Shown one piece after another: positions 1 through 64,000 of a stretch of 64,000 nucleotides of DNA. Numbering within the stretch: the stretch's first letter is position 1; the number at the start of each line of letters is the position of its first letter. Both the position numbers and the translations under genes were made by a program. The notes below the pieces were generated by a model. The model saw only the letters and a program-made list of their open reading frames with translations, was not told the origin of the DNA and did no database searches. Where the stretch lies: NCBI RefSeq assembly GCF_000739695.1, contig NZ_BBIO01000017.1, positions 1 to 64,000 of the forward strand, written 5' to 3'. This stretch comes from Tepidicaulis marinus. Its GTDB lineage: Bacteria > Pseudomonadota > Alphaproteobacteria > Parvibaculales > Parvibaculaceae.

Positions 1-529
1 TCGGCTTGCCCCGGCGATGGATGAGAACATCGAGTTCGCGGGCGACACGCATGCCCGAGAGCGAGGTGTCCGCCACGAGGCAGAGGCACTCACGCGTGTA
101 GTCATCGGCCACGGCCAGGATCCGGAAGCGGCGGCTGTCCGTCAGCGTGTCGCTGAGAAAGTCCAGCGACCACCGCTGGTCTGGTCCTTGTGGCAAGGTC
201 AGCGGCGCCCGTGTCCCAAGAGCTCTCTTGCGCCCGCCCCGGCGTCGCACCTGGAGGCGTTCTTCCCAGTAGAGCCGTCTCAGCTTCTTGTGGTTCAGCC
301 TCACTCCTTCCCGCGCCAGCAGGATATGAAGGCGGCGATAGCCGAGCCGGCGGCGCTCAGCGGCCAGCTCCCACAAACGCTCGCGGATATCTCCATCATT
401 CGGGCGATGCGAATGTTGCCTGACCGAACTGCGGTCGGCTCCGATGACGGAACACGCCCGGCGCTGGCTCACGCCGTGCTCCTTGCACAGGTGAGCCACG
501 GCTTCCCGCCTGGCTCCGGGCGCTACCAT
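1..529 (-). CDS. IS3-family transposase OrfB, partial at window edge
   Basis: The reverse strand is open from an ATG at 529 to the window start, so the gene is cut by the window edge, not by decay. The translation has the HTH_21-like start (RREAVAHLCKEHGVSQRRAC), then the integrase-core start WSLDF with the first catalytic Asp and the following ADDYTRECL stretch, and LSGMRVARELDVLIHRRGKP. The second Asp and the Glu of the DDE triad lie outside the window. OrfB normally joins OrfA by -1 frameshifting; a run of seven A precedes its ATG, as expected for that slippage. The group looks like IS407/IS2-type. The partner orfA is frameshifted, so the copy is probably not autonomous. Confidence 0.85.
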   Translation of the reverse strand, partial: MVAPGARREAVAHLCKEHGVSQRRACSVIGADRSSVRQHSHRPNDGDIRERLWELAAERRRLGYRRLHILLAREGVRLNHKKLRRLYWEERLQVRRRGGRKRALGTRAPLTLPQGPDQRWSLDFLSDTLTDSRRFRILAVADDYTRECLCLVADTSLSGMRVARELDVLIHRRGKP

Positions 530-788
530 TTTTTTGAAGCGATATCCTTCAACATGGTGTTGTCCAGCATGGCTTCGGCCAGAAGCTTCTTCAGCCGGGC
601 GTTCTCGTCTTCAAGGACCTTCAGCCGGCGGGCTTCCGAGACGCCATGCCACCATACTTCGCCTTGTACTTGTAGAGGGTCGCTTCGCTGATCCCATGCT
701 TGCGGCAGACATCAGCCGTCTTCACGCCAGACTCCCGCTCCCGCAGGATCGCGATGATCTGCTCTTCCGTGAACCTCGATCGCTTCAT
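523..788 (-). pseudogene. IS3 OrfA, frameshifted
   Basis: From ATG at 788 the reverse strand reads as a normal IS3 OrfA start (MKRSRFTEEQIIAILRERE, then the helix-turn-helix DVCRKHGISEATLYKYKAKYGG). After about 48 codons the frame is lost near 641-645 and meets a stop. One base missing there explains it: reading resumes in another frame as VSEARRLKVLEDENARLKKL and ends at the usual KKW-stop beside the OrfB start. Adding one base restores an 88-residue protein, the family length. OrfA supplies DNA binding to the OrfAB transposase, so this copy probably cannot transpose by itself. Confidence 0.85.
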
Positions 789-989
789 CGTCCGTCTCCT
801 TCTTCTCGACGGACTCTACCTATTTTTGGAGGAGTTTGCGGGGCTCACGTCACGTCCCCCATCCGTCCCTCCCTCGCTCGACATGTCCTTCCGATCGGCC
901 ATAACCGACGCTTCCGTCTTTCGTGGACGGGGTGGACGTATCCCCCATGAATGCGCTAAGCAATAAGAAAATCATGATAAGGGATAGAG

Positions 990-2165
990 ATGGGTATCAA
1001 CGGAAAGTCCTATATAGTCGGAATCTACGAGCATCCGTGCCGCGCGGCGCTGGACAAGACGCTGCCGCAACTTCATGCCGAGATCGCGAAGGGCGCGCTG
1101 GCGGACGCTGGTCTTTCAAAGGACGATGTTGACGCATATTTCTGCGCCGGCGACGCACCGGGGTTGGGCCCGATCAACATGATCGAATATATGGGCCTCA
1201 ACAATGTGCGTCATATGGACAGCACGGAGACCGGCGGGTCTTCCTACATCGTCCATGTCAATCACGCAGCGCAGGCCATCGCCGCGGGGCATTGCAATGT
1301 GGCGCTGATCACACTGGCAGGCAGGCCGGTTGCCGACGCGAAAGAAGGTAAGCCCGTCCGTTACTACAACCAGCAAGCGCCGGACTTTCCGTTCGAAATG
1401 CCCTATGGCCCCAACGTCACGAATATGTACGCCATGTGTGCGATGCGGCATATGTACGAATACGGCACTACCAGCGAGCAACTCGCATGGATCAAGGTCG
1501 CCGCATCCCATCACGCCCAGTACAATGAACATGCCAGGCTCCGCGACGTTGTGACCGTGGAGGATGTCGTCAATTCGCCGATGATTGCCGATCCATTGCA
1601 CAGGCTCGACTGTTGCGTCATCACCGACGGCGGCGGCGGCATTGTGATGGTGAGCCCGGAAGTGGCGAAGTCGCTGAAGCGTACCCGCGTCAAGGTTCTC
1701 GGTGCCGGTGAGGCACCCAAGCATCTCGCGGCGGGCCAGGTCGATCTGACCTATTCCGGCGCGCGTTGGAGCGGGCCCAAAGCGTTCGCTGAAGCCGGTG
1801 TCACGACCGCCGACATTAAATACGCCTCCATCTATGATTCTTTCACTATTACAGTGCTGGAAACGCTCGAAGATCTGGGTTTCTGCAAAAAAGGCGAGGG
1901 CGGGAAGTTCGTCTCGGACGGCAATCTGATTTCCGGCGTCGGCAAGTTGCCCTTCAATACGGATGGCGGGGGATTGTGCAACAATCATCCGGGCAATCGC
2001 GGCGGCATGACCAAGGTTCTTGAAGCGGTTCGTCAGGTTCGCGGTGAGGCTCATCCGAAGGTTCAGGTTCGCAACTGCGATATTGCACTGGCGCATGGAA
2101 CCGGCGGGCTTCTGGGATCGCGTATGGGCAGCGCAACCGTTATTTTGGGGAATGAAGACGCATGA
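990..2165 (+). CDS. Thiolase-fold protein without nucleophilic Cys; probable acyl-CoA retro-aldolase subunit (Ltp2-like)
   Basis: This 391-residue protein has the SCP2-thiolase/lipid-transfer fold. Where true thiolases carry the acyl-accepting Cys, it reads TETGGSSYIVHVNHAAQAI, with Ser and no Cys. It keeps YDSFTITVLE and the C-terminal AHGTGG. Proteins with this pattern next to a DUF35 gene, such as Ltp2 with ChsH2-DUF35 in steroid side-chain degradation, are aldolases that cleave tertiary beta-hydroxyacyl-CoAs. The next gene is such a DUF35 protein and overlaps this one by 4 bases. The start has an upstream GGGA at about 6 bases. Substrate and aldolase activity are inferred from family and context. 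A second pair lies at 29091-30685. Confidence 0.8.
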   Translation: MGINGKSYIVGIYEHPCRAALDKTLPQLHAEIAKGALADAGLSKDDVDAYFCAGDAPGLGPINMIEYMGLNNVRHMDSTETGGSSYIVHVNHAAQAIAAGHCNVALITLAGRPVADAKEGKPVRYYNQQAPDFPFEMPYGPNVTNMYAMCAMRHMYEYGTTSEQLAWIKVAASHHAQYNEHARLRDVVTVEDVVNSPMIADPLHRLDCCVITDGGGGIVMVSPEVAKSLKRTRVKVLGAGEAPKHLAAGQVDLTYSGARWSGPKAFAEAGVTTADIKYASIYDSFTITVLETLEDLGFCKKGEGGKFVSDGNLISGVGKLPFNTDGGGLCNNHPGNRGGMTKVLEAVRQVRGEAHPKVQVRNCDIALAHGTGGLLGSRMGSATVILGNEDA

Positions 2166-2554
2166 GCACCGAGCAGAAAAACAAGATCAATCTTGTGGCC
2201 AATTCCGAGAGCAAGCCCTATTGGGAAGGTGCCGCCAAGGGGCAACTCCTGATCCGGACTTGCAACGCCTGCGGCAAGGCGCATTACTATCCGCGGACGA
2301 TTTGCCCGCATTGCTTCTCGGAGGACACGGCATTCGTCGAGGCTTCGGGCAATGGCGTGATCTACAGCTATTCGGTCACGAGGCAGGCCAAGCCGCCTTA
2401 TGTCATCGCTTATGTAACGCTTGACGAAGGGGTTTCGATGCTCACGAATATCGTCGATTGCGAAATCGACAAGATTAGCATCGGACAGAAAGTCAAGGTC
2501 AAATTCAACGAGGCCGAAGACGGATATGCGCTGCCGGTGTTCACGTCCGCATGA
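2162..2554 (+). CDS. DUF35 OB-fold zinc-ribbon protein, partner of the thiolase-fold protein
   Basis: A 130-residue protein with an N-terminal rubredoxin-like zinc ribbon (CNACGKAHYYPRTICPHC, two CxxC pairs, residues about 36-53) followed by an OB-fold that begins at GNGVIYSYSVTRQAKPPYV. DUF35 proteins bind CoA esters and form obligate complexes with thiolase-like aldolases or MaoC-type hydratases. The ATGA overlap with the preceding gene implies translational coupling and a fixed subunit ratio. A GC-rich hairpin (about 2578-2605) follows the stop but has no T-run, so I do not call it a terminator. Confidence 0.85.
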   Translation: MSTEQKNKINLVANSESKPYWEGAAKGQLLIRTCNACGKAHYYPRTICPHCFSEDTAFVEASGNGVIYSYSVTRQAKPPYVIAYVTLDEGVSMLTNIVDCEIDKISIGQKVKVKFNEAEDGYALPVFTSA

Positions 2555-2626
2555 TGCGGAATTTTCGTCAAACGGCATTCCGGCGGGTTTGACTTCCTGC
2601 CGGAACGTCCGGCGACGGGTCGGTTG

Positions 2627-2658
2627 AGACAACGGACGGTTAAGACAACGGACGGTTA
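2627..2658. repeat. Two tandem copies of a 16-bp unit
   Basis: The 16-base unit AGACAACGGACGGTTA occurs twice head to tail (2627-2642 and 2643-2658), with a degenerate partial copy after it. It sits in the gap between the DUF35 gene and the CoA ligase. It may be slippage duplication in a leader; no function is visible. Confidence 0.9.
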
Positions 2659-2725
2659 AGGACGGAACGGCTTGATCGCAAAAAAAAGCCGACCCCCGAG
2701 GACCGGATTTTTCAGGGAGGATTAT

Positions 2726-4336
2726 ATGGCGTGGAATTTCGGCGACATTCTCGACAGTATCTCGGCGGTTTTACCGCAGGATGCGCCTGCCCTAATTCAT
2801 GGTGATCGGGTGATCACATGGGGAGAGACGACACGGAGGTCCAACAATCTCGGGCACGCGCTTATCGCGCGCGGAGCCAGGCCCGGCGACAAGGTCGCGT
2901 TCTATATGCGAAACCGGCCCGAATATGTCGAGACCATGGCGGCCTGCTTCAAGAGCCGTCTCGTCCATGTCAACATCAACTACCGCTACAAGGCGGACGA
3001 AGTTTTCTACATCTTCGATGACTCCGACGCGCAAACGGTCGTTTACGGTTCCGAGTTCCGGGACATCATCGTCGAACTGAAAGACCGGCTGACGAAAGTC
3101 GTCACTTTCATTGAGGTGAACGAAAACGGATCCGCCGCGCCCTTCGCGGAAAATTACGAAAAGATCGTCACTGGCGGAGATGGCGCGCCGCTCGGCATCG
3201 AGCGGTCTCCGGACGATTTACTGTTTATCTATACGGGTGGCACGACGGGCATGCCCAAAGGCGTCATGTGGCGCCACGACGACATGCGCGAAGCTCAGCT
3301 TACGACGCTTCGAGCGCTGGGCCCGATCCCGGAGACACTTCCTGCGTTGGTCGAATTTATCAAGACTTCCGGTCCGGGCCCCAAGGCGATGCCTGCCTGC
3401 CCGCTGATGCATGGCACCGGCTTCATTACGGCTATCGGCAATATGATGAGCGGCGGCTGCATCGTTACGCTGGAGAGCCCGACCCTCGACGCGCATGAAC
3501 TCTGGTCGGTGGTTTCGCGCCGTGGTGTCAATTCGCTGGCGATCGTCGGCGACGCTTTCGCCCGGCCGATGCTGGCGGCGCTCGACGAGGCGCCGGGCAA
3601 ATACAACTTGGCCAGCGTCGTCTCGATTGTTTCTTCCGGTGTTATGTGGAGCACGGAAGTGAAGCGCGGCCTGCTCAGGCATTTGCCGAATGTCATCCTG
3701 ATGGATTCCTTCGGCGCCTCGGAGGGACTGGGTTTTGGCAGTTCGATCATGACGAGCGCCGGCGAGGTCAAGACCGCCAAGTTCCAGATCGGCGGCCGGT
3801 GCCGCGTGTTCGATGAAAACGATCAGCCGGTCGAACCCGGCAGCGGCAAGCCGGGCATCATCGCCCTGGGTGGGCCGATTCCCGTTGGCTATTACAAGGA
3901 TCCGGAAAAGACCGCCAAGACCTTCAAGACCATCGCCGGGGCCCGCTATTCCATTCCCGGCGACTGGTGCGTTGTGGAAAAAGACGGCAGCCTGACATTG
4001 CTGGGACGCGGCAGCGTCTGCATCAACACGGCGGGCGAGAAGGTCTACCCGGAGGAGATCGAGGAAATTCTGAAGACGCATCCCGCCGTCGAGGATGCGC
4101 TTGTCGTCGGTGTGCCCGACCAGAAATGGGGTCAGGCGGTCACCGGCATCGTCATGCTGGCGAGCGGCGCGAAGTTCGACGAAGAGGATTTGCGCAAGCA
4201 CGTCCGCTCGCATCTCGCTGGCTACAAAACGCCCAAGCGCATTCTGGTTGGCGCCGTGCCTCTTCGCGCGTCGAACGGCAAGGCCGACTACAAGAGCGTT
4301 ACCGATTTCGCAAAGCGCGAGCTTGGGGTTGCCTAG
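2726..4336 (+). CDS. Acyl-CoA synthetase (AMP-forming), FadD type
   Basis: A 536-residue ANL-superfamily ligase that would activate a carboxylic acid with ATP to an acyl-adenylate and then a CoA thioester. The P-loop-like motif reads YTGGTTGMPKGVMW; the A5 region has DSFGASEG; the hinge and C-terminal domain show GDW, then GRGSVCINTAGEKVYPEEIEE and the catalytic Lys region SNGKADY near the end. The start at 2726 follows CAGGGAGGATTAT, a strong ribosome site; an upstream in-frame start at 2672 lacks one. It resembles FadD3/FadD17/FadD19-like enzymes of steroid and terpenoid pathways more than long-chain FadD, but the substrate is not readable from sequence. It is co-directional with the aldolase pair and the SDR. 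Confidence 0.9.
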   Translation: MAWNFGDILDSISAVLPQDAPALIHGDRVITWGETTRRSNNLGHALIARGARPGDKVAFYMRNRPEYVETMAACFKSRLVHVNINYRYKADEVFYIFDDSDAQTVVYGSEFRDIIVELKDRLTKVVTFIEVNENGSAAPFAENYEKIVTGGDGAPLGIERSPDDLLFIYTGGTTGMPKGVMWRHDDMREAQLTTLRALGPIPETLPALVEFIKTSGPGPKAMPACPLMHGTGFITAIGNMMSGGCIVTLESPTLDAHELWSVVSRRGVNSLAIVGDAFARPMLAALDEAPGKYNLASVVSIVSSGVMWSTEVKRGLLRHLPNVILMDSFGASEGLGFGSSIMTSAGEVKTAKFQIGGRCRVFDENDQPVEPGSGKPGIIALGGPIPVGYYKDPEKTAKTFKTIAGARYSIPGDWCVVEKDGSLTLLGRGSVCINTAGEKVYPEEIEEILKTHPAVEDALVVGVPDQKWGQAVTGIVMLASGAKFDEEDLRKHVRSHLAGYKTPKRILVGAVPLRASNGKADYKSVTDFAKRELGVA

Positions 4337-4393
4337 ACGACAACTTGAGTGACTGCGCCGGAGACGGCGCGGCATCTGCAACGGGAGGACTGC

Positions 4394-5146
4394 ATGGGAC
4401 GGGTAGACGGGAAAATCGCCTTTGTGACGGGCGGCGCCAACGGCATGGGGCGTTCCCACGCCTTGCTGCTTGCGCGCGAGGGCGCAACGCTGATCGTGAC
4501 CGACATGGACGAGAAGGGCGGCAACGCCGTGGTCGAGGAGATTAACGATCACGGTGGGCAGGCGCGATTTTTCAAACACGATGTGTCGAGCGTCTCGGAT
4601 TGGGAACGGATTTCACAGGAGGCGATGTCCACTTTCGGACGCGTCGACATCCTTGTGAACAATGCCGGTATTCTCGTTTTTTCTGCTGTCCAAGACACCT
4701 CGAATGAAGACTTCGCACGTGTTCTCGACGTCAATGTAAAAAGCGTATTCTATGGTACGAAGTATATATTACCCGCGATGAAGGCGGCTGGCGGTGGTTC
4801 GATCGTCAATATTTCCTCGATCTACGGACTGATTGGCGCGCCTGCCACGGCGGCGTATCAGGCATCGAAGGGTGCCGTTCGCCTGCTGACAAAATCGACG
4901 GCTGTGGATTATGCGCCTTTCAAGATTCGTGTGAATTCCGTACACCCCGGAATCATTCGCACAAATATGACCAAGGATCTTCTCGGCGATGCGGATGTCG
5001 CCAAACAGGTCTTGAGCGCCACGCTTATTGGTCGGCCGGCCGAACCCGTCGAGGTTTCCTATGCGGTCCTGTTTTTGGCATCCGATGAGTCCTCTTATAT
5101 GACCGGCTCCGAGGTTGTCGTTGACGGAGGCTACACGACCATATGA
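4394..5146 (+). CDS. Short-chain dehydrogenase/reductase (SDR)
   Basis: A 250-residue classical SDR. It has the cofactor motif TGGANGMG near residue 12, the NNAG motif, catalytic Ser in NISSIYG, the YxxxK pair (YQASKGA), and the C-terminal SYMTGSEVVVDGGYT. Asp at the end of the second beta strand (VTDMDEKGG) suggests NAD(H) preference. The start at 4394 follows CGGGAGGACTGC. The family oxidises secondary alcohols or 3-hydroxyacyl-CoAs; here it could make the ketone for the Baeyer-Villiger enzyme or act in beta-oxidation. Confidence 0.9.
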   Translation: MGRVDGKIAFVTGGANGMGRSHALLLAREGATLIVTDMDEKGGNAVVEEINDHGGQARFFKHDVSSVSDWERISQEAMSTFGRVDILVNNAGILVFSAVQDTSNEDFARVLDVNVKSVFYGTKYILPAMKAAGGGSIVNISSIYGLIGAPATAAYQASKGAVRLLTKSTAVDYAPFKIRVNSVHPGIIRTNMTKDLLGDADVAKQVLSATLIGRPAEPVEVSYAVLFLASDESSYMTGSEVVVDGGYTTI

Positions 5147-5264
5147 TGCGTTGCGATGCGACGGACTCCTGATTCGTTGAAGGTCGAAGGAGGGTTGTCG
5201 CTGGGGTGGAAAAACAATCGCGTGCCGGTCTTGTGGCCGGCCAAACGGCGAGGAAGGAAGCGCT

Positions 5265-5600
5265 ATGAGTACATCCGCTGTGAGCAACTCATTCAACCGC
5301 ATTCGCCACGATCTCGATTCGTGTCTTGTCGAGGACCCATCGAGCGGTCGCTTCATGCTCGACCGCGCCATATTCACTGATCCTGAATTGTTCGATCTCG
5401 AGATGAAGCACATCTTTGAGCGCAGTTGGGTGTTTCTCGCCCATGAAAGCCAGCTCGTCAACGAAAGCGCCTTTCTGACCCTGACAATCGGTCGTCAACC
5501 CGTGCTTCTGATCCGGAACCGGCCGGGTGATTTGAAATGCTTTGAAAATGCGTGCACGCATCGCGGTGCGCGGCAGGGAGGCGTTGGCGCCGTGGCTTGA
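5265..5600 (+). pseudogene. Truncated Rieske ring-hydroxylating dioxygenase alpha subunit, N-terminal relic
   Basis: The first about 100 residues match BenA-type large subunits: MLDRAIFTDPELFDLEMKHI, then SWVFLAHESQL, GRQPVLLIRNR and the first Rieske half-site CTHRGA. The second Cys-x2-His half-site and the whole catalytic iron domain are missing. Homology stops at about 5577, where the sequence runs straight into a PdxA-family relic. It still has a good ribosome site (AAGGAAG before 5265), so a short peptide could be made, but it cannot assemble the cluster. Confidence 0.8.
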
Positions 5601-6266
5601 CGAAACGAGCGCCCTTGCATCCGGCGGTACCATAGCGGCTGGCGTCATGGCGCCAATCAACTACGGTTCCCTCAAACTTGCCCGCAAGGTGCCGGGCATC
5701 GCCAGTCCGGCCCACCGGCGAAAGCTATCTTGTTCTACTGATCGGACCGTTCCGCGTCCCGCATCAGACCGACCATATTCCGCTTCGGCGCGTTTGCGAA
5801 ATCATCAGCCCCGATCTCGTGGCGCTTGCCTTGCGGCAGATAGTGGGCGCCGTGCGGAACTGGGGGGATCGCCCGTCCGCAGATTGTTGTCGCAGGTCTC
5901 AACCCTCACGCGATGGGAAATGAAGATTGCGAAGCCATCGCGCCCGGCGTCGCGCGGGCGTGGGCAGAAGGCATCGATGTTGAAGGGCCAGTAAGTCCTG
6001 ACGCCGTGTTCCGGCAATGCGTCGAAGGTCGATACGACATCGTTCTCGCTATACATCACGATCAGGGACACCTCGCGGTCAAGACATGGGGCTTTTCCGG
6101 CAATTGCGCCATCATCCTCGGGCCGTCCTACCTGCATGTGACGGTCGCGCATGGGGCGGCCTATGACATTGCGGGCAAGGGCATCGCCGATCCGGTGATG
6201 ATGCTGAGCGCCATGCGCACGGCGGCCTCTCTTGCTGCGGGCCGGGGATTTCCCGAGGAACGCTGA
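5585..6266 (+). pseudogene. PdxA-family dehydrogenase, frameshifted relic
   Basis: Three pieces in different frames give one PdxA-family protein. The first is about 5585-5700 (VMAPINYGSLKLA). The second is about 5715-5865 (SYLVLLIGPFRVPHQTDHIP, including the metal-binding His region). The third is about 5866-6266 (PQIVVAGLNPHAMGNED, HHDQGHLAVKTWGF, TVAHGAAYDIAGKGIADP). The second shift falls at a run of six G near 5861-5868. PdxA-family enzymes include 4-hydroxythreonine-4-phosphate dehydrogenase and the cis-diol dehydrogenase TphB of terephthalate degradation. Beside a Rieske subunit the latter role is more likely for the ancestor, but this is inference. Boundaries are approximate. Confidence 0.75.
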
Positions 6267-6284
6267 CGGGCCGGACGCCGGGTT

Positions 6285-6752
6285 TTATGTTCGGGCGGCG
6301 TCAGACCGGCCAGCCACCATTCGCAATGGCGTATATTCGATCACCGTTTCGTTCCGTTGAGTCACGATCCGGTTGTGGGTGCGCACCAGACCGTGACCCT
6401 TGGATGTCGGTCGCGCCTGAAGCACTTCGCATTCCACATGAATCGTGTCGCCGACAAATGTCGGTCCGTTGGCGTTAAAATCCATGTGAAGAAAGGCGAG
6501 GCCCGTCTCCTGCATCATCGACTGAACGAGCAAACCTTCCGCCATGCAATAGACCAGCGCCTCGGACACCACACGACCGTTCATAGGGCCGTGGGCCTTG
6601 AGATATTCGACATCGGTGAAGAGAACTTCCACCATACCTGTCGTATTGATGAAATTGATCAGGTCGGTTTCGGTGATCATCCGGCCGATGGTGCGGAACT
6701 CCTCGCCGGCGGTGAGGTCGTTCCAGCACATGCCAAGTCCTATTTTTCGCAT
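6285..6752 (-). CDS. MaoC-like hotdog-fold protein lacking the usual catalytic dyad
   Basis: A 155-residue single hotdog domain that starts like MaoC dehydratases (WNDLTAGEEFRTIGRMITETDLINF). The position that normally holds the Asp-x-Asn-x-x-His motif reads NTTGMVEVLFTDVEYL, so the hydratase Asp/His pair seems absent. It ends with the typical DTIHVECEVL and VTQRNETVIEYT strands. The start at 6752 has AAGGAGAGGGC before it. It lies 88 bases downstream of the CYP153 gene on the same strand and may be cotranscribed. It may be a CoA-ester binding protein or a thioesterase-like enzyme rather than a hydratase. Confidence 0.75.
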   Translation of the reverse strand: MRKIGLGMCWNDLTAGEEFRTIGRMITETDLINFINTTGMVEVLFTDVEYLKAHGPMNGRVVSEALVYCMAEGLLVQSMMQETGLAFLHMDFNANGPTFVGDTIHVECEVLQARPTSKGHGLVRTHNRIVTQRNETVIEYTPLRMVAGRSDAART

Positions 6753-6840
6753 GCCCTCTCCTTGCAGGTAGCGGCGGCGACACGGCCCCGCCCGCGATAT
6801 CCTGTGACTGATGCCCGGAAATGCGTTCCGGTGTTTTGCA

Positions 6841-8106
6841 TCAGCCTGGAATTCTGACCGGCATGCTCGAGTAACCCTTGATCAGATTTGAAAAAACCCG
6901 TGTCGGTTCGCCGACCACTTCGATCGGCTTGTCGGGCCAGCGTTTCAGGATTTCCTCCCAGACGACGCGGAGCTGCATTTCCGCCAGCCGGTTGCCGACG
7001 CAGCGATGGATGCCGAAGCCGAAGGACAGGTGCTGGCGTGGGTGCTTGCGGTCAATGATGAAGCTGTTGGCGTTTTCGATTGCCTCCTCGTCCCGGTTTC
7101 CCGAGACGTACCACATGACGACTTTGTCGCCTTTCTTGATCTGCTTGCCGCCAAGCTCCGTATCCTGAAGCGCGGTGCGGCGCATATGCGACAAGGGTGT
7201 CTGCCAACGAATGATTTCGGGGACCATGGATTCGACGAGCGCCGGGTTGTCCCGCAGCTTCTTGTATTGAACCGGGTTCTCGTTCAGGGCCAGAAGGCCG
7301 CCGGTGATCGAGTTGCGGGTCGTGTCGTTGCCGCCGACGATCAGGAGAAGAATGTTTCCCAGATACTCCATCGGCCCCATGTTTTTCGTCGCTTCGCCTT
7401 GGGCCAGCATGGTGATGAGATCGTTGCCCGGCTCGGTTGCGTTGACGCGCTGATTCCACAACTCGGTGAAGTAGGCGGCGCAATCGCGCAATTCATTCCT
7501 GCGGGCCTTCTCGGCCTCCTCGTCGCCGAAGGCGGTGCCTGCGGTGGCGACATCAGACCAGCGGGTGAGCTTCCGGCGTTCTTCCCAAGGGAAATCGAAA
7601 AGGGTAGCGAGCATTTGCGTCGTCAACTCGATCGACACGCGGTCCACCCAGTCAAAGGTTTCATTGATGGGCAGGGAATCGAGAATTTTGCCGGCGCGCT
7701 CGCGGATCGTGCTTTCGAGTTTCGCCAGATTGCCGGGTGCGACGATCGGGCTCACAACCTTGCGCTGCGCGTCGTGCTTCGGCGGGTCCATCATGATGAA
7801 CATGGGCAGGAAGAAACCTTCTTCCTGATTGCGGAGGGCGACGCCGCCCAGGGTCGCTTCAGACGAATAGATGCCGTGGTTGGTGTCGACATGCATGATG
7901 TCTTTGTATTTTGTCACCGACCAGAACGAGCCGTATTCGCTTTCCTTGCAGTAATGGACCGGATCTTCGCGGCGCAACCGCTCGAAATACGGCCAGATCG
8001 CATTCGCCCTGAAGAGCTCCGGATTGCTGACATCGATCTTCTCAAGCGGGATCGCGTAGGCGTCCGCAATCGGCTTGTCTCGATCGGCACCCAGGGATTC
8101 ACTCAT
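6841..8106 (-). CDS. Cytochrome P450, CYP153 family
   Basis: A 421-residue soluble class I P450. It has the I-helix motif GGNDTTRN (about residue 260), the ExxR helix (PEIIRWQTPLSHMRR) and the haem loop FGFGIHRCVG with Cys at residue 369. The segments FIMMDPPKHDAQRK, FDWVDRVSIELTT and TLFDFPWEERRKLTRWSDV are characteristic of CYP153, whose members hydroxylate terminal or unactivated carbons of alkanes, cycloalkanes, fatty acids and terpenoids using ferredoxin and ferredoxin reductase. A ribosome site (ATGGAGA) precedes the start. The closest partner ferredoxin lies at 16119-16445. A paralogue lies at 14779-16032 and a third is reduced to a fragment at 8220-8357. Confidence 0.93.
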   Translation of the reverse strand: MSESLGADRDKPIADAYAIPLEKIDVSNPELFRANAIWPYFERLRREDPVHYCKESEYGSFWSVTKYKDIMHVDTNHGIYSSEATLGGVALRNQEEGFFLPMFIMMDPPKHDAQRKVVSPIVAPGNLAKLESTIRERAGKILDSLPINETFDWVDRVSIELTTQMLATLFDFPWEERRKLTRWSDVATAGTAFGDEEAEKARRNELRDCAAYFTELWNQRVNATEPGNDLITMLAQGEATKNMGPMEYLGNILLLIVGGNDTTRNSITGGLLALNENPVQYKKLRDNPALVESMVPEIIRWQTPLSHMRRTALQDTELGGKQIKKGDKVVMWYVSGNRDEEAIENANSFIIDRKHPRQHLSFGFGIHRCVGNRLAEMQLRVVWEEILKRWPDKPIEVVGEPTRVFSNLIKGYSSMPVRIPG

Positions 8107-8219
8107 GACGGCGTCTCCATTGCGTTTCCAGAAGCCTGCGAATGCGTGACATAGGGGGTGCCGGTTAGCCGACTCTCTCCCATTAAATCATTATAAGCAT
8201 ATTCCCGTGGATTGTCAGG

Positions 8220-8357
8220 TTGCATTTCCGCATCGTCTGGGAAGAAATTCTGAAGCGTCGGCCCGACAAGCCGATCGAAGTGGTCGGCGAACCAAAGCGG
8301 GTCTTTTCCAACTTCATCAGGGGCTATAAGGAATTGTCGGTAAGAATCCCGGGCTGA
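8220..8357 (+). pseudogene. C-terminal remnant of a third CYP153 P450
   Basis: The forward strand here encodes FRIVWEEILKRRPDKPIEV followed by VGEPKRVFSNFIRGYKE and a stop at 8355-8357. This is the last about 45 residues of a CYP153 protein, very close to the C-terminus of the intact gene at 6841-8106 but on the opposite strand. Upstream homology ends abruptly near 8222 and there is no start codon or haem loop. Its 3' end overlaps the 3' end of the enoyl-CoA hydratase gene on the other strand. Confidence 0.85.
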
Positions 8358-9178
8358 ACATGGATGAGGCGGGTGGAAAACGTCCACCCGCCACATAAGA
8401 TCGAAGGAGGTCGAAGGCAGCGCGGCGCGTGGCCGCCGTCATTTTTTCCGAATGAGGCGACCCGTTCGCGCGCGTCGTAGCAGGCACCGGGGCTATGCGC
8501 GAGTTCGTAGGCCAGTCCCGCCTGGGCGGTCATGCCATCGGTCGCGCCCAGCAGACTTTTGTTGACCTGATTGCTGTAGGTTGAATTGACGGCGATACGC
8601 TGAGCAAGGTCATTTGTCGCCTGTTCCAGTTCGGCATCGTCGACACACATGTCGACCAGCCCCATGCGCTCGGCCACCTCCGCCGTGAAAATATCGGAGG
8701 TAAACATCATCTGCTTGGCCTTCGACAGCCCGACGCGACGTGGCAGTCTTTGCGTCATGCCCCAGAGCGGGCTCAGTCCCCACTTGCTATGCGTGTCGCC
8801 GAACTTGGCGGAGCGCGCAGCGATGATGATGTCTGCCGCGAGCGCAAGTTCCAGTCCGCCAGTATAGCAATGCCCACGGATGCAGGCGACGACCGGTTGC
8901 GGCAGTTCGGCCAGCGCCTGAATGATCTTCGCCTGGAAATGCGGTTCCGGCTGGCGCTCGCCTTTCTGGATGTCCTTCAGGTCGTGGCCGGCTGAAAAAG
9001 CCTTGCCCGCGCCCGTGATGATGACGCATGCCACCTCGTGAACCTGTCCACGAAGCGCATCTACATGCATGCGCAATTCTTCGAACAGCGGGACATTGAG
9101 CGCGTTCAAAGTTTCCGGACGGTTGAGCGTTAGCGTACAAACACGTCCGCTGTCCTTGCGAAGAATCAGATTCGACAT
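8324..9178 (-). CDS. Enoyl-CoA hydratase/isomerase family protein
   Basis: A 284-residue crotonase-fold protein. It shows SAGHDLKDI (oxyanion-hole region), then GHCYTGGLELALAAD with the first of the two crotonase Glu positions, and LSPLWGMTQRLPRRVG. The second Glu position (usually GxPE) reads GDTHSK, so a simple syn-hydratase mechanism is doubtful; an isomerase, hydrolase or other crotonase reaction is possible. The start at 9178 has AAGGGAG before it; the frame stays open further upstream but without family homology. The last about 40 residues after VASFGK are not family-like and run into the CYP153 relic. One more A in the A6 run near 8444-8449 would give FGKK-stop, so the tail may be a frameshift product. 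Confidence 0.85.
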   Translation of the reverse strand: MSNLILRKDSGRVCTLTLNRPETLNALNVPLFEELRMHVDALRGQVHEVACVIITGAGKAFSAGHDLKDIQKGERQPEPHFQAKIIQALAELPQPVVACIRGHCYTGGLELALAADIIIAARSAKFGDTHSKWGLSPLWGMTQRLPRRVGLSKAKQMMFTSDIFTAEVAERMGLVDMCVDDAELEQATNDLAQRIAVNSTYSNQVNKSLLGATDGMTAQAGLAYELAHSPGACYDARERVASFGKNDGGHAPRCLRPPSILCGGWTFSTRLIHVQPGILTDNSL

Positions 9179-9270
9179 CGGCTTTCTCCCTTCTTCTTCT
9201 CGATCTTTATTTGTTTGGGTTGTCTTCATCTGTCGAAGACGTACACGCGTGAATGAATCCACCCGTGGAG

Positions 9271-10146
9271 CTACGATGTGCTCGCGGCAGGCGCCATTCG
9301 CGTCAGAAAATCCAGAACGGCGCTTGTAAATATGTCGTTCTTGTCGCCCGCTACCATATGGCCCGCATTTGCGACATCGATAAACTCGGAATGAGGAACA
9401 ATTTCGGCGAATTGTCGCGCCGCTTCGACCGTCACGAGGTCGCTGTCGCGGCCCCGGACAAGGAGCGTCGGTATTTTCAGGGAACGTGCCGCCATCTGGA
9501 GGCGTTCGGGTTCGCGGCTGCCTTGCGGCTTTTGCGTGCCGGTGATGAAACGTGGATCCCAATGCCAGTAGTAGCGGCCGTTTTCCCTGAGGCGAAGGTT
9601 CTTTGCCAGTCCGCTCAGGTTTTTGGGGCGAGGCCGACCGGGCATGTAGCGCGAGATCGTATCGGCTGCTTCCTCAAGCGAGGCGAAGCCTTCTTCCAGA
9701 TTTGACGCCATGAATCCGAGGATTTTCTGAACCCCCTCCATGTTCATCTGAGGGGTGATGTCGACGAGGACCAGCGCCGCAAACCCGCGCCGTCCGGCCT
9801 TTGCGTATTCTCCCTGCGCGATCATGCCCGCGATGCCGCCCAGAGATGCGCCGACCAGGACCGGAGGCACGGAGAAGCCGTCCGCGATGTCGAGGAGATC
9901 CTCCGCAAAACGCTCCATCCTGTAGTCTCCGTCCGGAGACCAGTCGCTTTCGCCGTGCCCGCGCAAATCGACGGAGAGGGCGTAATACCCGTTTTCCCCC
10001 AACCTTTTACCGCAGGCTTGCCAAGCGTGGCGCGTCTGCCCGCCGCCATGGGCGAGCATGACCGGCCGCGCCTGGTCGGGACCGAATGCGTCAGCGGCAA
10101 TTTTGAGATTTTGGGCAAGGGTGAACAAGGTCCGGTTTGCTGACAT
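9271..10146 (-). CDS. Alpha/beta hydrolase
   Basis: A 291-residue alpha/beta-hydrolase. It shows the oxyanion region AHGGGQTRHAW, the conserved DLRGHGESDW, the nucleophile elbow GASLGG, the acid region RGRDSDLVT and the catalytic His in NAGHMVAGD. The family includes lactonases, esterases, epoxide hydrolases and C-C hydrolases. Beside a Baeyer-Villiger enzyme an ester or lactone hydrolase role is attractive but not shown. The ATG at 10146 is preferred; the codon just before it is a TTG. It is divergent from the GntR regulator gene, and the shared gap holds an operator-like palindrome at 10192. Confidence 0.82.
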   Translation of the reverse strand: MSANRTLFTLAQNLKIAADAFGPDQARPVMLAHGGGQTRHAWQACGKRLGENGYYALSVDLRGHGESDWSPDGDYRMERFAEDLLDIADGFSVPPVLVGASLGGIAGMIAQGEYAKAGRRGFAALVLVDITPQMNMEGVQKILGFMASNLEEGFASLEEAADTISRYMPGRPRPKNLSGLAKNLRLRENGRYYWHWDPRFITGTQKPQGSREPERLQMAARSLKIPTLLVRGRDSDLVTVEAARQFAEIVPHSEFIDVANAGHMVAGDKNDIFTSAVLDFLTRMAPAASTS

Positions 10147-10191
10147 CAAACGCTTTTTCCAATGCTTTTCGTGTGTGTATTAAAGGCCAAA

Positions 10192-10207
10192 ATCCATTAT
10201 GATGAAT
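10192..10207. promoter_or_regulatory. Operator-like AT palindrome, copy 1
   Basis: ATCCATTATGATGAAT fits the imperfect palindrome ATYYATNATNATRRAT seen before several island genes. It lies in the divergent gap between the alpha/beta hydrolase and the GntR gene, where an autoregulatory site would be expected. The assignment to any regulator is inference. Confidence 0.4.
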
Positions 10208-10299
10208 TTCTGAGATGTTGCAAACACCGACGACGGTGTTGTAGTCGGCTTCTCCCGACCGTTCCCTGATCAGGGGGAGATTGGTCTTGAAAATGAAAA

Positions 10300-11118
10300 A
10301 TGCGGGTATCTGAAATGAAAGCAATCTTGTCCGGTTCACGAGTCAGCCGATTTCCGAAAGGGTCCGGCAAGCGTGCCCTCACAGTTGCGAGGCAAATTGT
10401 CGACGACATTGAGCAGCAAGGTGCCGAGGTCGGAGATCGCTTGCCACCGGAACAGGAGATGCTCTTACGGTATGGCGTGGCCCGCGCGACTTTGCGGGAG
10501 GCGCTCAGGTTTCTGGAACTGCAGGGCATCATTTTTCTGCGGCCCGGCCCCGGCGGCGGGCCGGTTGTTCAGGAGCCTCGACCGAAAGATTTTGCCAGTA
10601 CAATGGCGTTGCTGCTGCAGTTTCTCGGCACCACATTCCGTTCGCTGATTGAAGTGAGGCAAGCGGTCGGCCCGACCATGGCGGCGCTTGCGGCGGAGCG
10701 TGCGTCCGATGAGGATATCGACAAGCTGAACACGTCATTGGCCACTTTGAAGACGCTGTCCGTATCTTGCGACTCCTATGCGGAGGAGAACAGGCGTTTC
10801 CACGATGTGCTTGCATGGGCGTCGGGCAATCCCTTGATCGGATTCTTGATCAGTTCGCTTCACAACATTACGAATGCGTCGGAAGTTGGCATAACTTATA
10901 CAGAGGGTGAGCGTGACTATCAGATCAAGGCGTACGGACGACTTCTCAAGGCGATTGAAGATCGCAATCCAGACCTCGCTTTCACCGAAATGTCCCGGTT
11001 CATAAGCCGATCCGACAAGTATCTGGAAGCTCGTCATCCCGACATTATGTCCAAAATCGTGCGTTGGCAGGATGCGGACGACCTGAGTGTGTCGCGGGTT
11101 CCCCGACGGAAACGCTAG
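10300..11118 (+). CDS. GntR-family transcriptional regulator, FadR/FCD subfamily
   Basis: A 272-residue regulator. The N-terminal winged helix spans about residues 25-85 (VARQIVDDIEQQGAEVGDRL, LPPEQEMLLRYGVARATLRE, LEEL-like LELQGIIFLRPGPGGGPVV). The C-terminal helical domain is of FCD type, with FHDVLAWASGN carrying a likely metal-ligand His. FCD regulators respond to acids or acyl-CoAs, usually as repressors released by a pathway intermediate. No strong ribosome site supports 10300 over the in-frame ATG at 10315. Its central place in the island and the palindromes before it and before the next gene make it the first candidate for island control. Confidence 0.9.
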   Translation: MRVSEMKAILSGSRVSRFPKGSGKRALTVARQIVDDIEQQGAEVGDRLPPEQEMLLRYGVARATLREALRFLELQGIIFLRPGPGGGPVVQEPRPKDFASTMALLLQFLGTTFRSLIEVRQAVGPTMAALAAERASDEDIDKLNTSLATLKTLSVSCDSYAEENRRFHDVLAWASGNPLIGFLISSLHNITNASEVGITYTEGERDYQIKAYGRLLKAIEDRNPDLAFTEMSRFISRSDKYLEARHPDIMSKIVRWQDADDLSVSRVPRRKR

Positions 11119-11180
11119 GCGAGTGTTCGCGATTTCGATGTCGTTTTTGCGACACTTGCGCCGCTCCTCTGGCGTCGCTA

Positions 11181-11196
11181 ATTTATGATCATAAAT
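11181..11196. promoter_or_regulatory. Perfect 16-bp palindrome (operator candidate), copy 2
   Basis: ATTTATGATCATAAAT is a perfect 16-base palindrome, 37 bases before the ATG of the nitronate-monooxygenase-like gene and 63 bases after the GntR gene. A copy differing at one base occurs at 19501-19516. It is the best member of the island palindrome family and a likely binding site for a dimeric repressor. Confidence 0.6.
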
Positions 11197-11233
11197 AACG
11201 CGGCCAACGAAGTCGCCCCATGGGAGGTTATCT

Positions 11234-12367
11234 ATGACTCTGCATAGTCGAGTATGTGATATTCTGGGTATTAAATACCCGATCTTGCTGGCCGGTATGG
11301 GCGGCGCGAGCGTTCCACGGCTTGCGGCGGCAGTATCGAATGCGGGCGGTCTTGGTGTGCTTGGTGCGGCTGCTTGTTCTCCCGATCAGTTGCGCGAATG
11401 GATTCGCGAAACGCGATCATTGACAGACAAGCCATTTGGTGTGGACACCCTGCTACCAGCCTCCGTGCGTAGGGAAGCCTACAAAGGCAAGGCCGGTCCG
11501 TCTCCGATGGATCTGCTGCCTGAGTACCAAAAATTCGCGCAAGATTTTCTAAAGAAAGAAAAGATACCGCCGTTGAAATCGAGACAGCGGGAATCCGAGG
11601 AAGCTCACCGGTCGTCCAAATCGAACGCGCCTCTTTTTTCGAAAGAATTCTTCGAAGCGCAAATGGAAGTCATTGTTGAGGAGCGGGTTCCTGTCTATGC
11701 GGCGGGTCTTGGCAATCCAGGTCCTTGGCTTGATCGGCTCCACGCCAACGGCACCAAGGTGATGGCAGTTGTCGGCGCGGTAAAGCATGCACTGCAGGTG
11801 GTCAATTCCGGCATCGATCTGATCGTCGCGCAAGGCCATGACGGAGGCGGGCACAATTCACCTGTCGGAACGATGGCGCTCATCCCGCAGGTTGTCGATG
11901 CGGTTGCGGGCCGCATTCCCGTGCTCGGCGCGGGCGGCATTTCCGACGGGCGCGGGATCGCGGCTGCAATGATGCTCGGCGCCGAAGGTGCCTGGATCGG
12001 TACGGCGTTTCTCGCGACCGACGAGGCGGGCATCGAGGACTTCCAGAAGGAAGCGATTGTCGAGTCGGGTGACGGTGACACACTTGTTTCTCGAACGGTC
12101 ACCGGAAAGCCGGCCCGGATCATTCGCAACAAGTGGTCCGAGGCTTTTGCCGAGGCGGGGCTGGAGCCGTTGCCCATGCCGTTCCAGCCTATGGTAGCGA
12201 TGCCGGTTCTGGCGGCGGCGGCGGCGGTAAAGCGGAAAGACATCGCTCCCGGTTTCGCAGGGCAGGGCATGGGCCTCATTCACAAGGTAAAGCCGGCTGC
12301 AGAAGTCATGGCCGATCTCGTGAAAGATGCCCAGAGCTCGTTGAGCAGCGCAAACGCCTATCTGTAA
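11234..12367 (+). CDS. Nitronate monooxygenase-like flavoprotein
   Basis: A 377-residue TIM-barrel FMN protein of the 2-nitropropane-dioxygenase/NMO family. It shows the N-terminal PILLAGMGGASVPRLAAAVS, the FMN-phosphate region PVLGAGGISDGRGIAAAM with LGAEGAWIGTAFLAT, and the active-site loop AQGHDGGGHNSP. Family members oxidise nitronates, but many close homologues in lipid, steroid and terpenoid clusters are annotated NMO without proof and may act as FMN oxidoreductases on enoyl or keto compounds. The start follows GGGAGG. A perfect palindrome lies upstream. Confidence 0.85.
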   Translation: MTLHSRVCDILGIKYPILLAGMGGASVPRLAAAVSNAGGLGVLGAAACSPDQLREWIRETRSLTDKPFGVDTLLPASVRREAYKGKAGPSPMDLLPEYQKFAQDFLKKEKIPPLKSRQRESEEAHRSSKSNAPLFSKEFFEAQMEVIVEERVPVYAAGLGNPGPWLDRLHANGTKVMAVVGAVKHALQVVNSGIDLIVAQGHDGGGHNSPVGTMALIPQVVDAVAGRIPVLGAGGISDGRGIAAAMMLGAEGAWIGTAFLATDEAGIEDFQKEAIVESGDGDTLVSRTVTGKPARIIRNKWSEAFAEAGLEPLPMPFQPMVAMPVLAAAAAVKRKDIAPGFAGQGMGLIHKVKPAAEVMADLVKDAQSSLSSANAYL

Positions 12368-12419
12368 GCCTCGGCTGCGCGCCCTGGGGATCATTTATTG
12401 AAGGTTCGGAGAAAACGAA

Positions 12420-12866
12420 ATGACAATTGTTGCAAAACTGCCGGAGTTCAACCGGGAGATCGCAGAGGGCTTCATAAACGCCAGCAATTCAATGAAAGGG
12501 TTGCCCGAATTTCTGGGAGTCCGCATCACGCATATCGAGCCGGGCAAGCTCACTGCCGAGATGGAAGTTTCCGACCGGCTGTTGACGCCGATCGGAAACA
12601 TGCATGGTGGGGTGCTGGCTGCGATGTGCGACCATGTTCTCGGCTGCGTTTGCTATCCGCATATGCGGAAAGGGCAGTGGGCGGCCACGACGGAGTTTAA
12701 GCTCAATCTGCTGGCGCCGGTATCTTCGGGTAAGGTGACAGCGGTGGCCGAACTGATTGCGATGACAAAATCGACTGCGGTGGTCCGTATTGACGTGACG
12801 AACGAGGGCCGAGCCTGTTGTGCGGCCCAGGGCACCGTTCTCATTCGTGATCCAAGGCCCGCTTAG
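12420..12866 (+). CDS. PaaI-type hotdog thioesterase
   Basis: A 148-residue hotdog protein with the PaaI/ACOT13-like core GNMHGGVLAAMCDHVLGCV, where the HGG turn and the following acidic residue form the active site, and typical later strands FKLNLLAPVSSGKVTAVAEL. Such enzymes hydrolyse acyl- or aryl-CoA esters and can relieve CoA trapping. It lies 52 bases after the NMO-like gene and 110 bases before the Baeyer-Villiger gene, on the same strand. Confidence 0.85.
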   Translation: MTIVAKLPEFNREIAEGFINASNSMKGLPEFLGVRITHIEPGKLTAEMEVSDRLLTPIGNMHGGVLAAMCDHVLGCVCYPHMRKGQWAATTEFKLNLLAPVSSGKVTAVAELIAMTKSTAVVRIDVTNEGRACCAAQGTVLIRDPRPA

Positions 12867-12961
12867 GCATCGCACCCCTCTACCGGCGTTGCGAGAAAGA
12901 TTGCTTGCGACAGAATATGGTTTAGATAACGACACTGACCGCTTCGCGGCGGGGGATATGA

Positions 12962-14617
<1,656 letters not shown>

Positions 14618-14695
14618 TGGATCTGCGGCAGCCTCGCTGCCGGTTTTTGGGAGCGCCTGCAGGACAAAAGCGTTTGACGCTGAATCGTCCATATG

Positions 14696-14711
14696 ATTTA
14701 TTATAATGAAT
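14696..14711. promoter_or_regulatory. Operator-like AT palindrome, copy 3
   Basis: ATTTATTATAATGAAT fits ATYYATNATNATRRAT with no mismatch. It lies 67 bases before the chosen start of the second CYP153 gene, in a 160-base gap after the Baeyer-Villiger gene. Confidence 0.45.
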
Positions 14712-14778
14712 TACACAAAAGATTGCATGCGCCATGACGGGGGGATGCCGCGTAGCTGTCGATCGGGAGGACGGAGAG

Positions 14779-16032
14779 ATGACGACCGACACATTGACTA
14801 GAGATCCGGCTTCGACGGTCCCGCTTTCTCAGATGGATGTCAGCGATCCAAAGCTCTTTCAAAGCGACACGATCGGGAGCTACTTCACACGGCTGCGGCG
14901 GGAAGACCCCGTCCATTATTGCCCCGAGAGCGCCTATGGCCCTTACTGGTCGGTAACGAAATTCAACGACATCATGCAGGTCGAAGTGAACCACCAGACG
15001 TTCTCCTCGGAGTCTAAACTTGGTGGTATCACCCTGCAGGACATGCAAAGCGGCGAAGCGTCGCTTGAACTTGAGATGTTCATTGCGATGGATCCGCCCA
15101 AGCATGACGCTCAGCGCAAGGCAGTCAGTCCGGCTGTCGCCCCGTCCAACCTTGTTCTGCTGGAGCCCATCATCCGCGAGCGCGCGGGGTTTATTCTCGA
15201 TTCGCTTCCCGTCGGCGAGGAGATCGACTGGGTTGACCGGGTTTCCATCGAGCTTACGACGATGACGCTGGCGACACTGTTCGACTTCCCCTGGGAGGAG
15301 CGGCGCAAGCTCACTCGCTGGTCGGATGTTGCGACCGCGACGCCGGAGACGGGCGTGGTTTCTTCGTTTGAGCAGCGCCGCGAGGAGCTCCTCGATTGTG
15401 CGCAATACTTCAAGGGCCTTTGGGACAAGCGGGCCAACGAGCCGCCGAAGCCCGATCTGATCTCGATGATGGTGCATTCGCCCGCGACGCGGGACATGCC
15501 GTATCTCGAATTTCTGGGCAACCTGATTCTCCTGATCGTCGGCGGTAACGACACCACGCGCAATTCCATCAGCGGCGGGGTGCTCGCCCTTAATCAGAAC
15601 CCGGCCGAATACCGCAAGCTCATGGCCGATCCAGGCCTCATCCCGAAAATGATCCCCGAGATCATCCGCTGGCAGACGCCGCTGACGCATATGCGTCGGA
15701 CGGCACTCATGGACGCCGAAATCGGTGGCAAGAAGATCAGAAAGGGCGACAAAGTCGTTATGTGGTACCTCTCGGGAAACCGGGACGACGAGGTAATTGA
15801 CCGCCCGAACGAGTTCATTATCGACCGCCCGAATTCCCGTCACCATCTTTCCTTCGGTTTCGGCGTCCATCGCTGCATGGGGAACCGCGTGGCGGAGTTG
15901 CAGTTGCGCATCATCTGGGAAGAAATCCTGAAGCGTTTCAGCAAGGTGGAGGTCGTCGGCGCGCCCGAGAGAACGCTGTCCAACTTCATCCGCGGGTTCA
16001 CCCGTCTGCCGGTGAAGCTGCGCGGGCATTAG
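14779..16032 (+). CDS. Cytochrome P450, CYP153 family (second copy)
   Basis: A 417-residue P450 with the same landmarks as the first: FIAMDPPKHDAQRKAVSPAV, IDWVDRVSIELTT, TLFDFPWEERRKLTRWSDV, the I-helix GGNDTTRNS, PEIIRWQTPLTHMRRTAL and the haem loop FGFGVHRCMG with Cys near residue 366. It is clearly paralogous to the gene at 6841-8106 but differs through the substrate-facing middle, so the range may differ. The start at 14779 follows GGGAGGACGGAGAG; an upstream ATG at 14734 has no such site. A ferredoxin gene follows 86 bases downstream. Confidence 0.93.
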   Translation: MTTDTLTRDPASTVPLSQMDVSDPKLFQSDTIGSYFTRLRREDPVHYCPESAYGPYWSVTKFNDIMQVEVNHQTFSSESKLGGITLQDMQSGEASLELEMFIAMDPPKHDAQRKAVSPAVAPSNLVLLEPIIRERAGFILDSLPVGEEIDWVDRVSIELTTMTLATLFDFPWEERRKLTRWSDVATATPETGVVSSFEQRREELLDCAQYFKGLWDKRANEPPKPDLISMMVHSPATRDMPYLEFLGNLILLIVGGNDTTRNSISGGVLALNQNPAEYRKLMADPGLIPKMIPEIIRWQTPLTHMRRTALMDAEIGGKKIRKGDKVVMWYLSGNRDDEVIDRPNEFIIDRPNSRHHLSFGFGVHRCMGNRVAELQLRIIWEEILKRFSKVEVVGAPERTLSNFIRGFTRLPVKLRGH

Positions 16033-16118
16033 TTCGCGACGGAGCGGCGCCCCCGATTCATCGCGAAAACGAACGCTCCACTCGCCGTTTCATCCAGCAT
16101 GATCGAAAAGAGAAAAAT

Positions 16119-16445
16119 ATGCCCACAGTCATTTTCATCGAGCCGGACGGCGCTGAATATCCTATCGCGGTCAAGAGTGGCACGACTGCGAGGGACGCCG
16201 CGGTCAACAACGGTGTGCCGGGCATCGACGGCGATTGCGGGGGCGAATGCGCCTGCGCGACCTGCCATGTGCATGTCGATGCCGCCTGGATGTCCCGGGC
16301 CGGCATGGCCGAGCCGGGCGGCATGGAAGCCAACTTGCTACAATTTGCCGAAGGTTCGACGGAAAACAGCCGCCTTGCTTGCCAGATCACAATGACCGAC
16401 GATCTCGACGGTCTCATGTTGAGAATACCCGACGGTCAGCACTAG
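16119..16445 (+). CDS. [2Fe-2S] ferredoxin, adrenodoxin/putidaredoxin type
   Basis: A 108-residue ferredoxin. The cluster ligands are in DCGGECACATC (C-x5-C-x2-C) and the final Cys in RLACQ near residue 86. It is the expected one-electron donor to the CYP153 encoded just upstream. No ferredoxin reductase is encoded in the island; the nearest FAD reductase, beside a very similar ferredoxin, is at 43934-45166. The C-terminal IPDGQH tail resembles the PASQH tail of that second ferredoxin. Confidence 0.93.
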   Translation: MPTVIFIEPDGAEYPIAVKSGTTARDAAVNNGVPGIDGDCGGECACATCHVHVDAAWMSRAGMAEPGGMEANLLQFAEGSTENSRLACQITMTDDLDGLMLRIPDGQH

Positions 16446-16604
16446 TCGCAGTCGGCGTGCGGATTTCGAGGTTCCTCCCCCGATCCTCCCCTTGAAAGAC
16501 GGGCGTCGACTGCCCCTTGGGTCGAGATGGATCTCCCCGACCCGAACCTCGTCTTCGTGCTGATCCCGAAAGTCGGCAGCGTTGGAACGCTGAATCAAAC
16601 AAAA

Positions 16605-16900
16605 TCATTTGCCTTCGACGGCGCCGCTCTTCCCGGGTATCAGCATAACAGCCCTGTTATCGTCTTTTCCGGCCTGCGAAGTTTGTTTATTTCGTGAGGG
16701 TTCTATCTTGCGTGTGCCGTCTATGAACATTCCGTCGATCGCGAATTTGAGCAGTACATGCATGTCATTCTTGAGGGCACTGTGGCTGACATCAGAGCCC
16801 AGCCAGGTTTGCGGCTGCTGACAGCGGGCGGCGAACATGCATCGCGCTGCTTCGACCGGATCAAATTCCGCGCGAATTTCGCCGCGTACCTGAACCGCCG
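16605..16900 (-). pseudogene. C-terminal fragment of a probable TetR-family regulator
   Basis: Reverse-strand reading gives VRGEIRAEFDPVEAARCMF followed by LKNDMHVLLKFAIDGMF, the ligand-domain C-terminus pattern of TetR/AcrR regulators, then about 36 non-diagnostic residues to a stop at 16605. The upstream part, including the helix-turn-helix, is replaced at about 16900 by IS5-type transposase sequence. The true regulator is therefore lost. Confidence 0.5.
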
Positions 16901-17110
16901 CGGCAGAACATACGCTCGATGACGTTGTAGCCCTTGTAGGCGTTCGTGTTGTCACGATGCGGATGCTTGCGGGTCGGGTTGGGCGGGATCCCGGCCTTGA
17001 TGCGGCGCAGGGCGAGTTCATCGCGCAGGTTTTTGGCGTCGTAGGCCCTGTCGGCCAGCAGGGAACGCGGACGGCGGACTGGGCTGCTGCCGGTCTCGCA
17101 GATGTCGAGT
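16901..17110 (-). pseudogene. IS5-family transposase fragment
   Basis: The reverse strand encodes RSLLADRAYDAKNLRDELA, IPPNPTRKHPHRDN and YKGYNVIERMFCR. These are the second-Asp (ADRAYD) and Glu (IERMF) regions of an IS5-type DDE transposase. Both ends are cut: the left joins the TetR fragment, the right joins an IS3 relic. No complete element or inverted repeats remain. Confidence 0.8.
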
Positions 17111-17460
17111 TAAGCTAACAGAATCTTCTTTTCGAACTCCATGGGCTCAGATACCCGAGCGTCGAGTGCCGGCGCAGGAGATCATAGAAGTGTTCGATGC
17201 CATCCGATGCGTCGGCCCAGACCCGGTCTCTTGTGTGGTCAATCTTGCGGGCCACGCCTTCGATCTTAAGCGAGGAGAGGCGCTCGCCATCGCTGCACTG
17301 TCCCGGCAATTTCCAGACCGGCTCATCGAGCATGCATCCCTGTGATCGGAGAAATGCATCGGCGCATCCGGCTTTCCACGCCGCCAGATCGCCGTTACCA
17401 AGACATCGACGACAAGCCGGGTCGTCGCCGAATTCATGGACCAGACCGCCACGAGGCTTC
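17111..17460 (-). pseudogene. IS3-family OrfB fragment, with internal deletion and frameshifts
   Basis: Reverse-strand reading in three frames gives consecutive parts of an IS3 OrfB: VDVLVTAIWRRGKPDA, CSMSRSGNCRDSAAM, SSLKIEGVARKIDHTRD, HFYDLLRRHSTLGYLSP and MEFEKKILLA-stop. About 20 residues of the DRGSQYTS-type segment are missing between the first two, and frames shift near 17280 and 17150. It is a different IS3 subgroup from the elements at 1-847 and 34982-35935. Confidence 0.8.
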
Positions 17461-17474
17461 CAGAAGCGGACGCG

Positions 17475-18563
17475 TCAAGCCACCTTGCGTTTGCTGCTCT
17501 TTCTCAGGGCCGGTATGACGTGTCTGGCAAACGAACGCATGCTTTCGGCTGCTTCCTCGTAGCTCATGCCACCGAAAAGGAAGCAGGGATTGATGTCGAA
17601 TTCGCCCAGAAGCGATTTGCGATATTCGAACTTCTCGACGATTTCCTTGGGCGTCCCCCAGGCAGTGACATCGAGGTAGGTCTTGGCCATTCCATCCTTG
17701 CCGAGCGCGCGAATGGCGTCGACGGCCTGGGCGTAGGACTCGTAGCCCTTGGCGTTCTTAAAATGCTCGCCGGCCAGTTCATAGTGATCGAGTACCGAAA
17801 GCAGATAGTTGGTCACATATTTCTGTCCCAACTCCTTCGCGCGAGCAGGATCGGTGTCGCAATAGGTGAAGTCGCATATCATGATCGGCGGTGCGTCTTC
17901 GCCATGCTGCGCCTTGTACGCAGCCTTGTATTCCTTGACGGCCTCGGCCTGAGCTTCCCACGGCTTTTGAGCAAAGATCACCATCCGCGCGCCAGCCTTC
18001 GCGCACTGAAGAACGGATTCCGGCGACATGGCGACCTGATAGATGCGCCCCTTGAAGGAGCCGCGCGGATTGGGACGGATTTCTATCCGCTTCTGCGGAT
18101 AGAAGGGGCCGCTTCCTTCGATGAAGCCGGTCTCGAGAGCGTCTATAATCATCGGGCTTGCTTCATCGAAGCGTTGGCGGGCTTCGTCCATGTTCACGCC
18201 CATGCCGTCATATTCCTTGCGCGCCAGGCCGCGCCCCATCCCGAAGAGCGTTCGGCCTTGGCAAAGGTGATCCAGCAGGACGACCTTTTCCGCGATCCGA
18301 ACGGGCACATTCCAGGGAAGGATGACAGCGCCGGTGCCCAACTTGATGCGTTTGGTGCGCGCCGCCATGTAACTCAGGAACTGGGTGTTGTCGGGACAAA
18401 ACGAATAGTCCTCGAAATGATGCTCGACGGGCCACAATGCGTCGAAGCCGAGTTCTTCCGCCAAAAGCCCGAGACGGATCTCCTCGTCATAGACCTGGCC
18501 GTCGGTTACGCCGGAGTTGGCTCTGTCGAAATTCTGAAAAACCATCTGAATGCCGAACTGCAT
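17475..18563 (-). CDS. Luciferase-like monooxygenase (LLM) family
   Basis: A 362-residue TIM-barrel flavin monooxygenase. Family features are LLAEELGFDALWPVEHHF near residue 35, then RTKRIKLGTGAVILPWNVPVR, LDHLCQGRTLFGMGRG and a C-terminal WGTPKEIVEKFEYRKS. These enzymes use reduced FMN or F420 to oxidise ketones, aldehydes, sulfonates, amines or terpenoid ketones (type II Baeyer-Villiger). A flavin reductase is not encoded nearby. It is 39 bases downstream of the second enoyl-CoA hydratase on the same strand, so the two are probably one transcript. Confidence 0.88.
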   Translation of the reverse strand: MQFGIQMVFQNFDRANSGVTDGQVYDEEIRLGLLAEELGFDALWPVEHHFEDYSFCPDNTQFLSYMAARTKRIKLGTGAVILPWNVPVRIAEKVVLLDHLCQGRTLFGMGRGLARKEYDGMGVNMDEARQRFDEASPMIIDALETGFIEGSGPFYPQKRIEIRPNPRGSFKGRIYQVAMSPESVLQCAKAGARMVIFAQKPWEAQAEAVKEYKAAYKAQHGEDAPPIMICDFTYCDTDPARAKELGQKYVTNYLLSVLDHYELAGEHFKNAKGYESYAQAVDAIRALGKDGMAKTYLDVTAWGTPKEIVEKFEYRKSLLGEFDINPCFLFGGMSYEEAAESMRSFARHVIPALRKSSKRKVA

Positions 18564-18602
18564 CGGAATGTCTCCCCGTGGTAATGATTTCGGTTTCTTG
18601 CT

Positions 18603-19415
18603 TCAACGGCCCTTATAGTTTGGCTTGCGCTTCTCCATGAATGCCTTGGGGCCCTCGCGGGCATCCTCGGTCTTGAACACGGGGGCTGCGAAGCGCGACT
18701 CCATACCCATCGCCTCGCTCTCGGGGCGTCCCAGACATTCGCGGGCGGATTTGCGAATCGCCTGAACGGCGATCGGCCCATTCGCGGCGATCTTCTCCGC
18801 GAGTTCGAATGCTGCGTCGAGCACCTGCTTCTGGGGGACGACACGATTCAGGAATCCCAGATCGTAGGCCTCCTGCGCGCTGATCAGGTCGCCGGTGAGC
18901 AGCAGTTCCATCGCCCTTGCATAAGGTATCTGGCGCGGAAGACGCACCGTTGAGCCGCCGCCCGGAAAAATCGCCCATTTGACCTCCTGCACGCCGAGCT
19001 TTGCCGTATCCGCGGCGATACGCATGTCCGTTCCTTGCGCCAGCTCCATCCCGCCTGCGACGGCAAAGCCGTTGATCGCGGCGATGACCGGCTTTGTCAC
19101 ATCGAATGTGCGCAACAGGCCTTTGGCCAGGATATTCGGATCGTCCAGAATTTTCTGGTCCCATTCGTTTTGCGGTTTGCGTGCGCCATTTATGAGCGGG
19201 ATGAGTTGCCCGAGATCGGCGCCCGAACAAAACGCCTTGTCTCCGGCGCCGGTGACGATGGCGACGCGGATATTCGCGTCGTCGCGCACTTCTTCCCAAT
19301 GACCGGCAAGCCGGACCAACATTTCCGGACTGAACGAGTTACGTGCTTCCGGGCGGTTGAGCGTGATCAGCGCGATATGGCCCCTTTTTTCGAGCAGGGC
19401 CGGTTCCATCGTCAT
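18603..19415 (-). CDS. Enoyl-CoA hydratase/isomerase family protein
   Basis: A 270-residue crotonase. Both Glu positions are present: GFAVAGGMELAQGTD and LGVQEVKWAIFPGGG. The oxyanion region is FCSGADLGQL and the C-terminus EGPKAFMEKRKPNYKGR is family typical. It should hydrate or isomerise 2-enoyl-CoAs. The start at 19415 has GGGGAGACG before it. It is divergent from the amidohydrolase gene at 19574, and the 158-base gap between them holds a palindrome matching that at 11181. Confidence 0.92.
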   Translation of the reverse strand: MTMEPALLEKRGHIALITLNRPEARNSFSPEMLVRLAGHWEEVRDDANIRVAIVTGAGDKAFCSGADLGQLIPLINGARKPQNEWDQKILDDPNILAKGLLRTFDVTKPVIAAINGFAVAGGMELAQGTDMRIAADTAKLGVQEVKWAIFPGGGSTVRLPRQIPYARAMELLLTGDLISAQEAYDLGFLNRVVPQKQVLDAAFELAEKIAANGPIAVQAIRKSARECLGRPESEAMGMESRFAAPVFKTEDAREGPKAFMEKRKPNYKGR

Positions 19416-19500
19416 ATTCGCGTCTCCCCTGAATAACAGATATGTGTTTTTGATTGCATGAATATAATTTATCTGGACTCGGGTTGTGCCGCCAGCGAAG

Positions 19501-19516
19501 ATTTATGATCAGAAAT
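19501..19516. promoter_or_regulatory. Operator-like AT palindrome, copy 4
   Basis: ATTTATGATCAGAAAT differs at one base from the perfect palindrome at 11181-11196. It is 57 bases before the amidohydrolase start and inside the divergent gap with the hydratase gene, so it could serve both promoters. Confidence 0.55.
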
Positions 19517-19573
19517 TGTCAAATTATAAAGAGTCGCGACCTTGAAACCAAATGCGACGCTGGGAGAGCGCCA

Positions 19574-20677
19574 ATGATCAAGAAGCCCATATCCGCGGAT
19601 TCGCACATCACCGAACCTCCGCATTGCTATGTTGATTACATTGATCCCAAATTCCGCGATCGCGCGCCGCGCATCCAGAGGATCGACAAGATTGGCGATG
19701 CTTTCATCGTCGAGGGTATGGGGTCTCCAGTTCCGATGGGGCTGGTGGCCGCCGCCGGCAAGGATCCGGCGGAGATCACGACAGACGGCGTCGCCTTCGA
19801 AGACCTGTGGAAGAGCGGCTGGGACGCCAGATTCCGCGTCGCGGACCAGGAGAAGGACGGCGTTGCGGCCGAATTCATCTATCCGACGGTCGGAATGGTG
19901 ATCTGCAACCATCCCGACTTCGACTACAAGAAAGCCTGCTTCGAGGCTTATAATCGTTGGCTGCAGGAATACTGCGCTGAGGCACCCGACCGTCTTTACG
20001 GTCTTGCGCAGGTTTCCATGCGATCACCGGAAGATGGCGTTGCGGAAATCAGGCATGCGAAGGAGATGGGCTTCAAGGGTGTGATGATGCCCGGAAACCC
20101 CGCCGTCGAGGATTATGATTCAACTGTATACGACAAGGTCTGGGCGACCGCTGTCGAGTGCGACATGCCACTCTCGTTCCACATCCTGACCGGCAAATCG
20201 GACAGTCTTTCGGGGCAGGTCCGGGGTCCGCGTATCAACGGCTTCCTGTCGATCATTCGTGGCTGCCAGGACGTGATGGGCACTTTCATATTCGGCGGTG
20301 TCTTCGATCGCTTCCCCGACCTCAAGGTTGTCTGCGTCGAGGCCGATGCGGGCTGGGTTCCGCACTACATGTATCGCATGGACCATGCCTACAAGCGTCA
20401 TCGCTACTGGATGAAGGCGCCGCCGCTCAAGCGGATGCCGAGCGACTATTTCAACGACAACATCTATGTGACGTTCCAGGACGACTGGGTTGCCTTCAGG
20501 ATGAAGGATATGTGCAATGTTCGCCGTTTGATGTGGGCGAACGATTTCCCGCATTCGGATTCGACCTGGCCCTGGTCGCAGGCAATGCTGGAAGAGCACA
20601 CGAAAAATCTGAGCGAGCAGGAACGCAATTGGATATGCCACGACAACGTCGCTGAACTCTACAAGCTCGCCGTTTGA
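19574..20677 (+). CDS. Amidohydrolase family 2 protein (ACMSD-like TIM barrel)
   Basis: A 367-residue metal-dependent hydrolase/decarboxylase of the amidohydrolase_2 group. Metal-site landmarks are the N-terminal SADSHITEPP (D-x-H), a central SFHILTGKSD and the C-terminal WANDFPHSDSTWPWS Asp. The PPHCYVDYIDPKFRDRAP start is typical of a subgroup frequent in catabolic islands of alphaproteobacteria and actinobacteria whose substrates are mostly unknown. The start at 19574 follows GGGAGAGCGCCA; the longer frame upstream is not family-like. Confidence 0.88.
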   Translation: MIKKPISADSHITEPPHCYVDYIDPKFRDRAPRIQRIDKIGDAFIVEGMGSPVPMGLVAAAGKDPAEITTDGVAFEDLWKSGWDARFRVADQEKDGVAAEFIYPTVGMVICNHPDFDYKKACFEAYNRWLQEYCAEAPDRLYGLAQVSMRSPEDGVAEIRHAKEMGFKGVMMPGNPAVEDYDSTVYDKVWATAVECDMPLSFHILTGKSDSLSGQVRGPRINGFLSIIRGCQDVMGTFIFGGVFDRFPDLKVVCVEADAGWVPHYMYRMDHAYKRHRYWMKAPPLKRMPSDYFNDNIYVTFQDDWVAFRMKDMCNVRRLMWANDFPHSDSTWPWSQAMLEEHTKNLSEQERNWICHDNVAELYKLAV

Positions 20678-20735
20678 CGATCCGTATGCTGATGTCAAGG
20701 CGCGGGTTTTTTTGATTCACGGGGAGGACGTTTTC

Positions 20736-22418
20736 ATGGGCTACGATCTGAAGATCGTGGGTGGATTCATTGTCGACGGCACCGGCTCTCCGGGCTATGC
20801 CGGAGACATCGGTATTCGCGACGGCAAAGTTGTGGCTATGGGGCAGGCCCCCGCCGGGGCGAGGACGGCTATCGACGCCCGGGGGCAGGTCGTTGCCCCC
20901 GGCGTCGTCGATATACATACGCATTACGATGCCCAGCTTCTGTGGGACAGGAATCTGTCGATCTCGCCGTGGCACGGTGTGACGACGGTCGTGGTAGGCA
21001 ATTGCGGGTTTGGCATTGCGCCGACGCGCAAGGAGCATCGCGGTCTTATTTTGCGGACGCTCGAAAATGTCGAGGGCATGAGCGTCAAGGCGCTGGAGGC
21101 CGGTCTCGGCGACGAATGGGGGTTCGAGACGTTTCCCGAATATCTCGACGTCGTGGAAAAGAAGGGTACGTTGATCAACGTGGCCGTTCTTCTGGGGCAT
21201 ACGCCGCTTCGCCTCTATGCCCTCGGGCCTGAATCCACCGAACGGGCGGCGCGGCCGGAGGAGGTCGGGCATATGAAAAGCCTGATGCGCGAGGGCCTCG
21301 AAGCGGGCGCACTCGGTTATGCGACATCGAAATCGCCGACGCATGTAGGCTACGAGGGCAGGCCGGTTCCAAGCCGGCTGGCGGCGTTCAGCGAGATACG
21401 GGAGATTGCGTCGGCGCTGGGCGAGGCGGGCGAAGGCGTGATACAGGCGACTGTCGGCAAGGAACTGTCATTCGACGAATTCGCGGAATTGAACCGCGTT
21501 TCCGGTCGCCATGTCAGTTGGACGGCGTTGCTGGGCGGTGGCGGGGTGCTGAATGTCGGCTCCGCAGCCGAGCAGTTGGCGCGCTCAAACGAACTTCAGT
21601 CGGCTGGTTACGCGGTATTTCCGCAGGTCACCTGCAGCCCGCTCAATTTTGAATTTCGATTCGATCAGCCGTTTCTGTTCCAGAGCATGCCGGTCTTCGC
21701 GCCGGTGAACAAATCGGACCACGCGGAAAAACTGAAGCTTTACGCCGATAACTCTTTCCGGGCGGGATTCCGGGATGCGATGCGTGGTCCGATCCTCAAT
21801 GCATGGGACAAGGCGGTCATCGCTTATTTTCCGGATCGGCCGGAATTCGCGGAACGGCTGGTGCGCGACGTCGCAGCGGAACTCGGATGCAACTCGATCG
21901 ATCTTGCGTTGGATCTCTCGATTCAAAGCGATCTGCAGACACGGTTCCGCCTGCCTGTCGCAAACGCCGACGAAGACGAAGTGGCAGCGTTGCTGCGCGA
22001 TTCCTGCACGGTGCTCGGCCTCTCGGACGCAGGCGCGCATGCGAGCCAACTCTGCGATGCATGTTTTTCCACGCATCTTCTCGGAAGATGGGTCCGTGAA
22101 AAGCGCGTTTTGACGCTGGAGGAGGCGGTCCGGATGCTGACATCGCGGCCCGCCGAGGTGTTCGGCATCAAGGATCGCGGTCGCCTCGCTGTGGGAATGC
22201 CCGCCGATGTCCTGATCTTCGACGCCGAAACGCTTGGCGCAAGTTCCCTTCGCAGGGTCTATGACCTGCCTGCTGGCGAAGACCGGCTGATTTCCGATGC
22301 CTCGGGCATTTCGGCCGTCGTCGTCAACGGGACATTGATCCGGCGCAATGGCGTCGATGTGTTGGGCGCCGAAGGTCGTTTGCCGGGCCGTCTGCTGCGC
22401 CATGGCGCAGCAGCCTGA
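20736..22418 (+). CDS. Amidohydrolase family 3 protein, N-acyl-D-amino-acid deacylase type
   Basis: A 560-residue amidohydrolase. The metal-binding VDIHTHYDAQLLWD, the segment SPWHGVTTVVVGNCGFGIAP, GALGYATSKSPTH and the C-terminal GRLAVGMPADVLIFD are typical of D-aminoacylases and their relatives. Relatives in lipid or steroid islands may cleave amides or esters of non-amino-acid compounds, so the specific name should be held loosely. The start at 20736 follows GGGGAGGACG. It is 58 bases after the previous amidohydrolase and 14 before the next hydrolase, so the three are likely one operon. Confidence 0.88.
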   Translation: MGYDLKIVGGFIVDGTGSPGYAGDIGIRDGKVVAMGQAPAGARTAIDARGQVVAPGVVDIHTHYDAQLLWDRNLSISPWHGVTTVVVGNCGFGIAPTRKEHRGLILRTLENVEGMSVKALEAGLGDEWGFETFPEYLDVVEKKGTLINVAVLLGHTPLRLYALGPESTERAARPEEVGHMKSLMREGLEAGALGYATSKSPTHVGYEGRPVPSRLAAFSEIREIASALGEAGEGVIQATVGKELSFDEFAELNRVSGRHVSWTALLGGGGVLNVGSAAEQLARSNELQSAGYAVFPQVTCSPLNFEFRFDQPFLFQSMPVFAPVNKSDHAEKLKLYADNSFRAGFRDAMRGPILNAWDKAVIAYFPDRPEFAERLVRDVAAELGCNSIDLALDLSIQSDLQTRFRLPVANADEDEVAALLRDSCTVLGLSDAGAHASQLCDACFSTHLLGRWVREKRVLTLEEAVRMLTSRPAEVFGIKDRGRLAVGMPADVLIFDAETLGASSLRRVYDLPAGEDRLISDASGISAVVVNGTLIRRNGVDVLGAEGRLPGRLLRHGAAA

Positions 22419-22432
22419 GGAGGGCGTGAAGA

Positions 22433-23326
22433 ATGAGTCTTGAGGAACTTGCTGTCGTTCGTCAGCTGCTTGCGGGCCTTGTGACCGGGGAGGCTCGTTC
22501 TCTTGAGGATTTTCGTACCTCGTATGACGAGGCTGGCAAGGCGTTCGGTCTTCCCGAAGGCGTGACGGTCACGCCGGTTTCCGCCGGCGGGGTTCCCGGC
22601 GAATGGCTGGCGCCGGCTGCCGGTGCCGGCAAGCGGGTTTTGCTCTATCTGCATGGAGGAGGCTATGCGCTTGGTTCTCTCGACTCGCATCGCCATCTTG
22701 CGGCGCACACAGCTCTTGCCCTGAATGGCCGGGTTCTGCTGATCGACTACAGGCGGTCTCCAGAGCATCCATTTCCGGCGGCGGTCGATGATGCGCTTGC
22801 TGCTTATCGCTGGTTGATCGAGACGGGCGTCGACCCGGCGAAGCTCGCTGTGGCGGGAGATTCAGCCGGCGGCGGCCTGACGGTCGCCGTGCTTCTGGCG
22901 GCGCGCGATGCCGGTCTCAGACTTCCGGCTGCGGCCGTTTGTATTTCGCCGTGGGCCAATCTTGAAAATAAAGGTGCCTCTTATGGCGCGAAAGCGAATG
23001 TGGACCCGATGGTGCGCTATGCCGATCTTGAGCTATGGACGGCGGCCTATCTGGGAACTTCAACCCCGCGCAGGACGCCTCTGGCATCGCCGGTATATGC
23101 TGATCTCAAGGGATTGCCGCCATTCCTGATTCAGGTAGGCAGTTCGGAGGTTTTGCTCTCGGATAGCCACTTATTGGCCGATAGATTGAAAGAGGCTGGC
23201 GTATCCGTCAATCTCCATGTCTGGCCGGAGATGATTCATGTCTGGCACTGGTTTGCGCCGGTCTTGACCGAAGGCCGCGCGGCGATCGACGAGATGGCCA
23301 GCTTCCTGAATACAAAGCTCGGATGA
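22433..23326 (+). CDS. Alpha/beta hydrolase, hormone-sensitive-lipase family
   Basis: A 297-residue esterase of the HSL family: oxyanion motif YLHGGGYALGS, nucleophile motif GDSAGGG, acid region VGSSEVLLSD and catalytic His in PEMIHVWHW. Such enzymes hydrolyse short acyl esters and lactone-like esters and are common next to Baeyer-Villiger genes. It ends one base before the end of the convergent IclR gene, leaving no gap for a terminator. Confidence 0.92.
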   Translation: MSLEELAVVRQLLAGLVTGEARSLEDFRTSYDEAGKAFGLPEGVTVTPVSAGGVPGEWLAPAAGAGKRVLLYLHGGGYALGSLDSHRHLAAHTALALNGRVLLIDYRRSPEHPFPAAVDDALAAYRWLIETGVDPAKLAVAGDSAGGGLTVAVLLAARDAGLRLPAAAVCISPWANLENKGASYGAKANVDPMVRYADLELWTAAYLGTSTPRRTPLASPVYADLKGLPPFLIQVGSSEVLLSDSHLLADRLKEAGVSVNLHVWPEMIHVWHWFAPVLTEGRAAIDEMASFLNTKLG

Positions 23327-24166
23327 TTATGGCGCTGTATCGTCGTCGATTTCAAGTTGGTCCTCGTCGTCTACAGTCTCCTTAAAGCCTTGCCCGTTTT
23401 GTGATATGTGCTCGGCGATAGCGTTTTTCAGTAACGTCGTGAACGGTTGTTTACGATTGCGAAAATACTCGTTGGGAGCGGCTATGCCGATCGCGACCGA
23501 GCGTCCGGACGGACCCATCGGAATGGGCATCGCCAGCATGGTCGCTCCCGGCGTCACGAGATCGCTGTAAAGCGCAAGCCCGCGTTTTCTGATTCTTTGC
23601 AGTTCGTCTTCGATCTCCTGCATCGATTCCCGCCGCTCTGGCATGGCGGCAAGGGCATCATGAATCAAACGTCTCGCTTCGGGCAACGGAAGTTCGCTCA
23701 GCAGAACGCGGCCAATCGTCGAAAAAGCGAGCATTCGCTTGGTGCTTGGCTTGACATGGAAGCGGATGGGCGACGTACCTTGAATCACCTTCACATATTG
23801 AGCATAAGCCCCTAGACTCGCAGCGAGGATGATCGTGCATCCCGTATCGGCCGAAAGCCGTCTCATAAGGCGCTGGACATTCCGGATCGGTAACGCCTCG
23901 GCTTCCACCCAGTTTCCCAGCAGAGATATCCGGATGCTTGGAAAAAAAGTTTTGCCCCGGTCGTCGTGCTCCAGATAGCCGAGGCTCACGAGGCTTTTCA
24001 GAAGGGCGGCGGTGCTGGAATGAGGATAACTCAGCGCCTGCGCTACGTCTTGAATCGTCACCGGGCGTCTTACTTCGTCGAAATACTCGAAAATCTCCAG
24101 AACACGGGTCGCGGATTTTACCGTTGCAGCCGAGGGCTGTTCGGATTTGAGGACGTTAGCGTTCAT
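23327..24166 (-). CDS. IclR-family transcriptional regulator
   Basis: A 279-residue regulator. The N-terminal winged helix (TRVLEIFEYFDEVRRPVTIQ, SYPHSSTAALLKSLVSLGYL) occupies about residues 20-85. The C-terminal effector domain of IclR type has RRLIHDALA and PMGPSGRSVAIGIAAPNEYF. IclR proteins sense small acids or aromatics and may activate or repress. The acidic tail (DDEDQLEIDDD) is unusual. It lies 55 bases upstream of the end of the flavoprotein gene, on the same strand and downstream of it in the transcript direction. Confidence 0.92.
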   Translation of the reverse strand: MNANVLKSEQPSAATVKSATRVLEIFEYFDEVRRPVTIQDVAQALSYPHSSTAALLKSLVSLGYLEHDDRGKTFFPSIRISLLGNWVEAEALPIRNVQRLMRRLSADTGCTIILAASLGAYAQYVKVIQGTSPIRFHVKPSTKRMLAFSTIGRVLLSELPLPEARRLIHDALAAMPERRESMQEIEDELQRIRKRGLALYSDLVTPGATMLAMPIPMGPSGRSVAIGIAAPNEYFRNRKQPFTTLLKNAIAEHISQNGQGFKETVDDEDQLEIDDDTAP

Positions 24167-24221
24167 GGCGACAACTCTGATTTATATGGTCTCTTCCGCG
24201 CCTCGTTTTTCGTTTGCTTCC

Positions 24222-27135
<2,914 letters not shown>

Positions 27136-27153
27136 TGTCGCGATCCTGTTCTT

Positions 27154-27183
27154 GAATTGTTATTCCTCGAATTGTTATTCCTC
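27154..27183. repeat. Two tandem copies of a 15-bp unit
   Basis: GAATTGTTATTCCTC occurs twice head to tail, in the 54-base gap between the carboxymuconolactone-decarboxylase-family gene and the hydratase gene. The duplicated stretch on the reverse strand carries a GAGGAATAAC element, so each unit resembles a ribosome site. Confidence 0.85.
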
Positions 27184-27189
27184 GCCAGA

Positions 27190-27759
27190 TCAAGGCTTCT
27201 TGCCATCCGGTGGCCAGGCGACGACGCCATCCTCAAGCGGGATTTTCAGGCTTTTGAGCAGTTGCGAGAAAAGCGTCCAGTTGCCGATGGCGACAACCAG
27301 TTCGATGCGTTCTTCGGCCGTTTTCAGGTGTGCCGCACAGGCAGTCCATGTGGCGTCCGAAATCATGCCGCCGTCGAGCGTCTCGTCGGTCGCGGCGAGA
27401 ACGGCGCGGTCGGCGTCTGACAGGCAGGAAGCATTTTTCCAATCCCGCGTGGTGACCAGATCCGCCTCCGGAATGTCCAGCATGCGGGCGACCCGCCAAT
27501 GTTGTGTCCATTCATAGAGCGATTTCGTCTTCCAGCCGATACGCATGATGATGAGTTCGCGCAGTCTTGCATCGAGCCTGTTGCCCTGGAAAAGCAGGGT
27601 GTTCAGCGTCGAGGCAAGCTCGCTCGCTACATCGGGATGCCGGAGCAAGACCCTGAAGACGCTGAGTGGCGCCATTTGTTCGGATATGCCGGCCTTCGCG
27701 GCCGCGGCCGCCGCTTCCGCCATCGACAGCAGGGGAACCCTGGGCGTTTCATCGGTCAT
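27190..27759 (-). CDS. Carboxymuconolactone decarboxylase / AhpD-like family protein
   Basis: A 189-residue all-helical protein of the CMD family (FRVLLRHPDVASELASTLNT, LDARLRELIIMRIGWKTKS, YEWTQHWRVAR). The AhpD CxxC redox pair is absent, and the helix that usually carries it reads KSLYEWTQH, so a peroxidase role is unlikely. Family members include decarboxylases and proteins of unknown role in catabolic clusters. The start at 27759 has GGGGAGGAC 8 bases upstream. It is divergent from the alcohol dehydrogenase. Confidence 0.85.
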   Translation of the reverse strand: MTDETPRVPLLSMAEAAAAAAKAGISEQMAPLSVFRVLLRHPDVASELASTLNTLLFQGNRLDARLRELIIMRIGWKTKSLYEWTQHWRVARMLDIPEADLVTTRDWKNASCLSDADRAVLAATDETLDGGMISDATWTACAAHLKTAEERIELVVAIGNWTLFSQLLKSLKIPLEDGVVAWPPDGKKP

Positions 27760-27830
27760 TATTATTTTGTCCTCCCCAAAATTTTGTGAAGCCGGAAGTT
27801 TAGGGCTTCGCATCCTACCTTTGAGCCTCT

Positions 27831-27868
27831 ATAACACATACGAAGATAAAAAAATATATATGTGTTAT
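27831..27868. promoter_or_regulatory. 10-bp inverted repeat in divergent promoter region
   Basis: ATAACACATA (27831-27840) and TATGTGTTAT (27859-27868) are exact reverse complements separated by 18 AT-rich bases. The pair lies between the divergent CMD-family and alcohol-dehydrogenase genes. The arrangement suits a dimeric regulator, perhaps the IclR protein, but this is not shown. A weaker related sequence (ATAACAGATATGTGTT) begins at 19434 in the 18603/19574 divergent gap. Confidence 0.45.
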
Positions 27869-27908
27869 CGACGCGTCGTCGGCGCCGACACGAAACAGGG
27901 AGTTGAAA

Positions 27909-29003
27909 ATGTTGCCGAAAAAATCGATGGCGATGGTGCAAACGGCTCCGCGCAAACTCGAAGCCCGCGATTTACCGATCCCCCAGATCGCCGACGACAG
28001 CGCCATCCTCCGCATCGAAGCCTGCGGCATTTGCGGCAGTGATTACGAACAATACGAAGGGGTCTTGCAGACTCCGATGCCGGTGATTCCGGGCCACGAA
28101 CCTCTCGGGATTATCGAGGCAATCGGCGACAAGGCCGCCAGGCGCTGGGGCGTCGATGTTGGTGATCGGGTCGCCATCGAGACGATGTTGTCATGCCATT
28201 GCTGCGACACCTGTGTCGGCGGGCATTATCACCTCTGCGACCGTCGCCAGATCTACTCATATATTCCGCTCACGGAGTCACCGGGCCTCTGGGGTGCCTA
28301 TTCGCAATATATGTATCTCGCGCCCAACACGATCCTTCACAAGATGGACAAGAACCTTCCGGCGGAACTGGCGGTCATGTTCAATCCGCTGGGCGCCGGT
28401 TTCCGCTGGGCGGTAGAGATTCCGCAGACGCAGGTTGGCGATACCGTTTTGATTTTTGGGCCCGGACAGCGCGGGCTTGCGAGCGTCGTTGCCGCACGTG
28501 AAGCCGGCGCGGGAAAGATCATAGTCACGGGGCTTGCGGCCGATTCAAACAAGCTCCAGATGGCGCTTGCTCTGGGCGCCGATCACATCATCGACGTGCA
28601 GAACGAAAATGTTGTCGATCGCGTGCGGGCGTTGACAAACGGAAAGGGCGCGGACGTCATCGTTGAGGTTACATCCTACGCGACTCAGCCGGTCCGTGAA
28701 GCCCTGGATTGTGTCCGTATGGGCGGAACGGTCGTCCTTGCCGGCGTCAAGGGATTTAAGCCCGTCTCCGATTTTGTGTCCGACCTTATCGTCATGAAGG
28801 AAATCACCATCAAGGGCGCGATCGGCGTTACGTCGTCGGGATACAAGAAGGCGATCGAGATGATCGAGCGCCGCAAATATCCTCTTGAGCTCATGCACAC
28901 TCATAATTTCGAGCTTGAGGAAGCTGAACTGGCGATCAAGACGCTGGCGCGCCAGATCGAGGGGCAGGAATCCGTCCATTCCTGTCTCATTCCGGCGACT
29001 TGA
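27909..29003 (+). CDS. Zinc-dependent alcohol dehydrogenase, medium-chain family
   Basis: A 364-residue MDR enzyme. The catalytic zinc ligands are in ACGICGSD and PGHEPLG; the structural zinc loop is CHCCDTCVGGHYHLC. The cofactor motif is FGPGQRG. The family oxidises primary or secondary alcohols with NAD(P); here it may oxidise the alcohols made by the CYP153 enzymes. The ATG at 27909 has AGGGAG 6 bases upstream. It heads a long co-directional run through 34447. Confidence 0.9.
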   Translation: MLPKKSMAMVQTAPRKLEARDLPIPQIADDSAILRIEACGICGSDYEQYEGVLQTPMPVIPGHEPLGIIEAIGDKAARRWGVDVGDRVAIETMLSCHCCDTCVGGHYHLCDRRQIYSYIPLTESPGLWGAYSQYMYLAPNTILHKMDKNLPAELAVMFNPLGAGFRWAVEIPQTQVGDTVLIFGPGQRGLASVVAAREAGAGKIIVTGLAADSNKLQMALALGADHIIDVQNENVVDRVRALTNGKGADVIVEVTSYATQPVREALDCVRMGGTVVLAGVKGFKPVSDFVSDLIVMKEITIKGAIGVTSSGYKKAIEMIERRKYPLELMHTHNFELEEAELAIKTLARQIEGQESVHSCLIPAT

Positions 29004-29090
29004 TCTGTCTACAGAATATTTTCTACGGAAGGTGTGCGGCGGATCAACGAAAAGGCTGCGTGCCTGGGCAATGATGATGAGGGCAGTTTC

Positions 29091-30260
29091 GTGAAGAATT
29101 TCAGCGACAAGGCTGCGATCGTCGGGATCGGCGAGACCGGCTATGTAAAAGGGTCGGACCAGACGGCCGTGGCCATGATGCTAGACGCCGCCAGGCGAGC
29201 CATCGCGGATGCGGGGCTGAAGCCTGGGGACATCGACGGCATGGTGCCGCCGCCCGTCTATACAACCTCGGAGGAACTGGCCGCCAACCTTGGCGTCGAT
29301 GTGCTGCGATATGCATCGACGGTCAACATGGGAGGCGCGAGCCCGACTACGGCGTTGCAGAATGCCGCCATGGCCGTGGCCTCCGGTATCTGCGACAACG
29401 TGCTGGTCACGCTCGGCTGGAATGGCTACTCGGCGCTGCGTCCAAAAGCGGGGGTGCCGCCAAGCCGGCCAATGAACATGAACACGCTGACCTCGACCAT
29501 CCGGGGTTACTATCTCCCCTATGGCGTTCTGTTGCCGGTGCAGATGTATGCTTGGCTCGCGACGCGGCACTCGAAACTTTACAATGTTGGCCCCGAGGCG
29601 ACGGGTTGGATTGCGATGGCGTGCCGCAAGCATGCCCAACTCAACGACCGCGCCCTGACCTGCGGTCAACCGATGACGATGGACGATTACATGCGGTCGC
29701 GCATGGTATCCTCGCCGTTCCGTTTATTCGATTGCTGTCTCGAGACGGATGGGGCCTGCGCCGTCGTGGTGACGAGCGCCGAGCGGGCGAAGGACTTGCC
29801 TCACAGGCCAGTCTATATCTCCGGCGCGGCCGAGGGCCATCCTTATCCTGCCGACGATATTCCGTCACGGCCGGATCCTTTCAAGATCGGTTTGAGCTAC
29901 GCCGCGCCACGCGCTTTCGCCATGGCCGGCGTGACACCGAAGGACATGGACTTTCTGCAGGTCTACGACTGTTTTACCTATGTCGTGCTGCTCCAGCTCG
30001 AAGCCTTGGGTTATTTCGAGCCGGGTGGCGCACTCGATTTCGTCAAGGATGGACAGATCGAGCTCGGCGGAAAGTTCCCGCTCAATACGCATGGCGGGCT
30101 TTTGAGCGAGGCGCATGTGTGGGGCCTCAATCATGTGCTTGAGGCGACCCGCCAATTGCGCGGCGATGCGGGCAAGCGGCAAATTCCGGATGCCGAAATC
30201 GGACTCGTGACCGGATGGGGCGATCTCGGCGATGGTAGCCTCGCGATTTTGAGGAGGTAA
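29091..30260 (+). CDS. Thiolase-fold protein without nucleophilic Cys; second probable retro-aldolase subunit
   Basis: A 389-residue SCP2-thiolase-like protein. The nucleophile region reads [20 protein letters not shown] with no Cys; the other site regions are YDCFTYVVL and [11 protein letters not shown], the latter replacing the HGTGG seen in the protein at 990-2165. The chosen GTG start at 29091 sits just before [17 protein letters not shown], where homology begins; a GTG further upstream at 29034 is possible. Its stop is 2 bases before the DUF35 gene start. The sequence is distinct from the first pair, so the two are probably different aldolases for different chain-shortening steps. Confidence 0.82.
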
Positions 30261-30262
30261 AA

Positions 30263-30685
30263 ATGGAAATTGAGCAACCGAAATATCCTCAGCCCGCGAC
30301 CGTCGATCCGGTCGACGCGGAGTTCTGGAAGCTTTGCCAGGACAGCGTCCTGCGGTTTCAGCAGTGCAGCCATTGTGATACCTGGCGGTTCCTTCCGCGC
30401 TACATGTGCGCAAAATGCGGTTCGCCGGATTACGAGTGGATGCCGAGCAGCGGGCGCGGGCGCATTTTTTCCTGGACGGTGACCTACCAGCCCTTTCATC
30501 CGGCTTTCGCACGCGACGTGCCCTACATAGCGGCGGTCGTGGAATTGGAAGAAGGCGTCCGCATGGCGACGCGCTTGCTCGACTGCGACCCGGAGGCGGT
30601 TGAACTGGACATGCCTGTGGTCCTTGTCTTCAGGGATATCGGCGACGGATTCATGCTTCCGTGTTTCAAACCTGCGCCGAAATAA
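30263..30685 (+). CDS. DUF35 OB-fold zinc-ribbon protein (second)
   Basis: A 140-residue protein with a zinc ribbon (CSHCDTWRFLPRYMCAKCGS, two CxxC pairs near residues 35-55) and an OB-fold (GRIFSWTVTYQPFH). It should bind the CoA moiety and form a complex with the thiolase-fold protein encoded 2 bases upstream. A GAGGAGGT-type ribosome site lies within the end of that gene. Confidence 0.87.
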   Translation: MEIEQPKYPQPATVDPVDAEFWKLCQDSVLRFQQCSHCDTWRFLPRYMCAKCGSPDYEWMPSSGRGRIFSWTVTYQPFHPAFARDVPYIAAVVELEEGVRMATRLLDCDPEAVELDMPVVLVFRDIGDGFMLPCFKPAPK

Positions 30686-30723
30686 AAGCAAAGCCAATCG
30701 CATCTACGCATCGGAGATCGAAA

Positions 30724-31917
30724 ATGGATCTGGCATACAGCCCCAAATACGAGGCCTTCCGGGAAGAGGTCAGGGCGTTCCTGACGAAATACAAGAGTCA
30801 GGCGCCTAAGGGTCTCGGTGCTGCCGGGCGCCCGTCTCCCGAAGCCTGTTCCTGGCAGCAACTGCTGATCCAGCACGGCTATGCCGCGCGGACGATTCCG
30901 AAAGACTACGGAGGCTATGGTGCAAAGCCGGATATTCTCGAATCGCGCATCATCGCGGAGGAATTTTCCGCTGCTCGTGTTCCTTCGGCGTTGCAGAACC
31001 AGGGTATCTCCATGCTGGTGCCGACGCTTCTCGAGCTGGGCACCGAGGAGCAGAAAAAAAAATGGGTGAAGCCGACGCTTCGCGGCGAGGTGGTCTGGTG
31101 CCAGGGATATTCCGAGCCTGGTTCGGGTTCGGACCTCGCCAGCCTTCAGACAAGGGCGACTGTCGATGGCGACGATTTCGTCATCAACGGCCAGAAGATC
31201 TGGACCAGCACCGCGCATGAGGCAGACATGATCTTCTGCCTGGTGCGCACCGAGCCCGACAAGCCGAAGCATGAAGGCATTTCCTATCTGATTTTCTCGA
31301 TGAAGACGCCCGGCATCGAAGTCCGTCCGCTCACCACCATGACGGGCCATGCCGAATTCAACGAAGTCTTCTTCACCGATGTGCGCGTGCCGAAGACGCA
31401 GATCGTCGGCCAGCGCGGGCAGGGGTGGTTCGTCGCCAACGCAACACTGAAACACGAACGCGGAATGCTGGGCGATCCGGTCGCTATGGAAACCAGGTTC
31501 CAGGCCCTTGTCGATCTGATGCACGAGGAGACTGTCGACGGGCAGCGGGCCATCGACAATCCAATTTTCCGGGACCGCCTAGTAAGGCTTCAGGCAGAAC
31601 TTGCTGCCATGAAGTTCAATGGGCTCCGGCTGCTGACCAGCGCCAGCAAGGGTGAGGATCCCGGCTTGGCGCGTCTGATCGTGAAGCTTCAGTCCTGCGA
31701 ACTTACCCATCAAATATCGGCGCTCGCGATCGACGTCATGGGAGAGCTTGGCGTTCTCTACGACGACAGCCCCTATCTGCGTAGCCACGGCTCGTGGCAG
31801 TGGGGATACATGTTTCAGCTTGGGCTCATCATCGGCGGCGGCACGGCGCAGATTCAGAAAAACATTATTTCGGAACGTGGGCTTGGAATGCCGCGCGAAC
31901 CGAAGCTGGCAAAATAG
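30724..31917 (+). CDS. Acyl-CoA dehydrogenase
   Basis: A 397-residue flavoprotein of the ACAD family. It shows WCQGYSEPGSGSDLASLQT (FAD/substrate loop), INGQKIWTSTAHEAD and a C-terminal GGGTAQIQKNIISERGLG. At the position of the MCAD-type catalytic Glu it has Gly, so the base must lie elsewhere, as in IVD-type or steroid ACADs. It is followed after 11 bases by a second, shorter ACAD; such adjacent pairs often form alpha2-beta2 heterotetramers acting on steroid-sized CoA esters (ChsE1/ChsE2 type). Confidence 0.9.
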   Translation: MDLAYSPKYEAFREEVRAFLTKYKSQAPKGLGAAGRPSPEACSWQQLLIQHGYAARTIPKDYGGYGAKPDILESRIIAEEFSAARVPSALQNQGISMLVPTLLELGTEEQKKKWVKPTLRGEVVWCQGYSEPGSGSDLASLQTRATVDGDDFVINGQKIWTSTAHEADMIFCLVRTEPDKPKHEGISYLIFSMKTPGIEVRPLTTMTGHAEFNEVFFTDVRVPKTQIVGQRGQGWFVANATLKHERGMLGDPVAMETRFQALVDLMHEETVDGQRAIDNPIFRDRLVRLQAELAAMKFNGLRLLTSASKGEDPGLARLIVKLQSCELTHQISALAIDVMGELGVLYDDSPYLRSHGSWQWGYMFQLGLIIGGGTAQIQKNIISERGLGMPREPKLAK

Positions 31918-31928
31918 GAATTTATCCG

Positions 31929-33014
31929 ATGGAATTTGCATTGTCGGAAGAGCAGTGCCTGTTGCAGGACAGCGTCCGCCGTTTTCTTGAACAGAATTCG
32001 CCGCTTGACAAGGTGCGCCTTGCCGCCGGGAACACGCATACCGTTCAGCGGTCCCTGTGGGCGGGCGCCAGCGAACTGGGTATCCCTGGAATGCTGATTC
32101 CGGAAGATTTTGGCGGCATGGGTCTTGGGTTTCTCGACGCGGCGATCGTTTACGAGATGTTCGGTCGGTATGTGGCGCCGCTGCCTTTCCTTGGGACCGC
32201 CGTCATGGCGCCGCTCGCGCTGATGCTTGCAGGCAGCGAGGCCCAGCAGGAAAAGTGGCTGCCGAAGATCGCCGCAGGCGAGATTATCGCAGGCGTGGCC
32301 GTCACGGAAAGCATCGGCGTCCGCGAAGATGCCGGCGTGAAAGCCGGGAAGGGAACGCTCACGGGCAAGGTCCTCTTTGTAATCGACTGGGCTGAGGCCG
32401 ATCTCTACATCGTGGCCGACAGCGACCATGGACTTCATCTCGTTTTGCCCGGCGCGAAGGGTTTGTCGCGGCGGGCGCTCGACACCATCGACAAGACCCG
32501 ATCGGTTGGCGAACTTGTTTTCGACCAGGTCTCGGCTGAGCCCTTGCCTCGATCCAGCGCCGACGCGGTTGCGCGGGTGATAGATGCAGGTAGGGTCATG
32601 CTTGCTGCCGACACCCTCGGCGCGGGTCAGATGATGATCGAGAAGTCAGTTGCTTATGCGGGAGAGCGCAAGCAGTTCGGTCGTGTGATCGGGTCGTTTC
32701 AGGCCGTGAAACACCTCTGCGCCGAGATGGCGGCCGCTCTCGAACCATCGCGTTCGCTGGTGTGGTATGCGGCCCATGCGCTGGACGAGGTGCCGGGCGA
32801 CGCGCGCCTCATGGCATGTCATGCCAAGAGCCATTTGTCGGAAGTGGGCCGCTTCGTCGCGCGCACCGCGACCGAGGTTCATGGCGGCATGGGCTTCACC
32901 GATCTGCTTGGCCTGCATTACTGGTTCAAGCGTATTGGTTTCGATCGGCAGCTGTTGGGTGGGCCGGAGCTGGTTCGTCTCGAAGCGGCGCACTTGCAGG
33001 GCTGGGCTGCCTAG
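31929..33014 (+). CDS. Acyl-CoA dehydrogenase, probable partner subunit
   Basis: A 361-residue ACAD-family protein (MEFALSEEQCLLQDSVRRFL, IPEDFGGMGLGFLDAAIVYE, VAVTESIG, YAGERKQFGRVIGSFQAVKH, TEVHGGMGFTD). Compared with the other two copies, the FAD loop is reduced, as in the degenerate subunit of heterotetrameric steroid ACADs. The start at 31929 follows AGGAATTT; the longer frame upstream overlaps the preceding gene. The end (LQGWAA) is early, without the usual IQRN tail. Confidence 0.9.
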   Translation: MEFALSEEQCLLQDSVRRFLEQNSPLDKVRLAAGNTHTVQRSLWAGASELGIPGMLIPEDFGGMGLGFLDAAIVYEMFGRYVAPLPFLGTAVMAPLALMLAGSEAQQEKWLPKIAAGEIIAGVAVTESIGVREDAGVKAGKGTLTGKVLFVIDWAEADLYIVADSDHGLHLVLPGAKGLSRRALDTIDKTRSVGELVFDQVSAEPLPRSSADAVARVIDAGRVMLAADTLGAGQMMIEKSVAYAGERKQFGRVIGSFQAVKHLCAEMAAALEPSRSLVWYAAHALDEVPGDARLMACHAKSHLSEVGRFVARTATEVHGGMGFTDLLGLHYWFKRIGFDRQLLGGPELVRLEAAHLQGWAA

Positions 33015-33193
33015 ACCCCGACCCGGGTATCGGGAAGCATGGATACGGTTGTCGATGTGTGTTGCCGCGACTCACGGCGCGGTAATATTCGCATCGGCCC
33101 GGAAATGGGGAGAGAGGCGCATTTATCGCGGCCAACCTTTCGACGGAATTTTTGAAAGAGGCGGACAATTCGGTCTTTTGCCCGCCCGGAGAA

Positions 33194-33209
33194 ATTCACT
33201 ATAATAAAA
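33194..33209. promoter_or_regulatory. Operator-like AT palindrome, copy 5
   Basis: ATTCACTATAATAAAA fits ATYYATNATNATRRAT with two mismatches. It is 38 bases before the start of the third acyl-CoA dehydrogenase, in a 233-base gap that otherwise shows no gene. Confidence 0.35.
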
Positions 33210-33247
33210 ATACAATCACCCGGATCGTCGCCGCGAAAGGTCAGCAG

Positions 33248-34447
33248 ATGGATATCGAGCTTACGAAAGAGGACGATGCCTTTCGCGCGGAAGTCCGTCG
33301 GTTCATTTCGGAAAAACTCCCCAGGGAGCTCGCGGAGAGAGAGACAGTGGGCGCGTCTGGCGAGCGCGGGGCGCTCAGGCGCTGGCAGAAGGACCTCCAC
33401 GAGAAAGGCTGGGTAGCGGTCAATTGGCCCAGGCAGTATGGCGGCACTGGATGGACGCCGCTGCAGAAGCATATTTTCAACGAGGAGATGGCCGCCGCTA
33501 ACGCGCCGCGTCTGTCGCCTTTCGGTCTGTCGATGGTCGGGCCGGTGATTTACACTTTCGGCAACGAAGAACAAAAGAAGCAGCATTTGCCGAGTATATT
33601 GTCGGGAGATGTTTGGTGGTGCCAAGGCTATTCGGAGCCAGGATCCGGATCGGACCTCGCCTCGCTGAGGACCAGGGCCGTGCGTCAGGGCGACCATTAC
33701 ATCGTCAACGGCCAGAAAATCTGGACGTCGTACGCCCACGAAGCCGATTGGATATTCTGTCTCGTGCGAACGGATGAGACCGCTAAACCGCAGGAAGGTA
33801 TCTCGTTCCTTCTGATCGACATGAAGACGCCCGGCATTGAGGTGAAGCCCATCATTTCAATCGATGGCCTGCATCACTTGAACGAAGTTTTTTTTACTGA
33901 CGTCAAGGTGCCGGTGACGAATCGCATCGGCGATGAAAACAAGGGCTGGACCTATGCGAAGTTCCTGCTTGTCAATGAGCGCACCGGCATTGCAGGTGTT
34001 CCTGAGTCCAAGCGCAAGATCGCGCACCTCAGAAAAATCGTGAAACAGGAAAGGCTCGGCGATGGCGCGGCGCTGGCGGACGAACCGGCATTCATGACGA
34101 GGCTCTCCGAAATCGAGGTAAAGCTTACAGGTCTCGAATATACCAATCTGAGGATCGTCGCGGAGGAGGTGGCGGGCCGCCCTGCGGGCCCCTCTTCTTC
34201 GACCTTGAAGATTGTCGGGACCGAAGTTCAGCAGGCGTTGTCGGAGCTTGCCGTCGAAGCAGCCGCCTTCTACGCCATGCCGTTCCAGAGGGAACATTTG
34301 ATGGGAATCGCCAATGAAGCGCCCGTCGGGCCCGCCTATGCGGTGAGCGTGACAAGTGCCTATAATTTCGGTCGCGCCGCTTCGATTTATGGCGGCTCGA
34401 ACGAAATCCAGCGCAATGTCATCGCAAAGGCCGTTCTGGGACTTTGA
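33248..34447 (+). CDS. Acyl-CoA dehydrogenase (third)
   Basis: A 399-residue ACAD: VNWPRQYGGTGWTPLQKHIF, WWCQGYSEPGSGSDLASLRT, VNGQKIWTSYAHEADWIFC and the C-terminal IYGGSNEIQRNVIAKAVLGL. It resembles the protein at 30724 and is full length. The start at 33248 follows AAAGGTCAGCAG; the longer reading begins in non-homologous sequence. It has its own upstream gap and palindrome, so it may be separately transcribed. Convergent to an ACAD relic at 34475. Confidence 0.9.
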   Translation: MDIELTKEDDAFRAEVRRFISEKLPRELAERETVGASGERGALRRWQKDLHEKGWVAVNWPRQYGGTGWTPLQKHIFNEEMAAANAPRLSPFGLSMVGPVIYTFGNEEQKKQHLPSILSGDVWWCQGYSEPGSGSDLASLRTRAVRQGDHYIVNGQKIWTSYAHEADWIFCLVRTDETAKPQEGISFLLIDMKTPGIEVKPIISIDGLHHLNEVFFTDVKVPVTNRIGDENKGWTYAKFLLVNERTGIAGVPESKRKIAHLRKIVKQERLGDGAALADEPAFMTRLSEIEVKLTGLEYTNLRIVAEEVAGRPAGPSSSTLKIVGTEVQQALSELAVEAAAFYAMPFQREHLMGIANEAPVGPAYAVSVTSAYNFGRAASIYGGSNEIQRNVIAKAVLGL

Positions 34448-34474
34448 CGGCCCATCCGGGATGCGGCCCTTGTG

Positions 34475-34981
34475 TCAGTCCGCCAATCTGTCGATCTCGG
34501 TGGCCTGTGAATAGGGCTTGAGCTGGTGATTGACATTGCCGAACTGGATGTCGATCACGGTGAGGTGATTGTAGCGGCCGACATTGAGTTCGTCGGTCAT
34601 GCCCATGTAGCCGACCGCTTCGGCGGAGAACGCCGCAATTGCCTGATCGGTCGCCTTCTCGACGAGTGGAAGCCCTTTCTTCTGCGCCAAGCCGCGCATC
34701 GGTGCCGACCTTGATGTTTTCGAAGGTGATTTCCAAGGCGCGGCGACCATCGATTGTCGGATAGTCGCACACCGAGACGCCGTCGCGGTCGCGCCTGGCG
34801 TGTGGGCCATGACGACGAGCTTCTGCACACAGGGCGCGCCGCGATGACGACTTCCTTGTCGCCGCTGATGACGTAGCCGGTGCCATCCTTATTCGCGGTC
34901 GTGGTGAGATCGGCCAGATTCTGCGACTCGTGACGTGAGCCCAAATTTTCATCCAGCTGGAAACAGAGTCCTTTATATTTT
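34475..34981 (-). pseudogene. Broken acyl-CoA dehydrogenase, truncated by IS3 relic
   Basis: The reverse strand encodes NLADLTTTANKDGTGYVISG, then LVVMAHTPGATATA in another frame, DYPTIDGRRALEITFENIKV in a third, and AIAAFSAEAVGYMGM back in the second. These are consecutive parts of the middle of an ACAD. At least two frameshifts are present. The 5' part is missing: the sequence meets the end of an IS3-family relic at 34982. Its last segment before the stop at 34475 is not clearly ACAD-like. Confidence 0.8.
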
Positions 34982-35058
34982 TGAACTTGCCCCCAACCTT
35001 GGACCGGTTGGGCTGGTAAATTCTAATTTACCGTTCCTGGCCGGGCGGAGGATTTTCC

Positions 35059-35310
35059 ATGAAGAAGACGAAGTTCAGCGAGCAGCAGATAGCCTTCATT
35101 CTGCGACAGGCGGAAGAAGGCGCGACGGTCGGGGAGGTCTGCCGGAAGGCGGGGATTTCCGAAGCGACCTACTACAACTGGCGCAAGAAGTATGACGGTC
35201 TGATGCCATCGGAGATGAAGCGCCTGAAGCAGCTCGAAGAGTAGAACCAGCGCTTGAAGAAGCTGGTGGCCGAGCAGATGCTCGATGCGGCGGCGATGAA
35301 GGAACTGCTG
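35059..35310 (+). pseudogene. IS3 OrfA with premature stop
   Basis: MKKTKFSEQQIAFILRQAEE begins a normal OrfA with helix-turn-helix EVCRKAGISEATYYNWRKKY. A TAG at 35242-35244 interrupts the leucine-zipper region (LKQLEE-stop-NQRLKKLVAEQM), where relatives carry a sense codon. A ribosome site (GCGGAGGATTTTCC) precedes the ATG. Confidence 0.85.
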
Positions 35311-35317
35311 GCAAAAA

Positions 35318-35917
35318 ATGGTGAGGCCCGCCGTGAAGCGCGCGGCTGTTGCGCATCTGCAGGCTCGGATGGGTCTGTCGGAACGGCGGTTCCGCTTCCT
35401 CAACGTGGTCGATGATGTTACTCGGGAGTGCTTGGCGGCGATCCCGGACACCTCGTTCTCGGGACGACGCGTCGCACGAGAACTGGCTCGGGTGATCGAA
35501 CGGCGTGGCAAGCCTGGCATGATTGTCAGCGACAATGGCATCGAACTGACCAGTAACGCGACCTTAACCTTTGCTGCCGAACGCAACATCGAGTGGCACT
35601 ACATCGCTCCGGGCAAGCCGATGCAGAACGGGTTCGTGGAGAGTTTCAACGGCAGGATGCGCGATGAGCTTTCGAACGAGAGGATGTTCCGCAGCATGGC
35701 CCACGCCAGAACGGTGATCCGCTCATGGGCCACCGACTACAACGAGGAGAGACCGCATTCGGCCCTCGGCTACCAGACGCCCAAGGCGTTCGCCGAGGAC
35801 CTGGTCACCGCAACCGACAGTCGCGCTGCGCCACTTGAAAGCTCCACGCATCTGTCGGTTGCTCCACCTGCGCAAGTCGGCGTATCAACCCAAAGGGCTC
35901 CGGTTCTAGATGGATGA
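35318..35917 (+). pseudogene. IS3 OrfB lacking part of the catalytic core
   Basis: The 199-codon frame starts as OrfB ([20 protein letters not shown]) and after ERR jumps to [20 protein letters not shown]. The roughly 90-100 residues between, with the first catalytic Asp, are gone. The second Asp (IVSDNG), the NGFVESFNG Glu and the C-terminus ([14 protein letters not shown]) remain. It cannot be an active DDE transposase. Confidence 0.85.
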
Positions 35918-35935
35918 AAGTTCAGTGGCAGGTCA

Positions 35936-36080
35936 CAATGGCTCTTGTTTCTTTGTCGAATGCGCGTATCAAATCTGCGAGCGCTTTGGCAGTTCTGGCA
36001 TGGCCGCCGCCAGCGAACGCATCGGATTGTGCAGGTCGGTCATAAATGATTTCGCGGCTTACTTTCTTTGTTTCAGACAT
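35936..36080 (-). pseudogene. N-terminal fragment of a probable KAP-family P-loop NTPase
   Basis: From ATG at 36080 (GGGGGCAGC before it) the reverse strand reads MSETKKVSREIIYDRPAQSD and HARTAKALADLIRAFDKETRAI, about 48 residues, then enters the IS3 relic at 35935. The pattern DRP-(x)n-AKALADLI-(x)n-AI directly before the cut is what precedes the Walker A motif in KAP NTPases, but the motif itself is missing, so the assignment is tentative. No remainder of the gene is found left of the IS relic. Confidence 0.45.
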
Positions 36081-36526
36081 GCTGCCCCCAAGGCCATTTT
36101 TGTCTTGTTGTGCACGACCTGAGTATACATATCTAAAACCGCTGTTCCTCCATGGTCTTGAGTAGGCGTTTTCGACGTATCGTTTGTTTCTGCTGAGATG
36201 CGGTTCCCGTTGACAGACCTCACCCATCGATTCGGCTGCGCAATGAAGTGTGGTCTTTGAGACTCACTTGCCCGCGATTTCGGTTAAGATTTTCTCCGCA
36301 CCTGTGCCCAAGCTATAGCAATGCCTGAGCTTGGCGGTGTAACGTATTGGCAATAGGGGAAAATCGGTGCGGCGGCACGGGCGGGCAGGCTCGCCGGGTG
36401 CTGCGCCGCGTTGGGGTAGCCACGTAAAGCGGCAGCAGGCAAGGCGGCAATGAGCCATTCGAGGCAGGGCAGGGACAGCCAGCTTAAAAGCATGGGGGCG
36501 GGAAAAGGCGCGCGGCGCGCGCGGCC
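36081..36526. other. Gene-free stretch at the island/core border
   Basis: I see no convincing gene, tRNA or complete repeat here. It contains the presumed promoter of the truncated NTPase gene (reverse) and the leader of the divL-like gene (forward). An imperfect hairpin (CCCAAGCT ... AGCTTGGC, about 36306-36333) is present without a T-run. Base use changes within it from the mixed style of the island to the very GC-rich third positions of the core genes. Confidence 0.5.
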
Positions 36527-39079
36527 TTGGTCTTTGCCGCTTGCGCTCTTTTGGCCGCGCCCTTTGCCCCAGCCCCCGCCCAGGCCCATGAAGGCGGGGC
36601 GGCGCCGGGCTGGCTCGGCGGCTGGGCGGAAAATGCCGCGCCTTTCCTTGAAAGCATCGGGGTCGATCCGCATCTGGCCGCCGATCCTTCTTATGTCGCC
36701 GGGCTTTCCTTTGCGCTCGCCGCCGTGGTGCTCGCCAATCTTTTCGCCTTCTGGTCCCTGCGCTCGGTGCGTGCGGCCCGGGGCGCGGAGGCCCGCCGCG
36801 CCGAGGACCTCGAAGGCCTGATGAAACGGGTGAACGCCGCCGAGGCCATTCTCGCCGCCGAGCCCGATGCGGTGTTCATCTGGACGCCGGAAACCATGAA
36901 GGCCTCCCCCGGCACCTTGCAGGCGCGCCCGCGCATTGTCGGCTCCACCTCCGCCATCGTCGATCCGTCATCGGGGGCGGTGGATTTCGATTATTTCGTC
37001 TCCCGCCTTGTCGGCGAACATGGCGCCAAGCTGCGCGATGCGGTGAACCGGCTGCGCTCGCGCGGGGCGCGCTTCTCGCTCATCCTGCAAACGGTGCAGG
37101 GCCATATTTTCGAGGCCGAGGGGCGGCCCGCCGGCGCCCAGGCCGTGCTCTGGCTGCGCGATGTGACGGGCGAGCGCGCGGAAGTCTCCCGCCTGATGGA
37201 GCGGATCAAGAGCGCGGACAGCGCGCAGCTGCGCCTGACCGAGCAGCTCGGCCTTTTGCCCATGCCCGCCTGGCGGCGCAGCTTCGACGGCAATCTTCTT
37301 TGGGTGAACGAGGCTTATGCGCAGGCGGTGGATGCGGCAAGCCCCGGCGAGGCTTTGGAAAAACAGACGCGCCTTGCCCCGGACGCGCTGCAGCGCGAGC
37401 TCGACAAGGTGCTCGAAGAGGGCGGCCGGGCGAGCGGCCAGGGCCGCGTCGTCATTGCCGGCGAGCGGCGCAATATGGAGATCACGGAATTTCCCATCGG
37501 CGAGGGGCAGGTTGCCGGCATCGCCGTCGATGTGAGCGCGCTGGAAGAAGCCCGCCAGGAACTGCGGCGCCATATCGAGGCGCACCGCACGACGCTCGAC
37601 AAATTGACGACCGCCGTTGCGATTTTCGGCCCGGACAAGCGGCTGAAATTTTACAACGAGGCCTATGTCTCTCTCTGGGGCCTCGATGAAGCGCTGCTGA
37701 AAGAGGAGCCGACGGAGGGCGAACTTCTCGACCAATTGCGCGCCGCCCGCCGCTTGCCCGAACAGGCCAATTATCAGGACTGGCGCGCCCGCCGCCTCGA
37801 GCTTTACCGCTCGCCCGAGCCCTTGGAGGAATATTGGCACCTGCCCGACGGGCAGACCGTGCGCGTCATGGGCCAGGCGCATCCTTTCGGCGGGCTCATC
37901 TATGTCTATGAGAACGTCACCGAGAAGCTGCATCTGGAAAGCTCCTACAATGTGCTGGAGCGCGTGCAGCGCGAGACGCTGGACAATCTGAAAGAGGCGG
38001 TGGCGGTGTTCGGCTCGGACGGGCGGCTGAAGCTGCACAACCCGGCTTATGAGGAGATCTGGAATTTCGCCGCCGCAGAGCTGGAAAACGAGCCCCATTT
38101 CAACGAGCTCGCCGAAGCCTCCACCTATCTTTACGACAATGAGGAAGTGTGGGGCGATTTGCGCGCGCGCATCACCTCCGCCGGCGCGGTGCGCGCGGAA
38201 CAGTCGGGCCGGGTGGAGCGGCCGGACGGCACGGTGATCGATTACGCCCTCGTGCCGCTACCCGACGGGGCGACGCTGCTCACCTTTGTCGATATGACCG
38301 ATTCCACCCGCATGGAGCGCGCCCTGCGCGAGCGCAACGAGGCGCTGGAAACGGCGGACCGGCTGAAATCGGAATTCATCAGCCATGTGTCCTATCAGCT
38401 CAGAACGCCGCTCACGAATATCATCGGCTTCGGCGAAATTCTGGAAGCGGAAATGTTCGGCGAACTGACGCCCAAGCAGCATGAATATACAGTCGGCATT
38501 CTCGACAGCTCCAACCAGCTCCTCGATCTCGTGAACGATATTCTGGACCTTGCCACCGTCGAGGCGGGGGCCATGGCGCTGGAAGTGTCGGACGTGGATA
38601 TATTCGACGTGGTGCGCGCGGCCGAGGAATTCGCCCATCGCCCGGCGCAGAAAAACAAAGTGACGCTGAAAGTCGAATGCCCTAAGGATATCGGCGCGCT
38701 CAAGGCCGATGAGCGGCGCATCAAGCAGATCATGCTCAATCTGCTCTCAAATTCCCTCGCCTTCACCCAGGCGGGCGACACGATCGTCATCGGCGCGGCG
38801 CGCTCGGACAGCGAGGTTGCCCTTTTCGTGTCCGATACGGGCGACGGCATCCGGCCGGAACATCAGGCAACGGTTTTCGACCGCTTTGAAGCGCGCAGCG
38901 GCCCGGACGGCCATTCGGGCGCGGGCCTCGGCCTCTCGCTCGTGAAAAGTTTCGTCGAGCTGCATGGCGGCTGGGTGACGCTGGAATCGGCGCCGGAAAT
39001 GGGCACGCGCGTCACCTGCCATTTGCCGCTTCATGCCCCGCAATTGCGCGCCGGGACGACGCTGCAGGTGGGCAGCTAG
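36527..39079 (+). CDS. divL: DivL-type PAS sensor kinase with Tyr at the phosphoacceptor site
   Basis: An 850-residue protein: signal-like start (LVFAACALLAAPFAPAPAQA), a transmembrane segment near residues 64-82 (LSFALAAVVLANLFAFWSL), several PAS-like domains, then a HisKA/HATPase module. The dimerisation helix reads EFISHVSYQLRTPLTNIIGF, with Tyr623 where histidine kinases have the phosphoacceptor His. This is the hallmark of DivL, the polar regulator of the CckA-CtrA cell-cycle pathway in Caulobacter. The ATPase boxes (NLLSNSLAF, DTGDGI, GAGLGLSL) look intact. Only a TTG start fits the open frame after an upstream stop. In other alphaproteobacteria divL commonly lies near tsaE (from memory); here tsaE is 6.4 kb downstream. 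Confidence 0.88.
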   Translation: MVFAACALLAAPFAPAPAQAHEGGAAPGWLGGWAENAAPFLESIGVDPHLAADPSYVAGLSFALAAVVLANLFAFWSLRSVRAARGAEARRAEDLEGLMKRVNAAEAILAAEPDAVFIWTPETMKASPGTLQARPRIVGSTSAIVDPSSGAVDFDYFVSRLVGEHGAKLRDAVNRLRSRGARFSLILQTVQGHIFEAEGRPAGAQAVLWLRDVTGERAEVSRLMERIKSADSAQLRLTEQLGLLPMPAWRRSFDGNLLWVNEAYAQAVDAASPGEALEKQTRLAPDALQRELDKVLEEGGRASGQGRVVIAGERRNMEITEFPIGEGQVAGIAVDVSALEEARQELRRHIEAHRTTLDKLTTAVAIFGPDKRLKFYNEAYVSLWGLDEALLKEEPTEGELLDQLRAARRLPEQANYQDWRARRLELYRSPEPLEEYWHLPDGQTVRVMGQAHPFGGLIYVYENVTEKLHLESSYNVLERVQRETLDNLKEAVAVFGSDGRLKLHNPAYEEIWNFAAAELENEPHFNELAEASTYLYDNEEVWGDLRARITSAGAVRAEQSGRVERPDGTVIDYALVPLPDGATLLTFVDMTDSTRMERALRERNEALETADRLKSEFISHVSYQLRTPLTNIIGFGEILEAEMFGELTPKQHEYTVGILDSSNQLLDLVNDILDLATVEAGAMALEVSDVDIFDVVRAAEEFAHRPAQKNKVTLKVECPKDIGALKADERRIKQIMLNLLSNSLAFTQAGDTIVIGAARSDSEVALFVSDTGDGIRPEHQATVFDRFEARSGPDGHSGAGLGLSLVKSFVELHGGWVTLESAPEMGTRVTCHLPLHAPQLRAGTTLQVGS

Positions 39080-39189
39080 GCACCCCCGGCAGCGCCCAAG
39101 CCAATTGGGTCAAAAAGACTGACCGGCTCAACAGTCACAAAAATTTGCCTCCCCTGTTCAAAAACGGCTCTTGCGCGAGGCTCAAATTG

Positions 39190-39201
39190 AACCATATGGT
39201 T
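39190..39201. promoter_or_regulatory. 12-bp palindrome upstream of the IorAB-like operon
   Basis: AACCATATGGTT is a perfect palindrome in the 249-base gap between divL and the iorA-like gene, 127 bases before its start. TetR-family operators often look like this (AACCATATGGTT cores), but no regulator gene is adjacent. A TTGAAC overlapping its left arm could be a -35 box. Confidence 0.4.
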
Positions 39202-39328
39202 TAATCAGGAACAGCCCCGGCAGGGCCGCGCCGCGTAATCGTTGGGCGCCGGCAGACCGCTGCGGGCTTGCGTGTGGCCTGGCCTGTGAGTTGGCGGGCC
39301 CGCAGCTACCGGACGGGGAGAGGACCTC

Positions 39329-39784
39329 ATGATTTCTTTGCAAGTAAATGGCGAGTGGCGCGAGCTCGATGTCGAGCCCGAGATGCCGCTGCTTTGGGCG
39401 CTCCGCGATGAGCTGGGGCTCACGGGGACGAAATTCGGCTGCGGCATTGCCGCTTGCGGCGCCTGCACGGTGCAGGTCGATGGCGTCGCGCAGCGCTCCT
39501 GCGTGCTGCTGGTCGGCGCGGTGGACGGTGCCTCGGTGCGCACGGTGGAGAATCTCGGCACTGCCGACAATCTTTCCCCGCTGCAAGCCGCCTGGATCAA
39601 ACATCAGGTGCCGCAATGCGGTTATTGCCAGTCCGGCATGCTGATGGCCGCCGACGCGCTGCTGAGCGAGAACCCCAATCCGAGCGATGCGGATATCGAT
39701 GCGGCCATGACGAATATCTGCCGCTGCGGCACCTATCAGCGGGTGCGCGCGGCCATTCACGACGCGGCGAAAGCCAAGGCATAA
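39329..39784 (+). CDS. iorA: [2Fe-2S] subunit of a xanthine-oxidase-family molybdenum hydroxylase (IorA-like)
   Basis: A 151-residue small subunit with the plant-type cluster ([19 protein letters not shown] plus the Cys of RSCVL) and the C-terminal helical cluster domain ([10 protein letters not shown] and [10 protein letters not shown]). This is the two-subunit isoquinoline 1-oxidoreductase / aldehyde dehydrogenase layout without a separate FAD subunit. Electrons pass from the Mo centre of the large subunit through both clusters to a respiratory carrier. The start has GGGGAGAGGACCTC before it, and the large-subunit gene follows after 11 bases. Confidence 0.9.
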
Positions 39785-39795
39785 GGGAGAGGCAG

Positions 39796-42021
39796 ATGAA
39801 ACGGCCATCAAGACGTCAATTTCTCATCGGCGGCAGCGCGGTTGGCGGCGGCCTGCTTCTCGGCTATGGCTTGCTTTCGCCTGAGCGGCGCGAAGTGGCC
39901 GGCAGCATTATCGGCGGCGAGGGCGCGCAGCTGACGACCTGGGTGCGCATCCATCCCGACAACACCGTTACCTTCTATGTGCCCCACGGCGAAATGGGCC
40001 AGGGCGTCCATACCGCGCTGCCCATGATGGCGGCGGAGGAAATGGAAGCCGACTGGGACCTCGTGCGCATGGAACAGGCGCCCGCGACCCCCACTTTCGC
40101 CAACGGCCCGCTCGGCAAAGGCTATCTGACGAATGGCGGCGGCGTGCCTTCAGCGCTCAACGGCGCAGCGAATTTCGCCACTTACAAACTTGCCGAGCTC
40201 ATGAACCTGCAAATCACCGGCGGCTCGACCGCCGTGCGCTTTACCGGCCAGTTCGGCATGCGCGTAACGGGGGCTGCGGCAAAAGAAATGCTGATCAAAG
40301 CCGCCGCGGAAAAATGGGGCGTGGCGGAAGAAGAATGCACCGCGCGCCTTTCCCATGTGCTGCATGAAGCCTCGGGCCGAAAGGCGACTTTCGGCGAACT
40401 TGCCGAACTTGCCGCCGAATTCTCGCCTTCCGCCAATCCGGTGCTTAAGAACAAGAAAGATTACACGATCGTCGGCACCGCGAAGCAGCGCTTCGACATT
40501 CCGGCGAAAGTGACGGGCGAAAGCATGTACGGCATCGACGTCAAAGTGCCGGGCATGCTCTATGCCGCGATCAAGCAGGTACCTGTGATCGGCGGCAGCG
40601 TCGCCCGCGTCAATGACACCGAAGCCTTGGCGGCGCGCGGCGTGCGCGCCGTGGTGACGCTGGAAGACGGCGTTGCGGTAGTGGCGGACAATACCTGGCG
40701 GGCGAAACAGGCGCTCGATCTTCTGGAGGTCGAGTTTACCGATGGCGGCAATGGCCACGTCTCGAGCGACAGCATCTTCGCGCAGTTCGACAAAGCGCTG
40801 GCCGAAAACGACGGCGAGGAAGATGTGGAGAAGGGCGAGGGCGCAGAAGCGCTTGGCAGCGCCAAGACCGTGGTCGAGGCCGACTACCGCGTGCCTTTCC
40901 TTGCCCATGCCACGATGGAGCCCATGAACTGCACCGTGCGCATAGAGAACGGCAAATGCGATGTCTGGATCGGCACGCAGGACGGGCTCGGCACGCGCGC
41001 CGTGGCAGCGCAGGCGGCTGGCCTCAGCGATGACGATGTCACCATCCACCCGCTGATGATGGGCGGCGGTTTCGGGCGGCGTTCGCCCGGCTCGCCCAAC
41101 CACATCATTCAGGCGGTCAAGATCGCCAAGGAAGTTGGCGCGCCGGTCAAGCTGACCTGGAGCCGCGAAGACGACATGCAGCATGATTATTACCGCCCGG
41201 CGGTTTCCGCGCGCATGTCTGCCGGCTTCGACGAGGAAGGCAATCTCACCACCTGGGTCAACCGCTATATCCGCAAGGACGAACCGGCGGAGGCAAGCCA
41301 CATTCCTTACGCAGTGGCGAACCAGTCGATCCGCTATGTGGAAAGCGAAGTGCATATCCCTTACGGGCCCTGGCGCTCGGTGGCGCATACCCAGCACACG
41401 TTCTTCAATGAAAGCTTCGCGGATGAGCTTGCCCATGCGGCGGGCAAGGACCCTTATCAGTTCCGCCGCGACCTTTTGAAAGATCAGCCGCGCCATCTGG
41501 CGGTACTGGATCTTGCCGCGAAAAAAGCCAATTGGGGCGGCCCGCTGCCCGAAGGTCATGCACGGGGCATTGCCGTTCAGGAAAGCTTCCAGACCATTGT
41601 GGCGGAAGTCGTGGAAGTCTCGCTCGATGAGAACGGGCGCCCGCGTGTGCATAATGTCACGGCGGCGGTCGATTGCGGAGAGGTGATCAATACCGACACC
41701 GCCCGTGCGCAGGTGGAAAGCGGCATCATTTACGGCCTGACCGCCGCGCTATACGGCGAGATCACGGTCGAGAACGGCGCCGTCGTCGAGGAAAATTTCC
41801 CCGATTATGAAATGGTGCGCCTGGCGAACACGCCGAAAATGGACGTGCATTTCATAGAATCGGGCGCCAAGCTCGGCGGGCTGGGCGAGCCCGGCACACC
41901 GCCGGTCGCCCCGGCGCTGGCCAACGCGCTCTTTTCCCTGACGGGCCAGCGCATCCGCTCGCTGCCCTTGAAGAACCACGAGTTCTCCCGCTCGAACCGG
42001 CTGGCACAAGCAGCCGACTAA
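39796..42021 (+). CDS. iorB: Molybdopterin-binding subunit of a xanthine-oxidase-family hydroxylase (IorB-like), Tat substrate
   Basis: A 741-residue large subunit. The N-terminus KRPSRRQFLIGGSAVGGGLL is a twin-arginine signal, so the enzyme is exported folded to the periplasm. Cofactor motifs include GEMGQGVHT, MGGGFGRRSPGS and the C-terminal GEPGTPPVAPALANALF with the catalytic Glu. The pathway substrate is unknown: homologues oxidise N-heterocycles or aldehydes. The start at 39796 has AGGGAGAGGC; the frame extends far upstream only as an antiparallel reading of iorA. A terminator follows. Confidence 0.9.
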   Translation: MKRPSRRQFLIGGSAVGGGLLLGYGLLSPERREVAGSIIGGEGAQLTTWVRIHPDNTVTFYVPHGEMGQGVHTALPMMAAEEMEADWDLVRMEQAPATPTFANGPLGKGYLTNGGGVPSALNGAANFATYKLAELMNLQITGGSTAVRFTGQFGMRVTGAAAKEMLIKAAAEKWGVAEEECTARLSHVLHEASGRKATFGELAELAAEFSPSANPVLKNKKDYTIVGTAKQRFDIPAKVTGESMYGIDVKVPGMLYAAIKQVPVIGGSVARVNDTEALAARGVRAVVTLEDGVAVVADNTWRAKQALDLLEVEFTDGGNGHVSSDSIFAQFDKALAENDGEEDVEKGEGAEALGSAKTVVEADYRVPFLAHATMEPMNCTVRIENGKCDVWIGTQDGLGTRAVAAQAAGLSDDDVTIHPLMMGGGFGRRSPGSPNHIIQAVKIAKEVGAPVKLTWSREDDMQHDYYRPAVSARMSAGFDEEGNLTTWVNRYIRKDEPAEASHIPYAVANQSIRYVESEVHIPYGPWRSVAHTQHTFFNESFADELAHAAGKDPYQFRRDLLKDQPRHLAVLDLAAKKANWGGPLPEGHARGIAVQESFQTIVAEVVEVSLDENGRPRVHNVTAAVDCGEVINTDTARAQVESGIIYGLTAALYGEITVENGAVVEENFPDYEMVRLANTPKMDVHFIESGAKLGGLGEPGTPPVAPALANALFSLTGQRIRSLPLKNHEFSRSNRLAQAAD

Positions 42022-42044
42022 GAGCGCGGAAGGAAGAGACGATG

Positions 42045-42076
42045 ACGGCCTCCCCTTTCAGGCGGAGGCCGTTTTC
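42045..42076 (+). terminator. Rho-independent terminator after the iorAB-like genes
   Basis: ACGGCCTCC (42045-42053) pairs perfectly with GGAGGCCGT (42064-42072) over a 10-base loop, followed by TTTT. It lies between the convergent iorB-like and DUF2254 genes and begins 23 bases after the iorB-like stop. Confidence 0.8.
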
Positions 42077-42083
42077 ATATGCG

Positions 42084-43430
42084 TCAGCCCAGATGCTTAT
42101 GCGCCGGGCGCGCGGCTTCGAGCGATTTGCGCAGCTCGCTCAGCCGTTGCAGAAGATCGTCCGTATCAGAACTTTCGGCGAAATAGGTCTCCAGACTGCT
42201 TTCGATCTTGTTCGCCTGCGCGCTCAGCACTTGCCAATGCTCATCCGTGCGGATGAATTCCCCAAGCCGCGTGATCGTTTCGATCAAACGCAAGGTCACG
42301 GCCACATTGTCCCGTGCTGCCTGGCGGATTTCGTTGAAGGCACAGTCGATGAAGCCTTCGAAGGAAACGATATCGCGCCAGAGCCGCGGCGTGTTCTCTT
42401 TGTCGCAAAGAAGAGGAGGGGGCGCCTCGCCCTGCATGGCGCGGGCGGCTGCCGCCGTCAGCCAATCGATACAGGCGATTGCCGTGCGCGGATCGTTGAT
42501 GCCGGGGGAAAGCGCCCGGAGCGCGATTTCGACAAGGGCGGTCACGGCAAATTCGATATCCTGCGCCGCGCTGCGCTTCGGGCCGAGCACAAAAGCGGCG
42601 CGGACCTTCTCATAATCGCTTTCCTCGATTGCGGTGCCGCAATAAGCAAGGGTGCTGCCTGCGACGATATAGTGGCCCGGCCGGTAGAGAAGGCGGATGA
42701 AGCTGCCGCGCTTTTCCGCAAGCTCGGCGAGCGGGCCGGGGCTCAGCGTTTGTACATAGCCTGATTTTTCCGCCTTAACGGCAAGAGGGGCAAGATCACT
42801 TAAGGCTTTCAGCGTTTCCTCTTGCCTGGCGCGGGCGGCGCTGCGGCTTTCTGCATCACTTTCTTCCGGAAAGGCGCGCGGCATGGCGTTTAAAAGATCA
42901 TCGGCCACGGAAAAGATCACCCAGTCCGCCTGAATGATGATGGCGACATGGTGGATAAAGGCAATGAGCAGCCCGAAGCAGAAGAGCGTGCCGAGAATGG
43001 CAAAATGCAGCGAAAGAACGGGCACGAACGCCTCTTCCCCTCCCGCCACCGAGCGCAGCACGATCAGCGCATAGGAAAATGTGCTGACATAACTGCCGAG
43101 CGTGAATTGCACCAGCCGGTCGGAGATGAACTTGCCGATGAGCCGCGGCCCGAGCTGGGAGGAGGCCATGGTCAGCGTCACGAGGGTGAGAGAGAAGACA
43201 AGGCTCGTGACGGTGATGAGCGAGCCGGCGATGGTGGATAAAATGGCCCGCGCCCCGTCCGCATCCACATCGAAAAAGGGAAGCGGGCTGAGAAAGGCCG
43301 CGCCGATCCCGGCATGATCCGCCCAAAGCGTCATCCCCGCCATGAAAAGAGCAAAGAGCCACATCAGCGACGGCGTGAACCAGAAACTGTTGAGCGCCTG
43401 ATATTTGAAATAGCGAAGATGGCTGAGCAT
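42084..43430 (-). CDS. DUF2254 integral membrane protein
   Basis: A 448-residue protein. The N-terminal third has about four hydrophobic segments (SLMWLFALFMAGMTLWA, LSTIAGSLITVTSLVFSLTL, LGSYVSTFSYALIVLRS, SLHFAILGTLFCFGLLIAFI), with the DUF2254 signature LTMASSQLGPRLIGKFISD. The C-terminal part is soluble and has SPGINDPRTAIACIDWL. Function in the family is unknown. Its 3' end approaches the terminator shared with the convergent iorB-like gene. Confidence 0.9.
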   Translation of the reverse strand: MLSHLRYFKYQALNSFWFTPSLMWLFALFMAGMTLWADHAGIGAAFLSPLPFFDVDADGARAILSTIAGSLITVTSLVFSLTLVTLTMASSQLGPRLIGKFISDRLVQFTLGSYVSTFSYALIVLRSVAGGEEAFVPVLSLHFAILGTLFCFGLLIAFIHHVAIIIQADWVIFSVADDLLNAMPRAFPEESDAESRSAARARQEETLKALSDLAPLAVKAEKSGYVQTLSPGPLAELAEKRGSFIRLLYRPGHYIVAGSTLAYCGTAIEESDYEKVRAAFVLGPKRSAAQDIEFAVTALVEIALRALSPGINDPRTAIACIDWLTAAAARAMQGEAPPPLLCDKENTPRLWRDIVSFEGFIDCAFNEIRQAARDNVAVTLRLIETITRLGEFIRTDEHWQVLSAQANKIESSLETYFAESSDTDDLLQRLSELRKSLEAARPAHKHLG

Positions 43431-43488
43431 GATCTCTCCCTTGAGCTCAGCTTAGCGGGCGCGGGCACCGGCAGGAAGAGAGGCGGCC

Positions 43489-43517
43489 AAAAGAAAAGGG
43501 ACGGCCAAGCCGTCCCT
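43489..43517 (-). terminator. Rho-independent terminator after the ferredoxin gene
   Basis: Read on the reverse strand, GGGACGGC-TTG-GCCGTCCC forms a perfect 8-bp stem with a three-base loop, followed by TTTTCTTTT. It lies 26 bases after the ferredoxin stop and ends the reductase-ferredoxin transcript before the DUF2254 gene. Confidence 0.9.
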
Positions 43518-43542
43518 CATCCAAACCGTGAACTTTCAGGTC

Positions 43543-43863
43543 TCAGTGCTGGGAGGCGGGCATGGAGACCCGGATACCCTCCAGCGCGTCCGTCACCTCG
43601 ATCTGGCAGGCAAGGCGCGAGTTCTCTTTGCTGTGGTCGCAGAAGTCGAGCATGGTCTCTTCCATGTCTTCTTTTTCCGGCAGCTTCGCCGCCCATTCTT
43701 CCGGCACATAGATCATGCAAGTCGCGCAGGCGCAGGCGCCGCCGCAATCCGCGTCGATGCCGGGAACGAGATGTTTCGTGGCCGCTTCCATGAGGTTGGT
43801 GCCGTTTTCCGCATCCACTTCATGTTCGGTGCCGTCATGCTCGATGAAAACAACCTTGGTCAT
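43543..43863 (-). CDS. [2Fe-2S] ferredoxin (second), putidaredoxin type
   Basis: A 106-residue ferredoxin with ligands in DCGGACACATC and the last Cys in RLACQIEV, clearly paralogous to the ferredoxin at 16119-16445. It is 70 bases downstream of the FAD reductase gene on the same strand and ends at a good terminator, so the two form an electron-transfer unit from NAD(P)H to a P450 or other oxygenase. No P450 is adjacent; the CYP153 enzymes of the island are possible clients. Confidence 0.93.
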   Translation of the reverse strand: MTKVVFIEHDGTEHEVDAENGTNLMEAATKHLVPGIDADCGGACACATCMIYVPEEWAAKLPEKEDMEETMLDFCDHSKENSRLACQIEVTDALEGIRVSMPASQH

Positions 43864-43933
43864 AGATACTCCGTCTTCAGATGTCTGCCCCAGTGGGTGT
43901 TGAAGGGCAGCTCCCGTTAAGGCCGCGCGGCGT

Positions 43934-45166
43934 TCATGTCGCGTAGGCGGCCATTTCCTTCATATTGATGCTTTCGTCCCTCAGCTTCTCCGCCGGGATG
44001 GAAACGCCCTTGGCGATGAGCTGTTTGGACATCATGAATTCCGGCGCGCGGTTGATCGCATCGACGGCGATGAGCCGGCCTTCCTTCAGATAAAAGACCG
44101 CGAAAGAGCGCCCCTCATCCGGATTGCCGCGCACAACGGCCTGATCATAGCCGGCGGACAGCCCGACGATCTGAAGTTTCAGATCGTATTGATCGGACCA
44201 GAACCAGGGGATCTGTGCGTAAGGCTTTTCCTTGCCGCAAATGGCCGCCGCTGCCGTTTTTGCCTGCTCGAGCGCGTTATGCACGCTTTCAAGGCGCAGC
44301 CTTTCACCCAAAAGCGGATTGGGATGGTTCGTGCAATCGCCTGCCGCATAAATATCGGGATCGGAGGTGCGGCAGCATTCATCGACCGCAATGCCGTTTT
44401 CCACCTTGAGATTGGCTTCAACGGCAAGTTCCACATTGGGCAGAATGCCGACGCCGACCACCACGAAATCCGCCTCATGGGCGGTCCCGTCGGCGCAGGT
44501 GACTTTCGTGAGCTGGCCGTTCTTGCCTTCAAAGCCCGAGACGGCGGCACCCGTGACGATCTTCACGCCTTCTTCTCTATGCACGCGCTCGTAAAAGCGC
44601 GAGACGATGGGATCGACCACGCGGGCCATGACCATGGGCGCCATTTCCAGCACGGTGACATCGATGCCGTGTTTGGCGGCAACAGCGGCCACTTCAAGGC
44701 CGATATAGCCGCCGCCGACAATGACGCATTTGCCGCCCTTGTTGAAATAGGATTGGATGCCTTCGACATCGCCGACATTGCGCAGGTAAAAAACGCCCTC
44801 AAGGTCGAAGCCCGGCAGGTTGAGCTCGCGCGCGCGGCTGCCTGTCGTCAAAAGCAGTTTGGAATAGGTGAGCGTTTCGCCTTTATCCGTGTGAACGGTC
44901 TTGGCGTTGCGGTCGATTTCCGTCACCCGCGTGCCGAGCTTCACGGTGACATTTTCTTTTTCGTAGAATTCCGGCGGTTTGAAATAAACCCGGTCGATGC
45001 CGATTTCCCCGGCAAGGAATTTCTTGGAAAGCGGCGGGCGCTGATAGGGGATGTAGGGCTCGTTGCCGATCATCGTGATCGCGCCCTCATAGCCTTCCTG
45101 GCGCAGGCTCGCCGCCGCCTGTCCGGCCGCATGGCCCGCGCCCACAATCACCACATGATCGCTCAT
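43934..45166 (-). CDS. FAD-dependent ferredoxin reductase
   Basis: A 410-residue reductase of the putidaredoxin-reductase/rubredoxin-reductase family: FAD motif VIVGAGHAAGQAAASLRQEG, the PPLSKKFL segment, NAD motif VGGGYIGLEVAA, and the FAD-ribityl Asp region YAAGDCTNHPN. The C-terminal QIPWFWSDQYDLKLQIVGL is typical. It transfers electrons from NADH to the [2Fe-2S] ferredoxin encoded downstream. A 288-base divergent gap separates it from tsaE; I see no further gene in that gap. Confidence 0.93.
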   Translation of the reverse strand: MSDHVVIVGAGHAAGQAAASLRQEGYEGAITMIGNEPYIPYQRPPLSKKFLAGEIGIDRVYFKPPEFYEKENVTVKLGTRVTEIDRNAKTVHTDKGETLTYSKLLLTTGSRARELNLPGFDLEGVFYLRNVGDVEGIQSYFNKGGKCVIVGGGYIGLEVAAVAAKHGIDVTVLEMAPMVMARVVDPIVSRFYERVHREEGVKIVTGAAVSGFEGKNGQLTKVTCADGTAHEADFVVVGVGILPNVELAVEANLKVENGIAVDECCRTSDPDIYAAGDCTNHPNPLLGERLRLESVHNALEQAKTAAAAICGKEKPYAQIPWFWSDQYDLKLQIVGLSAGYDQAVVRGNPDEGRSFAVFYLKEGRLIAVDAINRAPEFMMSKQLIAKGVSIPAEKLRDESINMKEMAAYAT

Positions 45167-45454
45167 TGCCGCTCGCTCCCTTTCCGGCGCCTTTTGAGGC
45201 TGCCCATGACGTTCCTACCCCGGTTTTCTTGCGATTCTTCTAAAAGTGACGGGGGCGTCATGTTTTGTGTCCGTAACATGCCGCCTCCCCCCGCCCAAAT
45301 CAACCCCAGAGTCGCCGGGAGAAATGCAGCGGGGGTCGCAATGCGGAGTTCCCCAACGCATTCTAACGCGCATCGGCCGGAAAGGCCCGTAAAAGTGCGG
45401 TTTGCGCGGGCACATCCGGTTGTGGGCGCTTATGGGGCAGCGTAAAACGGAGCC

Positions 45455-45982
45455 ATGATGGATGAGCAGGTGATTCTGCCCGATATGACAGGCGCTTATG
45501 AGGCGGTACTGCCGGACGAGGCGGCCACCAGGGCGCTCGGCCGCGCGCTGGCGGGGCTCGTAGAGCCGGGCGATCTCATTGCGCTCTGGGGGGACCTGGG
45601 CATGGGTAAATCCGTGCTGGCCCGCGCGCTCATTCAGGAAGCCCAGCGCCTGGCAGGCGGACAGGTAGAAGACGTGCCGAGCCCGACCTTCACCCTCGTC
45701 CAGACTTATGAGGCAGGCGGTCTCAGCCTTGCCCATTTCGACCTTTACCGGATCGGCGCGCCGGAAGAGATTTACGAGCTCGGCCTCGATGAGGCGCTGG
45801 AAACGGGCGCCGCGCTCATCGAATGGCCGGGACGGCTCGAAGATCTGCTGCCTGAAGAAAGGCTCGACATCCTGATCGAAGAACGGGACAAGGAACGGGC
45901 CGCGCGCCTGAAAGGGCCGGCGCGGCTGATCGAAGGGGTGCGCGCCGCGCTTCGGCAAAAACGACCCGCAGGAGAAAAATAA
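45455..45982 (+). CDS. tsaE: tRNA threonylcarbamoyladenosine biosynthesis ATPase TsaE
   Basis: A 175-residue P-loop ATPase with Walker A GDLGMGKSVLARALI, the switch-like SPTFTLVQTYE and LAHFDLYRI, and the EWPGRLEDLLPEERLD end. TsaE works with TsaB and TsaD to make t6A37 in ANN-decoding tRNAs. A tandem ATG (45455/45458) leaves the first codon ambiguous. It starts a tight run tsaE-amgK-murU-addB-addA. Confidence 0.93.
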   Translation: MMDEQVILPDMTGAYEAVLPDEAATRALGRALAGLVEPGDLIALWGDLGMGKSVLARALIQEAQRLAGGQVEDVPSPTFTLVQTYEAGGLSLAHFDLYRIGAPEEIYELGLDEALETGAALIEWPGRLEDLLPEERLDILIEERDKERAARLKGPARLIEGVRAALRQKRPAGEK

Positions 45983-45984
45983 AA

Positions 45985-47097
45985 ATGAGTAAGGAGCGGG
46001 AAAAGAAGATCGCGGCTTTCCTGAATAAAGCCGGTTGGGGCCGGGCCGCTCGCGCGCCGCTCGCAGGCGATGCCTCGACCCGCGCCTATGAGCGCCTTTC
46101 GGGCCCTGAAGGGCCCGCCGTGCTGATGAACGCTCCGGCAGGCCCCGACGGGCCGCCGCTGGAAGGCAGCCGCAAAGCCTATTCCGCCATTGCCCATCTG
46201 GCAGAAGATTGCCGCCCTTTCGTCGCGGTGGGCGAGCACTTGCGCGCGCTCGGTCTTTCCGCCCCGCGCCTTTTGGCTCATGACATGGAAGCAGGGCTTC
46301 TGCTTCTGGAAGATCTCGGCGATGACCTTTACGGGAAAGCCATTGAAACGGGCAAAGCGGGCGATGGCACGCGACTCGATGAGCTTTACCGCGCCGCCAT
46401 CGACGCGCTTCTTCTGCTGCATCAGGCAAGTACGCCCGCTGCCTTGCCGCTGCCGGGTGGCAGCACTTACAAAGTGCCCTCTTACGATGACGCCGCGCTT
46501 GCCATCGAAACCGAGCTTCTGACCGACTGGTATATCCCGGTGAAAAAAGGCACGGCGCTGGCAGCGGAGGAAAAAGACATCTACCGCGGGCTTTGGAAAA
46601 AGCTTTTCCCGAAAGCTGTAATCGGCGCGCCCGTTCTGGTGCTGCGCGATTATCACTCGCCCAACCTGCTTTGGCTCGGAGAAAGAGAAGGCGCGGCAAG
46701 GGCCGGCATGCTCGATTATCAGGACGCGCAGGCGGGCTCGCGCGCCTATGATCTTGTCTCGCTTCTGCAGGATGCGCGCAAAGACGTGCCCGAGGCGCGC
46801 GAAGAGGAGATGCTTGCCTATTACATCGATCGGGCGGGCAAAGCCGACACCAGCTTCGATGAAGAAGCTTTCCGCGCCGCCTATGCGGTGCTGGGCGCGC
46901 AGCGCAATGCCAAGATCATGGGGATTTTCGTCCGGCTTTGGAGAAGGGACGGCAAGCCCGGTTACCTCGCCCATTTGCCGCGCGTTTCCGCTTATCTCGA
47001 GCGGGATTTGCGCCATCCGGTCTTGAGCGAGATGAAGGCCTGGCTCGACACGCATGTGCCCGCGGCGCTGCGGAAAGAAATTCTGCAGGCGGAGTAA
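45985..47097 (+). CDS. amgK: N-acetylmuramate/N-acetylglucosamine kinase AmgK
   Basis: A 370-residue aminoglycoside-phosphotransferase-fold kinase: GDASTRAYERLSGPEGPAVL near the N-terminus, the catalytic loop LRDYHSPNLLWL and the metal-binding LDYQDAQAG. In Pseudomonas and alphaproteobacteria this gene, next to the uridylyltransferase MurU, phosphorylates MurNAc at C1 in cell-wall recycling, bypassing de novo UDP-MurNAc synthesis. It starts 2 bases after tsaE, with AGGAG inside the tsaE end, and is followed after 3 bases by murU. Confidence 0.88.
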   Translation: MSKEREKKIAAFLNKAGWGRAARAPLAGDASTRAYERLSGPEGPAVLMNAPAGPDGPPLEGSRKAYSAIAHLAEDCRPFVAVGEHLRALGLSAPRLLAHDMEAGLLLLEDLGDDLYGKAIETGKAGDGTRLDELYRAAIDALLLLHQASTPAALPLPGGSTYKVPSYDDAALAIETELLTDWYIPVKKGTALAAEEKDIYRGLWKKLFPKAVIGAPVLVLRDYHSPNLLWLGEREGAARAGMLDYQDAQAGSRAYDLVSLLQDARKDVPEAREEEMLAYYIDRAGKADTSFDEEAFRAAYAVLGAQRNAKIMGIFVRLWRRDGKPGYLAHLPRVSAYLERDLRHPVLSEMKAWLDTHVPAALRKEILQAE

Positions 47098-47100
47098 GAG

Positions 47101-47814
47101 ATGAGCGACATCAGCCGCGCGATGATCATGGCGGCGGGCATGGGAAATCGCATGCGCCCGCTTACCGACAAAATGCCGAAACCGCTCGTGCCCTTTCTCG
47201 GCAAGCCGCTGATCGACCATGCGCTGGATAAGCTCGCTGCCGCTGGGGTGAGCGACGTCATCGTCAATCTTCACTATAAAGCGGAAATGCTGGAAGCCCA
47301 TTTGAAAGGGCGCGCCTGCCCGCGCATTCATTTTTCGGATGAACGGGACAAGCTGCTCGACACGGGCGGGGGGCTTAAAAAAGCCCGCCCACTGCTGGGT
47401 GAGGCGCCCATCTTCGTCATGAATTCCGACACGGTCTGGGCCGAAGGCCTGAGCCCCATCTTGGGCCGGATGAAAGCCTTTTGGGATGCGGAAAAGATGG
47501 ACGCGCTCTTGATGATGGCGCCCGCCGTCACCACGATCGGCGAGTGCCGGCGCGGCGATTTTATGATGGACGGGCTTGGCCGGCTGACGCGGCGGCGCGA
47601 GGCCCATGTCGCGCCTTTCATGTTTGCGGGCGTGCAGATTTTCCATCCCCGCCTTTTGGAGGGCGCGCCGGAAGGGGCCTTCTCCACCAATCTGCTCTGG
47701 GACAAGGCGGCGGAAGAGGGCCGTCTCTTCGGCCTGCGCCTCGATGGGGTATGGATGCATGTCGGCACGCCCGGCGATCTTGCCGAGGCCGAAGCCTTCA
47801 TGCGCGACCTTTAG
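47101..47814 (+). CDS. murU: N-acetylmuramate alpha-1-phosphate uridylyltransferase MurU
   Basis: A 237-residue sugar-1-phosphate nucleotidyltransferase: AAGMGNRMRPLTDKMPKPLV (G-x-G-x-R-x11-P-K signature), the metal-binding region NSDTVWAEG, and the C-terminal WMHVGTPGDLAEAE. It converts MurNAc-1-P and UTP to UDP-MurNAc, the step after AmgK, and works with it in peptidoglycan recycling. The pairing with amgK supports this name over other nucleotidyltransferases. Confidence 0.9.
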   Translation: MSDISRAMIMAAGMGNRMRPLTDKMPKPLVPFLGKPLIDHALDKLAAAGVSDVIVNLHYKAEMLEAHLKGRACPRIHFSDERDKLLDTGGGLKKARPLLGEAPIFVMNSDTVWAEGLSPILGRMKAFWDAEKMDALLMMAPAVTTIGECRRGDFMMDGLGRLTRRREAHVAPFMFAGVQIFHPRLLEGAPEGAFSTNLLWDKAAEEGRLFGLRLDGVWMHVGTPGDLAEAEAFMRDL

Positions 47815-47838
47815 GCCCGTCCGCGCTAGACTGGCATC

Positions 47839-50800
47839 ATGGCACCTTCATCCCGCAAAGCCGCGCCCGCTCTTTTCACGATGCCCTCCGGGCTCGCCTT
47901 TGCCGATGTGATGGCGCGGGCCCTGAGCGAGGATGCATCGCTCGGCGGGCGCTTTGACGGGGCGGCGCTTGCCGACATCACGATCCTCTTGCCGACGCGG
48001 CGCGCGGTGCGCACGCTTTCGGAAGCCTTTCTGCGCCAGTCGGGTGGGCGGGCGATGATCCTGCCATCCATCCGTCCCATGGGCGATGTCGATGAAGAAG
48101 AAATGCTGCTCGATCCGGGCTTCAGCTTCCGCGAGGAAGGCGCCGCCTTCGGCGCCGAGCTGCCGCCTGCCATGGAAAGCCTCTCACGGCAGATCGTACT
48201 CACGAAACTCATCAATGCCTGGGGGGAGGTGAACCCCGATGCAGGCGCGATGAGCGCAGGCCAGGCGGCGGCGCTCGCAGGCGATCTTGGCCGCTTTCTC
48301 GATGCGGTGGAAACCGAAGGCGTGGAGCTTTCCGCGCTGCAGGATCTCGTGCCCGGCGATTATGCGCAGAACTGGCAGATCACGCTCGAGTTTCTGCAAA
48401 TCATCACCCGCTACTGGCCGGATATTCTCGCCGACAAAGGGCTGATCGATCCGGCCCGCCGGCGCACCTTGCTGCTCGAAGCGCAGGCTGCGGCCTGGGC
48501 CGCAAAGCCGCCGCAAGGCCCGGTTATTGCAGCAGGTTCCACGGGCTCGGTGCCTGCGTCTGCCAAACTTCTCTCCGTTATTGCGGGCCTGCCGCAAGGG
48601 GCGGTGGTGCTGCCGGGGCTCGATCTTGACCTGGCACCGGAGGCCTGGGAGGCGGTCGGCGAATCTCATCCTCAATTCGGCATGAAGCAATTGCTTGAGC
48701 GCCTTGGCGCGGGCCGGGACGATGTGGCGCTCTGGCCGGGCGCGCAAACCGCCGCCGCTGAGAAAAACGCTGCAAGGGCCCGGCTCTTGAACGAAGCTTT
48801 GCGCCCCGCCGAGGCAACGGATGGTTGGCGCGCCGTGCTGGCGGCCGAGGGCAAAGACATAGCGGGCGCGCTTGAGGGGCTGCACCTCATCGAAGCGGCG
48901 AATGCGCGCGAGGAGGCGCTTGCCATTGCGCTTATCCTGCGCTCGGTGCTGGAAGAAAAAGAAAAGACGGCGGCGCTCGTCACCCCGGACCGCTCCCTTG
49001 CCCGGCGCGTTGCTGCCGAGCTTGCCCGCTGGGGCATCGAAGTGGACGATTCCTCCGGTGTGCCATTGGCAGAAACGCCGGTCTTTATTTTCCTCCGCTT
49101 GCTGCTCGAGGCGGTGGAAGAAGACTTCGCGCCGGTGCCGCTTCTCTCGCTCCTCAAACACCCCCTTGCCGCAGCGGGCATGGCGCCCGGCGATTTCCGC
49201 GCCGATGTGCGCCGCCTTGAACGCGCGCTCCTGCGCGGCCCCCGCCCGGCGCCGGGGCTTGAGGGGCTGGAGCTTGCGTTGAACGCATACGAAGAAGAAC
49301 GCAAGCGGGACGAGCCGCGCCTGCGCGCGCTCATTGCCCAGTTGAAAGAAGCCACCGCGCCGCTTTTGCAGCTTCCGCTTTTTGAAAAACAGGAGGCGGG
49401 CGCGCTCCTGAGCGCGTTTCTTGGAGCAGCAGAGGCTTTGGCCGCGCGCGATGAAGTAGAAGGCGCGGCCCGGCTTTGGGCCGGGGATGACGGGGAAGCA
49501 GCCGCCGCCTTTTTTGCCGCGCTGATGGAAGCGGCGAACGAAGCCCCCGCCCTTGCGCCTGCGGGCCTGCGCGCTTTCATGGAAAGCCTGGCGCTTGGGC
49601 GTGTGGTGCGTCCGCGCTTCGGGCGCCATCCCCGCCTCATGATCCTCGGGCCCTTGGAAGCGCGTCTTCAGCAGGCGGACTGTCTTATTCTCGGCGGGCT
49701 CAATGAAGGGGTGTGGCCGGCAGAAACGAAAGTCGATCCCTGGCTCAGCCGGCCCATGCGCCGCAATCTCGGTCTTTATTCGCCCGAACGGCGGATCGGC
49801 CTTTCCGCTCATGACTTTGTGCAGGCCGCTGCCTGTCCGCGGGTTTTTCTGACGCGGGCGCTGAAAGTGGAAGGCGCGCCCGCCGTTCCCTCGCGCTGGC
49901 TCTTGCGGCTTGAAAGTTTTCTGAAAGGCGCCGGGATAGACGGATTGCCGCTTGCACAGAAGTGGACGCATTGGGCCCGGGAAATCGATGTGCCATCCGC
50001 CCGCCAGGCGGCATTGCCGCCGCGCCCGGCGCCGCCGCTTCATGCAAGGCCCGATAGGCTCTCGGTGACGGATGTGGAAACCCTCATCCGCGATCCTTAT
50101 GCCTTTTATGCACGCCGTGTTCTGGGGCTGAAAGCGCTCGATGCCATCGACGATTTTGCGCCCGCGCGGGACAGAGGCATCCTCATTCACCGCGCGCTCG
50201 ACACATTCGTGAAGCGCTATCCCGAAACCCTGCCGGAGAATATCGAAGAGGTGCTTCTGGAAATCGGCGAGGAAGTTTTCGCCGATGCGCCGGACAGGCC
50301 CGAGGTCATTGCCTTCTGGCAGCCGCGTTATGAGCAGATCGCCCGCTTTCTTGCCTCGGCGGAACCTGAATTGCGGCAGGATGTGCTCAAGGCTTATGGC
50401 GAGATCGAAGGCATGCTGGAAATCGGCGGGCTGAAACGGCCCGTCAGTCTTCATGCCCGCGCCGACCGGATCGATGTGAAGCGCTCCGGCGCGCTTCACA
50501 TCATGGATTACAAGACGGGCGGCGTGCCGAGCGCGGCGCAAGTGGAAAGCGGGCTTTCCCCGCAGCTTTCCCTTGAAGCGGCCATGGCCGAAGCGGGCGG
50601 CTTCGAAAACGTTCCGAAAGGCCCTGTGGAAACGCTCACCTATCTGCATCTGGCGGGCGGCGAGCAGGGCGGGGCAGTGAAAAAGATCACCGAAGAAGGC
50701 AGTCGCTTGGCTGCGGAGGCGCTGGGCGGGCTCAAGGGTTTGCTGGCCTCTTACGAAAACGAAAGCCTGCCTTATCTCTCCCGCCCCCGCGTGCAATTTA

Positions 50801-50877
50801 TCGGGCGCTATAGCGATTACGATCATCTGGCGCGGGTGAAAGAATGGTCCGCCTCGGATGGGGAGGAGGGCGCATGA
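47839..50877 (+). CDS. addB: Double-strand break repair protein AddB
   Basis: A 1012-residue alphaproteobacterial-type AddB. The N-terminal half is helicase-like (DITILLPTRRAVRTLSEAFL, GSTGSVPASAKLLSVIAGLP) with a degenerate P-loop. Later segments (LGPLEARLQQADCLILGGLN, WPAETKVDPWLSRPMRRNLG, PERRIGLSAHDFVQAA) are family typical. The C-terminal RecB-type nuclease has LHIMDYKTGG. AddB pairs with AddA to resect ends and recognise regulatory sequences during recombination repair. Its TGA overlaps the addA ATG (ATGA). Confidence 0.95.
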   Translation: MAPSSRKAAPALFTMPSGLAFADVMARALSEDASLGGRFDGAALADITILLPTRRAVRTLSEAFLRQSGGRAMILPSIRPMGDVDEEEMLLDPGFSFREEGAAFGAELPPAMESLSRQIVLTKLINAWGEVNPDAGAMSAGQAAALAGDLGRFLDAVETEGVELSALQDLVPGDYAQNWQITLEFLQIITRYWPDILADKGLIDPARRRTLLLEAQAAAWAAKPPQGPVIAAGSTGSVPASAKLLSVIAGLPQGAVVLPGLDLDLAPEAWEAVGESHPQFGMKQLLERLGAGRDDVALWPGAQTAAAEKNAARARLLNEALRPAEATDGWRAVLAAEGKDIAGALEGLHLIEAANAREEALAIALILRSVLEEKEKTAALVTPDRSLARRVAAELARWGIEVDDSSGVPLAETPVFIFLRLLLEAVEEDFAPVPLLSLLKHPLAAAGMAPGDFRADVRRLERALLRGPRPAPGLEGLELALNAYEEERKRDEPRLRALIAQLKEATAPLLQLPLFEKQEAGALLSAFLGAAEALAARDEVEGAARLWAGDDGEAAAAFFAALMEAANEAPALAPAGLRAFMESLALGRVVRPRFGRHPRLMILGPLEARLQQADCLILGGLNEGVWPAETKVDPWLSRPMRRNLGLYSPERRIGLSAHDFVQAAACPRVFLTRALKVEGAPAVPSRWLLRLESFLKGAGIDGLPLAQKWTHWAREIDVPSARQAALPPRPAPPLHARPDRLSVTDVETLIRDPYAFYARRVLGLKALDAIDDFAPARDRGILIHRALDTFVKRYPETLPENIEEVLLEIGEEVFADAPDRPEVIAFWQPRYEQIARFLASAEPELRQDVLKAYGEIEGMLEIGGLKRPVSLHARADRIDVKRSGALHIMDYKTGGVPSAAQVESGLSPQLSLEAAMAEAGGFENVPKGPVETLTYLHLAGGEQGGAVKKITEEGSRLAAEALGGLKGLLASYENESLPYLSRPRVQFIGRYSDYDHLARVKEWSASDGEEGA

Positions 50878-53800
50878 GCGGGATGAACCGGTTTGCCCAG
50901 ACGCTGGAAGACCAGCGCCGCGCTGCAGATCCCGCTGCCTCCGTCTGGGTGTCGGCGAATGCCGGGGCGGGCAAGACCCATGTGCTCATCAACCGCGTCA
51001 TCCGTCTCCTCTTAAGCGGCACGCCGCCCGAACGCATCCTGTGCCTGACCTTCACCAAAGCGGCGGCCTCTGAAATGGCGGCCCGGCTTTACCGCGAGCT
51101 CGGCTCCTGGGCGGTTCTGGAAGACGGCGCGCTTGCGCAAAAGATCGAGGCGCTCGATGGCGGCGGGGCCACTCCGGCGCGCCTTAAGGCCGCGCGGCTT
51201 TTATTTGCGCGCGCCATCGAGACGCCGGGCGGGCTTAAAATTCAGACCATCCATGCCTTTTGCGAGCGCCTGCTTGGCCGCTTTCCGCTGGAAGCGGGCG
51301 TGCCGCCCCATTTTGACATTCTGGATGAGCGCGCGACGGATGAATATATGGCTGAAGCGCAGCATGCGCTTTTGGAAGAGATCGGCGAGGACGATCTTGC
51401 AGGCCATGAAACGCCGCTGACCTTGGCGCTCTCTCATGTCAGCCGCGTTGCCGGCGAATTCGGTTTCGAAACGCTCTTCAAAGCGATTGTCGGCGAGCGC
51501 GGCCGTATCCACCGTTTCCTGGAGCGGGCAGGCGGGCTCGAAGCGGCCATTGAGCAGCTGCGCGTGGCGCTCGGCGTCAAAGAAGGGGTGAGTGAGAGGG
51601 GTCTTATTGCGGATGCGCTCTCGCGCGTGCCGCGCGCGCGGATTGGCGAGGCGGCAGACGTGCTTGCCGGCGGCACGGTGACGGACCAGAAGAAAGAAGC
51701 CATCTTCCGCGCCTTCCTTGCCGAGCGGGACGAAGCGGCGGCCTTTTCGCTTTATTGCAGCGCGTTTTTGAAGGCGACGGACGGCGAGCCTTTCAAAGAC
51801 CTGATGACGAAGAAGCTGCGCGAGGCGAACGGCGCGCTTGAAGAAGAACTGCGCGCCGAGCAATCGCGTATCCATGATCTAACCTTGGCGCTGAACGCGG
51901 TGCGCGTGGCCGAGGCGAGCGAGGCGATGCTCCGGCTCGGCGATGCGCTGCTTGCCTCTTACGAAAGCATCAAGCGCATATATGCGCGGCTCGATTATGA
52001 GGACCTCATCGAGCGGGCGCGGGCCTTGCTGACGAACCGGCAGATGACGGCCTGGGTGCTTTATAAACTCGATGGCGGGCTCGACCATATTCTCGTCGAT
52101 GAAGCGCAGGACACGAGCCCGGCGCAATGGGAAGTGATCGCGGCCCTTGCCGATGAGTTTATGTCGGGCAGCGGCGCGCGTGAGACGGTGCGGACCGTCT
52201 TTGCAGTGGGCGATGAGAAACAGTCCATCTATTCCTTTCAGGGCGCCGCGCCCGAAAAATTCTCCGCCATGCGCGCCTATTTCGAAAAGCGCGTGAAGGA
52301 AGCCGAAGGCACCTGGTCGCCGGTGCATCTGCTTCTTTCTTTCCGTTCCGTGCCGGAAGTTTTGAACGCGGTCGATCTCGTCTTTAAAGGCGAGGCGGCG
52401 CGGGCGGGCCTGAGCGCGGAAGACGATCCCGTCGCTCATTATGCCCGCCGCGAGGAAGAAGGCGGTCTTGTCGAGCTTTGGCCGCTGGAAGAACCGGAAG
52501 AGGAGGAAGAGGAAAATCCCTGGGATGCGCCGCTCGATTATCCGACAGGCTCGAGCCCGCGCGCCCGGCTTGCCGCGCGCATTGCCGATCAGGTGGCCGA
52601 ATGGCTTCAAAACGGCGAGCGGCTGCACGCCAACGGCCGGAAAATTAAGCCCGGCGACATTATGGTGCTGGTGCGCCGGCGCGATCTCTTCGTCGAGGAA
52701 ATGATCCGGGCCTTGAAAGCGCGCGCCATTCCCGTTGCCGGCGCCGACCGGATGATGCTGGCCGAGCAGATCGCGGTGATGGACCTTCTCTCCCTCGGCC
52801 GTTTCGCGCTTTTGCCCGAAGACGATCTAACGCTTGCCGAAGTGCTCAAAAGCCCGCTTATCGGTTTCAGCGAGGAAGAGCTTTTCGATCTGGCATACGG
52901 GCGCACGGTCTCGCTCTGGGGGGCGCTCATCAAGCGCGCCGAAGAAAAGCCCGTCTTTGCCAAGGCCTATGCTTATCTTTCCCATGTGCTGGCCGAAGCC
53001 GACCAGCGCCGCCCCTACGAGTTTTATGCGCGCCGGCTGATCGGCGAGCGGGGGCGGGAAAAACTTCTCGCCCGGCTCGGCGAGGATGTGAACGATCCCG
53101 TCGATGAATTTCTTTCGCTCGCCCTCCAATATGAGCAGGGCCATGCAGGCGCGCTGCAAGGCTTTTTGCACTGGATCGAAACCGGCCATGTGCAGATCAA
53201 GCGCGATCTCGATCAGGGCGCGAATGAAGTGCGGGTGATGACGGTGCATGGGGCAAAGGGGCTGGAGGCGCCCATCGTCTTTTTGCCGGATACTTGCGCG
53301 GTGCCCGCCGCCCGTTTCGATCCGGTGCTGCTGCCCGCTCAGCATCGGGGCGAGGACTTGCCGCTCTGGCCGGTGCGCAAGGCAAATGACGAGGCCTTGG
53401 CCGGCGCGGCGCGCGAAAAGGCCCGCGCGCTGCAGGGTGAGGAATATAGGCGCCTCCTTTATGTGGCGATGACGCGCGCCCGCGACCGGCTTTACGTCTG
53501 CGGGCATAAAGGCGCGAAGAAACTCCCCGATGCCTGCTGGTATGCGCTGATCCAAGAGGGGTTGAAAGACGCGCTTGAGCCGGTGGAAACGCCGCGCGGC
53601 ACCGTCTGGCGCAAGGAGGGCAAGCGCGCCGCCCCCGCCGGGGATAGCGTGACGGCTGAGGCGCTGCCGCCGCTGCCCGCCTGGGCGCATCAGCCCGCGC
53701 CCGAAGAAGCCGTGCCGCCCCGGCCCCTTGCCCCCTCGCGCTTTGAAGGGGAGGCGGGCGCCGAGCCGCCGGTTCTCTCTCCTTTGGGCGGGGACACGCA

Positions 53801-54308
53801 AAAAAGGTTCAAGCGCGGGCGCATCATTCACCGCCTGCTCGAAACCCTGCCCGAAATTGAAGCGGGAAAATGGGATGCGGCGGCGGCGCGCTTTCTTGCC
53901 GCCCCTGGCCACGATCTTTCTGAGGCTGAGCGCAAAGAAATCTGGCAGGCGGCGCGCGCGGTTTTGGAGGCGCCGGATTTCGCAGCGCTTTTCGGGCCGG
54001 GCAGCCGGGCGGAAGTGCCGGTGGTGGGCATTGTCGAAATGCCCTCGGGCCCCCTTTCTTTTGCCGGGCAGATCGACCGGCTCGTCGAGCGCGAGGGGGA
54101 AATCCTCATCGTCGATTACAAGACGAATCGCCCGGCGCCCAAAACGCCGGGTGAGGTCAGCCCGGCCTATATCGCCCAGCTTGCCGCCTACCGCGCGCTT
54201 TTGGCGCAGTCCCGCCCGGGTTTTGAGGTGCGCTGCGCCCTTTTATGGACGGATGGGCCGCGGCTTATGGAAATTCCGGCGGAAAACCTCGAAAAATATC
54301 TGCGCTGA
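50874..54308 (+). CDS. addA: Double-strand break repair helicase-nuclease AddA
   Basis: A 1144-residue UvrD/RecB-type helicase: Walker A VSANAGAGKTHVLINRVIRL, motif Ia LTFTKAAASEMAAR, Walker B HILVDEAQDTSPAQWEVI, motif III GDEKQSIYSFQGAAP, motif V VMTVHGAKGLEAPIVFLPD, motif VI LYVAMTRARDRLYV, and C-terminal nuclease motif ILIVDYKTNR. The ATG at 50874 overlaps the addB stop by 4 bases; an alternative ATG is at 50883. With AddB it forms the RecBCD-equivalent complex of this lineage. Confidence 0.96.
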   Translation: MSGMNRFAQTLEDQRRAADPAASVWVSANAGAGKTHVLINRVIRLLLSGTPPERILCLTFTKAAASEMAARLYRELGSWAVLEDGALAQKIEALDGGGATPARLKAARLLFARAIETPGGLKIQTIHAFCERLLGRFPLEAGVPPHFDILDERATDEYMAEAQHALLEEIGEDDLAGHETPLTLALSHVSRVAGEFGFETLFKAIVGERGRIHRFLERAGGLEAAIEQLRVALGVKEGVSERGLIADALSRVPRARIGEAADVLAGGTVTDQKKEAIFRAFLAERDEAAAFSLYCSAFLKATDGEPFKDLMTKKLREANGALEEELRAEQSRIHDLTLALNAVRVAEASEAMLRLGDALLASYESIKRIYARLDYEDLIERARALLTNRQMTAWVLYKLDGGLDHILVDEAQDTSPAQWEVIAALADEFMSGSGARETVRTVFAVGDEKQSIYSFQGAAPEKFSAMRAYFEKRVKEAEGTWSPVHLLLSFRSVPEVLNAVDLVFKGEAARAGLSAEDDPVAHYARREEEGGLVELWPLEEPEEEEEENPWDAPLDYPTGSSPRARLAARIADQVAEWLQNGERLHANGRKIKPGDIMVLVRRRDLFVEEMIRALKARAIPVAGADRMMLAEQIAVMDLLSLGRFALLPEDDLTLAEVLKSPLIGFSEEELFDLAYGRTVSLWGALIKRAEEKPVFAKAYAYLSHVLAEADQRRPYEFYARRLIGERGREKLLARLGEDVNDPVDEFLSLALQYEQGHAGALQGFLHWIETGHVQIKRDLDQGANEVRVMTVHGAKGLEAPIVFLPDTCAVPAARFDPVLLPAQHRGEDLPLWPVRKANDEALAGAAREKARALQGEEYRRLLYVAMTRARDRLYVCGHKGAKKLPDACWYALIQEGLKDALEPVETPRGTVWRKEGKRAAPAGDSVTAEALPPLPAWAHQPAPEEAVPPRPLAPSRFEGEAGAEPPVLSPLGGDTQKRFKRGRIIHRLLETLPEIEAGKWDAAAARFLAAPGHDLSEAERKEIWQAARAVLEAPDFAALFGPGSRAEVPVVGIVEMPSGPLSFAGQIDRLVEREGEILIVDYKTNRPAPKTPGEVSPAYIAQLAAYRALLAQSRPGFEVRCALLWTDGPRLMEIPAENLEKYLR

Positions 54309-54351
54309 GAAGCGCAAAACGGCACTATTCTCACATGCCCGTGCGCCTTCC

Positions 54352-54380
54352 TTGACGTTGGAACCTGCCATTCCTAGATT
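54352..54380 (+). promoter_or_regulatory. Sigma-70-type promoter of trxA
   Basis: TTGACG (54352-54357) and TAGATT (54375-54380) are separated by exactly 17 bases, a near-consensus housekeeping promoter. It lies 43 bases after addA and about 80 bases before trxA. The transcript would start near 54387. Confidence 0.7.
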
Positions 54381-54460
54381 TGTGGCAAGCTGAATACGAA
54401 CCGAGGCGTCTTTGCCGCGCGAAGCGGGCCGGACGTATCAGAAAGTAAAGAGGTATGAGA

Positions 54461-54781
54461 ATGGCTACCACGAAAGTAACCGACGGCAGCTTCGAATCGG
54501 ATGTGATCGATTCCTCGACGCCGGTGCTTGTCGACTTCTGGGCCGAATGGTGCGGCCCGTGCAAACAGATCGGTCCGGCTCTGGAAGAAATCGCGGCCGA
54601 TCTCGGCGGTAAAGTAACCATCGCCAAGATCAATATCGACGAGAACCCCAACACGCCGACAAAATATGGCGTGCGCGGCATCCCGACGCTGATGCTTTTC
54701 AAGGATGGCCAGGTGGCCGCGACGAAAGTGGGCGCGCTGCCGAAGGGCAAGATTCAGGAATGGATCGAAAGCTCGCTCTAA
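54461..54781 (+). CDS. trxA: Thioredoxin 1
   Basis: A 106-residue thioredoxin with [20 protein letters not shown] (active site WCGPC) and the cis-Pro region [16 protein letters not shown]. It reduces disulfides in cytoplasmic enzymes such as ribonucleotide reductase. The ATG at 54461 is chosen since AGAGG is 8 bases before it; the upstream ATG at 54455 is too close. It has its own promoter and terminator, so it is monocistronic. Confidence 0.96.
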
Positions 54782-54805
54782 GATTTGGAGCGCAAACGTT
54801 TAAGA

Positions 54806-54841
54806 AAGCCCGGCCTGGAAAATCAGTGCCGGGCTTTTGTT
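54806..54841 (+). terminator. Rho-independent terminator of trxA
   Basis: AAGCCCGGC (54806-54814) pairs perfectly with GCCGGGCTT (54828-54836) around a 13-base loop, continuing into TTTGTTTG. It begins 24 bases after the trxA stop. Confidence 0.88.
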
Positions 54842-54856
54842 TGTTGCAGCGTCAGT

Positions 54857-55015
54857 ATGGACCCCGGCACGTAGGCCGGGGTGACAAAAGAGTTTGCAGT
54901 GACCCCGTGCATTTCATCGGGTGAGGCTGTCACCCCGGGCTTGTCCCGGGGTCCAAGCAACCTCACCGCTTGCCGCAGCTTTCGCATGGACCCTCGCGTC
55001 GCGCGCGAGGGTGAC
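54857..55015. repeat. Cluster of palindromic intergenic repeat elements (REP-like)
   Basis: Three short GC-rich palindromes lie between trxA and folC. Element 1 (54857-54885) and element 3 (54986-55015) have the form ATGGACCC ... GGGTGAC; element 2 (54929-54955) is the inverse (GTCACCCC ... GGGGTCCA). Stems are 8 bp or more with loops of about 4-6 bases. A degenerate fourth copy (ACCCCG ... CGGGT) is near 54902-54922. Such GGACCC/GGGTGAC repeats are common between genes in alphaproteobacteria. Here the genes on both sides are convergent. Confidence 0.8.
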
Positions 55016-55035
55016 GGGAGCGAAGGCGGCAAACC

Positions 55036-56379
55036 TCACCCATGCTCCCGGAGCACTTGGCCCGCCAGATAAAGCGAGCCGCAGATAAGGATGCGCGGTG
55101 CGGTCTTGCCGTCCTGCGCGCTTTTGGCGATGCGGGTCATGGCAGCGGCGAGGCTCTGCGCCTCCTCGCCGTGAAGTCCCGCCTTCTGCGCGGCAGCGGC
55201 AAGCTCGCCCGGGGTGAGCGCATTCGCCTCTCCCTCGATGGGCACGGCAACGGCCATGGCGGCAAGGTCTTTGAAGGCGGCGAGAAACCCCGTGGCGTCC
55301 TTGGTCGAAAGCATGCCGCAAATGAGATAGAGCGGGCGCGGGGCGCGGTCGTTCATCTCGGCGAAAGCCTGGGCGATGGTGCGCCCGGCGGCGGGATTGT
55401 GCCCGCCATCGAGCCAAAGCTCGACCCCTTCCGGAAGCGCGGCAAGGAGCGGGCCTTCTTTCAGGCGCTGCATCCGCGCGGGCCATTTTGCCGTCAGCAG
55501 CCCTTCTTCGATGGCCTCATCGGAAACGGAAAGCCCTTCAGCTTGACGGAGCGCCGCAATCGCTCCGCCCGCATTTGTAAGCTGATGGCGTCCTTGCAGT
55601 GCCGGGAAGGGGAGATCGAGAAGACCGTCCGTATCCTGATAGATAAGGCGGCCATGTTCCTCGAAAGCCATCCAGTCCTGCCCGTGGATGAAAACCCGCG
55701 CGCCGGTGCGCTCGGCCTTTTCAAGAAGCACTTCCAAGGCTGCTTCTTCCTGCGGGCCGATAATGGCCGGCACATTATGGCGAAAGATGCCGGCTTTTTC
55801 GCCTGCAATCTCGCCCAGCGTTTCGCCCAGAAACTGCTGATGATCGAGCCCGATAGGCGTGATCAGTGTGGCGGCGGGGCGGGCAACGACATTCGTCGTA
55901 TCGAGCCGCCCGCCCATGCCCGTTTCAAGCAGCAGCGCATCGGCAGGGAGGCGCGAAAAGGCAAGAAGCGCGGCAACGGTTGTGATTTCGAAATAAGTAA
56001 TGGGCGCGCCTTCGTTCGCGCGCTCGCATTCCTCCAGCACTTCGATCAGCGCCTCTTCGCCAATGAAGGCGCCGCCGCCTTTTCCGCCGAGATAGATACG
56101 CTCATGAAAATGCACGAGATGGGGCGAGGTATAGGCATGCACCGCCTTGCCATCCGCCTCCAGCATGGCTTTGAGGAAGGCCAGAGCCGAGCCTTTGCCG
56201 TTCGTCCCGGCGATATGAATGACGGGCGGCAGATGCTCTTCGGGATGGCCGAGCGCGGCCAGCAGCCGGTGCACTCTTTCCAGCGAGAGGTCGATCAGTT
56301 TCGGATGCAGCTTCGAGAGGCGTTCCAGCACCACATCGCTGTAAGGGGCAAGGGGCGGCGGGGTGTTGGAGGCGCTCAT
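55036..56379 (-). CDS. folC: Bifunctional dihydrofolate synthase / folylpolyglutamate synthase
   Basis: A 447-residue Mur-ligase-family enzyme: P-loop HIAGTNGKGSALAFLKAML near residue 55, then AYTSPHLVHFHERIYL, ETGMGGRLDTTNVV, TPIGLDHQQFLG and LWLDGGHNPAAGR. It adds glutamate to dihydropteroate and to tetrahydrofolates. It follows accD by 45 bases in the trpFBA-accD-folC order typical of alphaproteobacteria. Confidence 0.96.
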   Translation of the reverse strand: MSASNTPPPLAPYSDVVLERLSKLHPKLIDLSLERVHRLLAALGHPEEHLPPVIHIAGTNGKGSALAFLKAMLEADGKAVHAYTSPHLVHFHERIYLGGKGGGAFIGEEALIEVLEECERANEGAPITYFEITTVAALLAFSRLPADALLLETGMGGRLDTTNVVARPAATLITPIGLDHQQFLGETLGEIAGEKAGIFRHNVPAIIGPQEEAALEVLLEKAERTGARVFIHGQDWMAFEEHGRLIYQDTDGLLDLPFPALQGRHQLTNAGGAIAALRQAEGLSVSDEAIEEGLLTAKWPARMQRLKEGPLLAALPEGVELWLDGGHNPAAGRTIAQAFAEMNDRAPRPLYLICGMLSTKDATGFLAAFKDLAAMAVAVPIEGEANALTPGELAAAAQKAGLHGEEAQSLAAAMTRIAKSAQDGKTAPRILICGSLYLAGQVLREHG

Positions 56380-56424
56380 GGAGTGAGTTCAGATGTGATG
56401 TCAGCCGCGATTTCAGATGCCATT

Positions 56425-57339
56425 TCAAGCAACGGGGGCGGGCGGATTGGGCCGCGTGGCGGGCAGCGTTTCCTGCTTCAGCGCCGAACCCGGCCGGTGA
56501 GTGAGAAGGCGGATCGTGCGCGCCAGCGTCGCTTTCAGCTCGTGGCGGTGGACGACCATATCGACCATGCCGTGTTCAAGCAGATATTCGGCGCGCTGGA
56601 AGCCCTGCGGCAACTTCTCGCGGATCGTTTGTTCGATGACGCGCGGCCCGGCAAAACCGATCAGGGCGCCCGGCTCGGCAATCTGCACATCGCCCAGCAT
56701 GGCATAGGAGGCGGTGACGCCGCCGGTGGTCGGATCGGTGAGCACGACGATGTAAGGCAGGCGTGCCTCGCGCAGCATCTGCACGGCAACGGTTGTGCGC
56801 GGCATTTGCATCAGCGAGAGAATGCCTTCCTGCATCCGCGCGCCGCCCGCCGCGGCCACGACGATGTAAGGCGCCTTGCGTTCCAGCGCTTCGCGGGCGC
56901 CAACGACGATCGCCTCGCCCGCCGCCATGCCGAGCGAGCCGCCCATGAAGGCGAAATCCTGCACGGAAATAACGGTCTCGATCCCATCGAGCGCGCCATG
57001 GGCCACGGTCACCGCGTCATTGCGCCCGGTTTTGGCGCGCGCATCTTTCAACCGTTCAGGATAGCGCTTCTGGTCGCGGAATTTCAGCGGGTCGGCGGGC
57101 ACCTCCGGTATCGCGATTTCTTCGTATTCGCCATTGTCGAAGAGCTGGCCGAAACGCTCTTTCGTGCCCAGTTTCATATGGAAGTCGCAGGAGGGGCAGA
57201 CATTGTAAGCGGTGATGAGATCGCGGTGAAAAACCATCTCCCCGCAATTGGAACATTTCACCCACAAATTGTCCGGCGTGTCCCGTTTTTTGAAGACCCG
57301 CTGAATTTTCGGCCGGACGACATTGTTAATCCAGTTCAT
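56425..57339 (-). CDS. accD: Acetyl-CoA carboxylase carboxyltransferase subunit beta
   Basis: A 304-residue AccD. The N-terminal zinc ribbon has [13 protein letters not shown] and [10 protein letters not shown] (four Cys, about residues 32-54). The crotonase-like carboxyltransferase core has [36 protein letters not shown] and [20 protein letters not shown]. It forms the transferase half of acetyl-CoA carboxylase with AccA, making malonyl-CoA for fatty-acid synthesis. It is 41 bases downstream of trpA. Confidence 0.96.
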
Positions 57340-57380
57340 GTCCCACTTCCTCCATCTGGCCTTTCCAAAAGGCTCGAGAC

Positions 57381-58223
57381 TTATTCCGCTGCCGCGCGCC
57401 GGGCACTATGGGCGCCGTCGGCAAGAGCGCGTACTTTTTCCAGCACCCGGCCCGTGCCGCCCGGCTTCATTTTGCCGTCCGCGCCGAGTTCCCCGCGCAC
57501 CGCATCGACAATGGCCGAGCCTACCACGGCCCCGTCCGCAACCGCGCCAAGTTCTGCGGCCTGCGCCGGCGTTTTTATGCCGAAACCGACCACGACAGGC
57601 AATTGCGTATATTTGCGGATGCGCGCCACAGCCGCTTCCACATCGCCTGTTACCGCGCTTGCCGCCCCGGTAATGCCGGTGATCGAGACGTAATAGATGA
57701 AGCCCGTCGTATGGGCGACCACGGCGGGAAGGCGTTTATCGTCCGTCGTCGGCGTTGCAAGACGGATGAAATTGACGCCCGCCTTGATGGCGGGCAAACA
57801 CAGTTCTTCGTCTTCCTCGGGCGGCAGATCGACGATGATGAGCCCGTCGACACCCGCTTCCACGGCATCTTTCAGAAAGGCATCGACGCCGTAGCGGTAA
57901 ATGGGGTTGTAATAGCCCATCAGCACGATCGGCGTTTCATTGTCGCCGCCCGCGCGGAAGCGGCGCACCATGTCCAGCGTCTTGATCATGGTCTGGCCCG
58001 CTTTAAGCGCGCGGATGGTGGAGGCTTGCACGGAAGGGCCGTCCGCCATCGGGTCGGTGAAAGGCATGCCAAGTTCGATAATGTCGACGCCTGCGCCGGG
58101 CAGCCCCGCAAGCAGTTCATAGGAGCTTTCCAGGTCCGGATCGCCCGCGGTAATGAAAGCCACGAAGGCGGTGCGTCCTTCCGCTTTCAGTTTTTCGAAA
58201 CGGGCATCGACACGCGTGCTCAC
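57381..58223 (-). CDS. trpA: Tryptophan synthase alpha subunit
   Basis: A 280-residue TIM barrel. Catalytic Glu and Asp are in [17 protein letters not shown]; further signatures are [23 protein letters not shown] and [12 protein letters not shown]. It cleaves indole-3-glycerol phosphate to indole and passes it to TrpB. The start is a GTG at 58223 overlapping the trpB stop (GTGA), which couples their translation. A longer upstream reading lies inside trpB. Confidence 0.95.
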
Positions 58224-59446
58224 AGGCTTACCCCCAGATGTTCGGCGACCGAAAAGACGTCCTTGTCGCCGCGCCCGCACATATTCATCAGGATGATGTG
58301 ATCCTTCGGCAGTTTCGGTGCGATCTTGACGACATGGGCAAGCGCGTGGGCCGGCTCGAGCGCGGGAATGATCCCTTCAAGGCGCGTGCAAAGCTGGAAG
58401 GCATCCAGCGCCTCGTCGTCGCGTATGGACACATATTTCGCCCGGCCGATTTCCTTCAGCCAGGAATGTTCCGGCCCGATGCCCGGATAATCGAGCCCGG
58501 CGGAAATCGAATGGCCGTCCTTGATCTGTCCATCATCCGTCTGCAGAAGATAAGTGCGGTTGCCATGGAGGACACCCGGCTCGCCGCCTGCGAGAGAGGC
58601 GCAATGCTCGCCCGTCTCGATGCCTTTACCGGCCGCTTCCACGCCGAGAATTTCCACGGACTTGTCGTCTAGGAAAGGATGGAAAAGGCCGATCGCATTC
58701 GAGCCGCCGCCGATGCAGGCAACCAGCGTGTCGGGCAGGCGCCCTTCGCGTTCCTGCATCTGTTCCTTGGCTTCCTTGCCGATGACGGATTGAAAATCGC
58801 GCACCATTTGCGGATAAGGGTGAGGTCCTGCCGCCGTGCCGATAATGTAGAAGGTATCGGCGACATTCGTGACCCAGTCGCGCAGCGCCTCGTTCATGGC
58901 GTCTTTCAGCGTGCCGGTGCCGGAGGTGACGGGCACGACTTCCGCGCCCAAAAGCTTCATGCGGAAGACATTCGGCTTTTGCCGCTCGATATCGGTCGCG
59001 CCCATATAGACGACGCACGGCAGGCCGAAGCGTGCCGCCACCGTCGCCGTCGCAACGCCGTGCTGGCCCGCGCCCGTTTCGGCGATGATGCGTGTCTTGC
59101 CCATGCGCCGGGCAAGCTGGATTTGCCCCAGGCAATTATTGATCTTGTGCGAGCCGGTATGGTTGAGCTCGTCGCGCTTGAAATAGATTTTCGCGCCGCC
59201 CAGATGCTCGGTCAGCCGCTCGGCATAATAAAGCGGGCTCGGGCGCCCGGCATAATGGCGGGCCAGATCGTCGAGTTCGGCATGGAAGGCCGGATCGTTT
59301 TTCGCGTCCTTATAGGCCTGCTCCAGATCGAGGATCAGCGGCATCAGCGTTTCGGCGACGAAGCGCCCGCCGAAAATACCGAAATGGCCGCGCTCGTCCG
59401 GACCGGTCCGGTAGGAATTGGGCTCGAGAGCACTCACGCTGATCAC
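58220..59446 (-). CDS. trpB: Tryptophan synthase beta subunit
   Basis: A 408-residue PLP enzyme: [16 protein letters not shown], the PLP Lys in [39 protein letters not shown], and the phosphate loop GGGSNAIG. It condenses indole with serine. It overlaps trpF by 4 bases (ATGA) and trpA by 4 bases. Confidence 0.97.
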
Positions 59447-60114
59447 TCCTTTACTTTGACCATATCGGCATCTTGCTTGGCAGCCCGGATAAAGGCCTCG
59501 ACAAGCGCCGCATCCTTTTCCCCCGGCGCGCTTTCGACGCCCGAGGACACATCCACCATGGTTGCCCCGGCGGTGCGTATCGCCTCGGCCACGTTCAAGG
59601 GGGTCAGACCGCCTGAAAGCATCCAGGGCTTGCGCGGTTTGCGCGTGCCGATCAGCTCCCAGTCGAAGGCAAGCCCGTTGCCGCCGGGCAAGGCGCCCGC
59701 CATGGTTTTAGGCGGTTTGGCATCGAACAGCAACATATCCACAAAAGGCTCGTAAGCCTCTGCGCCCGTTACATCTTCCGGCCCCGAAACGGCGATGGCC
59801 TTCATCACGGGAATATGGGTCCGGGCCCGTATCTCGGCCACCCGCTGCGGGCTTTCCTTGCCATGCAGCTGGATGACGTCGGGGTGCACGTAAGTCACGA
59901 GATCATCGAGCAGGGCATTATCCGGGTCGACGAGCAGCGCCACCACCCACACCCCTTCGGGCACCGCCCGGCGCAGCTTCATCGCCTCACCCATGGTGAG
60001 ATAGCGCGGGCTCTTTTCAAAAAAGACGAAGCCGATGGAATCCGCCCCCGCCGCTGCCGCCGCGCGGATCATTTCTTCCGTTTTCAGGCCGCAGATTTTG
60101 ACGTGAAGGCTCAT
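59443..60114 (-). CDS. trpF: Phosphoribosylanthranilate isomerase
   Basis: A 223-residue TIM barrel with the catalytic Cys in [12 protein letters not shown], the [11 protein letters not shown] strand, [10 protein letters not shown] with the catalytic Asp, and [15 protein letters not shown]. The ATG at 60114 is chosen for its GGGGAAACCG ribosome site; another ATG at 60138 lacks family homology. It heads trpFBA and is 33 bases downstream of pyrF. Confidence 0.95.
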
Positions 60115-60147
60115 CGGTTTCCCCAAGGGTGGGCTCAAAAATTAAGA

Positions 60148-60861
60148 TCAGGCGGCGGGCGGCAGATCGGCCAGAATGTTTTCCACCGCTGCCGCAGGGT
60201 CCGCCGCGCGGATGATGGGGCGGGAGATCACTAGAATATCGGCCCCATGCACCAGCGCATCGGAAGGGGTCATGACGCGTTTTTGGTCATCCGCGCTTTC
60301 GCCTTTCATACGGATGCCGGGCACGATCAGTTTGAAATCGGACCCGCAATCCTGGCGCAGCACTTCGACTTCCTGAGGGCTGCAGACCACGCCGTCGAGC
60401 CCGGCTTCTTGAGCGGCGGCGGCAAGGCGGCGCACCTGATCCGACGGGCTGCCTTGGGCGCCCAGCCGGGCAATGTCGCCGGCATCGAGGCTGGTGAGCA
60501 GCGTCACGCCGATCAGCCAGGGCCGCCCGTCGCCTTCCTCTTCCACGACACCGCGCGCGCGCTTCATCATCTCGATGCCGCCGCTGGCATGCACATTCAT
60601 GATCGCCGGCTGCAAGGAAAGGAGAGAGCGGATGCCGCCTGCTACGGTATTGGGAATATCGTGCAATTTGAGATCGAGGAAGATCGGCACGCCCGTCTCC
60701 GCGATCCGCTCATAGCCCGAGCGCCCGAAGGCGTAGAAGAACTCAAGGCCGATTTTCAGTCCGCCCACGACCGGCACCAAGGTTTTGGCAAGGCGCTCGG
60801 CTTCATCCAGATCATGCGTGTCGAGACCGCAAAAAATCGGGTTGCGAAAGAGCTTGGACAT
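60148..60861 (-). CDS. pyrF: Orotidine 5'-phosphate decarboxylase
   Basis: A 237-residue PyrF with the charged catalytic network in FLDLKLHDIPNTVAGG, the GLDGVVCSPQEV strand, and VPGIRMKGESADDQKRVMTP and GADILVISRPI at the phosphate site. It makes UMP, the last step of de novo pyrimidine synthesis. The start at 60861 follows GGAGAGACCC. Confidence 0.95.
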   Translation of the reverse strand: MSKLFRNPIFCGLDTHDLDEAERLAKTLVPVVGGLKIGLEFFYAFGRSGYERIAETGVPIFLDLKLHDIPNTVAGGIRSLLSLQPAIMNVHASGGIEMMKRARGVVEEEGDGRPWLIGVTLLTSLDAGDIARLGAQGSPSDQVRRLAAAAQEAGLDGVVCSPQEVEVLRQDCGSDFKLIVPGIRMKGESADDQKRVMTPSDALVHGADILVISRPIIRAADPAAAVENILADLPPAA

Positions 60862-60920
60862 GGGTCTCTCCTTCATCTGCGGCCTTGATCCTTGGTCTTC
60901 GGCCTTGAGGCGCGGTTGCC

Positions 60921-61418
60921 TTATTCGGCCGCTGCCGCGCGGCGGCTGGCAGGCAGCGCGCCATTGATCACGTAATCCAGAATTTCAACGATCTGGCCGG
61001 GCTCGCTCGCCACGGCCATGGCCGCGCCGTCCACTTCTTTGAGCGCATGGGTCAGCGCCGGGTCATGCAGCGTGATGATCGATTTGCCGAGCGCGGCCGC
61101 ATAGCCTGCATCGAAAGCCGCGTTCCATTGTTTATATTTATCCCCGAAACGCACGACCACAATATCCGATCTTTCCATTAACGCGCGGGTGCGAATGGCG
61201 TTCACCTTGGCGCCCTTGTGGTCCGTCCAGAAATTGCTTTCTTCATTGCCCAGAATGCGCACGCCGCATTCGTCCGAGGAGGCATGGTCGGTCACGGGCG
61301 ACACCAGGGTGACGGGCAGGTTTTTTGCCCGCACGCCTTCGGCAATCTGCTCGCGCCAGTCCGTGTGGATTTCACCGGAAAGATAGACGGTCCAATTTTG
61401 CGTCCCTGTCTGGCTCAT
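60921..61418 (-). CDS. ytoQ: YtoQ-family protein
   Basis: A 165-residue protein of the YtoQ family, related in fold to nucleoside 2-deoxyribosyltransferases (WTVYLSGEIHTDWREQIAEG, SDIVVVRFGDKYKQWNAAFD, LHDPALTHALKEVD). The Asp and Glu typical of the transferase site are suggested by this last region, but no activity is established for the family. It has AAGGAGATATC before the start. The next gene upstream is 164 bases away; I see no gene in that gap. Confidence 0.85.
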   Translation of the reverse strand: MSQTGTQNWTVYLSGEIHTDWREQIAEGVRAKNLPVTLVSPVTDHASSDECGVRILGNEESNFWTDHKGAKVNAIRTRALMERSDIVVVRFGDKYKQWNAAFDAGYAAALGKSIITLHDPALTHALKEVDGAAMAVASEPGQIVEILDYVINGALPASRRAAAAE

Positions 61419-61582
61419 GTGATATCTCCTTCTGTCGCGGTCGGCGGCCCCAGGCGGGCGAAGTGTGGGCCTTATAGCAGCCCCGGCGCAGCTCGGCCAT
61501 AAGCCGGGCAGGGCGGGTGCCTTGGGGGCAAAGGCGTAAAGGAACGGGGCGGTCTAACGGGCGGTCTTAAGAGAGCGGGGCG

Positions 61583-61885
61583 TCAGCCCATTTTGCTGGG
61601 TACAATGGCGGTTGAGCCTCCCGCGGCGGGGGTTTTGGCGCTGCTCTTTGCCTTGCGGGCACGGTCTTTGCGCCATCGCCCCGTCAGAACGGCGGCGCCG
61701 CCGATCAGCATGCCCAGAAAGATCGCGGCGAGCACCACCAGGAAAAGCGGCATTTCAAGCGCGATGGCCGGATTTTCCGGCTCGAAGGCATCAAGGCTGA
61801 AAAGCACGCTGTGCCGGTTGGCCACCGCCAGATAGAGCGTGACCAGACAAAGCGGCAAAAGCAAAAGCCAGGACAAAATTCTCAA
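61583..61885 (-). CDS. lapA: LapA-domain small membrane protein
   Basis: A 100-residue protein with two transmembrane helices (RILSWLLLLPLCLVTLYLAV and MPLFLVVLAAIFLGMLIGGA) joined by ANRHSVLFSLDAF, the LapA/YciS pattern, and a basic, Lys/Arg-rich cytoplasmic tail. In E. coli LapA helps control LPS synthesis with LapB. It is 46 bases downstream of ihfB, as often seen (rpsA-ihfB-lapA). Confidence 0.88.
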   Translation of the reverse strand: MRILSWLLLLPLCLVTLYLAVANRHSVLFSLDAFEPENPAIALEMPLFLVVLAAIFLGMLIGGAAVLTGRWRKDRARKAKSSAKTPAAGGSTAIVPSKMG

Positions 61886-61931
61886 AGACCGCTCCTATTG
61901 CGGGTCCCGGCGCATCATCCGCCGGCAGGAC

Positions 61932-62240
61932 TCAATTATCGTCGTCGTCGCTGCCGCCATCGCCGTCATTCAGCCGCTCGCGCAGTTCCTTGCCCGTCTT
62001 GAAGAAAGGCACGAACTTCTCGTCCACATGCACGGGCTGACCGGTGCGCGGGTTGCGGCCGGTGCGCGCGGGGCGGGACTTCACGGAGAAGGCGCCGAAG
62101 CCGCGCAGCTCCACCCGGTCGCCTCTGGCCAGTGCCGCGCTGATCTCATCGAAGACCGTTGCGACAATGCGCTCGACATCCCGCTGGAACAGATGCGGAT
62201 TGGCTTGCGCCAGCTTGGCAACGAGTTCCGACTTGATCAT
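61932..62240 (-). CDS. ihfB: Integration host factor subunit beta
   Basis: A 102-residue HU/IHF protein: [17 protein letters not shown], then the DNA-binding arm [20 protein letters not shown] with the conserved Pro-bearing tip. IHF beta pairs with IhfA to bend DNA. The acidic tail ([12 protein letters not shown]) is an extension beyond the minimal family length. The ATG at 62240 matches the family start; a longer frame upstream is not homologous. Confidence 0.96.
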
Positions 62241-62293
62241 GGCTCCCAACCCCTTTTTTGGCGCGGGAGGGGCAGCCATGCCGCCTCAACCCG

Positions 62294-63244
62294 TCAGCGG
62301 CGGTCAGGGTGCCAAACGCTTATCAGCCCGTCAAGCGTAAGTCCCTCTGTCTGCAACGTTTTTTGGGTTGTTTCGGCAATTGCCTGCGAAAATGCCTCAC
62401 CCATGGCCCGGCCCATGAAAGTGGCCAGTTCATAAGGTTCCTCGCGCACTTCCCAGTCTTCCACGGGCAATTCGCTGTTGATTTGCCGCTCCGCCGAGAG
62501 CCAGGCAAGGGCTTCTTCCTCCCCGCCAATGGCATCGATCAGGCCGTTTTCCTTGGCCTGCCAGCCGGTATAGACCCGCCCGTCGCCCAGCTCGCGGGCG
62601 CGGGCCTTATCGAAGCCCCGCCGTTCCTGGACAAGGCCGAGGAACCAGTCATAGGAAGCGTCGATCATGGCCTGGGTGGCGCGGATCGCCTCGCGGGAGG
62701 GTTCGGAGAAGGGATTGGGTTCGGCTTTGAGCGGGCTCGATTTCACCTCTTTCATCTCGATGCCGATATGGCCGAGCAGCTCTTTCATCTGCGCCCATTG
62801 GAAAAGCACGCCCACCGAGCCCGTGATCGTGTTGCCCCGGGCAACGATATGATCGGCGGAAATGGCGGCGATATAGCCGCCCGAGGCGGCAACCGTGCCG
62901 AGCACGGCGACGACCGGTTTGACCTCGGCTACGTCGCGGATTTTTTCGTAAAGGGCTTCCGAGCCCGTGGTCGTGCCGCCGGGACTGTCGATGCGCAGGA
63001 TGAGCGCGGAGACGTTCTCGTCTTTCTTGATCTCATCGAGCATGTCCTGGACGCGGGTGTCGTCGACGATGACGCCGGAAACCCAGACGCGGGCGATGTG
63101 CTGATGAGAGGGGCCGAAGCCTGCATTTTGCGCGAAGAAGGCGAAAAGGCCGGCAGCGAGCAGGATAATAGCGGCGAAGCGCCAAAAAGACAGGCGGCGC
63201 TTGAGACGCCGCCTGTCGATAATCAGATCGGTATCGAGCGACAC
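62294..63244 (-). CDS. sppA: Signal peptide peptidase SppA
   Basis: A 316-residue serine protease of the short SppA type. A single N-terminal anchor (RFAAIILLAAGLFAFFA) leaves the catalytic domain in the periplasm. Catalytic Ser lies in GTVAASGGYIAAISADHIVA and the Lys in SPLKAEPNPFSEPSREA; RIDSPGGTTTGSEALYEKI is also typical. It digests signal peptides left in the membrane. The gene is 53 bases upstream of ihfB. Its 5' coding region holds a terminator-like hairpin (63184-63217). Confidence 0.94.
   Translation of the reverse strand: MSLDTDLIIDRRRLKRRLSFWRFAAIILLAAGLFAFFAQNAGFGPSHQHIARVWVSGVIVDDTRVQDMLDEIKKDENVSALILRIDSPGGTTTGSEALYEKIRDVAEVKPVVAVLGTVAASGGYIAAISADHIVARGNTITGSVGVLFQWAQMKELLGHIGIEMKEVKSSPLKAEPNPFSEPSREAIRATQAMIDASYDWFLGLVQERRGFDKARARELGDGRVYTGWQAKENGLIDAIGGEEEALAWLSAERQINSELPVEDWEVREEPYELATFMGRAMGEAFSQAIAETTQKTLQTEGLTLDGLISVWHPDRR
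63184..63217 (-). promoter_or_regulatory. Terminator-like hairpin inside the sppA 5' coding region
   Basis: On the coding (reverse) strand GACAGGCGGCG (63217-63207) pairs perfectly with CGCCGCCTGTC (63199-63189) over a 7-base loop, and TTTTT follows directly. The stem is 11 bp and GC-rich, exactly the form of an intrinsic terminator, about 30-60 bases into the gene over the codons for DRRRLKRRLSF. It could cause early termination or attenuation of sppA. Confidence 0.6.
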
Positions 63245-63330
63245 AGGATCATCCTCTTGATCGGGCGGACTGGTTTACGGAGGCCAGCCTAACCCGAACG
63301 GAGAATTTTGTCCCGCCCGGTCAACGGGGA

Positions 63331-64000
63331 TTATTCGTCCCCGCCGCCCTGCTTTTCTTTCAGGGCCGCGCCGAGGATATCCCCGAGCGAGGCGCCCGAA
63401 TCCGACGAGCCGTACTGAGCCACAGCCTGTTTCTCCTCGGCGATTTCCAGCGCCTTGACGGAGAGGCTGAGACGGCGGCTTGCCTTGTCGATATTGGTGA
63501 TGCGGGCATCGACCTTGTCGCCGACCGCGAAACGGTCCGGACGCTGGTCGCCGCGGTCGCGGGCCAGATCGCCGCGGCGGATAAAGGCGGTCATGCCTTC
63601 TTCGCCCACGGTCACATCGATGCCGTTCTCATGAATGGCGGCAACGGTGCAGGTAACGGTCGCACCCTTGCGCAGTTCGCCGGCAGCCGCTTCGAAGGGA
63701 TCGCCGTCGAGCTGCTTGATGCCGAGCGAGATGCGCTCTTTTTCCGTGTCCACGTCGAGCACCACGGCCTTGACCACCTGACCCTTCTGGTAGTCCTGGA
63801 TGGCGTCTTCGCCGGCCCGGTTCCAGTCGAGATCGGACAGGTGCACCATGCCGTCCACATCGCCGTCGAGACCGATGAACAGACCGAATTCGGTGATGTT
63901 CTTGATCTCGCCTTCGATCTGCGTGCCGGAAGGATAGCGCTCTGCGAAAGCGGCCCAGGGATTGTCCATGCACTGCTTGAGGCCGAGCGAGATGCGGCGC
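63331..64000 (-). CDS. rpsA: 30S ribosomal protein S1, C-terminal part (window edge)
   Basis: The reverse strand is open from the window end to a stop at 63331. The translation has the tail of one S1 domain (RRISLGLKQC), a full one (EGEIKNITEFGLFIGLDGDV, DGMVHLSDLDW), and another (CTVAAIHENGIDVTVGEEG, RITNIDKASRRLSLSVKALE), then the charged tail ASLGDILGAALKEKQGGGDE. These are the last domains of ribosomal protein S1, which binds mRNA on the 30S subunit. The start lies outside the window; a Met at 63969 is internal. Confidence 0.95.
   Translation of the reverse strand, partial: RRISLGLKQCMDNPWAAFAERYPSGTQIEGEIKNITEFGLFIGLDGDVDGMVHLSDLDWNRAGEDAIQDYQKGQVVKAVVLDVDTEKERISLGIKQLDGDPFEAAAGELRKGATVTCTVAAIHENGIDVTVGEEGMTAFIRRGDLARDRGDQRPDRFAVGDKVDARITNIDKASRRLSLSVKALEIAEEKQAVAQYGSSDSGASLGDILGAALKEKQGGGDE

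Follow-up and report, generated by a model that had tools for sequence, protein, structure and literature searches.

A Cys-less thiolase-fold protein of the PRK08142 family and its DUF35 partner form a candidate retro-aldolase of the Sal/Ltp2 clade

The results lead us to propose, with a probability of about 55%, that two overlapping genes at the start of a 64,000-nucleotide stretch of Tepidicaulis marinus DNA (the window) encode a heteromeric thiolase-fold lyase of the Sal/Ltp2 clade, which would carry out retro-aldol cleavage with Tyr282 as the base and His333 as the acid. The larger product scored 731.6 bits against the NCBIfam model NF006010 (PRK08142, 'thiolase domain-containing protein'), for which the cut-off is 462, and the match is therefore not due to chance. 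PRK08142 is an already named subfamily for which we found no described function; the literature and libraries searched yielded no characterised or functionally described enzyme of this type. The two reading frames (Table 1) overlap by 4 nucleotides at ATGA. In Pfam, the thiolase-like product matched Thiolase_C_1 and its partner matched zf-ChsH2 and OB_ChsH2_C, as the DUF35 parts are called in Pfam. An earlier note on this DNA had described a nucleophile region devoid of Cys and an overlapping zinc-ribbon DUF35 gene. Both observations hold, as Gly83 stands at the Cys position in an alignment with 17 Cys-type thiolases, and the next gene shows the ATGA overlap, both DUF35 domains and a C4 motif.

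Table 1. Positions of the gene pair, its motifs and neighbouring genes in the window.
Feature	Position	Strand	Remarks
Putative thiolase-fold lyase gene (PRK08142 / NF006010 family)	990..2165	+	391 aa, without nucleophilic Cys
DUF35 partner gene	2162..2554	+	130 aa, rubredoxin-like zinc ribbon and OB fold
Nucleophile loop TETGGSSYIVHVNHAA, residues 79-94	1224..1271	+	Gly83 at thiolase Cys position
Y282-D-S-F motif	1833..1844	+	equivalent Tyr serves as base in TcLtp2 (YDHF) and CtSal (YDCY)
GGGLCNNHPG loop with His333 (nt 1986-1988)	1965..1994	+	aligned to TcLtp2 Tyr344 and thiolase GHP His
Zinc ribbon motif C34-x2-C37-x10-C48-x2-C51 of DUF35 partner	2261..2314	+	
Acyl-CoA synthetase (PRK07798)	2726..4336	+	downstream, same direction; 700.6 bits, cut-off 543
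SDR (NF005559, FabG/glucose-1-dehydrogenase type)	4397..5146	+	
MaoC-like hydratase-fold protein	6285..6752	-	conserved in Parvibaculum loci
CYP153-type alkane hydroxylase P450	6841..8106	-	655 bits to 7ant, 615 to CYP153A7 3rwl
Baeyer-Villiger monooxygenase (BVMO)	12968..14617	+	1230 bits to 6jdk
Second CYP153 P450	14734..16032		
Second, different thiolase-like/DUF35 pair	29034..30685	+	Ltp2-like, YDCF, His at Tyr344 position, C4 ribbon

Active-site residues were compared in a MAFFT alignment of the thiolase-like protein with TcLtp2, CtSal, 4u4e, SCP2 thiolase, BbsB, Pyrococcus and archaeal thiolases and paralogues from the same genome. Position 83 is Cys in 17/17 Cys-type thiolases and Gly in 28/28 Cys-less Y-D-x-F/Y proteins. 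All 17 Cys-type proteins also carry H-D-x-F or a close variant (N-E-A-F, H-D-A-T or H-D-A-M); the position of Tyr282 is Tyr in every member of the Cys-less clade and His or Asn in the thiolases. Aligned with Ltp2 and the SCP2 thiolases, the protein has Gly at the nucleophile position and the Y-D-x-F/Y motif as in the aldolases. Across 81 close homologues (70-99% identity) neither Gly82 nor Gly83 varies, nor do Y282, D283, S284, F285, N332, H333, P334 and R337. These latter eight residues, together with Gly83, are also kept in members from Rhodococcus, Pseudonocardia, Phaeobacter and haloarchaea at 61-66% identity. In CtSal, the residue aligned with His333 is Gln352.

Mutagenesis has demonstrated that the Tyr of the Y-D-x-F/Y motif is essential in both CtSal and TcLtp2 (PMC12329534). 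In CtSal, where the nucleophile position is also Gly, Tyr302 of YDCY is the base and Cys304 the acid; in TcLtp2 these roles belong to Tyr294 of YDHF and to Tyr344 (PMC12329534). The CtSal C304S mutant is inactive, while TcLtp2 tolerates a change at the equivalent position with a 14-fold loss (PMC12329534). Because CtSal C304S is dead and Ser is native at this position in the window protein, the CtSal mechanism is not simply transferable. Three more specific identities were rejected. The protein is not Ltp2 proper, since the Ltp2 catalytic pair is not kept (Tyr344 is replaced by His333, and the His of YDHF by Ser in YDSF). Nor is it Sal proper, which requires Cys304 in YDCY where Ser284 is invariant in all 81 homologues, and an SCP2-type or classical thiolase is ruled out by Gly83, the sole other invariant Cys being present in true thiolases as well. 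By these residue tests PRK08142 is neither Sal nor Ltp2, but it likely works as they do.

The only characterised thiolase-fold aldolases that we found in the literature are steroid-specific. CtSal-CtShy, the bile-acid aldolase of Comamonas testosteroni (9myr) and an alpha-beta-beta-alpha complex, resembles the pair in its thiolase fold, in Gly at the nucleophile position, in the catalytic Tyr of Y-D-x-[FY], in its DUF35 partner and in its clade. In contrast, CtSal carries YDCY, the acid Cys304 and Gln352 where the window protein has YDSF and His333 (32% identity over the Foldseek alignment), and its DUF35 part is fused to a MaoC hydratase and has a C3H1 ribbon, whereas that of the window is a stand-alone C4 protein. 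Similarly, TcLtp2-ChsH2 of Thermomonospora curvata (6ok1) shares the thiolase fold, the lack of a nucleophile, a Tyr (Tyr294) equivalent to Tyr282 and, in TcChsH2, a C-x2-C-x10-C-x2-C ribbon. It differs in having YDHF and the acid Tyr344 (31% identity over the Foldseek alignment), and its DUF35 belongs to a hydratase subunit, unlike the stand-alone DUF35 of the window. The closest solved structure is 4u4e, a 'putative thiolase' of Sphaerobacter thermophilus (44%, Foldseek alignment), which also has GGSS, YDSF and HPG, whereas other members of the 4u4e/PRK06158 group carry YDAF; we found no function for 4u4e. SCP2 thiolase, BbsB and archaeal acetoacetyl-CoA thiolase share the fold, and the latter two also have a DUF35 partner, but all three possess the Cys nucleophile and H-D-x-F and fall outside the Cys-less clade.

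Of 80 homologous loci, 77 have a DUF35 reading frame that directly adjoins the thiolase-like gene or overlaps it, and C-x2-C-x10-C-x2-C is kept in 73 of the 82 DUF35 reading frames of such loci. The partners at L044, L048, L060, L069 and L009 no longer carry most of the zinc ligands (e.g. CKDTGKFFWYPRGCSPF), and the thiolase-like proteins of these loci are still about 71-77% identical. DUF35 adjacency was rejected as proof of an aldolase, since BbsB, the archaeal acetoacetyl-CoA thiolase and a Cys-containing paralogue in the same genome are also paired.

An IQ-TREE phylogeny of 45 sequences recovered a Cys-less clade (100/100, branch 1.05) comprising PRK08142, the 4u4e/PRK06158 group, TcLtp2, CtSal and the second pair of the window, and every Cys thiolase fell outside it. 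The split persisted when four active-site stretches were removed (SH-aLRT 99). The pair therefore clades with both proven thiolase-fold/DUF35 aldolases and apart from true thiolases, and neither the tree nor a survey of Cys residues points to a true thiolase with an alternative Cys. Within the clade, PRK08142 forms a 100/100 clade of its own, while TcLtp2 clusters with the second pair of the window and a plasmid protein (L119); the tree thus also rejects the assignment of the protein to Ltp2 proper. A position of PRK08142 between Sal and Ltp2 and one beside both fit the data about equally well, as constraining CtSal, TcLtp2, the second pair and one plasmid protein together costs 0.36 log units (p-AU 0.489), and no phylogenetic bracket by these two enzymes was adopted. 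An AlphaFold2 model of the thiolase-like protein (pLDDT 83, pTM 0.89) gave, as top Foldseek matches in the PDB, 4u4e, 9myr (Sal-Shy) and 6ok1 (Ltp2-ChsH2), in that order. The His333 loop and residues 202-213 have pLDDT below 50 in this model, which makes the geometry of the proposed dyad tentative.

In the proposed reaction, the C2-C3 bond of a 3-hydroxyacyl-CoA would be cleaved by a retro-aldol step. Tyr282 would take the proton of the 3-OH group to give an acetyl- or propionyl-CoA enolate, which Ser284 and backbone amides may help to hold and which His333, in place of TcLtp2 Tyr344, would protonate. The DUF35 protein is predicted to stabilise the enzyme and to contribute to the substrate cleft. 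The suggestion of the earlier note that the pair is a retro-aldolase module is borne out in part: the aldolase clade, the invariant Tyr and the lack of an alternative Cys speak for it, whereas the Ltp2 catalytic pair is not kept.

The window begins at a contig end, into which IS3-type transposase reading frames (positions 1-800, minus strand; MKRSRFTEEQIIAILRERESGVKTADVCRKHGIS...) run, some 200 bp ahead of the thiolase-like gene. In addition to the genes of Table 1, enoyl-CoA hydratase and hydrolase genes lie downstream of the pair. A PDB search with the acyl-CoA synthetase gave no match at 1e-40. The Rieske/ring-hydroxylating oxygenase alpha subunit at 5265-5600 is truncated to 111 amino acids; its Parvibaculum relative (L006:6917-8326) has 470. 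The second thiolase-like/DUF35 pair is only 36% identical to the first, scores 248 bits to TcLtp2 and is followed by three acyl-CoA dehydrogenase genes. Of the two, this second pair is the more plausible Ltp2-type aldolase candidate.

The G+C content is 0.57-0.59 (about 0.585) in the first 35 kb or so and 0.61-0.64 (about 0.625) in the rest, with the step near 35-36 kb, where an integrase-core reading frame is located (35318-35917). Both pairs are absent from one other genome of the genus that was examined. Judged by the step, the integrase-core gene and this absence, the left part was probably acquired, as a hydrocarbon-type catabolic island. A steroid side-chain pathway was rejected for this locus: no steroid ring-degradation genes occur among the window genes examined, and the P450s are CYP153 rather than CYP125/124.

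Neighbours of the homologues vary by lineage, and apart from DUF35 every neighbour family is limited to 16 or fewer of the 81 loci, so that reading the substrate from a conserved neighbourhood was abandoned. Annotated plasmid loci of relatives hold mostly ligases or CoA transferases, acyl-CoA dehydrogenases, MaoC/ECH proteins and SDRs. Of 48 long loci, 26 gave a hit within about 6 kb with a probe for one of these acyl-CoA families; this is a raw count, uncorrected for background. The acyl-CoA catabolism context of the pair (ligase, SDR, MaoC, ECH, CYP153) counts for a retro-aldolase, as do the acyl-CoA dehydrogenases, MaoC/ECH proteins and ligases beside the plasmid relatives.

Other features of these neighbourhoods bear on a different reaction, the non-covalent retro-Claisen cleavage of a 3-ketoacyl-CoA, by hydrolysis or directly by CoA, which would follow a 3-hydroxyacyl-CoA dehydrogenase and proceed through no acyl-Cys. 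An MFE-2-type (3R)-hydroxyacyl-CoA dehydrogenase (248 bits to 2et6) directly adjoins the relatives found in Rhodococcus DK17, Methylobacterium and M. branderi; in Pseudonocardia and Variovorax boronicumulans its distance is one or two genes. Such coupling fits a 3-ketoacyl substrate better and also counts against the retro-aldol step, which would not need this enzyme. The retro-Claisen reading is further favoured by the thiolase GHP-type His, kept as His333. However, Tyr stands in for the His of H-D-x-F, just as it does in the aldolases, and no MFE-2-type SDR is present at the window locus. We know of no thiolase-fold enzyme with non-covalent retro-Claisen cleavage, which also counts against this reading, and we consider it improbable.

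A role in C-C bond formation (aldol or Claisen condensation), as part of a biosynthetic or modification pathway, appears still less probable. Aldol reactions are reversible and DUF35 complexes also serve C-acylation (PhlABC is among the PDB relatives), but the neighbours of the plasmid relatives are catabolic, namely ligases, acyl-CoA dehydrogenases, hydratases, CoA transferases and substrate-binding uptake proteins. Slightly lower again do we place a non-catalytic thiolase-fold scaffold or carrier with DUF35, as might be imagined from the lost nucleophile and the variable neighbourhoods. Against it, 136 of 391 positions, active-site motifs included, are unchanged or altered in one sequence only across the 81 homologues, and outside Parvibaculum the thiolase-like protein (70-77% identity) is better conserved than its DUF35 partner (about 44-58%). 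The least probable reading, and a very unlikely one, is a true thiolase with another nucleophile: Cys330 lies near His333 and is conserved in 79/81 homologues but is Asn in the Bacillota members (L063, L065) and is thus not a hidden nucleophile, the conserved Cys208 and Cys209 look structural because true thiolases with a normal nucleophile also have them (Cys208 is Ser in L121), and the protein is placed outside all Cys thiolases.

Returning to the retro-aldolase, its substrate in the source genome is probably a 3-hydroxyacyl-CoA, possibly a tertiary one, derived from hydrocarbon-type compounds, and is probably not a steroid. Speculatively, a released ketone could go on to the nearby BVMO. 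The earlier note had proposed a beta-branched side chain as the substrate. This would fit an acquired hydrocarbon-type island with two CYP153 genes, a BVMO and a ligase. Since the MFE-2-type SDR near relatives would make a 3-ketoacyl-CoA, which is a thiolase substrate, we hold the aldolase reading at the probability given above and regard a beta-branched substrate as doubtful. The nearest known pathway logic is that of FadD19 together with Ltp3 and Ltp4 in the degradation of branched sterol side chains (PMC6273163), a likeness by description. Counting against the retro-aldolase proposal, P. lavamentivorans DS-1, of the same or a near genus, failed to use citronellol or geraniol for growth (PMC3368416).

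Over 190 sampled genomes of the class, PRK08142 scores were either at least 671 or at most 367 bits, a gap that marks the family as sharply bounded, and 16 of these genomes (about 8% of the sampled Alphaproteobacteria) contain a member. Members are also found in Beta- and Gammaproteobacteria, Bacillota, Actinomycetota and haloarchaea, and Parvibaculum records hold proteins 98-99% identical to that of the window. The copies in Planococcus (L063) and Bacillus (L065) are 72% identical to the Parvibaculum protein, that of Bacillus lying among phosphotriesterase-family, S15-peptidase-family and metallo-beta-lactamase-family genes; the Bacillota copies suggest lateral transfer into a different pathway. 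A plasmid of the haloarchaeon Natrinema (L133:4352-9580) carries two adjoining thiolase-domain/Zn-ribbon OB-fold pairs in divergent orientation.

More tentatively, PRK08142 may represent a third catalytic type of thiolase-fold aldolase, in which a Tyr/His dyad reuses the thiolase GHP His as the acid, and may be a widespread, horizontally moving, non-steroid module that shortens acyl-CoAs resistant to beta-oxidation. The family is annotated as a thiolase though unable to act as an ordinary one. If its members are aldolases, many pathway reconstructions would be wrong at this step, and a route that bypasses beta-oxidation where it is branched or blocked would become testable. Furthermore, the x position of Y-D-x-F and position 333 would then provide a natural series of changes in the active-site acid.

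Follow-up and report, generated by a model that had tools for sequence, protein, structure and literature searches.

Positions 5265 to 6266 of the window, by which we mean the whole analysed stretch of 64,000 nucleotides from Tepidicaulis marinus, raise the question of why the beginning of a Rieske oxygenase runs straight into the end of a PdxA-family dehydrogenase, and what the two once did together. We conclude, with a probability of about 0.9, that this segment is a dead pseudogene remnant of a unit made of an oxygenase alpha subunit, a beta subunit and a PdxA-family dehydrogenase, out of which 1,906 bp have been deleted. The relic itself is ordinary decay of a known kind, and the worthwhile lead is the clade of intact PdxA-family proteins, which are probable diol dehydrogenases.

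Layout of the relic

The ATG at 5265 opens the Rieske oxygenase alpha piece, of which about 103 codons remain (Table 1). Among the NCBIfam models it fits BenA TIGR03229 best (positions 1-87 of 433) and its Pfam Rieske match (E 6.4e-9) covers profile positions 1-49 of 88 only; judged as a full oxygenase it falls short, with C-T-H present and the second half-site (CPFH in intact genes) deleted along with the catalytic domain. The alpha reading frame closes at 5600, nine codons past CTHRGA, and the PdxA-family piece comprises the last ~230 codons of its gene, the first ~100 being missing and the gene's own stop retained. A Pfam search with the first part of this piece, in the frame of 5542, gives no match, the frame of 5681 matches PF04166 at 20 bits, under the 27-bit cut-off, and the frame 5865-6263 matches positions 162-286 of 286 at E 5e-41. 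The original prediction had described both a BenA-like alpha breaking off after CTHRGA, with PdxA-family sequence behind it, and two frameshifts in the PdxA part; the first is confirmed by the frame end and by the TIGR03229 and PF04166 matches, and the second by two +1 insertions in the alignment to three intact genes (those of G028, G014 and G034).

Table 1. Features of the relic and its surroundings, in positions of the window
Feature	Position	Strand	Evidence or remark
Catabolic island containing the relic, segments common with Parvibaculum-type genomes	853-34950		right end near integrase-core ORF
Left flank: SDR oxidoreductase, intact	4394-5146	+	96-100% identical in 12 genomes of another genus
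Alpha relic, 5' part (BenA/XylX-like), codons 1 to ~103, past the first Rieske half-site C-T-H	5265-5577	+	85-91% amino acid identity to intact 470-aa alpha, 7 genomes
Deletion junction CGGTGCGCGGC	5564-5574	+	one copy here; in intact G028 one in alpha and one in pdxA-like
pdxA-like relic, piece 1, frame of 5542	5575-5709	+	identified by aligning it with intact genes
First +1 insertion relative to intact genes	about 5710-5715	+	alignments to G014, G028, G034
pdxA-like relic, piece 2, frame of 5681	5716-5861	+	PF04166 positions 113-159
Second +1 insertion, six G against five in three aligned intact genes	5862-5867	+	alignment
pdxA-like relic, piece 3, to original stop codon	5868-6266	+	PF04166 162-286 of 286; 90-92% identical to the 333-codon frames of 7 intact genes
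Right flank: MaoC-like protein, intact	6285-6752	-	same position in 10 related loci compared
Right flank: cytochrome P450, intact	6841-8106	-	95.7-99.8% identical in 10 related loci compared

The frame thus changes three times in the relic, at the join itself and at the two +1 shifts, and a fusion protein was ruled out as the join is out of frame. That the surviving open reading frames encode a new functional small protein is hardly credible: frames of 111 and 117 amino acids are indeed open, but the second Rieske half-site, the remaining alpha, the beta subunit and the N-terminus of PdxA are absent, the frame changes remain, and in two other genomes (G025 and G018) the pdxA remnant has shrunk to about the last seven and the last three codons, respectively. 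The two +1 shifts could be sequencing errors, one of them sitting in a G run, yet even then the missing 1.9 kb would stay missing. Elsewhere in the genome a query of the N-terminal 106 amino acids found a single weak Rieske match (E 1.2e-6), and contig C43 carries an intact true pdxA.

Intact counterparts and the deletion

In seven of 40 same-family genomes, Parvibaculum lavamentivorans among them, an intact alpha-beta-pdxA-like triad stands at the corresponding place. Its genes are consecutive and encode 470, 164 and 329 amino acids, and the seven genomes that hold the uninterrupted counterpart of the PdxA piece are the same ones that hold the alpha match. The two pieces are not a chance pairing, as they match, at 85-92% identity, intact genes that are grouped in seven other genomes. 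The intact triads are preceded by the SDR of the window and followed, on the opposite strand, by its MaoC and P450 genes; in G034 and G038 about 3.9 kb of extra genes separate the SDR from alpha, and this gap is longer in G039 too. That a deletion occurred within a former ring-dihydroxylation cluster, as presumed, is shown by seven counterparts with the same neighbors (two of them with the extra genes between SDR and alpha). It was also proposed to look for genomes with the oxygenase and dehydrogenase genes intact and adjacent: they do occur together in all seven, but a beta-subunit gene lies between them. Two of the genomes, G014 and G036, show no differences over the compared stretches. The extra block of G034 (L038, 3550-7319) encodes an additional Rieske alpha, for which the best model is HcaE-like, together with an SDR similar to BphB/HcaB and an extradiol dioxygenase similar to BphC, and the gap between SDR and alpha in G038 is similar to it. 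For P. lavamentivorans DS-1, the accessible part of the genome paper gives one BenAB-type dioxygenase, Plav_1761/1762 (PMC3368416), from which we infer that these are the same genes as the intact oxygenase of G014.

In G028, whose alpha is the closest to that of the window, the 11-bp repeat CGGTGCGCGGC occurs both in alpha and in the pdxA-like gene, at the two ends of the segment that is missing from the window, where a single copy is left; in the remaining six intact genomes the two stretches have at most 6-7 bases in a row in common. By BLAST coordinates the length lost between the repeat copies is the 1,906 bp given above. The deletion between the copies of this short repeat took away alpha from codon ~104 onwards, the entire beta gene and ~100 codons from the start of the dehydrogenase.

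For the last 133 codons of pdxA, the window compared with each of the seven intact genes gives dN of 0.038-0.048 and dS of 0.19-0.29, against 0-0.024 and 0-0.27 for the 21 pairs of intact genes. The window has 16 nonsynonymous and 13 synonymous changes that are private to it, and the private changes of four intact genomes add up to 13 and 39 (Fisher p 0.0086), a count from a modest sample in which the reference is seven genomes for the window and six for each intact genome, and in which G014, G036 and G039 are omitted from the sum as near-copies. The alpha piece alone has dN/dS of 0.17-0.44, which overlaps with the intact pairs. Within this sample, relaxed selection on the surviving codons is clear for the pdxA piece and weak for alpha alone.

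These changes also bear on an assembly or sequencing artefact, by which the operon would be intact in the organism and both the join and the shifts would come from misassembly across the short repeat. The assembly is a draft of 46 contigs, the relic lies ~5 kb from a contig end and one shift is in a G run, all of which speak for such an artefact; however, it would leave the excess of nonsynonymous changes in the surviving pieces unaccounted for, as well as the loss of the same operon in five other genomes with other breakpoints. Moreover, the words used in assembly are usually far longer than an 11-bp repeat, and we regard the artefact as quite improbable.

Repeated loss of the module

The flanking SDR is found at 96-100% identity in 13 of the 40 genomes, the window's included, and at 78-82% in three more. 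Seven of these 13 have the intact triad and six have lost it, with four sets of breakpoints, which means at least two losses and probably three or four. G013, G016 and G030 have a common deletion that is larger than and different from that of the window, plus a second internal one; the window's deletion and theirs may be nested rather than independent. In the left-flank tree G025 stands beside the intact G034, and only in the right-flank tree is the window sister to G013, G016 and G030 (95/95). From these discordant trees, exchange between lineages is likely. The repeated loss of the module from an otherwise conserved degradation island suggests that it is a dispensable side branch, and the series of 13 loci is a compact case of one pathway branch repeatedly lost from an island that apparently moved between genera.

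The catabolic island

The island around the relic contains genes for a thiolase, a CoA ligase, P450s, a luciferase-like monooxygenase, amidohydrolases and acyl-CoA dehydrogenases, and consists of segments at 92-98% nucleotide identity to G013, G014 and G016. A comparison of one gene, core PdxA, gives the window's genome 53-58% identity to four genomes from other genera of the family, none of them an island carrier, and 86% to the sister species G001. G001 itself gave no match to the SDR at E 1e-120 and none to alpha at E 0.001. Acquisition of the island by horizontal transfer is the simplest reading.

An integrase-core ORF (rve/rve_3) is situated at 35318-35917, near the right end of the island, and the ORFs beyond it look like ordinary chromosomal genes. 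At 8221-8226 a block of ~7-10.5 kb is present in G014, G015, G016, G025, G034, G038 and G039 and missing from the window; in G014 it includes a second CoA ligase, SDRs, an acyl-CoA dehydrogenase and two enoyl-CoA hydratases. G013 has the same join at 8221-8226 as the window and yet a different alpha-pdxA deletion, which is a sign of recombination between versions of the island. As to the substrate of the island, an alicyclic or terpenoid acid is our guess.

The PdxA-like clade

In a tree of 39 sequences (midpoint-rooted and with several long branches) the window's piece belongs to a Rieske-linked group of 14 (100/99), which is apart from six core PdxA rows and also from the Rhodococcus TphB-type proteins. 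The label core PdxA is based on the SurA-like and RsmA-like neighbors of L001 and L004, named by eye, and the TphB type to L170 and L171, the latter checked against 4aty (E 1e-93). A separate origin of the Rieske-linked clade and TphB is likely from this topology. The intact PdxA-like gene scores 208.7 bits with TIGR00557, whose cut-off is 290.35, and remains under the cut-off of all seven PdxA-type models that it matches. The G-H-T motif, which we take to be the phosphate-binding motif of PdxA, was found in none of 21 Rieske-linked rows (17 distinct proteins) and in all 16 core PdxA rows, these being 16 of 20 core loci with L019, L029, L031 and L033 left out. Among 71 rows not linked to Rieske genes 43 have G-H-T, 18 have G-H-M and ten have neither by pattern, though nine of those ten still have G-H; the solved TphB structures are also without G-H-T. 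At the level of sequence, the clade is separable from real PdxA and from TphB.

The structure predicted for the intact protein has the PdxA fold (pLDDT 91.4). The solved structures nearest to it, both by sequence and by fold, are of the PdxA2 or D-threonate-4-phosphate dehydrogenase type (4jqp, 6e85 and 2hi1, Z 38-39), followed by PdxA (35-37) and TphB (30-33), an order that neither supports nor excludes a TphB-like reaction. The PdxA2-type structures have a P-G-H-T-E block, and the Rieske-linked rows do not. TphB (4aty, 8zhy-8zj7) resembles the clade in belonging to the PdxA family, in its pairing with a Rieske oxygenase, in the lack of G-H-T and in the fold similarity just given, but differs in its separate position in the tree, in an identity of 28-30% by structural alignment and in another loop at the site of the motif.

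The piece could in principle be a decayed vitamin-B6 PdxA or D-threonate-4-phosphate dehydrogenase, beside the Rieske piece by accident, as its best NCBIfam models are PdxA-named and the fold is nearest to 4jqp and 6e85. The placement in the Rieske-linked clade, away from the core PdxA rows, the scores below all PdxA-type cut-offs and the grouping of the three genes in sphingomonads as well make this very improbable. Identity with pyridoxine PdxA is ruled out by the tree and the missing G-H-T, and the original prediction, for which clustering with pyridoxine PdxA would have been an adverse result, stands in this respect. Its lead to TphB of terephthalate degradation does not: the dehydrogenase is in a separate clade and the oxygenase is BenA/XylX-like, not TphA-like. 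Identity with TphB was rejected on the tree and the BenA-like partner, with the functional analogy kept.

A scan of 84,980 species shows how closely the clade is tied to Rieske genes. Among the 80 matches listed, all nine relatives of at least 51% identity adjoin alpha and beta genes, and they come from Parvibaculum, Novosphingobium, Hyphomonas, Sphingopyxis, Sphingobium and Extensimonas; none of the 71 relatives at or below 40% stands beside alpha or beta genes, the criterion being a tblastn match at 1e-5 to either of the Parvibaculum subunits at loci of which some are short, so that a distant alpha could escape. In Extensimonas the nearest alpha is ~2 kb downstream of the PdxA-like gene and not upstream. 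All five plasmid loci opened carry Rieske genes beside the PdxA-like gene, and pNL1, pF2 and p1 hold the triad. A class-wide sample has relatives at E <= 1e-90 in three of 385 genomes, G036 and two others. In one of these two (L197/L199) alpha and beta adjoin the PdxA-like gene; in the other (L196/L198 of G267, gene at 9071-10123, 60% identical) no alpha or beta match was found in 11.5 kb, the contig ending ~1.4 kb beyond. This exception lowers the odds for the enzyme function and for the second-lineage reading considered below. The neighbors of the gene in L198 are aldo/keto reductase-, hydrolase- and hydratase-like ORFs, named by eye.

Two PdxA-like proteins of 42% identity on Caballeronia and Sphingobium AntQ-1 plasmids (L088 and L089) are situated beside other Rieske alpha/beta pairs; they are sister to the main clade, lack G-H-T and keep the arginine of I-R-T. 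A PdxA-family protein of Acididesulfobacillus acetoxydans (L121, 6001-6984) has G-Y-P like TphB and groups with the TphB-type rows (98/99), and there was no match to the alpha/beta query near it.

Function of the intact module

BenA TIGR03229 (595.5 bits, L037) is the best model for the intact alpha and BenB TIGR03232 (173.5 bits) for the intact beta, both scores lying under the equivalog cut-offs (780.95 and 225.55, respectively). BenD and XylL, the dehydrogenases that work with BenAB and XylXY, are SDRs, whereas the partner in the intact module is of the PdxA family. The intact oxygenase would dihydroxylate the ring of a benzoate-like acid with O2 and give a cis-diol carboxylate. By analogy to the chemistry of TphB, we consider it somewhat probable that the PdxA-family enzyme oxidised, and decarboxylated, this cis-diol to a catechol, i.e. 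did the job of BenD/XylL. The wider reading is more tentative, with slightly less than even odds: that this is a second lineage, apart from TphB, in which a PdxA-fold (decarboxylating) cis-diol dehydrogenase was recruited to a BenAB/XylXY-type dioxygenase in place of the SDR, the module then being repeatedly deleted from a mobile degradation island that kept its other genes.

The same arrangement is known from sphingomonad plasmids, where pNL1, pF2 and p1, as well as pLA1 and Sphingobium PNB in papers, have like the intact genes here the order XylX, XylY, '4-hydroxythreonine-4-phosphate dehydrogenase'. Compared with the intact Parvibaculum genes, those of pNL1, pF2 and p1 have identities of 56-61% for alpha, 54-59% for beta and 68-69% for the PdxA-like enzyme. 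On these plasmids the triad is intact, beside bphC and further oxygenase genes, whereas in the window it is wrecked and stands in an acyl-CoA/P450 island. In the accessible part of the PNB paper xylX, xylY and the next ORF overlap (PMC4048848), and in that of the pLA1 paper the proteome table has the order xylX, xylY, 4-hydroxythreonine-4-phosphate dehydrogenase (PMC3946609); by analogy to this order, we infer that the PNB ORF after xylY is probably the same dehydrogenase. By the account of the PNB authors, XylXY in E. coli converts benzoate and p-toluate to catechols, which arose with no PdxA-like gene among the constructs named in that part of the text, where the authors also state that no role could be assigned to the 4-hydroxythreonine-4-phosphate dehydrogenase and name a separate XylL (PMC4048848).

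A separate XylL is one of the points in favor of a different assignment, by which oxidation of the diol in the intact module falls to the SDR at 4394-5146 or to another SDR and the PdxA-like enzyme has some other role. This SDR is the next conserved gene upstream, BenD and XylL are members of the same family, in pNL1 a gene named hcaB, a diol dehydrogenase by name, is ~12 kb from the triad, and the exceptional relative mentioned above has no Rieske gene in the 11.5 kb of DNA examined. Yet the window and the five other genomes that lost the oxygenase have all retained the SDR at 4394-5146 (at 96-99% identity in those five), which indicates that it has another role; no SDR is present within ~8 kb downstream of the sphingomonad triads among the plasmid genes listed in an incomplete table, and most members of the PdxA-like clade are linked to Rieske genes. 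We therefore find the SDR assignment rather unlikely and prefer the PdxA-family enzyme as the candidate diol dehydrogenase.

In the accessible part of the open-licence literature on PdxA together with dihydrodiol, Rieske, benzoate or terephthalate, we found no biochemical test of the Rieske-linked clade. The order alpha-beta-pdxA-like in the intact loci means that terephthalate is not the indicated substrate. P. lavamentivorans DS-1, which carries the module, does not grow on benzoate according to the accessible part of its genome paper (PMC3368416), and the natural substrate may for this reason be a substituted benzoate. The plasmid records examined label proteins of the clade PdxA, a vitamin-B6 enzyme, and the clade thus offers a testable reassignment.
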